NCBI GenBank assembly: GCA_021785975.1
Contig: JAJYOE010000009.1
Span: forward strand, 1-45,650
Direction: 5' to 3'
Length of the DNA stretch: 45,650 bases
Origin: Bacillota bacterium
GTDB lineage: Bacteria; Bacillota; Bacilli; Alicyclobacillales; SLC66
Part shown: positions 1-45,650 of the stretch, piece after piece
Layout: each line of letters starts with the position of its first letter
Position numbering within the stretch: position 1 is the stretch's first letter
Translations under genes and position numbers: made by a program
Notes under the pieces: generated by a model
Told to the model about the DNA's origin: nothing
What the model saw: the letters and a program-made list of their open reading frames with translations, nothing else
Databases searched by the model: none

Positions 1-2830
1 TGGCTTCTGCTACCTGTCTGTCTTCCTCAAGGTTCGCATAGGTTTCGTCTGCTAATTGGCGGGTGCCGACTTTTTTCGAAAGCTCTTCGTATGCTTTTTT
101 TGTATCGATTGTGATACCTTTTGCCGAGATGCTTTTTTTGGCGAGCGGACCAAACGTCGTCATTTGGTCGTACAGCTTCGTATAATCACGGGTCACCCTC
201 ACCAGTTTGGGCATTGTTTTGCCCGGAATGGGATCGACTTCGCCCTTCTTCCAGTCCTTCACCTTCCCGTGCGGTTGTGCGAGTTCATCTGGCGAATCGT
301 GGGAAAGTGGCGCCATCACGATATCATCGACTTCTGGCAGCGCATCTTTTGCGAGCGCAGAAAATGTTTTTGCAATGGTGCGAAACGCGTCCCAATCGCT
401 CTTTGTCTCCCAGGGACGGGAGATTGCCGCCTGAAAGGGATGAATAAACGGATGCATATCCGTCGTACTGAGATCATTTTTTTCATACCAGGTGGCAGCC
501 GGAAGGACAATGTCTGAATACAGGCCGCTGCTGGTCATGCGAAAATCAATATCGATTAAAAGGTCCAATTTGGCTTCCGGCACCTGTTCGCTCATCTTGA
601 TCGTATCCGGATGCCAGGAAGTCTCTGCATCCGCAAAGACATGGCCATCTGCACCAAGAAGGTGCTTTAGGAAATACTCATGTCCTTTGCCGCTTGCCCC
701 AAGCAAATTGGATCGCCAAACAAAGAGGACGCGCGGGAAGTTCCTTGGGTCGTCAGGGTTCTCGACGGCAAATTCAATCTCTCCTTGCTTCAGACCATTT
801 GCCACTTGTTGGACGATTTCTTCCGTTGTGGTGGCCCCTTTGGATTTTGCCGCCGCCACCACATCGAGCGAATTCTGCGTCCACTGCGGGAAAGACGGCA
901 ACCAACCGAGCCTTGCAGCCATGGCATTGACGTCTGCCGGATGCATCCCTTCAAAGCGGCCAGGGTGTCCCGATTCGTTTGAAGTCGTATTTTTTTCCTC
1001 ATAGCGGTACTGTTCTGTCGCAAAATAAAAGAAAGATGTACCATTTTGCTGGCGCGGCGGACGAACCCAATCGAGTGCAAATGCCACAGTCGCCCAACCT
1101 TCTTGAGGGCGCACCTTTTCTTGTCCCACGTAATGCGCCCAACCACCGCCATTCACCCCTTGACAGCCAGTCAAGAGGACCAAATTCAAAATCGAGCGGT
1201 AGATCAAGTCACTGTGATACCAGTGGTTGGTTCCTGCTCCCATCGCGATCAGTGAGCGGCCTTTGGTCATCGCCGCATTTTGCGCAAATTCTCTTGCTAC
1301 GCGCGCCGCAAGGTTCCGATCGACGCCCGTGATCGCCTCTTGCCACGCGGGTGTATAAGGACTGTTATCGTCGTAGTCTTTTGGATAATCCCCCGGCAGG
1401 TCTCTGTTCACGCCAACGTGTGCGGCAAACAAGTCAAATACCGTGGTGACGTAAAACGTCTCTTCATGCCCCTGCAACGCTTTCATCGGCACCCCGCGCG
1501 TCACGTGGCGCTTACCGCCCTCTTCAAACACGGGGAACTCCACCAGCGCCTTCTCATCCTCGATGCCAAGGAGGCTTAGCCTCGGCGAAATCGCGTTTCC
1601 GTCCTGATCCTCTGACTTCAAGTTCCACTTTTTGGACTTGTCCCATCGAAAACCAAGACTGCCGTTTGGCACTACCGGGCGGTTGCTGGTTTCATCCCAT
1701 AAAATCGTCTTGAATTCGCCGTTCTCCACTTGATTACCGATATCATTCGCACTTAAAAACCGGTCTGCCACCCATTTGTCGCCCTGTTTTTTCAGCGTCA
1801 CAAGAAAGGGCAAATCGGTATACTGTTTTGCGTAATCGATAAAATACGGTTCAGCGTGATCGATATAAAATTCTTTCATAATGACATGCGTCATCGCCAT
1901 CGCAAGCGCCGCATCCGTGCCTGCACGAGCAGCGAGCCATACGTCCGCAAACTTCACGTATTCCGCATAATCCGGGCTCACACTCACCACTTTCATACCT
2001 TTATAGCGAGATTCCACCATAAAATGCGCGTCCGGCGTCCTCGTCATTGGCAGGTTGGTCCCCCAAATGATCATGTAAGACGCGTTGTACCAGTCAGCGC
2101 TCTCCGGCACGTCCGTCTGCTCCCCCCAAATCTGCGGCGAAGCGGGTGGCAAATCTGCATACCAGTCGTAAAAGCTGAGTATGGTGCCACCAAACAGCGA
2201 CAAGAAGCGGGATCCTGCCGCATAGCTGACCATTGACATGGCAGGAATCGGGCTGAATCCCACCACCCGGTCTGGCCCGTATGTTTTCGCAGTATGTAGC
2301 ATCGAAGCAGCAATGATTTCACTCACTTCCTGCCAATTACTGCGCACAAGACCTCCTTTGCCACGAGCCTTCTTGTAACGTGCCGAACGGTTCCTGTCGT
2401 TCACGATGCGCTCATACGCCTCTACGGGTGATGTGCCTTTCGCGCGTTCTTCCCGCCACATTTCAAGCAATTCCCCGCGCACATAAGGATACTTCACGCG
2501 AAGTGGGCTGTACGTGTACCAAGAAAAGCTGGCGCCACGAGCGCAGCCCCTTGGTTCATATTCCGGCACATCCGGGCCAAGCGAAGGATAGTCTGTTTTT
2601 TGCGTCTCCCAGGTGATGAGTCCGTCTTTCACGTACACATTCCAACTGCACGAGCCCGTGCAATTGACGCCATGCGTCGACCGGACCACCTTGTCGTGTT
2701 GCCAGCGCCCTCGATATAAATCTTCCCACGCGCGGGAACGGGGGCTCTCCTCTGACCATTTTTGATTAAATACCTCTCCTCGCCGCAAAAAATGCAGCCG
2801 GCCATTCCTTACCTTGTGACGTTGATCCAT
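1..2830 (-). CDS. narG: Respiratory nitrate reductase alpha subunit NarG (3' end outside window)
   Basis: This is the catalytic molybdenum subunit of the membrane-bound quinol:nitrate reductase, which reduces nitrate to nitrite at the cytoplasmic face. The visible 943 codons begin at an ATG preceded by GAAAGGATAGG and run off the left edge; the family is about 1,220 residues, so roughly the last quarter is missing. The [4Fe-4S] FS0 ligands are visible as His53-x3-Cys57-x3-Cys61 and Cys96 in EPRGCARGASFSW. The molybdenum-ligand aspartate lies in WYADLPPASPQ near residue 225, followed by QTDVPESADWYN, which is close to Bacillus NarG. There is no Tat signal, as expected for cytoplasmic NarG. It is the third gene of an operon, 6 bases after the 90-residue unknown gene. 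narH, narJ and narI would be expected beyond the left edge. Identity is certain; only the C-terminus is unseen. Confidence 0.97.
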   Translation of the reverse strand, partial: MDQRHKVRNGRLHFLRRGEVFNQKWSEESPRSRAWEDLYRGRWQHDKVVRSTHGVNCTGSCSWNVYVKDGLITWETQKTDYPSLGPDVPEYEPRGCARGASFSWYTYSPLRVKYPYVRGELLEMWREERAKGTSPVEAYERIVNDRNRSARYKKARGKGGLVRSNWQEVSEIIAASMLHTAKTYGPDRVVGFSPIPAMSMVSYAAGSRFLSLFGGTILSFYDWYADLPPASPQIWGEQTDVPESADWYNASYMIIWGTNLPMTRTPDAHFMVESRYKGMKVVSVSPDYAEYVKFADVWLAARAGTDAALAMAMTHVIMKEFYIDHAEPYFIDYAKQYTDLPFLVTLKKQGDKWVADRFLSANDIGNQVENGEFKTILWDETSNRPVVPNGSLGFRWDKSKKWNLKSEDQDGNAISPRLSLLGIEDEKALVEFPVFEEGGKRHVTRGVPMKALQGHEETFYVTTVFDLFAAHVGVNRDLPGDYPKDYDDNSPYTPAWQEAITGVDRNLAARVAREFAQNAAMTKGRSLIAMGAGTNHWYHSDLIYRSILNLVLLTGCQGVNGGGWAHYVGQEKVRPQEGWATVAFALDWVRPPRQQNGTSFFYFATEQYRYEEKNTTSNESGHPGRFEGMHPADVNAMAARLGWLPSFPQWTQNSLDVVAAAKSKGATTTEEIVQQVANGLKQGEIEFAVENPDDPRNFPRVLFVWRSNLLGASGKGHEYFLKHLLGADGHVFADAETSWHPDTIKMSEQVPEAKLDLLIDIDFRMTSSGLYSDIVLPAATWYEKNDLSTTDMHPFIHPFQAAISRPWETKSDWDAFRTIAKTFSALAKDALPEVDDIVMAPLSHDSPDELAQPHGKVKDWKKGEVDPIPGKTMPKLVRVTRDYTKLYDQMTTFGPLAKKSISAKGITIDTKKAYEELSKKVGTRQLADETYANLEEDRQVAEA

Positions 2831-2836
2831 CGCGAT

Positions 2837-3109
2837 CTACCTATCCTTTCTCGTGCCCTGCGAGTTTTGGTATCCCGGTTGCTGATCGATGCGAAAGGCG
2901 CTTGGTCCCGCTTTCCACTCTTCTTCGAATGCCTCATAATTCGGGGCATTTGCCGCCACCAGAATCATCCGTTCCAAAAAATCGCCATCATCCACACGGG
3001 AAACCGCCTCTTCCCACTGACTGATATTTTTATTGAAACGCATCCTGATAAGCGCCAATAAATCGGCTCGATCCTGATGCAGCGCTTCAGTCATCCATAC
3101 CTCGTCCAT
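2837..3109 (-). CDS. Small protein of unknown function in the nar operon
   Basis: A 90-residue soluble protein that I do not recognise. It starts with an ATG placed directly after the TAA of the hemerythrin-like gene and ends 6 bases before narG, so the three are almost certainly cotranscribed and perhaps translationally coupled. The sequence is predominantly helical and acidic in the first 70 residues (LLALIRMRFN, ISQWEEAVSRVDDGDFLERMI, ANAPNYEAFEEEW), with a polar, probably disordered tail. There are no cysteines, no membrane segment and no signal peptide. It could be a small accessory or assembly factor for the nitrate reductase or a partner of the hemerythrin-like protein; that is inference from position only. 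Confidence 0.7.
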   Translation of the reverse strand: MDEVWMTEALHQDRADLLALIRMRFNKNISQWEEAVSRVDDGDFLERMILVAANAPNYEAFEEEWKAGPSAFRIDQQPGYQNSQGTRKDR

Positions 3110-3553
3110 TTACCAGACCCCTTCTTCCCACTGGGTTAAAAATTTCTCTTCACTATCACTGTGAATTTGCACCAGCTTCAAGAACCCTTCCGCGTACATC
3201 ACCACTTCATCCAGTGATTCTCCTTCTTGGAGCTTGTGCTCCATCTCCATCACAAAGCGCTCCATCAAAAAATGATCACGGCGAAAGCCAAGTACAATGG
3301 GCTTCACGTCCTCGTTTTCCATTAGTTCAAGGTACCAGTCCGCCTCTTCTTCCCTGGCATGCTCCAAGGTTGACTCTCGCCAGTGCTCACAAAGGGCCTG
3401 AAGTGCCCTTGACGCTTCCTCCATTTTTCCGTTTGCAAGAAGTGACTTGGCAAGCATGGTGAGATCCGTGCCCTCCCCTGCAGCAGCCAAATGAATCAAG
3501 TGATGACTATCCGCTTTTCTAAGCGCTGGTCCGCTCACAACCAGTCCCCCCAT
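3110..3553 (-). CDS. Hemerythrin-like HHE-domain protein, first gene of the nar operon
   Basis: The 147 residues form four probable helices carrying the metal-ligand pattern of HHE cation-binding domains: His17/His18 in the first helix, His65-x3-Glu69 in the second, His94 in the third and His131-x3-Glu135 in the fourth. The two H-x3-E helices are arranged symmetrically, as expected for a di-iron four-helix bundle. Related proteins bind oxygen or nitric oxide or take part in iron-sulfur repair; which applies here is not visible. Standing first in an operon with narG, and behind a putative Fnr site, suggests protection against or sensing of nitrogen oxides or oxygen. The start is uncertain: the ATG has only a weak upstream GAAAG, while an internal GTG at 3538 (residue 6) follows GGGGGGA at 6-base spacing. 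Confidence 0.8.
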   Translation of the reverse strand: MGGLVVSGPALRKADSHHLIHLAAAGEGTDLTMLAKSLLANGKMEEASRALQALCEHWRESTLEHAREEEADWYLELMENEDVKPIVLGFRRDHFLMERFVMEMEHKLQEGESLDEVVMYAEGFLKLVQIHSDSEEKFLTQWEEGVW

Positions 3554-3577
3554 CGTCTGTTACTTTCAAGTGATTAC

Positions 3578-3620
3578 ATTTTAATTTTTCATTTACCTGA
3601 CCTATGAGAGATTTATCACA
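3578..3620 (-). promoter_or_regulatory. Putative Fnr/CRP-type operator and promoter of the nar operon
   Basis: On the minus strand TGTGATAAATCTCTCA (3605-3620) matches the Fnr/CRP-family site TGTGA-N6-TCACA with one mismatch in the second half. A -10-like TAAAAT lies at 3578-3583. If transcription starts 7 bases beyond it, at about 3571, the operator centre is at -41.5, the standard class II activator position. No good -35 hexamer is present, which fits an activator-dependent promoter. The leader before the hemerythrin-like gene would be under 40 bases. Confidence 0.55.
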
Positions 3621-3664
3621 CTCTACTTGCAATCTCATATATTTCTTAAAAAGTTCACATTTTG

Positions 3665-3683
3665 CGGTTCATTACGGTTCATT
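3665..3683. repeat. Two direct repeats of CGGTTCATT with a 10-base period
   Basis: CGGTTCATT occurs at 3665-3673 and again at 3675-3683. The 10-base spacing places both copies on the same face of the helix, about 94-112 bases upstream of the predicted nar start point. It may be a second regulator site (for example a response regulator), but the protein cannot be named from sequence. Confidence 0.4.
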
Positions 3684-3691
3684 TTGATAAC

Positions 3692-3713
3692 AAAAAAAGA
3701 GCCTTTCGGCTCT
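3692..3713 (-). terminator. Rho-independent terminator after the 6S RNA gene
   Basis: On the minus strand AGAGCC-GAAA-GGCTCT is followed by seven T. It lies about 35 bases downstream of the closing stem of the 6S RNA and separates it from the nar promoter. Confidence 0.85.
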
Positions 3714-3744
3714 CCGTTCCCTACTCTAATCCAATATGTTATTG

Positions 3745-3930
3745 ATACTCACCCGCACATGCCGTACAGAACACGTGTTTTCGAACCCGCTCTCGCAGGT
3801 GGGAGACTCGCGCTTCGATCTTTGGCTTCCCTTCAAGAGGGCCTGTCAGCACGAAGTCGTATTCCTGTCTCCCTTTTAACACGTAAGGTTCAAAACATAA
3901 GTCGTTCGTACGTGCAGCGCAGGTGAGATT
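3745..3930 (-). ncRNA. ssrS: 6S RNA
   Basis: The transcript would fold into one long hairpin with paired ends, the hallmark of 6S RNA. The 5' end CTCACC (3922-3927) pairs with the 3' end GGTGAG (3748-3753), and CGTAC pairs with GTACG further in. A central open region is followed by an inner stem GGGAGAC/GTCTCCC and an apical CTTGAAG-type loop. The 5' half carries GTTTTGAACCTTACG and then AAAAGGGAG, which I recognise from Firmicutes 6S RNAs. The length of about 185 nucleotides is typical. 6S RNA binds the sigma-A RNA polymerase holoenzyme by mimicking an open promoter and lowers transcription in stationary phase. The gene has its own promoter and terminator. Exact ends are estimates; a covariance-model search (Rfam 6S) would settle it. 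Confidence 0.8.
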
Positions 3931-3959
3931 ATGTTAACAAGTGAAGGCGTGAATTGCAA
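3931..3959 (-). promoter_or_regulatory. Sigma-A promoter of the 6S RNA gene
   Basis: On the minus strand TTGCAA (3954-3959) and TAACAT (3931-3936) are separated by exactly 17 bases. Initiation about 7 bases further would begin the RNA at the CTCACC closing stem. No terminator lies between this promoter and the stop of the preceding ligase gene, so read-through into 6S is also possible. Confidence 0.6.
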
Positions 3960-3993
3960 CAAGGAATAATCGGTAATCATGGAATGGATGCTT

Positions 3994-5076
3994 TTACTTT
4001 ATCATACCCTGATAGCGATTTTCCATACGCCTGGCAATGCTCGTGAGACTTTCCATCAATCGACGCTTCCCATATTGCTCGATGTCCCGTTCATCAAATT
4101 TCATCGGTTTGGCATTGGCTTCAAATAAAATCGGTCTTCCATCCGGCGACACGCTGGCATCCAATGAAAGTTCAGTCCATGTACCCGGCGTACGAGCGAT
4201 GGCAGTTGCTGCTACTTCTCCCACTCTCACGAGTTCACTGATCATGACGTCCCGATCGCTACCAAAGACCTCGGAAAATACCTGTTCCACCTTTGCGCGC
4301 GTTCCTCCATTTGGCACATGCGTGGTGACGCTTCCGATTGGTGCGCTACGTATTGCCATCCCGGTCACTGAAAAACCTTTATCGGGTTGACGATGAAGCA
4401 GCATCCGCACATCAAACCGGCGACCATTCCAGACTGCGGTGGTGGCTTCCTCCTGCAACAGGTACCGGCCATATTTCCTTGATCGTTGCAAAAAGTCATC
4501 AAGTTGATGCCACGTTAAATTCCCATAATCCATGAGTCTGCCCTTTAATTGCTCACGAAGGGATAGCCCCGCTGCATTTTTTTGGAGATGGATCATCCCG
4601 ATTCCCGCTTTACCAGCGATCGGTTTTAGGTACAATGAAGACCTCTCCTCCAGCCAGCGGGCGATGTCACTGGAATCCATCAAGCGTTCCGAATCCAGAA
4701 GATAATCGCGAAGAAAATTACTTTTTCGCCAAATGTCCACGAGTTCCCATTTCGTTAAAAAATGAGGATTGGTAATAATGTGACCGTCGCTCTCCCATTC
4801 CTCCATTCGCCTGCGGATGTTAGCAGAGTTTTCGAGATGCCTACTGGGGATCCGGTTGTAAAGAACTGATGACAGAGATGATGTTGAACGCGGTTCAAAT
4901 TCCCTGCGTTTTTCCGACCAAATGTAAGGGGCTATCGTCCCGTTTCGATTTATCTGAAAAAGCGACATCGTATGCCCCATCTGGTTCGCCAATTTGCCTA
5001 ATCGCTTAAAATGAGCGATATTCCCTCCAATTTCTCCATCATGGCCACCCGCAGTTAAAATCCCAATGCTCTCCAT
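3994..5076 (-). CDS. YheC/YheD-family ATP-grasp protein, copy 1 (last gene of ligase operon)
   Basis: A 360-residue ATP-grasp ligase of the YheC/YheD family, described as endospore-coat-associated in Bacillus. The N-terminal third is a pre-ATP-grasp domain with the family motif LYNRIPSR. The ATP-grasp fold follows, with YLKPIAGKAGIGM (phosphate-binding lysine and glycine loop), LLQEEA, RRFDVRMLL, THVPNGG and the metal-binding end ELSLDASVSPDGRP...FEANAKP. All look intact, so a carboxylate-amine or carboxylate-thiol ligase activity is plausible; the substrate is unknown. The start chosen overlaps the previous stop as TGATG and follows AAGGAGTGGTATCC; an upstream ATG at 5112 would overlap the previous gene by 37 bases and has no better ribosome site. 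It is transcriptionally last in a five-gene set after cotE. Confidence 0.88.
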   Translation of the reverse strand: MESIGILTAGGHDGEIGGNIAHFKRLGKLANQMGHTMSLFQINRNGTIAPYIWSEKRREFEPRSTSSLSSVLYNRIPSRHLENSANIRRRMEEWESDGHIITNPHFLTKWELVDIWRKSNFLRDYLLDSERLMDSSDIARWLEERSSLYLKPIAGKAGIGMIHLQKNAAGLSLREQLKGRLMDYGNLTWHQLDDFLQRSRKYGRYLLQEEATTAVWNGRRFDVRMLLHRQPDKGFSVTGMAIRSAPIGSVTTHVPNGGTRAKVEQVFSEVFGSDRDVMISELVRVGEVAATAIARTPGTWTELSLDASVSPDGRPILFEANAKPMKFDERDIEQYGKRRLMESLTSIARRMENRYQGMIK

Positions 5077-6146
5077 CAGGATACCACTCCTTGATATGCG
5101 ATTGTTTTCCACTCATTTTCAGACAGGGACACAGCGTAATCAACGAGAAGTTGCAAGGAATACGCATTCGCATCGCGGAGAAATGGCGTGTGAAAAATGG
5201 ATCGACCCGGTTTAGCATTTGCTTCAAAAAGCACGAGTCTCCCGTCTCTTGAAAACCCCATATCGAGTCCCAACTCTCCTAGCGTCGGTTCATGTGTGTC
5301 GCAAAGGTTCCTGCTGATGGTTAACGCCGCCTTTTCCATTGCATCATATGCGGCATCTGCCTGTTTATGAAACCACTGATCTAGTACCGTCTGTCTGTCC
5401 GCAATGCTTCCTCCACTTCGAACATGAGTGGTGACTGCCCCTTTTGCGGCCACCTTTGCTGCGCACCCTGTCACAGTAAACTCTCCGTCTGGTTTCCGTT
5501 GGACATGCACGCGAAAATCTGTTTTTCTGTCGCGATACGTACGAAGCGGAATTTCCTCTTGGATAATCCATTGATGATGGCCAAGCTTACGCTTCACAAA
5601 AGAAAAAAACTCCTTTTTGCTACCTAGAGTTGTGACTTCCACTCCGTTCGCGCTTCTCATTTCCACAAAAAAACGCGACCCCATTTTTTCAAGTCTGTAA
5701 ATTCCTTCGCCCAAACTGCCGGAGATCGGTTTGACGTAGAGTGAACCAAATTGATGTAACCCCGACAGAATCTCCTCTGGTTCCCATGAGTACCATGAAG
5801 TCGGAAGATATTGGGCCGTCTCGACACATTTTCGCAAGCACCTGTCCACTTCGCGTTTGTTAAAAAAACGCGAATTAAAGACCGGAATCTGTGCCCTCGC
5901 AAGCCATCCTTTTGCCGCTTTCGTGATAGGATCAAACTCCTCTTTGCGGGTGGGAATGCGATTATAGACCACCGTAGGCAAGAGTTTGCGCACTTCTACT
6001 CTTTGTGATGACTGCAAATCCTCAGGTGTCAGGCGAAATGCCTTTACCCCGGACTGTTCAGCAGTACGCAACACGGAGCGGATATAATGAGAATTCCAAT
6101 TTTTCCTGCTGACTAGTATCCCTAAGACCGGACGCTGTGGCGCCAT
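5076..6146 (-). CDS. YheC/YheD-family ATP-grasp protein, copy 2
   Basis: A 356-residue relative of the neighbouring ligases. It has the YNRIPTRKEE motif in the N-terminal domain, then YVKPISGSLGEGIYRL (ATP phosphate loop), IIQEEIPL, KTDFRVHVQ, THVRSGGS, and LGELGLDMGFSRDGR...FEANAKP at the metal site. All ATP-grasp signatures are complete. The chosen ATG follows AGAAGGTG at 6-7 bases and lies 17 bases after the amidoligase stop; an in-frame ATG 69 bases upstream would overlap that gene. Coupled by TGATG to copy 1. Sharing an operon with an amidoligase and following cotE suggests it modifies a coat component or builds a small coat-linked peptide. That is inference; no substrate of this family is visible. 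Confidence 0.88.
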   Translation of the reverse strand: MAPQRPVLGILVSRKNWNSHYIRSVLRTAEQSGVKAFRLTPEDLQSSQRVEVRKLLPTVVYNRIPTRKEEFDPITKAAKGWLARAQIPVFNSRFFNKREVDRCLRKCVETAQYLPTSWYSWEPEEILSGLHQFGSLYVKPISGSLGEGIYRLEKMGSRFFVEMRSANGVEVTTLGSKKEFFSFVKRKLGHHQWIIQEEIPLRTYRDRKTDFRVHVQRKPDGEFTVTGCAAKVAAKGAVTTHVRSGGSIADRQTVLDQWFHKQADAAYDAMEKAALTISRNLCDTHEPTLGELGLDMGFSRDGRLVLFEANAKPGRSIFHTPFLRDANAYSLQLLVDYAVSLSENEWKTIAYQGVVS

Positions 6147-6163
6147 TATTACACCTTCTCTCG

Positions 6164-7612
6164 TTAGGAAGCGGCACTTCGTTTTTTGAGGGATGAAGAT
6201 TGCGGTAATCCCCAAGCCGTCCTGATATCCAACGACTCATCCCATACCTCGTCTTGTCGGATCATCGTAAAAATCGGTTCGATCACTTCCTGATATTTGG
6301 CGTAAGTCTTCGTTTTCTCAAGTTCTCTCACCGCTTCTTCCAGTAAAGTAAGCAGGTAATCCCTGTCATTTTTATAAAACGCTCTGGCAAAATCCTGACG
6401 ATGCAGCGGCAAGTAGGGCAATTCGTGGTGATGGTGGATAATGGTAAACGCGAGTGCAAACGCTGCATAAGTGATTTGTGGGTCAACGAGAAAGCTTGCC
6501 GGTGTCCGATATTCGAATCCCCCGTAATCTTTAACTCGGATGTCGCCCAAAAACCCATATTTCGGCCTTCGACGGCTCGATGTTTCTGGATCCTCAATCA
6601 GCATCAGCGGCAAGCCTAAATAGATATCGAGCATGTTGATTAGTCGTGCTGATAAGGGGACACCGCTGAAGTGGAGATGCCCTCCAATGGGATAGCGGAC
6701 AAAAGGGGCGCTCCCAGCGAGCCATTCCGGATAGGGACGTTTGGCAAGTTGGGTCGCTTTTTTCAGCACTTTTTTTACATTGACGAGTAGCGCTTCCGGC
6801 GTGTCAGCAGGATCTGGTCTGATTTCTGCAAGCGGTCTGCGATTTCTGTCTCCTGCAAAGGTTCGATCGTCACAACCGACCATCCCTTTTTGCGGAAAAT
6901 ACCTTGAGGCCATCACCATTTTCCCCTGTTTTGAGCGCAACATGAATTCAAGATCTGTTCCCATCAACAAATGGCGGTAATCCGGATGCTGATTTTTTTC
7001 CTCCTGGTTCATCCATTCCTTCACCGCATCGGCAAAGAGCTCTAATGTTCTCCCTTTTAACACAGGAGTGGCCGCCACATCGAGCACCACTTGCCGCGAT
7101 TTGGAAAGTACCCCCAAACTGACGAGGCCAAATTCAAGACCAAGAGAATGTACGGCCCTTACGGCAAGTTGTGTGATTTTTTTTGTCTCTTCATCCAATT
7201 CACACGGCACTTCCACAAATGAATCGGTAATCTGATTGATCCGCTTGCTAAGCCAGACTGACTTATTTTCTGTGCGAAAGCAGCTGAGCGCCTTGAGGTC
7301 AAACACAGGAACCCGGTAGTGGCGATGCAGCTGCATTTTCACTTCTGCGTCTTCCTCTGCGCTGCGACTACGCGGACACGAGATCCCTGCCCTGCGCAGT
7401 GACCGGAGTAGTGTCCGTCTCGAATCGGCGCTAAGAAGGGCATCCCTGCGATTCACGGTCCACCCTAAATCGAGATCCTCCGTATTTCCAAAACGAATGA
7501 CCCGATCATTGGTACCGATTCCTTTCACATCCTGGACAGGCAACAGTCCGTTCACCTGTTTTGCCAGTCGCGTTGCCGATGCCTGCCCGCCGTGGAGAAG
7601 AAAAAATCGCAT
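6164..7612 (-). CDS. Amidoligase (phiEco32-like COOH-NH2 ligase type 2) with ATP-grasp-like N-terminal region
   Basis: 482 residues in two parts. Residues from about 216 are a glutamine-synthetase-fold carboxylate-amine ligase of the phage phiEco32-like type: GTDLEFML, GCDDR, PLAEIRPDPADTPEAL, GGHLHFSG and GFEYRTPASF carry the expected Glu, Glu, His and Arg positions. The first 215 residues resemble the end of a YheC/YheD ATP-grasp protein that has decayed: RFGNTEDLDLGWTVNR, then LGLEFGLVSLGVLSKSRQ and VVLDVAATP where the active relatives have an E-x-N metal motif. The second part could form amide or peptide bonds using ATP; the first may now only bind substrate. The start follows GGAGG at 8 bases, 12 bases after copy 3. 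It is the central gene of the five-gene operon. Confidence 0.85.
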   Translation of the reverse strand: MRFFLLHGGQASATRLAKQVNGLLPVQDVKGIGTNDRVIRFGNTEDLDLGWTVNRRDALLSADSRRTLLRSLRRAGISCPRSRSAEEDAEVKMQLHRHYRVPVFDLKALSCFRTENKSVWLSKRINQITDSFVEVPCELDEETKKITQLAVRAVHSLGLEFGLVSLGVLSKSRQVVLDVAATPVLKGRTLELFADAVKEWMNQEEKNQHPDYRHLLMGTDLEFMLRSKQGKMVMASRYFPQKGMVGCDDRTFAGDRNRRPLAEIRPDPADTPEALLVNVKKVLKKATQLAKRPYPEWLAGSAPFVRYPIGGHLHFSGVPLSARLINMLDIYLGLPLMLIEDPETSSRRRPKYGFLGDIRVKDYGGFEYRTPASFLVDPQITYAAFALAFTIIHHHHELPYLPLHRQDFARAFYKNDRDYLLTLLEEAVRELEKTKTYAKYQEVIEPIFTMIRQDEVWDESLDIRTAWGLPQSSSLKKRSAAS

Positions 7613-7624
7613 GACATGCCCCTC

Positions 7625-8767
7625 CTATACGCCTTTTTTTAATGTTCGACGGGAACCGGCATATAGGTACATGGCATAGAGAAGCGGCCGCTCCAGCGCC
7701 CGTTCCACCAATTGCAAAGTGCCTCGAGAAGTTTCGACGTTTTTCCGGGGTTTTGAATTGACTTCCAAAAGGTATACATGCCCAGCCTGATCGACACCAA
7801 AATCAAGCCCCAATTCGCCAAGTGTCCTTTTTGATTTTTGTTCGATGACATCAGGCAGTAGTTTGACCAGGTTTTTTAACTCTTTGCGCATTCGTTCGTA
7901 AGCGGGGATTGGCAACTCGCCTTTCAGCACGGTGATGGCAAAAGCCTCTCCGCCTGATGACAAGTTGGATACAAACTCCCCTTTGGCAGCTAATCGAATG
8001 TAGGTTTTTGATCTCTTCCATTCACCGCGTTCATTTTTTTGCAAGAGTACCCGTATGTCGAGAGGACGATGGTCTACCTCTAATAGCGCAATCCCTTCTT
8101 GCAGTAAATAAGGCTTTTTTGCCGCACGAGTTGTTAGATAATCGTTGATCAACTCGCAATCACCTGCAGATTTCATTTCTTTAATCGCGTACTTTTGTCG
8201 AATCATCGCTTGCCATCCTTCTTCTTGGTGAGTCAGTTTGATTATTCCTCTGCCAAGACTGCCATGAATCGGTTTGATAAAAATCACAGGATACATCGCG
8301 CAAAATTCTTTTAAGTGAACTGGCGAATAGCTGGTCGTTCTCGGTAAGTGATCTGCCAATTCCTGAACCTCACTCAGCCATTCGAATACTTCCCACTTGT
8401 TGAAATAGCCATCGTTAAAAATGACTGCATGTTTACGTAAAAAGTGGCGTTTCGCTGCAATCGCTTTAGCCGTCTCGTACTTTCTCGATAAAATCTGGTC
8501 GTAAATCACTTTTGGCAGAGAAAAGGTCGCTTTTACAATTGTTTCGTCAGCATCCCTATCCATGTGGCTGAGGACATACCCCGTCAGCATCTTGTTTTCC
8601 ACATCTACCTCTTTGGGATCAAAGACACAAGCCAACCATTTGTTTTTATTTGCAATTTGCAAATAGTGAGCTAAAAGTGCCCCCTGGTGGCCGACAAATG
8701 CGCCATCTTCAAATCGAACACGAGCCATAATGCCAATCTCAGGACGCAATAGCGATTCAATGATCAT
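7625..8767 (-). CDS. YheC/YheD-family ATP-grasp protein, copy 3
   Basis: A 380-residue ATP-grasp ligase. Its N-terminal domain has VIYDQILSRKYE in place of the usual YNRIPxR, so it is a more divergent copy. The catalytic fold keeps IFIKPIHGSLGRGI, LLQEGIALL, RPLDIRVLLQ, LSSGGEAF and LGELGLDFGVDQAGHVYLLEVNSKP, which includes the lysine, the hinge glutamates and the two metal-binding acidic residues. The ATG follows AAGGGGAAGACTCCA and is 16 bases after copy 4, so the genes are cotranscribed. Probable ligase of unknown substrate; spore coat association is inferred from family and from cotE nearby. Confidence 0.87.
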   Translation of the reverse strand: MIIESLLRPEIGIMARVRFEDGAFVGHQGALLAHYLQIANKNKWLACVFDPKEVDVENKMLTGYVLSHMDRDADETIVKATFSLPKVIYDQILSRKYETAKAIAAKRHFLRKHAVIFNDGYFNKWEVFEWLSEVQELADHLPRTTSYSPVHLKEFCAMYPVIFIKPIHGSLGRGIIKLTHQEEGWQAMIRQKYAIKEMKSAGDCELINDYLTTRAAKKPYLLQEGIALLEVDHRPLDIRVLLQKNERGEWKRSKTYIRLAAKGEFVSNLSSGGEAFAITVLKGELPIPAYERMRKELKNLVKLLPDVIEQKSKRTLGELGLDFGVDQAGHVYLLEVNSKPRKNVETSRGTLQLVERALERPLLYAMYLYAGSRRTLKKGV

Positions 8768-8783
8768 TGGAGTCTTCCCCTTG

Positions 8784-9899
8784 TCAGGTATTGCGAGTGG
8801 TCAGATAGTTGGCATAATCCACGATACGCTCGAGGGATTGAATTCGCCAATCCTTGGATACCGTCCTCAACATCCGCCTTCCGGGACAAGGATTGATTTC
8901 GAGAAAGTACACTCGTCCCGCCTCATCGACAGCAAAATCAATCCCCAGTTCAACGAGAGGAGGATAGGCTCGTTGAAACCATTGAAACACTTTGCGGGCT
9001 ACTTTCTTTCCTTCTTCCATGCCACGTTGCCAACGCATCGCCTGATCATACGACAGCATAGACAGAATCTTTCTAGGTGTAAGCGCTTGACCGCCAGTAT
9101 GAAGATTGGTGGTCACGCCACTTTTTTTGCCTACTCTCGCAATCACAGTCACGTTCGGTTGGCGATGGTCTGGCATTGCCTGCACCAGGTAACGCAGATC
9201 GATGGGTTCACCATTTTTTGTCCTCAATAGTTCAATGGTTTCCTGCAAAATCGCTGTATGACCGGAGAGACGGCCATTCACTTCCTGCCACAGTCCCTCT
9301 TTGTCTTCTGCCGAAAACGCCTTGATTTGCCTTTGGCTTGCCGCCAGCAGAAGCGCGTTCTCTTCCCGTTGAATTCTCATGATGCGATTTCCCTGCGATC
9401 CCAGCACAGGTTTGATGTAACAGTCGGTGAGGGAATCAAGCAATGGGAAAAACTCACTTGGCTGCCTCAAGATGAACGTTTCCGGCAAGTAAGTGCGCAG
9501 GAAAGCATCTTTTTGCAACTGTTGATACACTTTCCATTTATTGCTCATTCTTCGGGGCAAAGTAATCAACTGACTGTCTTTTTCCAGACGTTCTTCTTCC
9601 GAAATGATCACTCGTTTCATCGAAGCGGGATAATTGACCATTCGTCGAAGAACTACTTGTGGCCACTCGACGGGTGATTTTTCCCATTCGCCACTGCCTG
9701 CTCTTGTGTGTTGCAAACGATACCCTTCTAGTGCCAAACCAGCAGGTTTTAAAAACCCGGGAACCAACACAAAAAAATCCCATTCTCTAGCAGTCGCAAC
9801 TGCCGCCAAATCTTTCAACAATTGATCCTGCGAGCCAAATTTCCTGTCTTTCCCCAAATCCGCGTACACGGCAAGCGCACGTTTCAAATCCTTTTCCAT
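8784..9899 (-). CDS. YheC/YheD-family ATP-grasp protein, copy 4 (first gene of ligase operon)
   Basis: A 371-residue ATP-grasp ligase and the most divergent of the four. The YNRIPxR motif is replaced by VVLRRMVNYPAS, and SNKWKVYQQL marks the join to the ATP-grasp fold. That fold retains YIKPVLGSQGNRIMRI, ILQETIELL, IDLRYLVQ, THLHTGGQ-like TNLHTGGQA and VELGIDFAVDEAGR...FLEINPCP, so catalysis is likely preserved. The ATG chosen is preceded by GGGGGTG at 6 bases. The reading frame stays open for 26 more codons upstream, but that part would be translated through a terminator hairpin and is judged non-coding. It opens the five-gene operon, 80 bases after cotE. Confidence 0.85.
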   Translation of the reverse strand: MEKDLKRALAVYADLGKDRKFGSQDQLLKDLAAVATAREWDFFVLVPGFLKPAGLALEGYRLQHTRAGSGEWEKSPVEWPQVVLRRMVNYPASMKRVIISEEERLEKDSQLITLPRRMSNKWKVYQQLQKDAFLRTYLPETFILRQPSEFFPLLDSLTDCYIKPVLGSQGNRIMRIQREENALLLAASQRQIKAFSAEDKEGLWQEVNGRLSGHTAILQETIELLRTKNGEPIDLRYLVQAMPDHRQPNVTVIARVGKKSGVTTNLHTGGQALTPRKILSMLSYDQAMRWQRGMEEGKKVARKVFQWFQRAYPPLVELGIDFAVDEAGRVYFLEINPCPGRRMLRTVSKDWRIQSLERIVDYANYLTTRNT

Positions 9900-9924
9900 T
9901 CGGGACACCCCCAGCGGGTCTCGC

Positions 9925-9951
9925 AAAAAAAGGGCGCTCTTCACGAGCCCC
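9925..9951 (-). terminator. Terminator-like hairpin between cotE and the ligase operon
   Basis: On the minus strand GGGGCTC-GTGAA-GAGCGCCC (one bulged base) is followed by seven T. It lies 28 bases after the cotE stop and only about 13 bases before the ribosome-binding site of the next gene, with no clear promoter between, so partial read-through probably feeds the operon. Confidence 0.75.
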
Positions 9952-9979
9952 CACCCACCTTTTACACATCTTGGCACGA

Positions 9980-10528
9980 TTATCTTGCTGTGCTTGAACT
10001 TTCCTCTACGCTTTCTTCCTCAAGATAGCTTTCTGAAAAATCACTAAAGCTTTCTTTTTTGGGCGTCGGATCACAGACCATGACCCATAATTTTGTACGG
10101 CCAATGAGTTCTGCCTGATGTCCCATCTCAATGGTTACCACCACTTCCCCTGACTCCTCGTTCAGCACTGCATCTAGGCAGTTGGGATCTTGAAGCATGC
10201 GAACCTCTACTGATGTTTCTTCAAATGTGCCTTTGGGGTCCATCTCGTCTAGAGGGACTTCAACGGTATAAGCCACGGAATCTTTAGCCACTGTGGTCTC
10301 TGAGTTGTCGTGATAGGAATACCACAGATTCAAATCAAACCGGCCGTGAATTTCCACGATATTTTCGATGAGCGTTCCTTTGCAATGATGGTTCATCACC
10401 CAACAACCGCCTATGGTCGTTGGCGGATTTTCCGGTTTTAGGGAAAACGTCTCTGTGGTGTATTTCGTCCCCTTACCGCATATCGCCTGGGTGATAATTT
10501 CGCGACAAATCGAATCTTTTGCGATCAT
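9980..10528 (-). CDS. cotE: Outer spore coat morphogenetic protein CotE
   Basis: 182 residues, against 181 in B. subtilis CotE, which organises the outer spore coat from the mother cell. The N-terminus REIITQAICGKGTKYT, then WVMNHHC, the block VEIHGRFDLNLWYSY, LQDPNCLDAVL and AELIGRTKLWVMV all align by eye with the B. subtilis protein. The last 25 residues are a tail rich in Glu and Ser (SYLEEESVEESSS), comparable to the acidic tail of known CotE. The ATG follows GAGGAGG at 9 bases. In B. subtilis mutS follows cotE; here a set of ATP-grasp ligase genes does. Upstream, CATAGAGATA is only a weak match to a sigma-K -10 element. Confidence 0.95.
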   Translation of the reverse strand: MIAKDSICREIITQAICGKGTKYTTETFSLKPENPPTTIGGCWVMNHHCKGTLIENIVEIHGRFDLNLWYSYHDNSETTVAKDSVAYTVEVPLDEMDPKGTFEETSVEVRMLQDPNCLDAVLNEESGEVVVTIEMGHQAELIGRTKLWVMVCDPTPKKESFSDFSESYLEEESVEESSSTAR

Positions 10529-10611
10529 CGCGCTAATCCTCCTCTTTCATGAGCCCTTGTTCTGTACTCCTATCTCTATGCCATCTGCCCATATTTGGTG
10601 AGGACCCTAAT

Positions 10612-10638
10612 AAAAAAACGCCGGTGGCCCGGCGTTTT
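10612..10638 (-). terminator. Terminator after the dipeptidase gene
   Basis: On the minus strand CGCCGG-GCCA-CCGGCG is followed by seven T. It begins directly at the stop codon of the M19 dipeptidase and separates it from cotE. The plus-strand T run is shorter. Confidence 0.85.
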
Positions 10639-11584
10639 AATGGATGGTGTTTCGCAGCACCCTCAACAGGTTCTCCCCTGCTACTTTTTTTGCAATGTCT
10701 ATCCCGAATTCATCGATTAACCGATCCAATAATAAAGGATAATCTTCGCCGCTTCGAAGATTGACCAGTGTTTCCGTGATCCCGTCAAAATCAGACCCCA
10801 GTGCGACTCCGTCCGGTCCTGCCACGCGCAACAGGTGTTCCATATGCACCATGAGATCATCTATCGATTGGTTTTCTCTGTCTCCGACAAAATGAGGAAC
10901 AAACGTGACTCCCATCGTACCTCCGCTCTGAACAATGCCTTGAATCAACTCATCAGGTAAATTCCGGCGATGAGGATATATTGCGTAGGCGTTACTGTGA
11001 GAAGCCACGATGGGTTTATCGGCAATGGCAAGAACATCCTCCACACCCCTCCACGCGAGGTGAGATACGTCTGTCACCATGCCCAGGCGTTGCATTTCCT
11101 TCACCGCCTCTTTACCGAATTTGGTGAGACCCCCTCCCCTCTCTTCGCCAACACCATCCGCTAAACTGTTGGCACCGTTCCATGTGAGTCCAATCCACCT
11201 GATACCGAGGCGATACAGTGCATGAAGCACCGCAATCTCTCCATTGATTGCATCAGCGCCTTCAAGTGACAGAATAGCGCCTGTGGTACGCTTGACGATC
11301 AGCCTATCCACGTCCTCCATGGCAGTGATCAGTTCAATGGATCCGCTCTTTTCCACTTCCTGATGAAAGCGATGCAGTGATGACAACACTTTGTACAGCT
11401 GTTCAGAAGGAGTGATCGTCGGATCTATAAACGTGACGAACACCTGCACATCGACACCGCTTTTTTGAATATTTACCGCGCTTTGATGCAATCTTGAATT
11501 GACGTCATAGAAAGAAAGCCCCTCTGATTCCATGCGATAAAGAATATCCGCATGACCGTCCACTACTTTTAATCCTCTGTACAC
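10637..11584 (-). CDS. Membrane dipeptidase-like peptidase, family M19
   Basis: 315 residues, the usual length of bacterial renal-dipeptidase homologues, which hydrolyse dipeptides (often with a D-residue at the C-terminal side) using two zinc ions. The ligands are visible in order: DGHAD (His11, Asp13), the bridging glutamate in LSLEGAD, histidines in VTDVSHLAW and VASHSNAY, and GSDFDG near the C-terminus. WIGLTWNGANSLADG is also typical. No signal peptide is present, so it is probably cytoplasmic. It is 27 bases downstream of ymdB and probably shares its transcript; cotE is next. A role in recycling wall or coat dipeptides is possible but unproven. Confidence 0.92.
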   Translation of the reverse strand: MYRGLKVVDGHADILYRMESEGLSFYDVNSRLHQSAVNIQKSGVDVQVFVTFIDPTITPSEQLYKVLSSLHRFHQEVEKSGSIELITAMEDVDRLIVKRTTGAILSLEGADAINGEIAVLHALYRLGIRWIGLTWNGANSLADGVGEERGGGLTKFGKEAVKEMQRLGMVTDVSHLAWRGVEDVLAIADKPIVASHSNAYAIYPHRRNLPDELIQGIVQSGGTMGVTFVPHFVGDRENQSIDDLMVHMEHLLRVAGPDGVALGSDFDGITETLVNLRSGEDYPLLLDRLIDEFGIDIAKKVAGENLLRVLRNTIH

Positions 11585-11611
11585 GGTATCCTCCCCCTGG
11601 TAATTGTTAGA

Positions 11612-12391
11612 TTATCCTTCTGATCGCCAAATGCGCCTGATCGCTGTGGATTTACCCGCTTCATCCACGGTAATCAGCACTGCGGAAAATTGTCTTGGCC
11701 CCTCTTCAAGTTCATGTTTGTTCGGCAGTTGGTCAATAAATTTCTGAATCATCGGTCCCTTCTTGAGTCCAATAATCCCGTCACGCGGCCCGGTCATGCC
11801 CACATCGGTGATATAAGCTGTTCCGCCCTGTAAAATGCGTTCATCTGCAGTTTGAACATGTGTATGCGTCCCAAGCACAGCAGATACCTTTCCGTTTAGA
11901 TACCATGCGAATGCCAGTTTTTCAGATGTGACTTCCGCATGAAAATCAACAAAAATATAAGGTGTTTGTTCACGGATTTCTGTCAGCAGTTCGTCCGCCT
12001 TCTGAAATGGACTGTCATATAAACCCATGTAGGTTCGCCCGATCAAATTCATCACCGCTACTTTTTTCCCGTTCACCTCGCAGTATAGGTAGCCATGCCC
12101 TGGGGCGTGCGCATGAAAATTGGCAGGTCGGCAAATGCGCCCATCTTCATCAAGGCGATTGTAGATCTCTTTTTGATCCCAGGTATGATTGCCAAGGGTA
12201 ACTATTTCAACTCCTGCGTCATACAGTTCTTCAAGCGCTCCGATCGTCAAACCGCGCCCGTTTTTGGCAGCATTCTCAGCATTGGCTACCACCAGGTCAA
12301 TTGTTTCTTCTTTCGCTAATTGATTCAGCTGTTCAGCCAAGTATGTAATTCCCGCTTTACCTGTGACATCTCCGATAAATAAAACGTTCAA
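11612..12391 (-). CDS. ymdB: YmdB-family metallophosphodiesterase
   Basis: 259 residues of the YmdB family, a calcineurin-like phosphodiesterase shown in B. subtilis to act on 2',3'-cyclic nucleotides and to influence biofilm and motility choice. The metal-binding motifs are visible: FIGDVTGKAG at the start, ANAENAAKNGRG, LGNHTWDQKEIY, VDFHAEVTSEK and GTHTHVQTADE. The start is a TTG preceded by GGGGTGATCGA. The gene follows rny, as in B. subtilis, but a terminator hairpin stands between them. spoVS, which often follows ymdB, is not present; the next gene begins 27 bases later. Confidence 0.95.
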   Translation of the reverse strand: MNVLFIGDVTGKAGITYLAEQLNQLAKEETIDLVVANAENAAKNGRGLTIGALEELYDAGVEIVTLGNHTWDQKEIYNRLDEDGRICRPANFHAHAPGHGYLYCEVNGKKVAVMNLIGRTYMGLYDSPFQKADELLTEIREQTPYIFVDFHAEVTSEKLAFAWYLNGKVSAVLGTHTHVQTADERILQGGTAYITDVGMTGPRDGIIGLKKGPMIQKFIDQLPNKHELEEGPRQFSAVLITVDEAGKSTAIRRIWRSEG

Positions 12392-12406
12392 TCGATCACC
12401 CCATTC

Positions 12407-12441
12407 AAAAAATAAGGGCAGCCATGTGGCCGCCTTATTTT
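12407..12441 (-). terminator. Terminator overlapping the rny stop codon
   Basis: On the minus strand AAAATAAGG ... CCTTATTTT form a stem that continues into GGCC(A)/(T)GGC-type pairing with one bulge and one mismatch, followed by TTATTTTTT. The TAA stop of rny is inside the stem. ymdB starts about 16 bases after the T run. Confidence 0.7.
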
Positions 12442-13988
12442 GCGTATTCTACTGCCCTTGTTTCGCGAATGACGGTAACTTTAATCTGTCCAGGATAATC
12501 CAATTCACTTTCGATGCGCTTGGAAATTTCACGCGCAACTCGAACAGATTCGGCGTCATCAACTTGCTCAGGTTTTACAATGATGCGTATTTCCCGTCCA
12601 GCCTGTATGGCAAAAGACTTGTCCACGCCATCATATGAACTTGCGATTTCCTCCAACCGCTCCAAACGTTTCAAGTACACATCGAGCGATTCTCTTCGAG
12701 CACCCGGTCGTGCTGCTGATAATGCGTCTGCCGCACCAACTAACACCGAAATAGGTGAGGTGTATTCCACGTCGCCATGGTGTGCTGCAATGGCATTGAT
12801 CACGATAGGATGCTCTTTGTATTTTTTCGCCAAATCAACACCGATTTCCACATGAGAACCTTCTACCTCATGGGTAATTGCCTTACCCACATCATGCAAC
12901 AACCCGGCACGCTTAGCCAATGTAATATCCAGTCCCAGTTCTGCAGCCATAAGTCCAGAAAGATGAGCCACTTCAATAGAGTGCTTCAAAACATTTTGAC
13001 CATAGCTGGTTCGATATTTTAATCGACCCAATATCTTCACAAAATCTGGATGAATTCCATGAATTCCTACTTCAAATACTGCTTGTTCGCCTTCTTCTCG
13101 AACGCGGTCATCGACATCACGTCGTGCTTTTTCCACCATTTCTTCAATGCGGGCCGGATGAATCCGACCGTCAGCCACAAGTCTTTCCAGCGCGATTCGC
13201 GCCACTTCACGGCGAATGGGATCAAAGCCTGATAAAATAACCGCCTCTGGCGTGTCATCAATGATTAAATCTACTCCGGTCAATATCTCCAATGTGCGAA
13301 TGTTACGGCCCTCACGACCAATAATCCGGCCCTTCATTTCATCACTTGGCAGTGACACCACAGATACTGTGGTTTCCGCCACATGATCAGCAGCACAACG
13401 CTGAATGGCCGTGGCGATAATTTCCTTTGCCTTTCGATCAGCTTCTTCTTTAGCTTGAAGTTCGATTTCCTTCATTAGAAGCGCTGCGTCATGTTTGCAT
13501 TCTGCACCGACTTGAGACAGGATCTGATCTCTCGCCTGGTCTTGAGTAAGGCCAGAAATGCGCTCAAGTTCTGTCACCTGTTCGACTTTCAATGCCTCCA
13601 GGTTGTTCTTCAGATCCTCAACTGCCTGTTCTTCTAAAGTCAGCGCTTCACTGCGCCTCTCCATGGATTCCGTCTTGCGATCCAGCGCTTCTTCCTTTTG
13701 CAGCAATCTGCGCTCTAATCTCTGCACTTCCAGTCGTCGTTCGCGAAGTTCGCGTTCCGCGTCATTGCGAATCCGATGGGACTCTTCTTTTGCTTCTAAT
13801 GCTGATTCCTTAATCTTTCTTTCGGCTTCTCTTTTCGCAGCCTCAATGATTTGTTCTGCTTGCGCCCTTGCAGAAGAAAGAGATGTCTCCACATTCTTCC
13901 CCCTAGACGTAAACCAAAAAACCACTATAACGGCAACGATGATCGCGGTAACCAAAAGACTGATAATAAACACAGCGTCGTTTATCAC
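12435..13988 (-). CDS. rny: Ribonuclease Y
   Basis: 517 residues, the standard length for RNase Y, the membrane-anchored endonuclease that starts mRNA decay in Bacillota. It has one N-terminal membrane helix (about residues 6-26), a long charged coiled coil to about residue 200, a KH domain with [12 protein letters not shown], and an HD phosphohydrolase domain with the catalytic HDVGKA followed by [12 protein letters not shown]. The start is a GTG, with GGGGG 13 bases upstream; an in-frame stop precedes it, so no earlier start exists. It is transcribed from its own strong promoter with a leader of about 135 bases. Confidence 0.97.
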
Positions 13989-14124
13989 GTCAATTCATTG
14001 CCCCCTTGCCATGTCACAAGCAAGGACGCCGAGATCCAACAGCAGGAATCCCTCAACAGTCATTACGATCACACACGAAAACAAATGGATCGTCTGCAAA
14101 AACGATAATTAAGCAGATATACGC
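13989..14124 (-). other. Structured 5' leader of rny
   Basis: The predicted leader holds at least two inverted repeats on the minus strand. ACGATC ... GATCGT brackets a 17-base loop, and CCTTGC-TTGTGACATG-GCAAGG directly abuts the GGGGG ribosome-binding stretch. The second could limit translation or be a target for cleavage by RNase Y itself. This is read by eye; no known riboswitch was recognised. Confidence 0.4.
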
Positions 14125-14130
14125 AATTAA

Positions 14131-14159
14131 ATTGTACGATACTTGTAAAACCCTGTCAA
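14131..14159 (-). promoter_or_regulatory. Strong sigma-A promoter of rny
   Basis: On the minus strand a perfect TTGACA (14154-14159) and TACAAT (14131-14136) are separated by 17 bases. It lies about 100 bases past the recX stop, in an A+T-rich gap, and points toward rny. Confidence 0.85.
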
Positions 14160-14256
14160 CCGATTTTCACTTTTTATTGAGAAATAACAGTAAACCCTCT
14201 ATCATTTACTTTACTTCTAATTATTGTAATGTTAATTAGAGTCTAAATAGTTAAGT

Positions 14257-14907
14257 TCATTGATCAGAATAGTCAAGATCATCAAGCACTTTGTGAATGG
14301 TTGTGCTAGTAAAACCCCTTCTACTTAAATATGCGGCTAATTTTAGCCTGGGCTTTACCACCTGTTTTCGCATCAGTTCCCGCCATTTTTTTTCAGCTAG
14401 TAACTTTGCAGCAGAAAGCTCATGATAATTTTCGCTACACATGACGCTCGCAACGGATGAAACACTCAGGCCGCGTTGCATCAGTTTGGAAGCCACCATT
14501 TTTTTGCTTTGGGTGGAACCAGGCATCTTTGCCTTTTGTATCATATATTTGCCAATTTCTTCATCATTAATCCATTGCTGATTACGTAGCCATTCGATGA
14601 CTTCCTCAGCAACATTTCGGAGTACTTCTTTTCTTGACAAGTAATTGCGCACTTCCCTTTCAGTATGACGAGCATTAGCCAAGTAATTCATTGCCAATTC
14701 TTTGGCAGTCGTTAACTGATCAGCGTGTTCGAGACACATCTGCAGTAATTCATCAAACTTACATCCTGTGATGACGCTGCAGGCGATGATGCTGCTCGCA
14801 AGATACGGCCCCTGTGTCCTTCCGTCTGAAAGCGAAATATATCTCAGGGCTGGATGGCGAACGTCTGGCGTGACAGAAACGATATGTGGTGATTCAAATT
14901 CACTCAA
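14257..14907 (-). CDS. recX: RecA regulatory protein RecX
   Basis: 216 residues made of repeated three-helix units typical of RecX: ARHTEREVRNYLSRK, then VIEWLRNQQWINDEEIGKYMIQ, ASKLMQRGLS and LAAYLSRRGFTSTTIHKVLDDL at the C-terminus. RecX binds RecA filaments and adjusts strand exchange. The gene starts 23 bases after the recA stop, so it probably shares the SOS-controlled transcript. The first 60 residues are less typical of the family and include a stretch (YISLSDGRTQGPYL) resembling the N-terminal region of Bacillus RecX. Confidence 0.9.
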   Translation of the reverse strand: MSEFESPHIVSVTPDVRHPALRYISLSDGRTQGPYLASSIIACSVITGCKFDELLQMCLEHADQLTTAKELAMNYLANARHTEREVRNYLSRKEVLRNVAEEVIEWLRNQQWINDEEIGKYMIQKAKMPGSTQSKKMVASKLMQRGLSVSSVASVMCSENYHELSAAKLLAEKKWRELMRKQVVKPRLKLAAYLSRRGFTSTTIHKVLDDLDYSDQ

Positions 14908-14930
14908 GATAATATGCCTCTTTGAAAGGA

Positions 14931-15983
14931 TTATTCGTCAAAATCAAAAGCGAGATCATCCTCTGTTTCCGCATTCTGAATTGGAGCAGCGGCTATTCCC
15001 GTCACCGTGAGTTCGCGAATTTTCTGCTCGATCGTATCAGCCACTTGCTTGTGTTCTTTAAGATATTGCTTGACATTCTCCTTGCCTTGACCCAAGCGCT
15101 CGTCACCGTAAGAATACCATGCGCCGCTCTTCTGGATGATGTCGAGCTCTGTTCCAATATCGACGATGCTGCCTTCCCTGGAGATGCCTTCGCCAAACAT
15201 GATGTCCACTTCAGTCTGCTTAAACGGTGGTGCCACCTTGTTTTTGACGACTTTCACTTTGGTGCGGTTCCCCACAAGATCATTGCCTAGCTTTAACGCT
15301 TCGGCACGGCGCACTTCCAAGCGAACGCTGGCATAGAATTTAAGCGCTCTACCGCCTGTCGTTGTCTCCGGATTGCCAAACATCACACCGACTTTTTCGC
15401 GAATCTGATTAATGAAAATGGTGATGGTTTTGGATTTATTGATAGCGCCGCTCAATTTGCGAAGTGCCTGTGACATCAGTCGCGCTTGCAACCCCACATG
15501 AGCATCGCCCATTTCCCCCTCGATCTCCGCCTTGGGTACGAGCGCTGCGACAGAGTCGATAACGATGATATCCACTGCACCGCTCCTGACCAATGCTTCG
15601 GCGATCTCAAGCGCCTGCTCTCCGGTATCCGGTTGCGATATGAGCAATTCTTCAATATTGACGCCAAGATTGTGGGCATACTGAGGATCGAGTGCATGCT
15701 CCGCGTCAATAAAGGCAGCTTGTCCCCCTAACCGCTGCACTTCTGCTATGGCATGCAAAGCCACGGTCGTCTTGCCGGATGATTCCGGTCCATATATTTC
15801 AATGATACGTCCGCGCGGAAAGCCGCCCACACCAAGCGCAATATCAATCGCAATAGAGCCGGTTGAGACGGTTTCCACATTCATCAACGCTCTGGCTTCA
15901 CCCAACTTCATGATAGAACCTTTACCAAACTGCTTCTCAATTTGTTTCAATGCCAAGTCTAACGCTGTCTTCCGATCTGCCAA
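14931..15983 (-). CDS. recA: Recombinase RecA
   Basis: 350 residues. RecA forms ATP-dependent filaments on single-stranded DNA, drives strand exchange and triggers LexA self-cleavage. Visible features are [19 protein letters not shown] at the start, the Walker [18 protein letters not shown], the Walker B region [10 protein letters not shown], and the loop [25 protein letters not shown]-type segment (shown in part). The C-terminus is acidic ([11 protein letters not shown]). I chose the TTG at 15983 because the protein then begins [14 protein letters not shown], matching B. subtilis MSDRQAALDMALKQ, with AAAGGTG 8 bases before it. A GTG three codons upstream sits on top of the ribosome-binding site. 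recX follows. Confidence 0.97.
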
Positions 15984-16049
15984 ACCGCTCACACCTTTCC
16001 TTAGCTACCGCCGTTCAAAAACACCCTATCTAATCATCTTCTCACCGCT

Positions 16050-16089
16050 ATTGTACAAATAAGAGGAGAAAAACACAAACATTTGTTCG
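16050..16089 (-). promoter_or_regulatory. recA promoter with LexA (SOS) box
   Basis: CGAACAAATGTTTG on the minus strand (16076-16089) fits the Gram-positive LexA/DinR consensus CGAAC-N4-GTTYG without mismatch. A -10 TACAAT is at 16050-16055 and a weak -35 TTGTGT at 16073-16078, 17 bases apart, so the operator overlaps the -35 element and repression is expected. Confidence 0.88.
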
Positions 16090-16101
16090 TAACTTTACTA
16101 T

Positions 16102-16143
16102 AAAAAAAATCCCTCTCAAAAGTCATCGATTCAAGAGGGATTT
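16102..16143 (-). terminator. Terminator after the DEAD-box helicase gene
   Basis: On the minus strand AAATCCCTCT ... AGAGGGATTT form a 10-base-pair stem with a 17-base loop and a run of eight T. The arrangement is near symmetrical and lies between the helicase stop and the recA operator. Confidence 0.85.
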
Positions 16144-16151
16144 ACTGACTT

Positions 16152-17744
16152 CTACCTGCGATAGGATTGTCCTGCACCGCGCGGTCGCGCCGGTTCAATG
16201 TTCACCCTGGCACCGTTCACGCGAGATTGACGAAGCGCTTCAAAAACAAAAGGTGCTGAATCCTCTTCAATTTCCACAAAAGAAAATTTGTCAAAGATAT
16301 CGATTTTGCCAATCGCTGAACTTGGTATCCCGGATTCTGACGAAATGGTGCGCACCAGTTCGCTGGGACCCATTTTAGCGCTTCTTCCGAGATTGACAAA
16401 AAACCTCACCATTCCCGGTGCGCCGCCCGTATCGCCAAAATCGTACTGGTCGTAATTGTTCACTTCAAGGTCTCCGTCAGAAGCCAGTTTCAAGGCTGCA
16501 GCAGCTAAATCCACAGGGTCAACCTCATCCACCAGCGGGCCTAAAACCGCTTTATAATGGGAAAGTCCGCCTTCCTGCACCGCTACATGCAAACGCTCCC
16601 TCCAAAGTTCTGCTTGACGCTCTGCCACATCTGCAAGTGTTGGTAAATCTCTACCTTCGATCGTCGCTTTGGTATCGCGTTCAATCATCTTCAACAGCTT
16701 GAATTCACGCGGTGTCACCAGCGTGATGGCGAGCCCGCGCTTGCCTGCACGCCCCGTACGGCCAATGCGGTGAACGTACGCTTCAGTATCCTGAGGGATG
16801 TCGTAGTTGAACACGTGAGTCACATTTCCTACGTCTATCCCTCTTGCTGCCACATCAGTGGCCACGAGAAGTTCAATATCACCAGAGCGGAACCTTTTCA
16901 TCACGCGATCCCTTTGCGCTTGGCTCATATCGCCGTGCAGGCCGTCTGCCATATAACCGCGACCAATTAACGCTTCAGTCAGTTCGTCTACTCCGCGTTT
17001 GGTCCGGCAAAAAATAATGCCAAGAGACACATCTTCACTGTCAATCACCCGACACATGCTGTCAAGCTTCGTGCGCTCCAGTACTTTATAGTACACCTGA
17101 TCCGTGAGCGGTACGGTCATCTCTCCGCTCACCATCTGTACGTGCTCCGGTTTGTTCATGTAGCGAACAGCTAAACGCTTAACTTCAGGTGGAAATGTGG
17201 CTGAGAAGAGGAGCGTCTGCCGCTCATTTGGCGTTGCCTGCAAAATGGTCTCGATGTCTTCAATAAAGCCCATATCCAGCATCTCATCCGCTTCATCAAG
17301 CACGACGGTTTGAACACGGTCCAGTTTCAAGGTACCTCTGCGAAGGTGGTCAAGCACCCGCCCCGGTGTCCCAATGATAAGTTGTACACCTTGCTCCAGC
17401 GCGCGAATCTGATGTCCAATCGACTGCCCACCATAAATGGGGAGCACCTTGGTCCGCTTGAATTTGGAGATTCTTCTCACTTCACCCGCCACTTGAATCG
17501 CAAGTTCCCGGGTAGGCAGCAATACGATTGCCTGCACAAAGCGACCAGTGGACGCTTTTTCCACCAGCGGAATGCCAAAAGCGGCTGTTTTACCCGTACC
17601 AGTCTGGGCTTGTCCAATCACGTCCTTACCCTCAAGCACTAAAGGAATGCAGGTGGCTTGAATCGGAGACGGCTCTTCATAACCCATTTCATCAATGGCA
17701 TCCTGAAGTTTTTTGCTTAATTGAAAATCTAAAAAAGTCGTCAT
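16152..17744 (-). CDS. DEAD-box RNA helicase (DeaD/CshA-like) with DbpA-type RNA-binding domain
   Basis: 530 residues. The helicase core has the Q motif YEEPSPIQATCIP, AQTGTGKT (Walker A), PTRELAIQ, TPGRVLDHL, DEAD, SAT, FCRTKRGVDEL, VATDVAARGIDV and HRIGRTGRAGK. From about residue 440 a DbpA/DeaD-type RNA-binding domain follows (VRFFVNLGRSAKMGPSELVRTI ... SFVEIEE), ending in a short Arg/Gly-rich tail. Such helicases unwind RNA in ribosome assembly, cold adaptation and mRNA decay. The start overlaps the cinA stop as ATGA and follows AGAGGTG, so it is translationally coupled to cinA. Confidence 0.95.
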   Translation of the reverse strand: MTTFLDFQLSKKLQDAIDEMGYEEPSPIQATCIPLVLEGKDVIGQAQTGTGKTAAFGIPLVEKASTGRFVQAIVLLPTRELAIQVAGEVRRISKFKRTKVLPIYGGQSIGHQIRALEQGVQLIIGTPGRVLDHLRRGTLKLDRVQTVVLDEADEMLDMGFIEDIETILQATPNERQTLLFSATFPPEVKRLAVRYMNKPEHVQMVSGEMTVPLTDQVYYKVLERTKLDSMCRVIDSEDVSLGIIFCRTKRGVDELTEALIGRGYMADGLHGDMSQAQRDRVMKRFRSGDIELLVATDVAARGIDVGNVTHVFNYDIPQDTEAYVHRIGRTGRAGKRGLAITLVTPREFKLLKMIERDTKATIEGRDLPTLADVAERQAELWRERLHVAVQEGGLSHYKAVLGPLVDEVDPVDLAAAALKLASDGDLEVNNYDQYDFGDTGGAPGMVRFFVNLGRSAKMGPSELVRTISSESGIPSSAIGKIDIFDKFSFVEIEEDSAPFVFEALRQSRVNGARVNIEPARPRGAGQSYRR

Positions 17745-18994
17745 ATTTTCACCTCTGTATCATTTAACAAATCCAATAATTGCTTAAGCGCCGCTTTTGC
17801 GGCTCTCACCCTCACTTGAGTCCTACTGCCGGAAAACACATGTTTTGCCACTTTAGTGGTTTTGCCATCTGTAGCCGCGACGTAGACAAGTCCTACCGGT
17901 TTCTCCGCTGTCCCCCCGGTCGGTCCTGCGATCCCTGTCACACTGACGCCAAAGTCACATTTCAATCTGTCCCGGATGCCTTGCGCCATTTGTTTTGCTG
18001 TTTCTTCGCTCACTGCACCATCGTTCATTATCACCGCTTCTGACACGCCAAGCTGCTCTACCTTTACTTCATTCTGATAAGCGACTAGGCTTCCAGCAAA
18101 CACATCTGAACTCCCCGGAATTTCCACCAGCATGGATGACAACAACCCGCCTGTGCAGCTTTCTGCAAAACCGGCTTTCGCTCCCATTTCAAGTAAACGG
18201 CGAAATACAATCAGAGATAGTGTATCCTCATCATAACCATAGATGTAATGCCCCAAACGATCCGTAATTTCCTTTTCGACAGGAGCAATAAGGGCAAGGG
18301 CTTCTTCTTTAGTCTCCGCTTTGGCAGTGATGCGAAAAAGCATCTCCCCTTCGCCCGCGAGAGGCGCAATGGTGGGGTTGCTTTGCACCCGCAAAAGATC
18401 GAGCACCTTCAGCTCAGCCGCCGATTCGCCGATGCCAAAAAGGTGCAGGACGCGACTGGTGATCGAGCCCGAACCCGCAATTCGCTCAAGGATAGGCTTG
18501 ACCTCGTCGTTGTACATTCCCTGCATCTCAAGAGGAGGTCCCGGCAGCAAAAAAAGGTGTCGCCCTTCCCACTCTAGATACTGCCCAGGCGCAGTTCCTC
18601 GTGAGTTAGGTAAAAACACGGCATCGCCTATTCGTTCGGCCTGTCGCTTATGTACGTCGAGATAGGATCGCCCCAATCTCTCAAAATAAGGGACAATAAG
18701 CGCTTGAAACGCTTCTTCATCATAAGCGAGCGATAAGCGGCATGCATCAGCGACTGCTTTTCTCGTCAAATCATCATCAGTAGGTCCTAGTCCTCCCGTA
18801 ATGACAATCACTTGCGAGCGATCCAGCGCGAGCTTCAATTGATCGACAATTCGCCCTAAATGGTCGCCAACTGCCGTATGAAAATAGACGCCGATGCCCA
18901 GTTTTGCAAATTCCAGCGAGAGAAACCTCGCATGAGAATTGGCGATATCACCGAGCAAAATTTCTGTGCCTACTGCAATAAATTCAGCGTTCAC
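17741..18994 (-). CDS. cinA: CinA-family competence/damage-inducible protein
   Basis: 417 residues with two domains. Residues 1-170 are a molybdopterin-binding-like domain (IAVGTEILLGDI, ITGGLGPTDDDLTRKAVA, LLPGPPLEMQGM), and the C-terminal part is the CinA/PncC nicotinamide-nucleotide amidase domain (FAESCTGGLLSS, GSLVAYQNEVK, VSVTGIAGPTGGTAEKPVG). Related proteins hydrolyse ADP-ribose or deamidate NMN. The start is GTG after GGAGGTTGCC. As in B. subtilis it lies between pgsA and recA, but here a helicase gene separates it from recA. Confidence 0.95.
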   Translation of the reverse strand: MNAEFIAVGTEILLGDIANSHARFLSLEFAKLGIGVYFHTAVGDHLGRIVDQLKLALDRSQVIVITGGLGPTDDDLTRKAVADACRLSLAYDEEAFQALIVPYFERLGRSYLDVHKRQAERIGDAVFLPNSRGTAPGQYLEWEGRHLFLLPGPPLEMQGMYNDEVKPILERIAGSGSITSRVLHLFGIGESAAELKVLDLLRVQSNPTIAPLAGEGEMLFRITAKAETKEEALALIAPVEKEITDRLGHYIYGYDEDTLSLIVFRRLLEMGAKAGFAESCTGGLLSSMLVEIPGSSDVFAGSLVAYQNEVKVEQLGVSEAVIMNDGAVSEETAKQMAQGIRDRLKCDFGVSVTGIAGPTGGTAEKPVGLVYVAATDGKTTKVAKHVFSGSRTQVRVRAAKAALKQLLDLLNDTEVKI

Positions 18995-19008
18995 GGCAAC
19001 CTCCGCAT

Positions 19009-19587
19009 TTACTCGTCAGCACGAATGGCATGGCGATTTTTATAAAAATAGTCAAAACCGCTCCAAAGCGTCATGAAAGCAGAAAGATAAAGCATCACTT
19101 GATCCATGGGAAATCCGAGATACACAAAAGGAAAATTATTTAGCATCAGCAATATGATCGCAATCATTTGCGTGACGGTTTTCCATTTTCCCAGCCAACT
19201 GGCAGCGATGACGGTGCCTGATGTGGATGCGACCGAGCGAAGTCCAGTGACGGCAAACTCCCTGGCGATGACGATGATGGCAATCCATGCAGGCACTTGA
19301 TGTAAGGCGACTAGTGAAATCAGCGCTGTCGAAACCAGTAATTTATCCGCCAGGGGGTCCATGAACTTACCAAAATTCGTGATCAGGTGCCTTTTTCTTG
19401 CGATGTAGCCATCTAGGGTATCTGTCGCCGATGCCACAATAAAAATCACCGTTGCGATCACCGCACCGCCAGATAACCAGGTGTTTTGCACATGCCATCC
19501 CCATCCGGGGGTCGGCACCAGCAAAAAAATCATGACAAACGGAACCAGAATGACTCGAGCCACTGTGATTCGATTTGCCAGATTCAC
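19009..19587 (-). CDS. pgsA: CDP-diacylglycerol-glycerol-3-phosphate 3-phosphatidyltransferase
   Basis: 192 residues, an integral membrane enzyme that makes phosphatidylglycerophosphate, the first committed step of phosphatidylglycerol and cardiolipin synthesis. The CDP-alcohol phosphotransferase signature D-x2-D-G-x2-A-R-x8-G-x3-D-x3-D is complete (DTLDGYIAR, then FGKFMDPLADK). About five or six hydrophobic helices are evident. The GTG start follows GGGGAGG at 9 bases, immediately after the rimO stop; cinA follows 15 bases downstream. Confidence 0.95.
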   Translation of the reverse strand: MNLANRITVARVILVPFVMIFLLVPTPGWGWHVQNTWLSGGAVIATVIFIVASATDTLDGYIARKRHLITNFGKFMDPLADKLLVSTALISLVALHQVPAWIAIIVIAREFAVTGLRSVASTSGTVIAASWLGKWKTVTQMIAIILLMLNNFPFVYLGFPMDQVMLYLSAFMTLWSGFDYFYKNRHAIRADE

Positions 19588-20919
19588 TTAAATGGCCTCC
19601 CCAACGAGATCAAATTCTAGTGAGTGGGTAATGTGCACAGGAACAATGGTTCCCACTTTCAGGTTTTTGCCAATCACATGCACCACACCGTCAATCTCTT
19701 GCGCGTCGTAGGGTGTACGTCCCACATACTGACCCTCATGTTCCTGACTCTTTTCTTCAATCAATACGCGAACGACTTGTCCAATGTGACGTTCCAGGCG
19801 CTTGGATGCCACCACGCGTGCCACTTCCATCAGTTCATTGGCGCGGCGTTCCTTGGTTTCGCCATCCACTTGATCAGCAAAAAGAGAGGAAGGCGCCTCA
19901 TCTTCGGCAGAATAAGTGAAAACTCCGACATGATCAAAAGCAATTTCCTGTACAAACCGCTTTAATTGTTCAAAGTCTTCCTCTGTCTCACCCGGAAACC
20001 CGACAATGATTGAAGTGCGAATGACTGCATCAGGAATTTCTTCACGAATTCTGGCAATCAGTTTGCGGATGTGCGCTTGATGCCCAGGGCGTTGCATCGC
20101 GCGGAGCAGGTGATCTTCTGAATGTTGCAACGGCAGATCAATATACTTCACGATTTTTGGCAGATCTCGAAATGCCGCAATTAATTCATCGGTAAAATAC
20201 CCGGGATAGGCATAGTGAAGGCGAATCCATTCAATGCCCTCCACTTCATTCAGTGCCCGAAGCAAATCCGGCAATCTCCGTTTACCGTATAAGTCATACC
20301 CATACTGTGTGGAATCCTGAGCAATCAGGTTGATTTCTCTGACTCCCCGATGCACCAGTTCTTCCGCTTCCCTCACAATACTCTCAATAGGTCGCGAGCG
20401 GAATTTTCCACGCATCTTTGGTATCACGCAAAATGTACACTGATGATCGCAACCTTCTGCGATTTTGACATAGGCGGAAGAAAGGTGTTCCGGCAATTTG
20501 CGAGGTGTCAACTCATCGTATATATATACAGGATTCCCAACGAATTTCGGTCTTTCACCAGATTCTGCACGTTCCATTAATTCGGTGATGCGAGTAAATT
20601 CACCCGTTCCCACCACCCCGTCAATTTCGGGTATTTCTTCAAGTAATTGATCCGCATATCGCTGAACCATACAACCGGCAACAAACAATTTCTTGCTGGA
20701 ACTGTTTACCTTGATGTCCGCCATTTGCAAGATGGTATCCACCGACTCCTGCTTGGCCACATCAATGAAAGCGCACGTATTGACAATGACGACATCCGCT
20801 TCTTCCGGATCTTCAGTCATTACATAGCCTTTTTTTTCAATCAATCCGGACATCACTTCTGAATCCACCAGATTTTTTTCACAACCTAAAGTGACTATCG
20901 ATACGCGCCGCGCTGTCAT
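19588..20919 (-). CDS. rimO: Ribosomal protein S12 methylthiotransferase RimO
   Basis: 443 residues, a radical-SAM enzyme that adds a methylthio group to an aspartate of ribosomal protein S12. The N-terminal MTTase domain (TLGCEKNLVDSEVMSG, VNTCAFIDVAKQES, AGCMVQRY) binds one iron-sulfur cluster. The radical-SAM triad is in EGCDHQCTFCVIPKMRG, and a TRAM domain ends the protein. The chosen ATG follows GGAGGAACTTGCG. An upstream ATG adds 24 codons but lies within a terminator and lacks a ribosome site. LGCEKNLVDSE and the gene context favour RimO over MiaB. Confidence 0.94.
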   Translation of the reverse strand: MTARRVSIVTLGCEKNLVDSEVMSGLIEKKGYVMTEDPEEADVVIVNTCAFIDVAKQESVDTILQMADIKVNSSSKKLFVAGCMVQRYADQLLEEIPEIDGVVGTGEFTRITELMERAESGERPKFVGNPVYIYDELTPRKLPEHLSSAYVKIAEGCDHQCTFCVIPKMRGKFRSRPIESIVREAEELVHRGVREINLIAQDSTQYGYDLYGKRRLPDLLRALNEVEGIEWIRLHYAYPGYFTDELIAAFRDLPKIVKYIDLPLQHSEDHLLRAMQRPGHQAHIRKLIARIREEIPDAVIRTSIIVGFPGETEEDFEQLKRFVQEIAFDHVGVFTYSAEDEAPSSLFADQVDGETKERRANELMEVARVVASKRLERHIGQVVRVLIEEKSQEHEGQYVGRTPYDAQEIDGVVHVIGKNLKVGTIVPVHITHSLEFDLVGEAI

Positions 20920-20946
20920 CGCAAGTTCCTCCAGAAGATTTTTGAC

Positions 20947-20983
20947 AAAAAAATGTAGCGGTAAAACCGCCACTTGATTTTTT
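20947..20983 (-). terminator. Terminator between yajQ and rimO
   Basis: On the minus strand GTGGCGGT-TTT-ACCGCTAC (one mismatch) with flanking A/T pairing is followed by seven T. It ends about 17 bases before the rimO ribosome-binding site. Confidence 0.75.
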
Positions 20984-21052
20984 GGTCTCATTACCCAATT
21001 TGAAATTATATCGCTATTTTATAAATGTGTCAAAAAATTTATTGTAACCTCT

Positions 21053-21544
21053 TTATCGATAATTCACAAATTGCAGATCGACTGGATAGTCCTGGCTCTT
21101 CAAAAGTTGAATCACGTTTTGCAGGTCGTCTTTGTCTTTGCCCGCTACACGCACCTGATCTCCTTGAATGGAAGCCTGAACTTTGATTTTAGAGTCCTTG
21201 ACTGCTTTCACAATTTGCTTCGCCACGTCCTGAGAAATTCCTTGCTTGATGTTAATGGTTTGCCTGACGGTTCCCTGTGATGCCGATTCGATTTTGCCAT
21301 AATCGAGGGATTTAAGTGCCACATTTCGCTTCACCAATTTGGATTGCAGAATATCGATGACACTCGTCAACTTAAATTCGTCATCACCGATCACTACGAT
21401 CTCTTCTCCCTGCAAATCCAGGCTGCTTTTGCTTCCCTTAAAATCAAAACGAGTTTCGATTTCCTTTTGCGCTTGATGGACCGCATTGACCACTTCCTGC
21501 ATGTCCGTCTTTGACACAATATCAAAAGATGATTCTTTTGCCAC
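21053..21544 (-). CDS. YajQ family nucleotide-binding protein
   Basis: 163 residues, matching the family length. Motifs are SSFDIVSKTDMQEVVNAV at the start, ETRFDFKGSKSSL, LQSKLVKRNV, KIKVQASIQGDQVRVAGK and DDLQNVIQLLK at the end. YajQ proteins have two RNA-binding-like folds; some bind cyclic di-GMP and act in gene regulation, others were reported to bind nucleic acid. Role here unknown. The GTG start follows GGGGAG. It lies between rodZ and a terminator. Confidence 0.93.
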   Translation of the reverse strand: MAKESSFDIVSKTDMQEVVNAVHQAQKEIETRFDFKGSKSSLDLQGEEIVVIGDDEFKLTSVIDILQSKLVKRNVALKSLDYGKIESASQGTVRQTINIKQGISQDVAKQIVKAVKDSKIKVQASIQGDQVRVAGKDKDDLQNVIQLLKSQDYPVDLQFVNYR

Positions 21545-21568
21545 AATAAAAACTCCCCTCAGTTAAAC

Positions 21569-22522
21569 TTACTTGCGATTAAAGGTATAAGTAAAACCTG
21601 CGTTCGCATGTTTATTCAGTGGGGCGTTCACCCCATTGATAGTCATCTCAATATTGGCACTGTCCCCGATTAGTAGCGTTATGCTATTGTTTGCTTTCCA
21701 GATCTGTTCACCGCCCGGTTGGAGCGTCAAGCTGGGAACAATCACATTCCCATCTGCTGTCACCTCAAACCAACATTTTCCTGACACCGCTTTTACCGAA
21801 ACACGTAACGGTTTATTCGTCATGACTGAGTAGGTAGTCGAATAGTTGCCTGTCGCCGTTTGGACAAATTGAACCGAAGGCAACACCGTTTTTGGATGAT
21901 GCTTAGGTTTTGTGACATGCGTCTTTGCAACCACTGAACCAGCATTACTTTGACCGGTTCCTGATGGGGGCGTTTTTGGCGACGAACTCGAAGGGGAGCT
22001 AAAGGAGCTGTACGCAACGACCGCCGCAGTAAATAGCAACACCACCCCTGCGATCCACATGATAGCTGAAGACTTCGAGCGGCGATGATTGACTGGTTTG
22101 CCAACCACCCTACTGCGCTTCCGTTCTGCCATCACCCTTGTCCCTTCAGCAGGTTTGGACTTTCGCGGAGGCATGGCTGGAGGAGAAACGACAGTCTTAG
22201 GCGCGACACTTTCTTCCTGCGATGGCTCCGCAGAACTCCCCAAATACTGATTAGTGATTTTAGCGCCGTCCAGTCCTAAGTAATCCGCATATCCACGCAC
22301 AAAACCACGCGCATACACGATACCAGGCAACACACTGAAGTCACCGTCTTCAATCGCCAGCACATAACGGCTCCGTATTTTGGTGGCTTCTACCACTTCA
22401 TCAATCGTCTTTCCTTTCGCTTCCCTTGTCCGCTTAAGATATTCACCTAGCTCATGTAATCGGGCTTTGCTAATTTCCGCATCCTTCGACGAGCTTGAGC
22501 CATTGCTCTGCAGGTGAAACAC
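21569..22522 (-). CDS. RodZ-like helix-turn-helix membrane protein
   Basis: 317 residues. An N-terminal Cro-like HTH_25 domain (about 25-95: LGEYLKRTREAKGKTIDEV, YVLAIEDGDFSVLPG, YARGFVRGYADYLGLD) is followed by a basic linker, a single membrane helix (IMWIAGVVLLFTAAVVAY), a Ser/Pro-rich stretch and a C-terminal DUF4115-type beta domain. RodZ links the MreB cytoskeleton to the wall-elongation machinery; this is the position of B. subtilis ymfM. The start is unclear: the GTG used here lies inside the best ribosome-binding sequence (GGAGGTG), with a weaker AGGAT before it. The next in-frame candidate is a CTG three codons on. Confidence 0.88.
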   Translation of the reverse strand: MFHLQSNGSSSSKDAEISKARLHELGEYLKRTREAKGKTIDEVVEATKIRSRYVLAIEDGDFSVLPGIVYARGFVRGYADYLGLDGAKITNQYLGSSAEPSQEESVAPKTVVSPPAMPPRKSKPAEGTRVMAERKRSRVVGKPVNHRRSKSSAIMWIAGVVLLFTAAVVAYSSFSSPSSSSPKTPPSGTGQSNAGSVVAKTHVTKPKHHPKTVLPSVQFVQTATGNYSTTYSVMTNKPLRVSVKAVSGKCWFEVTADGNVIVPSLTLQPGGEQIWKANNSITLLIGDSANIEMTINGVNAPLNKHANAGFTYTFNRK

Positions 22523-22535
22523 CTCCTACTTCATC

Positions 22536-23297
22536 CTATTGACCTAAATGTTCTAGCGCTTCATATGTAATCTCTTCATCAGGAGTATTGCGAAGTTCAA
22601 TGATGCGATCAAATAAATTCCAGTTAAACTCCGAGTGCTGGACAAAAATATCGGGATGCTCAATAATTTTTGGCGCATCAAGCCGTAATATGCGACGCAC
22701 CAATCTCATGTGTTCTTCGTTTCCTCTCATTGTAGACACAATACCATCAATGATATACACATGATCGTCAATGCTGAATTCCTCATCCTCCAAGTCGGTT
22801 CGGATGGTTTGTTTCAAGAGGGTAGATGAGACAAACGTCCATCTTTTCCCCGCATAGACGCTTGCAGCAACGAGCGATTCGGTTTTTCCGACACGTGGCA
22901 TGCCGCGTATTCCCATCACTTGATTGCCTGACACTTTTAAATGCTCACCAAGAAAATCTACCAACATTCCAAGTTCGTCGCGGGTGAATTGATAAGTGTT
23001 CACCTTTTCTTCCTGCTCAGATTTTGTAATCAATTTACCATGTCGAAGCCCTAACCTGTCTAGTAATGTAGGTTGACGTAAGGCCGTCACTTTAATATTT
23101 TCAACATACTCTAGCAAGGTTCGCAAGCTCTCTATTTTAGCAGGGTCATCGGTTCGAATCAAAAATCCTCTTCTTCTATCCTCAATATCCCTCAACGTCT
23201 CAATATTAATGGCCAACATGCCAAGAAGCGAGGCAATGTCGCCAAGCAATCCAAAACGGTCTTTATAGATATGATATTCAAGATACCACTCGTTCAA
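22536..23297 (-). CDS. ymfK: YmfK-family protein (DUF3388) with ACT-like N-terminus
   Basis: 253 residues, syntenic and similar in length to B. subtilis YmfK. Residues 1-75 look like an ACT regulatory fold (EYHIYKDRFGLLGDIASLLGML, then RRRGFLIRT). The second half contains GIRGMPRVGKTESLVAAS, which resembles a Walker A loop, and VYIIDGIVSTMRG, which could be Walker B. It may be a nucleotide-binding regulator; no function is established. The TTG start follows AGGAGTGATAGC. It sits 10 bases after the lipoprotein gene and 13 bases before rodZ. Confidence 0.88.
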   Translation of the reverse strand: MNEWYLEYHIYKDRFGLLGDIASLLGMLAINIETLRDIEDRRRGFLIRTDDPAKIESLRTLLEYVENIKVTALRQPTLLDRLGLRHGKLITKSEQEEKVNTYQFTRDELGMLVDFLGEHLKVSGNQVMGIRGMPRVGKTESLVAASVYAGKRWTFVSSTLLKQTIRTDLEDEEFSIDDHVYIIDGIVSTMRGNEEHMRLVRRILRLDAPKIIEHPDIFVQHSEFNWNLFDRIIELRNTPDEEITYEALEHLGQ

Positions 23298-23307
23298 GCT
23301 ATCACTC

Positions 23308-24309
23308 CTAACCTTTCGCGATGTTTAGCGTTGGCGGCACTGGCAAATGAAGTGACTGTGCCGTTTTTACGCTTGGTACGTTTTGTAAAAAACCTGTCGG
23401 AGAGAGTGTGCCTGCAGTCATCATCTGTTCGTAATTGGTCACTCCTGATGGTTGTTGCCAACTCGAGACCGTGTTCAGTTGATAGTGAGCAGGCACATTC
23501 CACACTTTAGGGAGCGCCAACTGATGATAGATGGCGTTTAGTGCAGTCTGTATTCCCCCTGAAATCGATGAGGTTGGTGAATAACTCGCCACCACTGACA
23601 TACCCGTCAGATTATTGCTGCTGTTCACAGCTATCACTTTTTGCTTTGCAGCAGCGAGAGTTACAATGTCATTTGCTGGCACGGTCCCCCATAACACCCA
23701 TACTCCTTGAGCTAGAGTGGTATTGCCAGGCTGACTTACCCATTGTACAGGATTGGCTGAGAATGCGGCATGTGATCCCGAATACACAGCATCCACCACT
23801 GACGTCATGGCAGCAGGCGGAACCGATGGCCCGGATAAAATACTGATGGTTTGTCCCTGAGTGACACTTCCGCCTCCTATGTACCCGGCAATGGAAGCTA
23901 ATTGCTGATCATTCTCCGTGAGAACAGTGACGTTTTTGCCGGTAATTTTCAATGAATTCCCAATCAAATAAAAATGTATGTTGGGATGGCTTGCAGGCAA
24001 TTGCATTAAGGCCGTGCTTGGCTGAACCAAAATGACCACATTCGCCGTGGAATGGTTGATCTGCTTTAGCAATGCAGTAGTTGCCAATCCGTCAGTAGCA
24101 AGCGGAATAACACTCATCCCTTGCGGTGAATCGGCCATCTGATTTTCCACCTGTACGTTCTTTAACCACTTGTCCGCTCCCACCAACAGCACATACGTCT
24201 TTTTGACAGTGGGAGTAAGATTCGCTACATTGACAAACCCACACCCTGCAAGGAAAAAAACAAAAACAATACTAAAAAAACTCAAAACCGTGCGCAAACG
24301 CCGATGCAT
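23308..24309 (-). CDS. Lipoprotein related to BMP/Med-type substrate-binding proteins
   Basis: 333 residues from the chosen ATG. It begins with a lipoprotein signal (MHRRLRTV, hydrophobic core, FLAGC with Cys23 as lipidation site) and continues as a periplasmic-binding-like fold: YVLLVGADKW, IHFYLIGNS, LASIAGYIGGG, VIAVNSSNN. The pattern resembles BMP/PnrA nucleoside-binding lipoproteins or the Bacillus Med protein. No transporter permease or ATPase is next to it, so a signalling role like Med is as likely as transport. An ATG 33 bases upstream lies before the predicted transcription start and is rejected. GGGGTCAGG precedes the chosen start. ymfK follows directly. Confidence 0.75.
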   Translation of the reverse strand: MHRRLRTVLSFFSIVFVFFLAGCGFVNVANLTPTVKKTYVLLVGADKWLKNVQVENQMADSPQGMSVIPLATDGLATTALLKQINHSTANVVILVQPSTALMQLPASHPNIHFYLIGNSLKITGKNVTVLTENDQQLASIAGYIGGGSVTQGQTISILSGPSVPPAAMTSVVDAVYSGSHAAFSANPVQWVSQPGNTTLAQGVWVLWGTVPANDIVTLAAAKQKVIAVNSSNNLTGMSVVASYSPTSSISGGIQTALNAIYHQLALPKVWNVPAHYQLNTVSSWQQPSGVTNYEQMMTAGTLSPTGFLQNVPSVKTAQSLHLPVPPTLNIAKG

Positions 24310-24344
24310 GAAACCTGACCCCATCAACTTTATTTTGTCCATTT

Positions 24345-24353
24345 ATTGTACCA
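24345..24353 (-). promoter_or_regulatory. Extended -10 promoter for the lipoprotein-ymfK-rodZ transcript
   Basis: TGGTACAAT on the minus strand is an extended -10 element (TGn plus TACAAT). No convincing -35 hexamer lies 17 bases further. Initiation near 24338 gives a leader of about 29 bases. Confidence 0.45.
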
Positions 24354-24368
24354 TCATAGAATCCAGAC

Positions 24369-24397
24369 TTGCTAGTTAAGACATGTTGACTCATAAT
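24369..24397 (+). promoter_or_regulatory. Putative sigma-A promoter of the plus-strand orphan gene
   Basis: TTGCTA (24369-24374) and CATAAT (24392-24397) are 17 bases apart on the plus strand, 18 bases upstream of the ATG. It is divergent from the lipoprotein promoter about 20 bases away. Confidence 0.5.
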
Positions 24398-24415
24398 AAA
24401 TTTGAGGTGTAGGTA

Positions 24416-24763
24416 ATGAGTACAAATAAGGACCATCGATCAGTGGCACAAGCGTTTTATCAATTAAACTTTTATTTGGAGACCATTGGAGCCCCATTTT
24501 CTGTAAAGGATCTGTATCATAGCGCATACGCGGAGAGACGCGGAGAACGGTACCAGGACGAGTGGATCGCTCATTTGGAGGAGGATCCCAACGTCCGCGC
24601 CAGTTTAGATGAGCCATTCACGGCCCATACCATCATCGAGACTCTCTTTAAAACAGGACATGAAGCCATCTTCAGACAGCTCATCAAACACATTCGAAAA
24701 TCCCAAATTGGATTTACGCAACTTTATATCGTAGGCGCGGAAAATCACCGTTATGAACCCTAA
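24416..24763 (+). CDS. Orphan plus-strand protein of unknown function
   Basis: 115 residues, not recognised. It is supported as a real gene by a ribosome-binding site (GAGGTGTAGGTA directly before the ATG), a plausible promoter, and its placement in the gap between two opposite-strand genes without overlap. The protein is soluble and probably helical, with SVAQAFYQLNFYLETIG, DEWIAHLEEDPNV, and a C-terminal half IIETLFKTGHEAIFRQLI ... QLYIVG. There are no cysteines, signal peptide or membrane helix. It is one of only two plus-strand genes in the window. Function unknown. Confidence 0.7.
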   Translation: MSTNKDHRSVAQAFYQLNFYLETIGAPFSVKDLYHSAYAERRGERYQDEWIAHLEEDPNVRASLDEPFTAHTIIETLFKTGHEAIFRQLIKHIRKSQIGFTQLYIVGAENHRYEP

Positions 24764-24790
24764 GACGGTACTGTTAGCCGGACAATCCCT

Positions 24791-24831
24791 GGCGCTATCG
24801 ATACTCGGCAAATGCCTGTGTGGATAGCGCC
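24791..24831. repeat. Nine-base inverted repeat at the convergent gene ends
   Basis: GGCGCTATC (24791-24799) and GATAGCGCC (24823-24831) are perfect inverted copies with a 23-base loop. It lies 28 bases after the plus-strand orphan and includes the stop codon of the opposite-strand gene. It could be a terminator for either side, although neither strand has a T run. Confidence 0.5.
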
Positions 24832-25349
24832 CCATTAAATTGATCGATATGAGCCAGCTGGTTCATCAGTAGTACGCCTTGATCAGACCCTAGTGTCGCC
24901 AGAGCTACTTCCTGAAGCGCTTGTCTACCAATCCCTGCCGCCATGACATATCTTCCGTGATAAGTAGTGTAAAGGGCAACATAATCCACAGGAATAGGCG
25001 ATACACGATAGGCGGTCTGCAGAAATCGGGCGGTCATATCGGAAACAATCCCGTACGCTTCCCCATAACCGTCTAGGGAAGCAGTCCCCACGATCATTAA
25101 ATCCCCGTTTTTTAACAATTGATAATAGACATCCTCAAGTTCTGGTACAGAACTGTTCAGTGCCAGTGAAATTTTTTTTTCCACTGCTGCAGAGATGGCC
25201 TGGCTAGAAAATGTGGTAGAGGGGGTAACCAAAGCAACATTTGTGTTGCGATTTGGATAATACCCAAGCCATATGTAAAGTAGTGCCAGTCCCGACACAA
25301 CAGCCAGCAATAGATATGCCCTCTTGCCAATCATCTTTTTGATAGTCAT
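24795..25349 (-). CDS. Membrane-anchored protein of unknown function
   Basis: 184 residues beginning with a short basic stretch and one hydrophobic helix (about 11-29: RAYLLLAVVSGLALLYIWLG), then an extracytoplasmic domain of about 150 residues. No family recognised. The outer domain has VALVTPSTTFSSQAISAAVE, DLMIVGTASLDGYG and VDYVALYTTYHGRYVMAAGIG, an alpha/beta-looking pattern. The ATG chosen follows a near-perfect AGGAGG at 9 bases; longer starts add a cysteine-containing leader without a ribosome site. It is 63 bases downstream of ftsK and may share its transcript. Confidence 0.75.
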   Translation of the reverse strand: MTIKKMIGKRAYLLLAVVSGLALLYIWLGYYPNRNTNVALVTPSTTFSSQAISAAVEKKISLALNSSVPELEDVYYQLLKNGDLMIVGTASLDGYGEAYGIVSDMTARFLQTAYRVSPIPVDYVALYTTYHGRYVMAAGIGRQALQEVALATLGSDQGVLLMNQLAHIDQFNGALSTQAFAEYR

Positions 25350-25412
25350 GGAAAAACCTCCTGTTGATGCTGTTTTCATATATACGCATCTAACAGAATA
25401 ACATGTCCACAT

Positions 25413-27956
25413 TTACATATGAGACTGGCGCTCCACCCAGGCTTCCCGACTGAGCAATACTTCTCTGGGCTTGCTGTTCTCAAAGGGGCCGATCACACCT
25501 GACTGTTCCAGTTGATCGACAATACGCGCTGCCCTGGCATAGCCCACTTTTAATTTTCTTTGGATAAAAGATACTGAGGCCTGTTCTGATTCCACCACAA
25601 GTCGTACTGCCTCTTCATAAAGCGGATCGAATTCCGTGCTGACATCATTTTTCTCCACTTCGAGGTGACTAAAGTCTTCCACATACTCAGCCTCTTGCTG
25701 TTTGCGCACATATTCGGTGAGTTTCTCCACTTCATTTTCGGATATGAACGCTCCTTGCAAGCGAATCGGCTTGGATGCGCCAACAGGCATAAATAGCATA
25801 TCGCCCCTGCCTAGTAATTTTTCCGCGCCAGCCATATCGAGAATGGTGCGGGAATCGACTCCGGAAGACACTGAAAAGGCAATGCGAGAAGGAATGTTCG
25901 CTTTGATGAGGCCAGTAATGACATCGACAGATGGACGCTGAGTGGCAACGACCAGATGAATGCCTGCCGCCCTTGCCATTTGTGCTAATCTACAGATTGC
26001 GTCCTCCACGTCACCGGGAGCGACCATCATCAAATCCGCTAGCTCGTCGATAATCACCACGATCAGCGGTAGAGTGGGAATGCCTTGACTGATGGCGTAT
26101 TGGTTGTAGCGTTCGAGATCCCTGACCTTGGCCTTGGAAAAGCGCTCATAGCGCTGCTCCATTTCTGCGACGACTTTACGCAAAGCACCAGCTGCTTTTC
26201 GAGCGTCTGTCACGACTGGCGAAAACAGATGCGGAATTCCATTGTACACACCAAGCTCCACCATTTTAGGGTCGATCATAATAAACTTGACTTCATCTGG
26301 TTTTGCACGAAAAAGCATGCTCGAGATGAGACCGTTGATGCAAACACTTTTCCCGGAACCTGTTGCCCCTGCCACCAATAGATGCGGCATTTTTGCCAAA
26401 TCAGCGACAATCGCGTTGCCTGCGATATCCTTTCCAAGGATAAAATTCAGCGGTGATTTCGCCTCTTGAAATGCAGTGGTTTCAATGACGTCACGCAACG
26501 TGACGACGGCCACCTCATTGTTGGGTACTTCGATACCAACCGCCGACTTTCCGGGAATTGGCGCCTCAATGCGGATATCTCTCGCCGCAAGCGCCAACGC
26601 GAGGTCATCAGCCAAATTAAGAATGCGCGACACTTTCACTCCGGTGGCAGGTTGTATCTCATACCTCGTCACTGCAGGGCCACGACTATAACCGAGTACT
26701 TTTACGTGCACGCCAAAGCTCTCAAACGTTTCAGATAACTTTGACGCATTCGCTTGCAATTCGCGAGCAGATGCGTTCTTTTCGCCCTTTCTGGTCTCAT
26801 TTCGGTTCAAAAGCCGAGGGTCAGGCAACCGGTAAGGGCGCATCGCTTGATGTGGTGTCAAAGGCGAATTACCAGATGAAGCAAAAATCGGATCCGGCGC
26901 CAATTCCTGCGGTTCATGATCTGGCATCCTCACGACGATACGGTGGTCTTCTGGGTGAATATCATACTGCGGTTCAGACACTGAGTGGTCCTTTGCGCGA
27001 TCGTCTTCGCGGGGTTCATCATGATGCCAATCGACTTCCATTTGCCCACTTTCATTCGTTATAAAATTCTCAAAATGAGGCTCTTCATGATATGGCATCC
27101 CAAAATCGGGAAACGGAAAAGATGTCGGTGAAGTCGTCGATTCTTTATTCAAATCGTCGAATGTCCCCACCGCATCTTGTAATTCAGAATTGCCTTTGCT
27201 TCTTTTTCGTCCTTTCCGTTTACTGCTTGGTGGATCATCCGTCACTTCATTATCATCTATAGGCAGTGGCATGTTTTTTGGATTCTGAGACCTGACTTTT
27301 TTCTTTTTGCTTTCTGCGCGTAGCGATCGAGAGAACCATTTCATGATACGAGTCCAGCCGCGATCGATTCTTTTTTCAAAATACTTCGATCCCTTGCCGA
27401 GCGTGGCGACAAATGAGCGCCTGGTCAAAAGTATCAGCGCTACCAAAGTCGATGCCACCAGAATTAACGTGGTTCCGGTCACCGCAAACAGGTATTTGAG
27501 TCCACTGAAAAGCGCAAAGCCGAGCATCCCGCCACCTGCATTGGCAGGCGGCATCACCCCGCTTCTCGTTTCGACCAGCACGCGAAGTGAGGCTGAAAGT
27601 GTATTGATGCCTGTCCGGGTTAGCGACAATAAATTAGGATTGCTGCCATAAGACTTGACCGCGAGCGCAAAGAGATCCATCTCACTCCAGGTCAACACCA
27701 CAAAGAGTAATATCAGAATTCCAGATTGAAGAGAGGTAAAACGAAAGTGGTGGCGTTTGATCATGATCCACCCGGCCATCCACAAAAGGTAAATGGGAAG
27801 CAAAAAATGCCAGTTGCCCGCAAGCACAATGCATAGGTCATCCAGAGATTGGCCAACCGCTCCCAAATCCCCAAGGACAACAAGCCCCAGCACCAACAGC
27901 GCCAAGCCAAATATTTCGTATTTGAGTAACCGTTTGGTGTGATCCAGCTTCGCCAT
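25413..27956 (-). CDS. ftsK: DNA translocase FtsK/SpoIIIE
   Basis: 847 residues. Four hydrophobic segments in the first 190 residues anchor it at the septum. An acidic linker (about 215-400) follows, then the motor: [21 protein letters not shown], the Walker [32 protein letters not shown], the Walker [14 protein letters not shown] and [19 protein letters not shown] (partial). The C-terminal gamma domain ([21 protein letters not shown]) reads polarised sequences near the terminus. In spore formers this protein pumps the chromosome into the forespore, so SpoIIIE is the likely role. The ATG follows GGGGAGG. It lies after ylzJ and a terminator, as in B. subtilis. Confidence 0.96.
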
Positions 27957-27995
27957 TTTTGCCTCCCCAAATTCTTGCCATTTACATCTAGTTCG

Positions 27996-28009
27996 CGAAC
28001 ATGTGATCG
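27996..28009. promoter_or_regulatory. LexA-box-like sequence upstream of ftsK
   Basis: CGAACATGTGATCG differs from the CGAAC-N4-GTTYG pattern at one position. It overlaps the perfect palindrome GTTCGCGAAC (27991-28000). It is 40 bases before the ftsK start. I found no clear sigma-A hexamers around it. Confidence 0.35.
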
Positions 28010-28021
28010 GTTTCCTGCATC

Positions 28022-28046
28022 AAAAAGGTTCCGCGATTGCGGAACC
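28022..28046 (-). terminator. Terminator after ylzJ
   Basis: On the minus strand AAGGTTCCGC-AATC-GCGGAACC is followed by five T. The stem starts at the ylzJ stop codon and separates it from ftsK. Confidence 0.9.
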
Positions 28047-28265
28047 TTACGGAAACAAGCGAATCACTTGTCCAGGCATCCATTCCGGCCTTAAATAATC
28101 ACGAGCGTACGGTGAAATCAATCTTTCGATTTTGGCTTGTCCAAAACCGGTCACTTCCACAATCATGGTCACTCCACTAATGTGTAAGGTCTCTTTTTTC
28201 CCTTGTGCCGGCGGTTCGTAATATCCCTGAAAAATGAATTCGGAGGGAACGATTGACCATATCAT
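28047..28265 (-). CDS. ylzJ: YlzJ-like protein
   Basis: 72 residues, the length and place of B. subtilis YlzJ, between tepA and ftsK/spoIIIE. It opens with [16 protein letters not shown] and ends with [16 protein letters not shown]; both ends are typical of the family. Function unknown; conserved among spore-forming Bacillales. The ATG overlaps the tepA stop as ATGA, so the two are translationally coupled. Confidence 0.88.
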
Positions 28266-29008
28266 TGTATTCCACCCTTTGGCTTGCGGGAGCGGTAATC
28301 TTCAATCATTTCCTTCAGCTTGGCCATTGCCATTCCGACTCCGCCGATTTCGTTGATGATTCCGTACTCTACCGCATCCGGACCGATCAGGGTGGTTCCA
28401 ATATCCCGGGTCAGTTCACCGGTTTTCATCATCAATTCACGCAAAGTTCCCTCAGAAATGCGAGAATGTTGAGTGATAAACCGTGTCACCCGCTCCTGCA
28501 TCCGTTCCAGGTACTCGAAGCTTTGTGGAACGCCGATGACAAGGCCATTCAGGCGAATGGGGTGAACTGTCATGGAGGCCGTTTCCGCAATAAAGGAATA
28601 GTCACTGGCGACGGCAATCGGTACGCCGATGCTATGACCACCTCCAAGCACCAGGGTAACCGTAGGCTTAGAGAGCGATGAAATCATTTCAGACAGAGCT
28701 AGGCCTGCTTCCACGTCCCCCCCCACTGTGTTGAGGATGATGAGAACCCCTTCAATGTTTTCGTTCTGTTCAGCCGCAACCAGTTGAGGAATGACATGCT
28801 CATATTTCGTCGTCTTATTTTGCGGCGGAAGCACGTAATGACCTTCTACTTGTCCAATGATGGTTAAACAGTAGATATTGGAATCGTCCTGAAGCATCTG
28901 GGTTTGCCCAAACTTTTCAAGTGAAGATACACTCGGATCCGGCACTGTGACTGGAGATTCTGTAGGAGAAGTCGTGTATTCTCCATGGTTTTCTGCTTGT
29001 GGCGCCAT
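28262..29008 (-). CDS. tepA: ClpP-like serine protease TepA (YmfB family)
   Basis: 248 residues with a ClpP/crotonase fold, described in B. subtilis as a translocation-enhancing protein TepA. After a polar N-terminal stretch of about 40 residues come [23 protein letters not shown]-type sequence (shown in part), the nucleophile serine in [13 protein letters not shown] and the likely catalytic histidine in [10 protein letters not shown]. No signal peptide. It may degrade peptides at the inner face of the membrane or in sporulation. The ATG follows GGGGGGAATCAA. It is 51 bases after the RNase J gene and coupled to ylzJ. Confidence 0.92.
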
Positions 29009-29059
29009 TTGATTCCCCCCTTAACAGGGATTAGTGTGAACCAAATGATGGCGGCTGAT

Positions 29060-30730
29060 TCAAACTTCCATGATAATCGGCAACACCATTGGCCGTCTGC
29101 GTGTCTGTTCATAGAGAAAACGGCTAACTGCATCCCGAACTCCCGTCTTCAGTCCTGACCAATCGTTGACGTTTTCTTCATTTACCAGTTTTTGCAGGGT
29201 GGATGATACAATCCGATTCGCTTCTTCCAGTAATTCTTCCGATTCCCGAACATAGACAAATCCTCTCGAGATGATATCAGGCCCGGAAAGAATGGTTCCC
29301 GTCTGCTTTGACAATGTGACCACTACCACCAGAATACCGTCCTGAGACAAAAGCTTTCTGTCTCGAAGCACGATGTTCCCCACATCGCCGACGCCAAGTC
29401 CGTCAATCATGACCGAACCGGCAGTCACTCTGCCGCCGAGTCTGGCGATGCCTCCTTGAAACTCGATCACATCGCCAATATCCAGCATGAAGATATTATC
29501 CGGATTAACGCCCGTCGCTTCACCTAGTTCCGCATGCTTTCTTTGCATCCGATGCTCACCATGAACCGGCAAGAAGTACTTGGGTTTAATAAAATTCAGC
29601 ATCAATTTCAAATCTTCTTGACTGCCATGACCCGATACGTGTACCCCGGAAACTGATTGATAAATCACGTGCGCACCAACCCGAAAGAGTTGATCGATGG
29701 TTCTTGAGATCGATTTTTCATTCCCGGGAATCGGAGAGGAAGCAATGATGACCGTATCCCCCGGTATGATCTCCACTTTTCGATGTGTCGCGCGGGCCAT
29801 TCGTGTCAACGCGGACATCGGTTCCCCTTGCGAACCTGTCGTTAAAAGCGCCACTTCCCGCGCATTGAAGCGTGAAATTTCGTCAGGTTCGATAAGCGTA
29901 GATGGATTGACCGTCAGGTAACCCAGGTCTTTGGCAATACCAATGTTATTCACCATGCTGCGCCCGATCACGGCCACTTTACGGCCGGTTTTTTCCGCAG
30001 AATAGATGACTTGTTGAATACGGTGAATATTGGAAGCAAAGGTCGCCAGAATCACCCTGCCCTCCGCAGATTGAAAGACATCGTCAATCGTCACACCAAC
30101 GGTGCGCTCTGACATGGTCATTCCCGGACGTTCCGCATTCGTGCTGTCAGACAACAGCGCCATTACGCCTCGCTCGCCAAGCGCCGTCAATTTGGCGTAA
30201 TCTGGCGGTTCTCCGCTCACAGGTGTTTGATCAAACTTGAAATCTCCCGTTTGTACGACAAGTCCTTCAGGCGTATCGATGGCGTAGCCAACCGAATCAG
30301 GGATACTGTGGCTGACGTTGAAGCAAGAGACAGTAAAAGAGCCAATCTTGATTTCGCTTTTGTTGTTGATGGTGATCAACTTTGTTTGATCAAGTATGCC
30401 GTGTTCACGAAGTTTAGGCTCTACCAGCCCCAACGTCAACCGGGTTCCGTATACAGGTACCGGAATGCTTTTCAACACATAAGGCAATCCACCAATATGA
30501 TCTTCATGCCCGTGCGTCAAAAAAATGGCCTTGACTTTATTTTTGTTTTCCACAAGGAATGTAATGTCCGGAATTACGATGTCAATCCCGAGCATTTCCT
30601 CGTCTGGAAATTTTAGACCCGCATCCACAACAATAATGTCATTCCCGTATATGTAGGCTGTCATGTTTTTTCCGATTTCGCCTAAACCACCCAAGGGAAT
30701 GATCGATAATTTTTGGGTATTATTTTTCAA
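29060..30730 (-). CDS. rnj: Ribonuclease J
   Basis: 556 residues from a TTG start, matching the usual 555 of RNase J, a 5'-3' exonuclease and endonuclease in RNA decay and rRNA maturation. The metallo-beta-lactamase motif HGHEDHIGG is complete, followed by SDSTNAERPG, LLTTGSQGEPMSAL and HVSGHGSQEDL. The intact metal ligands suggest an active J1-type enzyme, although position beside tepA and dapA is that of B. subtilis rnjB (ymfA). The TTG follows GGAGGTGTACGA; the frame is open 25 codons further upstream but lies in a terminator/promoter region. Confidence 0.93.
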   Translation of the reverse strand: MKNNTQKLSIIPLGGLGEIGKNMTAYIYGNDIIVVDAGLKFPDEEMLGIDIVIPDITFLVENKNKVKAIFLTHGHEDHIGGLPYVLKSIPVPVYGTRLTLGLVEPKLREHGILDQTKLITINNKSEIKIGSFTVSCFNVSHSIPDSVGYAIDTPEGLVVQTGDFKFDQTPVSGEPPDYAKLTALGERGVMALLSDSTNAERPGMTMSERTVGVTIDDVFQSAEGRVILATFASNIHRIQQVIYSAEKTGRKVAVIGRSMVNNIGIAKDLGYLTVNPSTLIEPDEISRFNAREVALLTTGSQGEPMSALTRMARATHRKVEIIPGDTVIIASSPIPGNEKSISRTIDQLFRVGAHVIYQSVSGVHVSGHGSQEDLKLMLNFIKPKYFLPVHGEHRMQRKHAELGEATGVNPDNIFMLDIGDVIEFQGGIARLGGRVTAGSVMIDGLGVGDVGNIVLRDRKLLSQDGILVVVVTLSKQTGTILSGPDIISRGFVYVRESEELLEEANRIVSSTLQKLVNEENVNDWSGLKTGVRDAVSRFLYEQTRRRPMVLPIIMEV

Positions 30731-30747
30731 TCGTACACCTCCATGAT

Positions 30748-30801
30748 AAAAAGGCCGCACCAGTTTGGTAGTCTGATTATAGCCGACAGAATGATGCGGC
30801 C
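30748..30801 (-). terminator. Terminator-like long stem-loop between dapA and the RNase J gene
   Basis: On the minus strand GGCCGCA (30795-30801) pairs with TGCGGCC (30753-30759), followed by five T. The 35-base loop can itself form ACCA/TGGT and TCTG/CAGA pairs. Confidence 0.55.
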
Positions 30802-30805
30802 ACAA
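30776..30805 (-). promoter_or_regulatory. Putative sigma-A promoter of the RNase J gene
   Basis: On the minus strand TTGTGG (30800-30805) and a perfect TATAAT (30776-30781) are 18 bases apart. It is nested in the left half of the terminator above, so a transcript starting here would lack the left stem and escape termination. Confidence 0.55.
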
Positions 30806-30834
30806 GGACTAGGAAACGTTCAAATGGCATCCGA

Positions 30835-31713
30835 TTAATTTCCGGGTGTCCACTTCATGAGAACCTCTTGTAATTCCTGCTTCTCTTTTGACGTAGCGGG
30901 CACTAGCGGCAACCGTACTGATCCTACCGGTACTCCGATCATATTGAGCGCTTCTTTGACAAGCACCGGATTGGTTGTGCGAAAAAGTCCTTCGAATATT
31001 GGAAAAAGCTCATGATGTAGGTTGCGCGCCGTCGCAAGGTCCCCTCTAAAAAATGCACCAACCATCTTTGCCATTTGATGGCCCACCACATGCGCAGCAA
31101 CACTGACGACTCCAGTACCACCAAGCGCCATGACAGGTAACGCAAATTTGTCATCTCCGCTATATACCATAAAATCAGCCGGAGTCTCTGAAATCATTCT
31201 TGAAATTTGCACAAAATCCCCAGATGACTCTTTCACCGCCACGATATTGGGGACCTCAGACAAACGAGCCATGGTTTCTACTTGAACATTCACCGACGTA
31301 CGGCCAGGAATGTTGTAGATGATGACAGGTTTCGTCGTACATTCCGCAATGGACTTAAAATGTTGATAAAGGCCTTCTTGAGAAGGCTTATTGTAATAAG
31401 GTGCGACTTGCAAAAATCCATCCACGCCCAGTTGATCGGCTTCATGAGTGAATTTTACTGCGCTTCTCGTATCATATCCGCCTGTCCCCGCAATGACAGG
31501 CACTCTTCCAGCAACGTAGCTGACCGTAGCAGAAAAAAGCGCCAATTTTTCTTCGTGGGAAAGTGTTGGCGATTCACCGGTTGTCCCGCAAACGACAAGC
31601 CCTTCTGTACCACTGCTCAGCAAATGGTCGATCAGTCGAGGCAGACGGGATAGATCCAGTTCCCCTTTTTCATCAAAAGGAGTCACCATTGCTGTGATCA
31701 ATCTGCCAAACAT
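30835..31713 (-). CDS. dapA: 4-hydroxy-tetrahydrodipicolinate synthase
   Basis: 292 residues. DapA condenses pyruvate with aspartate semialdehyde, the branch point to diaminopimelate, lysine and dipicolinate. GTTGESPTLS, the catalytic tyrosine in VIIYNIPGRTSV and the Schiff-base lysine in VAVKESSGD are present. The ATG follows AGGAGGGGCATAAAC, 2 bases after the dapG stop region. Its product is the substrate of the dipicolinate synthase encoded upstream in the same gene block, so the operon supplies both wall precursor and spore core dipicolinate. Confidence 0.97.
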   Translation of the reverse strand: MFGRLITAMVTPFDEKGELDLSRLPRLIDHLLSSGTEGLVVCGTTGESPTLSHEEKLALFSATVSYVAGRVPVIAGTGGYDTRSAVKFTHEADQLGVDGFLQVAPYYNKPSQEGLYQHFKSIAECTTKPVIIYNIPGRTSVNVQVETMARLSEVPNIVAVKESSGDFVQISRMISETPADFMVYSGDDKFALPVMALGGTGVVSVAAHVVGHQMAKMVGAFFRGDLATARNLHHELFPIFEGLFRTTNPVLVKEALNMIGVPVGSVRLPLVPATSKEKQELQEVLMKWTPGN

Positions 31714-31715
31714 GT

Positions 31716-32942
31716 TTATGCCCCTCCTAGGGTGTGCAATCCAAATTTATCATGAATCGCACGCACTGCCCTGATGGTGTCTTTATCATGCACCAAGCAC
31801 CATATCGTGGTATTGGAATCCGCCGATTGCAGGATTTCAATACCTTCCTCGCTCAGTGCCTCGACAATTTTCGCGGTGACACCTGGCACACCGTGAATTC
31901 CGGCGCCTACTGCAGCGATTTTTGCAACATCCGGAACGGTGAGTACTTCAAAGCCCAAATCCTTTAACGCCGCAAGGGCTTGTTCCACGCGGTAATTCGG
32001 AATGGTGTACACGACTTCATCTGGTGAGATATTAAAAAAATCAACAGATATTCCCATTCTCGCCATCGTTTGAAATACTACGGTTTGAAAATTGTGAGTT
32101 TCCGATCCCGATCGCGTCACGCGAATTTGCGTGATGTTGGATGAATGGGTGACGCCAGTCAGAATTCGATCGCTGGTGTGTTGCCCTTCAAAATACGCAG
32201 CGCCATTCGTCACTAGCGTGCCCGGATCCTTGGAAAGGGTGGAGCGCACGCGGATGGGAATATTTTTTTGCATGGCGATTTCCACCGCGCGGGGATGAAT
32301 CACCTTCGCCCCGTAATAAGCCAAATTGCTGATTTCCGCATAAGTGACCTGATGCAACCGCGATGCATTGGAAACTATTCTCGGGTCCGCAGTCATGATG
32401 CCATCCACATCAGTAAAAATATCGATCAGTTCAGCGTTTAGTGCTACGCCAAGCGCAGTGGCCGAGGTATCACTACCACCTCTTCCCAGCGTGGTGGTCT
32501 CTCCGTCAGGTGTCGCGCCTTGAAATCCGGTGACGACGACAATTCGATTCGCTTCCAGCTCAGACAAGATTCGTTCAGGATTGATGCTAGCAATGCGGGC
32601 ATTGCCAAAATCTCCATTGGTAACGATTCCCGCCTGCTCTCCGGATAATACCGTCACTTCATGACCTCTTGCCCTTAACATGGCGCTAAAGATGACGGCA
32701 GAAATCAATTCACCGCAAGACATGAGGAGATCAAGGTCCCTGTTATTCACCTTGTCTTCTTTGGGAATCAGATTGATTAAAGTGTCTGTCGCATAAGGTT
32801 CCCCGGAACGCCCCATCGCAGAGACGACCACTACGACTTTGTACCCTTGTGCAAGCGTATCTTCAATGTGCTCTATCGCCAGTTCACGCACTTCGCGTGT
32901 GGAAACAGAGGTGCCGCCAAACTTTTGGACAATGATTTTCAA
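31716..32942 (-). CDS. dapG: Aspartate kinase (DapG type)
   Basis: 408 residues, catalysing the first step of the aspartate pathway. The kinase domain shows VQKFGGTSV, VSAMGRSGEPYATDTL, SCGELISA and TLGRGGSDTSATALG; two ACT domains follow from about residue 265 and end in IWCLVHDKDTIRAVRAIHD. Linkage to asd, dapA and dpaAB matches the diaminopimelate-regulated DapG of B. subtilis. The TTG start overlaps the asd stop (TTGA), so it is translationally coupled. No lysine riboswitch was seen upstream, consistent with DapG rather than LysC. Confidence 0.95.
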   Translation of the reverse strand: MKIIVQKFGGTSVSTREVRELAIEHIEDTLAQGYKVVVVVSAMGRSGEPYATDTLINLIPKEDKVNNRDLDLLMSCGELISAVIFSAMLRARGHEVTVLSGEQAGIVTNGDFGNARIASINPERILSELEANRIVVVTGFQGATPDGETTTLGRGGSDTSATALGVALNAELIDIFTDVDGIMTADPRIVSNASRLHQVTYAEISNLAYYGAKVIHPRAVEIAMQKNIPIRVRSTLSKDPGTLVTNGAAYFEGQHTSDRILTGVTHSSNITQIRVTRSGSETHNFQTVVFQTMARMGISVDFFNISPDEVVYTIPNYRVEQALAALKDLGFEVLTVPDVAKIAAVGAGIHGVPGVTAKIVEALSEEGIEILQSADSNTTIWCLVHDKDTIRAVRAIHDKFGLHTLGGA

Positions 32943-33982
32943 TGATTGACACCGTCCCTGGAAATCCAGCGTTCAGCAATCTGGACCGCATTCCACGCTG
33001 CGCCCTTGAGAATATTGTCCGACACCACCCACATGGACAGGCCATTTTCCTCATACAGGTCTTTGCGAATTCGACCCACGAACACTTCTAATTGCCCGGC
33101 AGCATAATAGGGCTGTGGATACAACTGCTCCCGTGGATCATCCTGCACCACTACGCCATCCGCACTCTTCAGCAAGGCCTTTATGTCTTCCAGAAGAAAA
33201 GGCGCTTTGGTTTCCACATACACCGATTCAGAATGGCCATATACGACCGGAACCCGGGCAGCCGTTGGGGTTACTGCGATTTCCTCATCATGGAATATTT
33301 TCCTCGTCTCGTTGACCATCTTCATTTCTTCTTTGGTATAGCCATTGTCTTCGAATACATCAATTTGCGGTAAGATGTTAAACGCGAGCGGAAAATGCTT
33401 GGCCAGTTTGGAAACCGGCAACACCTCGGCATGCGGCTCTTCACCGTGGAGAATCGCCTGAGCTGTTTGCCTCAAATCGTCAATGGCCCGCTGACCGGCA
33501 CCTGAAGCCGCCTGATACGTCGAAACGACGATTCGCTTGATGCCATACTTCCGATAGATCGGATTCAATGCCACCACCATCTGAATGGTTGAACAGTTAG
33601 GGTTGGCAATGATGCCTTTATGGGCAAACATATCCTCCCCGTTCACTTCCGGGACGACTAGCGGAACTTCAGGGTCCATGCGATAAGCGCTGGTGTTGTC
33701 AATCACCAGCGCACCGCGTTTCACCGCCTCGGGTGCAAGTTTTACTGACACGTCTCCCCCGGCGCTGAAAAGTGCAATATCGATTCCTTCAAACGCTTCT
33801 GGTACCGCCTCTTCCACGACGTAGGTGTGCCCTGAAATTTGTACCTTCTGTCCCGCTGAACGCTTCGACGCCAATAACTTTAATGTCGAATAGGGGAAAT
33901 TTCTTCTCTCGAGCGTGGCAATCATCGCTTGACCTACCGCTCCCGTTGCACCGACAATGGCTACATTGACGCCCTGACTCAC
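32939..33982 (-). CDS. asd: Aspartate-semialdehyde dehydrogenase
   Basis: 347 residues. It reduces aspartyl phosphate to aspartate semialdehyde with NADPH. The Rossmann motif AIVGATGAVGQAM is near the N-terminus; the active-site cysteine is in IANPNCSTIQM, followed by STYQAASGAGQRA. The GTG start follows GGATGGG. Placed between dpaB and dapG as in B. subtilis. Confidence 0.97.
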   Translation of the reverse strand: MSQGVNVAIVGATGAVGQAMIATLERRNFPYSTLKLLASKRSAGQKVQISGHTYVVEEAVPEAFEGIDIALFSAGGDVSVKLAPEAVKRGALVIDNTSAYRMDPEVPLVVPEVNGEDMFAHKGIIANPNCSTIQMVVALNPIYRKYGIKRIVVSTYQAASGAGQRAIDDLRQTAQAILHGEEPHAEVLPVSKLAKHFPLAFNILPQIDVFEDNGYTKEEMKMVNETRKIFHDEEIAVTPTAARVPVVYGHSESVYVETKAPFLLEDIKALLKSADGVVVQDDPREQLYPQPYYAAGQLEVFVGRIRKDLYEENGLSMWVVSDNILKGAAWNAVQIAERWISRDGVNH

Positions 33983-34025
33983 AAAAAACCCATCCTCTCC
34001 CGGCGATGTGCATCTCTGAAAGATT

Positions 34026-34622
34026 CTACATCGCCCTATTTCTCTCGATCAGTAATGGTTGCAATTGTCTCTTCTCTAAAGCCATTTCCACAGTGGGCAC
34101 GATTTTGCCCATTTCCGCGACCAGTGAATTCATTTTAGCAAATGGATCATCCTGACCGAAAGGAACAAAAAACATATTTTTCGTAATCAAAAGTTTGGCA
34201 ATGTTCTCTATGTTCAGCCCCAGACCGTCGTTAGTAGAAATCGCGATCACGACCGGCCTGTCATTGCGCATCGTCGCCTTTGCCGCCATCAGTACAGGGG
34301 AATCCGTCTGGGCGTTTGCCAGCCTGCTGAGAGTGCTCCCTGTACAAGGCGCAATGACCAGCGCATCCAAACGTTTTGTCGGTCCTAACGGTTCCGCTTC
34401 CGGTATCGAAGTGATCGCTTTGGTCCCTGTTAATTCTTCTATTTTAGATGCCCATGTACCCGCATCGCCAAAACGGGTTGATACCTGCATGACCGAGTTA
34501 GAAAAAATAGGAACGACTTCTGCTCCCGTCGCAAGTACTCGTTCTATTTCGGGATATACTTCGCTGTAAGTGCAATGAGACCCTGTCACCGCAAAACCGA
34601 TGGTTTTACCTTCCAGTTTCAA
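34026..34622 (-). CDS. dpaB: Dipicolinate synthase subunit B
   Basis: 198 residues of a flavoprotein-like fold (SpoVFB). It begins with LEGKTIGFAVTGSHCTYSEV and contains VMQVSTRFG and VIAPCTGSTLSRLANAQTDSP. With subunit A it oxidises dihydrodipicolinate to dipicolinic acid in the mother cell, which then fills the spore core. The TTG start lies inside the end of dpaA (overlap of 17 bases) and follows GGGGGAG, a coupled arrangement. Confidence 0.95.
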   Translation of the reverse strand: MKLEGKTIGFAVTGSHCTYSEVYPEIERVLATGAEVVPIFSNSVMQVSTRFGDAGTWASKIEELTGTKAITSIPEAEPLGPTKRLDALVIAPCTGSTLSRLANAQTDSPVLMAAKATMRNDRPVVIAISTNDGLGLNIENIAKLLITKNMFFVPFGQDDPFAKMNSLVAEMGKIVPTVEMALEKRQLQPLLIERNRAM

Positions 34623-35520
34623 GGTTCAACTCCCCCTGCTTCCGTTGTTGGTCAATGACGCGCACAATCATTTGCGCGAGTATTCTTCCAGCAGTCACGG
34701 GAGCGACCATCCCTGGCAGGCTTGGCGCCAAAATGGCCTTTATGCCATGCTTCTCGGCATAACGGAAATCCACTCCTCCCGGAGCAGAGGAGATATCGAT
34801 GATGACAGCAGAATGCGGAATTTGTGTCAGCACATCCGCCGACAGCACCATCGCAGGGATCGTATTGAAGATGATTTCCGCATCAGCGAGCGCACTTTCC
34901 AATTGCGACATCGAGTAAGCCGGAAAGCCCATCTCCTTGGCGCGAGCCAAATCTGCAGGCTTTCTCGCACAAACACTCACTTTTGCCCCGATGCCTGAGA
35001 GCATCCTGGCAAGTGTGAGCCCACAACGGCCAAGTCCCAACACGACAGATTTGGAACCGTGCAGAGTGATGTCGGTGTGCTGCATCGCAAGCGCCAAAGC
35101 ACCTTCCGCGGTGGGAATCGAATTGGCGATCGCCACTTCATCCAGTTCCATCAAACGGATCATTTGCAACCCTTGCTTCTTGACGATCGAAGAAAATAAA
35201 ATTCTCGAGATCCCCGTAAAAAGAAGCGTATCTTTCCTGAGCGCAGCAAAATAATCTTCGTTCAATTGCAGGGGCTGATCAGCATAAAGAGCTTCCACTT
35301 CTCCCTCTTCATTCATCCCTGCCACTGGAAAAATGATGACATCCGCTTCCTGGAGCGCCGATATGGTTAATTCCTGCTTCCGAACGTCTGGACCATCAAA
35401 GTGGAAATGATCAAATCCAAACAGCAGTATAGAGGCATCCCATGCTTCCACATAGCGAATTACCTCTGCCATCCTCGCGTCTCCGCCGAGAAATGCGATT
35501 TTAATTCCCGTTAGTATCAC
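34606..35520 (-). CDS. dpaA: Dipicolinate synthase subunit A
   Basis: 304 residues from the chosen GTG, which gives a protein opening ILTGIKIAFLGGDAR, matching B. subtilis SpoVFA (MLTGLKIAVIGGDAR). It continues with a Rossmann domain (VVLGLGRCGLTLARML), FNTIPAMVLSAD and LAPSLPGMVAPVTAGRI. It is the dehydrogenase subunit of dipicolinate synthase. The GTG is preceded by AAAGGGG at 10 bases; an ATG eight codons further upstream is less likely. A sigma-K-like -10 element lies just upstream. Confidence 0.95.
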   Translation of the reverse strand: MILTGIKIAFLGGDARMAEVIRYVEAWDASILLFGFDHFHFDGPDVRKQELTISALQEADVIIFPVAGMNEEGEVEALYADQPLQLNEDYFAALRKDTLLFTGISRILFSSIVKKQGLQMIRLMELDEVAIANSIPTAEGALALAMQHTDITLHGSKSVVLGLGRCGLTLARMLSGIGAKVSVCARKPADLARAKEMGFPAYSMSQLESALADAEIIFNTIPAMVLSADVLTQIPHSAVIIDISSAPGGVDFRYAEKHGIKAILAPSLPGMVAPVTAGRILAQMIVRVIDQQRKQGELNLETGR

Positions 35521-35546
35521 GTCCGGGTACCCCTTTCCACCCATTG

Positions 35547-35555
35547 TACGCTATG
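35547..35555 (-). promoter_or_regulatory. Putative sigma-K -10 element of dpaA
   Basis: CATAGCGTA on the minus strand fits the sigma-K -10 consensus CATAnnnTA exactly. It is 27 bases before the dpaA GTG. The -35 AC motif is not evident at the usual spacing. In B. subtilis spoVF is a sigma-K operon, which supports the reading. Confidence 0.45.
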
Positions 35556-35658
35556 CCGCACAAATAGCAAGCCTGCTGCCATTTTGGCCAGCCTCCCGTC
35601 ACGCCTAGCCCATCATATGCGGATACCCGAATCGTGGTGATTTTTAATGCTTGTTAAG

Positions 35659-35674
35659 GCATTTTTAAAAATGC
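35659..35674. repeat. 16-base perfect palindrome in the divergent region
   Basis: GCATTTTTAAAAATGC is a perfect palindrome in the 204-base gap between divergent dpaA and the GDSL hydrolase gene. It could bind a dimeric regulator; it is 75 bases upstream of the hydrolase start. A CATACCCT at 35691-35698 is a weak sigma-E -10 candidate for the same gene. Confidence 0.45.
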
Positions 35675-35748
35675 TCATGCAGACTGTAGCCATACCCTCT
35701 TTCGGCGCACTGTTCAACTGACATTAGATCTTGTAAGAAAGAGAGGAG

Positions 35749-36486
35749 ATGGTTATCAAAATGCGTCGTTTGTATTTTGCTCTAATAAGTTTCGCCATCG
35801 TAGTTATATTCGGGGGAATCACTTTAGCTGCGGTAAAAAATCACGTATCAGCGCCAGTGAATGAACGGGTGATGACGATAGGAGGTTCAGTCGCTCACGG
35901 ATGGAAAGACGTCAAGGGAGAGGGATATTTACATCGTGCGTTTCAGACCTATCAGAAAGTCACCAACGTCAAATACTCTTTTTATGACCGTACCATCGTC
36001 GGAGCAAACGGCCATCAACTGGCTACTATGTACAAAGGAGACTATACTAAGTGGCTCACCACTGTACATCCGACCGTGGTGGTAATTTCCTGGGGACTCT
36101 TAAATGACGCTTTGCCAAAGACCACGTATGCAGACTTCGCCATGTACTTGAAACAGGAAATTCAGACTGCTCTTAAGTACCATGCGGTGGTGCTTATCGT
36201 ATCCCCGCCTGTTACCAAAGCCACTTATACACAGTACCCTATCCAGGTAGAAAAATACGACAAGCAAGAACAACTTGTCGTGAAGCAACTCCAAAACCCC
36301 AACGTGTATTACATTGATCTGATGAACCAAATGAAGGAATACCTAAAAGCGCATCATCAAACCTATAAACCGTATTCACATGACGGCTGGCATCCGAATG
36401 AAAAAGGTCACATACTGGCTGGAAGCCTGTTGGAAAAAGACATCAATAAGATTTTTGGAAAAGGTCCCATCCTTTTCAAAAACTGA
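35749..36486 (+). CDS. SGNH/GDSL hydrolase with N-terminal membrane anchor
   Basis: 245 residues. A hydrophobic segment at about 8-28 is a signal or anchor. The catalytic serine is Ser47 in TIGGSVAHGWKD, block III asparagine is in ISWGLLND, and Asp212-x2-His215 sits in HDGWHPNEKGH, so the triad is complete. Such enzymes are esterases or deacetylases of envelope sugars or lipids. Start uncertain: AGAGGAG abuts the first ATG, while the ATG at 35761 (residue 5) has it 12 bases away. The gene is on the opposite strand from its neighbours and converges on dut with 4 bases between stops. It occupies a place where B. subtilis has ymxH. Confidence 0.85.
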   Translation: MVIKMRRLYFALISFAIVVIFGGITLAAVKNHVSAPVNERVMTIGGSVAHGWKDVKGEGYLHRAFQTYQKVTNVKYSFYDRTIVGANGHQLATMYKGDYTKWLTTVHPTVVVISWGLLNDALPKTTYADFAMYLKQEIQTALKYHAVVLIVSPPVTKATYTQYPIQVEKYDKQEQLVVKQLQNPNVYYIDLMNQMKEYLKAHHQTYKPYSHDGWHPNEKGHILAGSLLEKDINKIFGKGPILFKN

Positions 36487-36490
36487 TTCA

Positions 36491-36949
36491 CTACCTGTCT
36501 CCGGTGGACCCAAAGCCGCCAATACGCTTTTTCCCCGAAAGAGAACTCTCCGCCGTGCTGGTGAGGTAACTCATGAAAATTCCCTGAGCAATGCGCTCAC
36601 CGCGCGGCAACAACACTTCTTCTTTGCCCAGGTTCAAAAGCGGTATCATGATCTCCCCGCCATTAAGAGGATTATCATAATAATCGGCATCGATCACACC
36701 GACCCCGTTCGCAAGCATCAACTTTTTTTTGATTGCCAAACTGCTTCTCGCATAAATCGCCAAAAACTCCCCAATTGGCAACTTGACCCTTACTCCTGTA
36801 GGCACCAATACAATTTCGCCAGGTGAAATGCGAACTTCTTGCATTGAAAAAAGATCGTACCCTGCCGCGCCTTGCGTTTGACGTTGCGGCAACTCTAAAC
36901 CAGCATCATTCACGCCTTGTACCCACTCAAAAAAACGGAGATTATCCAT
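36491..36949 (-). CDS. dut: dUTP diphosphatase
   Basis: 152 residues of the trimeric dUTPase family, which hydrolyses dUTP to dUMP and keeps uracil out of DNA. All five motifs are present: QGAAGYDLFS, ARSSLAIKK, NGVGVIDADYYDN, RGERIAQGIF and the C-terminal RIGGFGSTGDR. Its start overlaps the end of mlpA by 8 bases, so the two are coupled. There is no terminator visible between dut and the convergent hydrolase gene. Confidence 0.96.
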   Translation of the reverse strand: MDNLRFFEWVQGVNDAGLELPQRQTQGAAGYDLFSMQEVRISPGEIVLVPTGVRVKLPIGEFLAIYARSSLAIKKKLMLANGVGVIDADYYDNPLNGGEIMIPLLNLGKEEVLLPRGERIAQGIFMSYLTSTAESSLSGKKRIGGFGSTGDR

Positions 36950-38204
36950 TCTTTTCTACCTGTGGATCCTTGCCGTCAAATGAATGTTCTGAAGGCCCTA
37001 GTGCGACAAAAGACCACGGTGCTGCGAAAAGTTCCTGAGTCATCGCGTGCAAATGCTGAACACTGACAGCCTGTATCGCCGCCACCGCTTCCTCTGGTTC
37101 GACTTGCTTGCCGAAATACAGCTCATTTTTTGCCATTCTTCCAATTCTGCTGGATGTGCTCTCATGACTGAGCCAGAACGAACTGATCACTTGCACTTTT
37201 GCTTTTTGAAGTGTTTTTTCATCAATTCCCTCTGTTTTCAGGCGATCGATGATCGATTGAATCAGCGTGTAGACCTCACTTGCCTGATCAGGCGAACACC
37301 CATAATAAATCGTAAACAACCCCGTATCGCGAAAGGCACTGTGATAGGAAAATACATTATAGGCTAGTCCCCGCTCTTCACGCACTTCCTGAAACAAAAG
37401 TGAGCTGGAACTTGCACCAAGCAAATGGTTTAATAGCGCGAGCGTATACATTCGCGAATCTGTGTATGCGCAGCCCGGAACAGCAAGACACACATGAGTT
37501 TGTTCACTATGGCGGGGGTCAAAAATGTTCGCCGCATGGTAACTGGGCGATGAACTCACCAAGTCCATTCGCGAACGCTTCAAGTGGCCGAATTTTCCTT
37601 CCACCAATGCATATAACCTCTCCACATCAAATCGCCCTGCGACCGATATGACGATTTGATCGGGGGTATAACGGGACTCCATATAATTGATGAGATCCTG
37701 TCGCTCAAAACTTTGCAAATGGGCGTCCGTACCGAGAATGTTCACGCCAAGCGGGTGCCCGTCGAACGATTTTTCCACAATCCAGTCGTGCACCGCTTCT
37801 TCCGGATTGTCCTCGTACATCTTGATCTCTTCCATGATAACTTTCTTTTCGCGTTCCATTTCTTCTTCATCAAAGGTAGAGTCAAACAGCATTTCCGCCA
37901 GTAGCGTCAACGCAAATTCTGCGTGTTCATCCAACACCTTCGCATGAAGGCTTGTGTATTCTTTGGTCGTATAGGCATTGACCTGGCCGCCGATCTGGTC
38001 AAACATTTCTGCCAGTTGCCTTGCATGATGGCTAGTCGTCCCCTTAAAAAACATGTGTTCCAAAAAATGTGATATCCCGCTTAATTGTGGGGATTCATCT
38101 CTAGAACCCGTATTAATCCAAATGCCGATGCTCACTGAACGCAGATACGGTAACTCTTCATATACAAACCGAACACCATTAGAAAGTATATATCGCTGTA
38201 CCAA
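36942..38204 (-). CDS. mlpA: M16-family zinc peptidase (MlpA/YmxG)
   Basis: 420 residues of the pitrilysin/processing-peptidase family. The inverted zinc motif HFLEHMFFKGT and the downstream glutamate region (TTKEYTSLHAKVLDEHAEFAL, shown with the first part only relevant) are intact, and the second half has the RxxY-type segment REERGLAYNVFSYHS. Cytoplasmic peptidase; in B. subtilis mlpA affects extracellular protease expression and lies beside ylxY. The TTG start follows GAGGAGG at 6 bases; a TTG five codons upstream sits on that ribosome site. Next genes are ylxY upstream and dut overlapping downstream. Confidence 0.93.
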   Translation of the reverse strand: MVQRYILSNGVRFVYEELPYLRSVSIGIWINTGSRDESPQLSGISHFLEHMFFKGTTSHHARQLAEMFDQIGGQVNAYTTKEYTSLHAKVLDEHAEFALTLLAEMLFDSTFDEEEMEREKKVIMEEIKMYEDNPEEAVHDWIVEKSFDGHPLGVNILGTDAHLQSFERQDLINYMESRYTPDQIVISVAGRFDVERLYALVEGKFGHLKRSRMDLVSSSPSYHAANIFDPRHSEQTHVCLAVPGCAYTDSRMYTLALLNHLLGASSSSLLFQEVREERGLAYNVFSYHSAFRDTGLFTIYYGCSPDQASEVYTLIQSIIDRLKTEGIDEKTLQKAKVQVISSFWLSHESTSSRIGRMAKNELYFGKQVEPEEAVAAIQAVSVQHLHAMTQELFAAPWSFVALGPSEHSFDGKDPQVEKNG

Positions 38205-38232
38205 GTGTTTCCTCCTCAATTGTACTTAAAGT

Positions 38233-38261
38233 CCTGTATGCAAACTGAAATTACTATATCA
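38233..38261 (-). promoter_or_regulatory. Putative sigma-E promoter of mlpA-dut
   Basis: On the minus strand TGATATA (38255-38261) and CATACAGG (38233-38240) are 14 bases apart, near the sigma-E pattern KMATATT-N14-CATACAMT with about four mismatches in all. The start point would be about 22 bases before the mlpA TTG. Confidence 0.35.
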
Positions 38262-38263
38262 AC

Positions 38264-39229
38264 TTATTGAGGCGATCTCAAGCCAACCATTGCTTCTTTC
38301 ATGTTTTTCGGAACCGGTCGGATCGGGCTTAATAGTTCACTGACGGTCACTAGCTGATAGCCTTCTTTTTGAAGATTAGTGATAATGGACGGCAACGCCT
38401 GGCTAGTGGGAAGCGTAGGATGCATGAGTACCAATGCTCCTGGAGTTTTTTTTATCAACACCCGCATCGCGATCACTTCCGGTTGTGGGCGTTTCCAATC
38501 GATGGTATCCACTGTCCATAGGATTGTTTTCATTCCGAGTGACGATGCCACTTTTACCGTCAAGGGATTAAAATCCCCGGCAGGTGGTGCAAACAGAACG
38601 GGATTGACACCTATGGCAGAATGGAGGATTGCATTCGTTCTCGAGATATCAGATACCATTTGCATTTTGGATAACCCACTGAACAAATGATGTTGATAGC
38701 CGTGATTCCCCAATTCCATTCCTGAATTCAGGATGGATCGAAGCAAAGATTGATGTGTGGAGGCCCATTTTCCGTCAACAAAAAAAGTTGCTTTTACGTT
38801 GTATTTTTTTAATGTCGCCAGTATGGAATGTAGATACTCTTCTCCCCAGGCGACATTAAACATCAGGGCAATTTGGCGTTTTTCCGGATTCCCTCGATAG
38901 ATAGGCACATCAGTGAATTTTTCTGTGCTGATGGCAGGGGGAATTTGGTCGAATGCGAGCGGAGTCAGTTCTGGTGTTTTTTGATTCCACCCCATCATCG
39001 AATCCACGGGATTGAGTCGAACACCATTCAACGCGGGGATCAGCTTCCAAACCGGGTCTATCCGCGCATTGATCGGTGGCTTCAGATAGGCACTCCCAAT
39101 TTGTGTAAGAAGGGTTTTTGAAGATTCCGTTGGATTTATCGGTTGTGTTTTTGCCATGCACAGGGAATTCGCAGCCGGTCCTATTAGCATGATGCTCATG
39201 ATCAGCGTGGTCCATTGTTTAGCCTTCAC
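38264..39229 (-). CDS. ylxY: Sporulation polysaccharide deacetylase-like protein YlxY
   Basis: 321 residues with an N-terminal signal sequence (MSIMLIGPAANSL region) and a NodB-type fold. The zinc histidines are kept in GNHGYQHHLF (H-x3-H), but the usual catalytic TFDDG is replaced by MFNVAWGEEY, as in the YlxY group. LFAPPAGDFNP and ILWTVDTIDW follow. The first-motif change suggests reduced or altered deacetylase activity. The GTG start follows AAGGTGTGAAAGA; longer forms lack a ribosome site. CATAAAAT at 39264-39271, 28 bases before the start point region, is a sigma-E -10 candidate. It lies between pnp and mlpA as in B. subtilis. Confidence 0.9.
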   Translation of the reverse strand: MKAKQWTTLIMSIMLIGPAANSLCMAKTQPINPTESSKTLLTQIGSAYLKPPINARIDPVWKLIPALNGVRLNPVDSMMGWNQKTPELTPLAFDQIPPAISTEKFTDVPIYRGNPEKRQIALMFNVAWGEEYLHSILATLKKYNVKATFFVDGKWASTHQSLLRSILNSGMELGNHGYQHHLFSGLSKMQMVSDISRTNAILHSAIGVNPVLFAPPAGDFNPLTVKVASSLGMKTILWTVDTIDWKRPQPEVIAMRVLIKKTPGALVLMHPTLPTSQALPSIITNLQKEGYQLVTVSELLSPIRPVPKNMKEAMVGLRSPQ

Positions 39230-39273
39230 TCTTTCACACCTTTCTTTTAAGAAAGTGTGCTCCATTTTATGAT

Positions 39274-39305
39274 AAAAAATAACAAAAGCAGCCTTTTTCG
39301 GCTGC
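39274..39305 (-). terminator. Terminator after pnp
   Basis: On the minus strand GCAGCC-GAAAAA-GGCTGC is followed by TTTTGTTATTTTTT. It is 34 bases after the pnp stop. Confidence 0.85.
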
Positions 39306-39338
39306 CCTTCATTATTGTAAACCAATTATTTCGATTTT

Positions 39339-41585
39339 TTAGCGATTGACAGGGGATTCCGGTCTCTCGTGACGTTCGTTAGTTCCTCGGCGTTCTCCCC
39401 GATCACGGTCGTTGCGTTCGCCATGGCGATGATGATTGCCATCTCGACGAGGTCCGCGATTCCCTTCCGTTCGCTCAGTGCGAGCCACTGGTTCAGCCAC
39501 TTCCACTCCTGCATCTCGCAGTGCCTCGCGATGTGACAGATTAATCCGTCCCTGGTTGTCAATTTCGGTCACTTTTACCTGCAATCGATCGCCAACCTGC
39601 ACCACATCTTCCGTGCGCTTAACCCGGTCCGCGCCCAATTGGGATACGTGAACCAGTCCTTCCTTACCCGGCAAAATTTCGACGAATGCGCCGTAACTTT
39701 CCACGCGCATCACTTTACCTTCGTAAGTCTCACCGACGACCACTTCCCGGACAATTCCTTCGATGATTTGCTTTGCACGTTCACCTGCGTCCTGATCGGT
39801 CGTGGAGATAAAGACGCGCCCATCCTGTTCGATATCGATTTTCACACCAGTATCATCGATGATTTTGTTGATCACGCGACCTCCGGGTCCGATAACTTCA
39901 CGGATTTTGTCAGGATTGATGCGCATGGAGATGATTTTCGGCGCATAAGGGGACAAATTTTCCCTCGGTTCGCTAATGGCCTGTAACATTTTGTCCAAAA
40001 TAAACATTCTGCCCACATGCGCTTTGGCCAAAGCTTGTTCAAGCACTTCTCTCGTGATGCCGCCAATTTTGATGTCCATTTGCAATGCTGTTACACCTTT
40101 GGTCGATCCGGCCACCTTAAAGTCCATATCGCCAAGGTGATCTTCCATGCCTTGAATGTCCGTGAGCACCGCTACCTGATCGCCTTCTTTGACGAGTCCC
40201 ATAGCCACCCCTGCAACCGGTGCTTTAATCGGAACCCCCGCATCCATCAGCGCAAGAATGGAGGCACAAATGGAGGCTTGAGAGGAAGAACCATTCGATT
40301 CCAGCACCTCAGAGACGACGCGAATCGTATAAGGAAACTCATCTTCTTTGGGAATAATGGGTTCAAGTGCGCGTTCGCCCAGCGCCCCGTGGCCAATATC
40401 CCTGCGACTCGGCGGACGAAGTGGACGAGCTTCTCCAGTCGAAAACGGTGGGAAATTGTAGTGATGCATGAAGCGTTTGCTCTCTTCTGGACTGATGCCA
40501 TCCAGTATCTGAACGTCTCCCATTGCCCCGAGCGTACAGATGGATAACGCCTGGGTTTGCCCGCGAGTAAAAAGTCCTGATCCATGTGTTCTCGGCAAGA
40601 CTCCCGCATCGACAGAAATCGGTCGTATCTCATCCAGTGTACGTCCATCCGGGCGCATGCCATCATCCAAAATGGCTTTACGAACTTCTTCCTTGACGAT
40701 AGTGTGAAGCACTTCGCCAATATCGCCCATGTGATCAGGATATTGTTCAGCAAAATACAACTTCGTCTCATCGACAACCGCATCAATCGCTTCTTGACGG
40801 GCGTGTTTCTCAGCTTGATAAATGGCGCTGCGTAGCTTGTCCGTCGCATAAGAGCGAACAATGTTTTCAATACTCTCGTCAATTTGATGAACGATTACCG
40901 GCATTTTGGGTTTTCCTGCTTCAGCAATCAGCAGTTCTTCCACTGCAATGATCCGTTTGATCTCCTCATGACCAAACATAATGGCTTCGAGCATTACCTG
41001 TTCCGGAACTTCTTTCGCTCCTGCCTCCACCATCATGATGGCTTCCTTCGTTCCTGCCACCACAAGGTGCATGTCGCTTTCTTCCGCCTGGGCGGGTGTG
41101 GGATTGATGATAAATTCGCCATTCACTCTGCCCACAATGACACCGGCAATCGGTCCGTTAAACGGGACATCAGAAACTCCGAGTGCAGCAGATACGCCAA
41201 TCATTGCAGCGATTTCAGGAGCACAATCCTGATCCACCGAAAGGACTAAGGTGACCACCTGCACATCATTGCGGAAGCCTTCAGGAAAAAGTGGTCGAAT
41301 CGGGCGATCGATCAAGCGACTTGCAAGGATCGCCTTCTCACTCGGGCGACCTTCACGTTTGATAAATCCGCCAGGAATTTTCCCCACCGCATAAAGGCGT
41401 TCTTCATAGTTTACAGTTAATGGAAAAAAGTCAAGTTCCGTTGGATTTTTTGAAGCCGTCACTGTGGCTAACACCACGGTGTCACCGTAGGTTACCAGCA
41501 CAGCGCCACTTGCCTGTTTGGCAAGCCTTCCGGTCTCGAGAACGAGCGGTCTTCCGCCAAGCGTTGTTTGTTGATGAAATACCAA
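39339..41585 (-). CDS. pnp: Polynucleotide phosphorylase
   Basis: 748 residues. PNPase degrades RNA 3' to 5' using phosphate. Two RNase PH domains ([42 protein letters not shown] in part), a KH domain ([15 protein letters not shown]) and an S1 domain ([26 protein letters not shown] in part) are visible. The C-terminal tail of about 50 residues is rich in Arg, Glu and His. The TTG start follows GGAGG at 7 bases and gives a start that aligns with B. subtilis Pnp. rpsO lies just upstream with its terminator between. Confidence 0.97.
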
Positions 41586-41617
41586 GCCAAAACCTCCTCT
41601 CAAAAGCAAAAAGATAG

Positions 41618-41646
41618 AAAAAAGCGGGATTGACCCCGCTTTTTTC
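41618..41646 (-). terminator. Terminator after rpsO
   Basis: On the minus strand AAAAAGCGGG-GTCAAT-CCCGCTTTTTT forms a strong stem with a T run, starting at the rpsO stop. pnp transcription probably depends on read-through or processing, as in other bacteria. Confidence 0.9.
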
Positions 41647-41647
41647 G

Positions 41648-41917
41648 TTATTTACGCAATCCCAAACGGGTAATGAGTGTCCGATAACGATTGATGTCAT
41701 GTTCACGCAAATACCTTAACAAATGAGCGCGTTGATAGACCATCTTAAACAAACCACGACGGGAATGATGATCTTTCTTGTGGGTTCTGAAGTGTTCATT
41801 CAGGTAATTGATGCGTTCGGTAAGAAGCGCCACCTGAACTTCCGGAGAACCAGTGTCCCCTTCATGTACTGCAAAATCCCTGATAATTTCCGCTTTGCGT
41901 TCCGGCGTCATCGCCAT
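41648..41917 (-). CDS. rpsO: 30S ribosomal protein S15
   Basis: 89 residues, the standard S15 length. It contains [38 protein letters not shown] and [13 protein letters not shown], the rRNA-binding surface. S15 binds 16S rRNA early in 30S assembly. The ATG follows GAGGAGG at 9 bases; an ATG six codons upstream lies within that ribosome site. It is preceded by its own promoter and a structured leader. Confidence 0.98.
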
Positions 41918-41946
41918 CTGTAAATACCTCCTCATTTATTCCCTGC

Positions 41947-42048
41947 CGGTAACGAACTACCCAGTATCCGCCGAGGTTGCGGGTTACCGCGAAGTCGCCC
42001 AAAGTGATAATGGCAGGCATCGATCACTGCTGAAATGCATAATTTCAG
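41947..42048 (-). promoter_or_regulatory. Structured rpsO leader, candidate S15 autoregulatory element
   Basis: Three inverted repeats lie in the leader on the minus strand: CTGAAAT/ATTTCAG (42030-42048), AGTGAT/ATCACT (42003-42028), and CGGTAAC/GTTACCG (41947-41989). The last encloses ACCC/GGGT and CCGC/GCGG pairs, giving a branched, junction-like fold 29 bases before the start codon. S15 is known to repress its own mRNA through such junctions in several bacteria; the match here is structural only. Confidence 0.45.
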
Positions 42049-42066
42049 TATGACACAATGATAATA

Positions 42067-42095
42067 AGTATACACTTCCGAATTAAGCGAGTAAA
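42067..42095 (-). promoter_or_regulatory. Sigma-A promoter of rpsO
   Basis: On the minus strand TTTACT (42090-42095) and TATACT (42067-42072) are exactly 17 bases apart. It lies just after the ribF stop and would give a leader of about 140 bases. Confidence 0.75.
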
Positions 42096-42105
42096 GGAAA
42101 TACGA

Positions 42106-43047
42106 TCAAATGTTTGGCCAATTCCGGGCAAAATCCCGATCTTTTCTCAACTGATCCTGAAGCTCCGAAAGTGAAGCGAACTTTTGTTCTTCTCTGATAA
42201 AATGCAGGAAATCGACGACCAGTTCCCTGCCGTACAAATCCCCCTCAAAATCAAGCAGGTTTACTTCAAGCGATAAGCGCCCCGCATTGTCCACCGTGGG
42301 ACGAAACCCCAAATTCATCATTCCCCGGTATACCCTGTCAGAAACCTTGACATCGACGACATAGACGCCAACTTTCGGCAATACATAAGATTCAGTCACT
42401 TTCAGATTGGCGGTGGGAAACCCAATACTGCGCCCTCTGGCATCGCCTCTCACCACTACACCGCGCACGCGATATGGTCGTCCAAGTAACTCAGACGCGC
42501 TGAGCGCAGCACCACACTCCAAATACATGCGAATACGCGAACTGCTCACAGGTTGCCCATGGTCATTGACGGACCCGATCACATCTACCGTCAAACCGAG
42601 CTCGCTGGCGATTTCTTTGAGTCCCTCCGCATCGGTGGCACCGTTTTTGCCAAAACGGAAGTTGTAGCCCACCACCAGGTGTTTTGCACCTAGCGGAAGT
42701 AGGTAATTTCTTATAAATTCTTCGGCACTCTGCGCTCTGAAGTCTTTATTAAAATTAGCAACGAAAATCTCTTCGATGCCAAAGTGTTTCGCTACTTCTG
42801 CTCGTTCATAAGGAGGGGTCAGCATTTTTTCATATGCCGGATCACCGGTCAACACGTAGCGGGGATGAGGAGAAAAGGTGAAGATACAAGGCACAGAACC
42901 AGAGATGTGTGCTTGTTCTGCAGCTTCTTTCAACACCGCCTGGTGGGCGACGTGCAACCCGTCAAATTTGCCGATGGCAAAGGTGCGCCACTGATCATTT
43001 GCCATGATGTCTTTCGGAGAACTTAAATACACAAATGGTTCTTGCAT
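42106..43047 (-). CDS. ribF: Bifunctional riboflavin kinase/FAD synthetase
   Basis: 313 residues. The N-terminal nucleotidyltransferase domain has FAIGKFDGLHVAHQAVL and FSPHPRYVL, and VVGYNFRFGKNGATDAE; the C-terminal riboflavin kinase domain has VVVRGDARGRSIGFPTANL and LLDFEGDLYGREL. It converts riboflavin to FMN and FAD. The ATG follows GAGGTGGG and sits one base after the truB stop; an ATG seven codons upstream overlaps truB. Order truB-ribF-rpsO is standard for Bacilli. No FMN riboswitch was seen. Confidence 0.95.
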   Translation of the reverse strand: MQEPFVYLSSPKDIMANDQWRTFAIGKFDGLHVAHQAVLKEAAEQAHISGSVPCIFTFSPHPRYVLTGDPAYEKMLTPPYERAEVAKHFGIEEIFVANFNKDFRAQSAEEFIRNYLLPLGAKHLVVGYNFRFGKNGATDAEGLKEIASELGLTVDVIGSVNDHGQPVSSSRIRMYLECGAALSASELLGRPYRVRGVVVRGDARGRSIGFPTANLKVTESYVLPKVGVYVVDVKVSDRVYRGMMNLGFRPTVDNAGRLSLEVNLLDFEGDLYGRELVVDFLHFIREEQKFASLSELQDQLRKDRDFARNWPNI

Positions 43048-43048
43048 T

Positions 43049-43981
43049 TCAAAGGCCCACCTCGTCAATCAAAAAAACTTTTTGCGGGCGCAAATTGATT
43101 CTTTCACGCGCATCAACCAGTACTTCACAAATAGCGATTAGCCTATCGACTTGATCATGTACCCTGACAATAGCGAATTCATGAAAATTCGGCAATAGAA
43201 TGTTTCCTTCGGACATTGTTAGTGCAACAGTTTGCCCGTGCAAAATTTTCACAATCAAATCATCATCAAGCGTCACCATCGGCAGATGCTTAACTCCATT
43301 ACCCATTGGCTGGACAAGCGACCATTTGTATTCTTCGAGGTCAGTCAATGAGTGCGCTTCTGAGATGGAAAACATCCCGGACTTTGTGCGCCTTAGTGAC
43401 GACATATGCGCAGGGACGCCAAGCGCCTGTCCTAAATCATGACATAGCGTTCGTATGTAGGTGCCTTTTCCACAGCCAACAAAAAAACGAACCGAGTGTT
43501 GACTGGGGGTCAATAAAATTTGTTCTATTTGAATGTCATCGATGACGACTTCACGGGGCTTCAATTCTACTTCTATCCCTTGGCGAGCAAGTTCGTACGC
43601 TGGCTTACCGTTTATTTTGAGTGCAGAAAACTGAGGAGGCAACTGCTCATAAGTGCCGACAAATTGCATGAGCGCTTCTGTGATCAGTTTTTCAGTCAAA
43701 TGGGAGGGATCTCCCTTATCGACTACTTTCCCGCTGGCGTCCTGCGTATCCGTGGAAAAGCCAAAGGTAGCCTCTGCCAAATACGCTTTATCTCCGCCTA
43801 AAGCATACATTGAGAGTCTGGTAGCCTGGCCCAGGTACACCGGCAACACACCTGTTGCATCCGGGTCGAGCGTACCGCCATGGCCTGCTTTCTTGGCCCC
43901 AAGTATTCTCTTCACTCTGGATACCGCCTGTTGAGACGTCATCCCTACAGGCTTGTCCAATACGAAAATCCCATTCATCAT
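43049..43981 (-). CDS. truB: tRNA pseudouridine(55) synthase TruB
   Basis: 310 residues. TruB makes pseudouridine 55 in the T-loop of tRNA. FVLDKPVGMTSQQAVSRVK opens the protein; the catalytic aspartate is in HGGTLDPDATGVLPV; YEQLPPQFSALKINGKPAYELAR (in part) and GTYIRTLCHDLG follow, and a PUA-like C-terminal domain ends it. The ATG overlaps the nrnA stop as ATGA. Confidence 0.97.
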   Translation of the reverse strand: MMNGIFVLDKPVGMTSQQAVSRVKRILGAKKAGHGGTLDPDATGVLPVYLGQATRLSMYALGGDKAYLAEATFGFSTDTQDASGKVVDKGDPSHLTEKLITEALMQFVGTYEQLPPQFSALKINGKPAYELARQGIEVELKPREVVIDDIQIEQILLTPSQHSVRFFVGCGKGTYIRTLCHDLGQALGVPAHMSSLRRTKSGMFSISEAHSLTDLEEYKWSLVQPMGNGVKHLPMVTLDDDLIVKILHGQTVALTMSEGNILLPNFHEFAIVRVHDQVDRLIAICEVLVDARERINLRPQKVFLIDEVGL

Positions 43982-44994
43982 GAAAATGCGGAGGTTACCG
44001 CCTCAGCCACTGCGGTTACCAGATGCTCCACGGCCTGTTCTATGGGTCCGTCCAGGTTACAACCCGCCGCCCGAACATGACCGCCACCTCCAAATCGAAG
44101 TGCAATGCTTGCCACATCGACGCGGTCTCTGGATCGCAAACTGACTTTGACCGACCCGTCAGGACGTTCCCGAAAAAGCATTCCTACCTCAATTCCTGAA
44201 AGTGAGCGGGTGTATGGTAACAGTACCTCAGTATCATCATCACTTGCTCCAGACGTGCGCAACAACTCCTGACTGACCACCACATACGCAATCCGACCGG
44301 AATCGTGAATTCTCAAAGTAGACAGCCCTAAACGCACCAGTTCAACTTGCTCTCTGGTCATCGATTCAAGCACTCGGTCAGCGATCATAAACGGTTCAAA
44401 CCCACGCGACAACAAATCTGCTGCGGCATGGTGGATCTCGGGAGTCGTATTGTTATATCGAAAGCCGCCAGTATCAAAAAGGATTCCCGTGTAAAGCAAT
44501 ATTGCCATATTGCGGTCAACGGCAATTCCCGATGCATGAAACATTCGATACAGCACCAAACAGGTGGCGGAGGCCTCCGCCTGTACCAAATTCATGTGGC
44601 CATACCGATTATTCGTTTCATGATGATCAATGTTGATTAAAAGATGGGAGTCGGCAAAAAGCTGCGTGGTGGCTCCCAGCCTTTTCAGGTCTGCGCAATC
44701 GACCGCCACAATGGTGCGAAATTGGCGATCGACCGAATCAGTACGTTGAAACCTTTCCACACCTGGCATGAAATCATAGCGTGACGGCACAGGGTCATCA
44801 TTTACGACTGTAAACGACTTCCCTGCCTGTTCCAAAAAATGCGCCATGGAGAGTGCCGCGCCAACCGCGTCCCCGTCTGGACTGACATGGCACACCACCA
44901 GTACCTGGTCCGGTTCGTTTAACACGGCACTCATTATCTCCTGGTACGTATTATTCGCCGTCACTGCCACGCGCTTCACCATCCGTTTCTCCAT
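43978..44994 (-). CDS. nrnA: DHH/DHHA1 phosphoesterase (NrnA-like oligoribonuclease/pAp phosphatase)
   Basis: 338 residues. The DHH domain shows VVCHVSPDGDAVGAAL, IVAVDCADLKRLG and LLINIDHHETNNRYG; the DHHA1 domain ends with LRFGGGGHVRAAGC. Such enzymes degrade nanoRNA and remove the 3' phosphate from pAp. The start given overlaps the end of rbfA by 44 bases; later starts (ATG 44982, GTG 44964) are possible and would reduce the overlap. Position between rbfA and truB is common in Bacillota. Confidence 0.92.
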   Translation of the reverse strand: MEKRMVKRVAVTANNTYQEIMSAVLNEPDQVLVVCHVSPDGDAVGAALSMAHFLEQAGKSFTVVNDDPVPSRYDFMPGVERFQRTDSVDRQFRTIVAVDCADLKRLGATTQLFADSHLLINIDHHETNNRYGHMNLVQAEASATCLVLYRMFHASGIAVDRNMAILLYTGILFDTGGFRYNNTTPEIHHAAADLLSRGFEPFMIADRVLESMTREQVELVRLGLSTLRIHDSGRIAYVVVSQELLRTSGASDDDTEVLLPYTRSLSGIEVGMLFRERPDGSVKVSLRSRDRVDVASIALRFGGGGHVRAAGCNLDGPIEQAVEHLVTAVAEAVTSAFS

Positions 44995-45337
44995 CCGGGA
45001 AAATCTGATGCAACACCTTGCCGATCTTCATGCTGTAATCCATTGATTCGTCCAGCTTGAAATGAACTTCGGGAGTGAGTCGCAATCGGATGCGCCTTCC
45101 GATTTCCGAGCGGATAAAGCCTTTTGCGCGCTCAAGGGCCTGTAAAGAGTTGGTCCGCTCCGTTTCATTGCCTAGCACAGAAACGAACACCTTTGCATGT
45201 TGCAAATCGTTGGTAATTTCCACACCAGTTACTGTGACAAAACCAACTCGTGGGTCCTTGACGTGATTTTGGATAATATCGCTAATTTCTCTTTGCATTT
45301 GTAACGCAATTCGCTCTGCACGAACTTTCACAGTCAT
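44951..45337 (-). CDS. rbfA: Ribosome-binding factor A
   Basis: 128 residues of the RbfA KH-like fold, needed for late 30S maturation and 16S 5'-end processing. Typical segments are VRAERIALQMQREISDIIQ, KDPRVGFVTVTGVE, AKVFVSVLG, AKGFIRSEIGRRIRLRLTPE and FKLDESMDYSMKIG. The start is ambiguous among a GTG at the infB stop, the ATG used here and a GTG two codons on; AGTAGGTG precedes all three. Confidence 0.95.
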   Translation of the reverse strand: MTVKVRAERIALQMQREISDIIQNHVKDPRVGFVTVTGVEITNDLQHAKVFVSVLGNETERTNSLQALERAKGFIRSEIGRRIRLRLTPEVHFKLDESMDYSMKIGKVLHQIFPDGETDGEARGSDGE

Positions 45338-45340
45338 CAC

Positions 45341-45650
45341 CTACTCTGCGGATACGGCCTCCATTTTATAGACTTCCACGACATCGCCTTCTTTGATGTC
45401 GTTAAAATTTTCCAACGTAAAGCCGCACTCATAGCCTGTATTGACTTCTCTTACATCATCCTTAAACCGCTTGAGAGAATCCAATTTCCCTTCATACACG
45501 ATAACGCCGTTGCGTAAAAGCCTTACATCAGCATCGCGTACCATTTTTCCGTCCTGAACGTATCCTCCAGCAATAGTTCCCACCTTAGATACCTTAAACA
45601 ATTGACGAATCTCCGCATGACCCACCACGACCTCTTTGTAGACAGGATCA
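45341..45650 (-). CDS. infB: Translation initiation factor IF-2 (C-terminal 103 codons; 5' part outside window)
   Basis: The visible end of IF-2, which delivers initiator tRNA to the ribosome. It reads in frame from the right edge ([20 protein letters not shown], then [53 protein letters not shown] in part), which is domain IV, and stops one codon before rbfA. B. subtilis has ylxP between infB and rbfA; it is absent here. Confidence 0.97.

Follow-up and report, generated by a model that had tools for sequence, protein, structure and literature searches.

To our knowledge, no reaction has been assigned to the YheC/D proteins, which are found in many spore-forming Bacilli. In Bacillus subtilis, yheC and yheD are members of the sigma-E regulon and are raised by SpoIIID (PMC517825), and YheD self-associates strongly, forming rings that later encase the forespore (PMC7911427). 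The locus described here shares with yheC-yheD the family PF14398 and the same ATP-grasp residues, and it may likewise act during sporulation in the mother cell. However, B. subtilis has only two such genes, located elsewhere in its genome, whereas the window (the whole stretch analyzed, 45,650 nucleotides from an incomplete draft genome of 1.36 Mb that is 60.5% complete) carries four in one operon behind cotE, together with a gene for a PF14395 ligase. No PF14395 match was found in the B. subtilis control genome.

The Pfam text for PF14395 ("Phage phiEco32-like COOH.NH2 ligase-type 2") describes a family that adjoins YheC/D and CotE in Firmicutes, and Iyer, Abhiman, Burroughs and Aravind reportedly predicted the link among PF14395, YheC/D and CotE already in 2009; the locus therefore joins an already known kind of system. 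The window protein agrees with the family description in its full-length match and invariant putative active site, but differs from it in an apparent ATP-grasp domain at its N terminus that lacks the ATP lobe, and we know of no published description of such a domain in PF14395 proteins. Beyond the known link, this analysis may add the fusion to an ATP-dead ATP-grasp domain, the four old YheC/D groups, and statistics for the linkage to CotE.

Two further groups of enzymes are close in structure. RimK, LysX, ArgX and TTLL are the best structural neighbors of yhe2 (Z 18–21), and the first three are also neighbors of the N-terminal domain of the PF14395 protein (Z about 16), but at only 15–20% identity. 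The GCS superfamily (YbdK, gamma-Glu-Cys ligase, PafA/Dop) shares the fold of the PF14395 C-terminal domain (Z 14–17), but at 10–15% identity and with a substrate specificity that is not transferable.

Layout and conservation of the operon

The unit begins on the minus strand with cotE (9980–10528), encoding an outer spore coat morphogenetic protein of 182 aa (PF10628, E 3e-48; 164 bits against a cutoff of 25), whose 3′ end at 9980 lies 35 nt upstream of the yhe1 start at 9944; the gene order is shared by relatives and by some of the Clostridia. Five minus-strand genes follow, with gaps of 16, 12, 17 and −1 nt: yhe1 (8784–9944, 386 aa, PF14398 E 1e-55), yhe2 (7625–8767, 380 aa, E 7e-71), the PF14395 COOH-NH2 ligase gene (6164–7612, 482 aa, E 2e-96), yhe4 (5076–6146, 356 aa, E 8e-67) and yhe5 (3994–5076, 360 aa, E 8e-46). 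The sequence-only reading had described five same-strand genes spaced by −1 to 17 bases beside cotE, four of them ATP-grasps and one a phiEco32-like ligase, and both the spacing and the Pfam assignments (PF14398 four times, PF14395 once) agreed with it. The yhe1 start was placed at GTG 9944, which has a good ribosome-binding site (the alternative is ATG 9899, the start used in the sequence-only reading), and the resulting length of 386 aa is identical in the closest relative.

Because an intrinsic terminator (10615–10638, minus strand; 10-pair stem and T run) sits between the M19 dipeptidase gene and cotE, cotE and the five ligase genes look like one unit and would be co-transcribed. The M19 dipeptidase was considered as a member of the system and rejected; it is a conserved neighbor in Alicyclobacillales, yet it is separated by the terminator and was not found in the loci examined elsewhere. 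Directly behind the operon is a 6S RNA gene (RF00013, 72.1 bits; 3746–3928, minus strand), which occupies the same position in loci L095, L096, L097, L099 and L103 and was not found in L107. Since this gene follows yhe5, the terminator at 3715–3696, a candidate for the end of the operon, most likely belongs to the 6S RNA and was assigned to it. Farther downstream (2300–3553, minus strand), two small unassigned ORFs of 147 and 90 aa, neither matching Pfam, come before an apparent narG-like frame, a nitrate reductase alpha-subunit reading made by eye only.

Upstream of cotE is the motif CACC-N16-CATAGAGATA (10571–10600, minus strand), with CACC and CATA starting 72 and 52 nt, respectively, ahead of the cotE ATG. 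The form CACC-N15-17-CATA, which we take to resemble the sigma-K consensus, occurred in 27 of 40 orthologous upstream regions, compared with a shuffle mean of 0.28, a count that is descriptive because the form was chosen by inspecting the same sequences later counted and because the loci are related. Strict sigma-E and sigma-K regular expressions gave no match upstream of cotE. The sigma-K-like motif is suggestive of mother-cell expression, and cotE of B. subtilis has both sigma-E and sigma-K promoters (PMC517825).

Named relatives of the window genome include Sulfoacidibacillus, Ferroacidibacillus and several MAGs; Alicyclobacillus belongs to a neighboring family. PF14395 was present in all 35 of 35 near-complete relatives. 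The neighborhood search that the sequence-only reading had proposed for YheC/D and PF14395 near cotE recovered a conserved order, rny-ymdB-M19-cotE-yhe1-yhe2-ligase-yhe4-yhe5, in all complete loci of the bacterium’s family, so the grouping of the five genes is not due to chance. Alicyclobacillaceae have the same block with one gene replacing yhe4/yhe5, Tumebacillus has the order cotE-yhe-yhe-ligase-yhe-yhe, and in Thermincola and its clostridial relatives a pair of cotE genes is followed by four yhe genes and the ligase. The Syntrophomonas and Heliophilum loci contain YheC/D and the ligase, with no CotE found nearby; the genes lying between the YheC/D genes of Syntrophomonas look by eye like housekeeping genes (HtrA, PfkA, YchF) and were rejected as parts of the system. 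In three Paenibacillus-like genomes (one family of the same class, 6.4–7.3 Mb; so called from size and tail), the ligase gene lies directly behind cotE with no YheC/D gene between or beside them, and at least one of these genomes has a YheC/D array elsewhere, indicating that parts of the cassette can be separated. The number of YheC/D genes beside PF14395 ranges from 0 to 4.

Among 298 genomes drawn evenly from the phylum, PF14398 was present in 38 of 38 genomes with PF14395 and in 54 of 260 others (Fisher p 6e-23), and CotE in 22 of 38 and 12 of 260, respectively (p 6e-15), p-values that overstate independence because the species are related. CotE lay within 7.4 kb of PF14395 in 21 of the 22 genomes holding both and was not detected in 16 sampled PF14395 genomes. 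Judged from sequence, the operon is an old, widely shared sporulation cassette.

The C-terminal tail of the window CotE is acidic and Ser-rich, resembling the acidic tails used by RimK, TTLL and LysX-type enzymes. As a marker of the ligases, such a tail was discarded; it is also found on CotE of Bacillaceae that lack PF14395, and the acidic tail is for this reason a lead only. CotE was reported to be absent from clostridia by Galperin et al. 2012 (PMC3533761), in contrast to the Pfam matches of 88–117 bits (cutoff 25) that we obtained in several clostridial lineages.

Several side observations concern cotE and its surroundings. Six clostridial loci (L145, L148, L149, L153, L208 and L217) have two tandem CotE-family genes. 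The second of each pair is the one next to the ligases, and its product carries a longer acidic tail, which is missing from that of the first. L145 (11089–11454), L148 (11618–12046) and L153 (11235–11639) also encode low-complexity, Met/Tyr/Pro/Phe-rich, coat-like proteins immediately downstream of the PF14395 gene, candidate substrates with a common NYN...P start and a Phe/Pro-rich end. In Alicyclobacillus suci (L126, 4099–6952), cotE is split by a 2.85-kb element with a large serine recombinase, flanked by the 8-bp repeat CAAACGAA, and joining there restores a CotE of 179 aa. A similar element of about 5 kb, also with a large serine recombinase, splits cotE of A. fastidiosus (L128, about 1950–6945), where both cotE halves are present and no clean core repeat was found. 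By its sequence, the cotE-splitting element looks like the sporulation-excised “skin/gin” type, for which a literature search gave instances in sigK, gerE, yabG and spsM.

The YheC/D proteins and the PF14395 ligase

The four window YheC/D proteins scored 157–239 bits against PF14398, compared to a curated cutoff of 26.8. Their ATP-binding lysines, hinge and metal triad are complete (K136, K178, Q234, D249, R251, D336, E349 and N351 in yhe1 numbering), and these residues were invariant in an alignment of 11 diverse YheC/D proteins that included all four from the window, bearing out the earlier description of complete ATP-grasp motifs. The nearest folds to the yhe2 structure model (pLDDT 90.8) were ArgX with LysW (Z 21.4), RimK (21.3), GshB (21.0) and LysX (21.0), followed by DcsG (18.6), TTLL6 (18.4) and TTL (near 18), so the nearest structural neighbors of the model appear to be mostly amino-acid-to-protein ligases. 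Sequence matches of yhe1 and yhe2 were weak and fell on RimK-type ligases, glutathione synthase and MptN, and none of the NCBIfam RimK, LysX and ArgX models reached its cutoff, the best being MptN at 31 bits (cutoff 350) and rimK_fam at 26.5 (cutoff 143.4). The window YheC/D proteins probably work like RimK, LysX and ArgX and do not appear to be members of those families. Ahead of the ATP-grasp part, many YheC/D proteins (e.g., in loci L106 and L149) carry an additional N-terminal region that the window proteins lack.

A tree of 136 sequences, without a fixed root and with local support values from FastTree, placed the window proteins in four groups: groups A (yhe1, 0.997) and B (yhe2, 0.999) lie within Alicyclobacillales with clostridial relatives nearby, group C (yhe4, 0.986) includes the longer Bacillaceae YheC/D, and group D (yhe5, 0.981) includes other Bacilli and Clostridia. 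The four proteins probably represent four old orthologue groups. The sequence-only reading had regarded four YheC/D genes as exceptional next to the two of B. subtilis, a view that did not hold, as arrays of four to five are common in Bacilli. Because most of the sampled Bacilli with the family carry at least four copies (as many as 19, frequently as tandem arrays), the four-gene array looks ancestral and B. subtilis reduced.

The PF14395 protein matched its profile at full length (profile 1–254; 322.7 bits against a cutoff of 25), and its structure model (pLDDT 92.5) has two domains, residues 1–206 and 211–468. The second domain matched YbdK (Z 16.4), plant glutamate-cysteine ligase (15.9), Dop (15.3) and PafA (14.8), with GshA also among the top matches. 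Residues D220, E222, E263, R265, H312, H314, E367 and R369 were invariant in 26 PF14395 sequences, and we presume from knowledge of the family that they are catalytic. The model suggests that the C-terminal domain is an intact glutamate-cysteine-ligase-like ligase domain.

For the first domain, the matches were RimK, ArgX and LysX (Z about 16), but only 181–193 residues aligned to proteins of about 250–294 residues. When secondary structures were compared, residues 144–224 of yhe2, which include the second lysine and the hinge, had no counterpart in this domain, and its metal-triad positions are S165, D178 and A180, which vary in the family. As modeled, residues 1–206 would be an ATP-grasp domain without its ATP lobe, and because the lobe is absent and the metal-triad positions are variable, it may serve in docking and bind no ATP. 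Clostridial proteins of L145, L148 and L149 have a longer, 56-residue stretch where the lobe is missing, perhaps a remnant of it. Comparing profiles of this domain and of YheC/D gave a weak result (hhalign probability 22, E 1e-3); it is the structural match that underlies the assignment to the ATP-grasp fold. A sequence search of solved structures with the PF14395 alignment gave no matches, and in a viral structure library the sole matches were distant ATP-grasps and COOH-NH2 ligases of phages.

Proposed function of the cassette

We give roughly even chances to the cassette being a late mother-cell sporulation operon, comprising cotE and five carboxylate-amine ligases, that post-translationally modifies one or more coat proteins. 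The GCS-like domain of the PF14395 enzyme would activate a carboxylate with ATP and join it to an amine, while its degenerate ATP-grasp domain would hold the peptide or protein substrate. The RimK/LysX/ArgX-like YheC/D proteins would work at the surface of the forespore, adding amino acids to the same coat polypeptides or to different ones, or extending them there, and CotE, with its acidic tail, would be the likeliest client or platform. We infer the timing, catalysis, docking role, substrate and product of the cassette from these comparisons. The mother-cell coat-ligase reading made earlier from the sequence was upheld in its intact ligases and in a link to CotE that is real and old, and the sigma-K-like motif points toward the mother cell. 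It lost the argument from an exceptional four-fold copy number, and the assembly line that it envisaged stays hypothetical.

Amino-acid modification of coat proteins is favored by the genes’ linkage to a coat scaffold, by the folds nearest to their products and by the probable timing. Since YbdK, GCS and GshB are also near neighbors, a small peptide product is possible, and the operon could make a gamma-glutamyl or other non-ribosomal peptide in the mother cell that is packed into the spore or cross-links it. A GCS-type ligase followed by ATP-grasp ligases follows a glutathione-like logic, in keeping with the high rank of YbdK, GCL and GshA as matches to the PF14395 C-terminal domain, the yhe2 matches to GshB (Z 21.0) and DcsG (Z 18.6), and the weak sequence matches of yhe1 and yhe2 noted above. 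However, the unit contains no conserved gene for a transporter, peptidase or carrier, its constant partner is a structural coat protein, and a YheC/D number beside PF14395 that varies from none to four is awkward for a fixed pathway; we regard a peptide metabolite as possible, though somewhat improbable.

The self-association of B. subtilis YheD and its rings encasing the spore (PMC7911427) would also fit YheC/D proteins that are mainly structural and polymerize around the forespore, with ligase activity secondary and the operon a coat-gene cluster. Purely structural proteins would have no need of the residues that are invariant in 11 YheC/D and 26 PF14395 proteins, and this explanation seems unlikely. 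A different possibility concerns the substrate, which could be a Met/Tyr/Pro/Gly coat protein of low complexity whose gene lies elsewhere in the genome; repeat-rich proteins of 121–142 aa start 56–90 nt downstream of the PF14395 gene in the clostridial loci L145, L148 and L153. No such gene was present in most other loci examined, nor behind yhe5 in the window, where the 6S RNA gene follows, and we consider such a substrate very unlikely.

A narrower form of the favored coat-protein modification draws on LysW, the amino-group carrier protein of ArgX and LysX. The CotE tail might act like LysW, with the ligase bearing the ATP-dead domain priming the tail and the YheC/D proteins extending it, so that the scaffold would gain non-templated amino acids on the forespore surface; we hold this to be a speculative and quite unlikely mechanism. 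The close linkage of PF14395 to CotE, together with the bare cotE-ligase pair of the Paenibacillus-like genomes, provides a minimal pair for the question of CotE modification. If CotE is modified, the spore coat would carry an overlooked post-translational layer.
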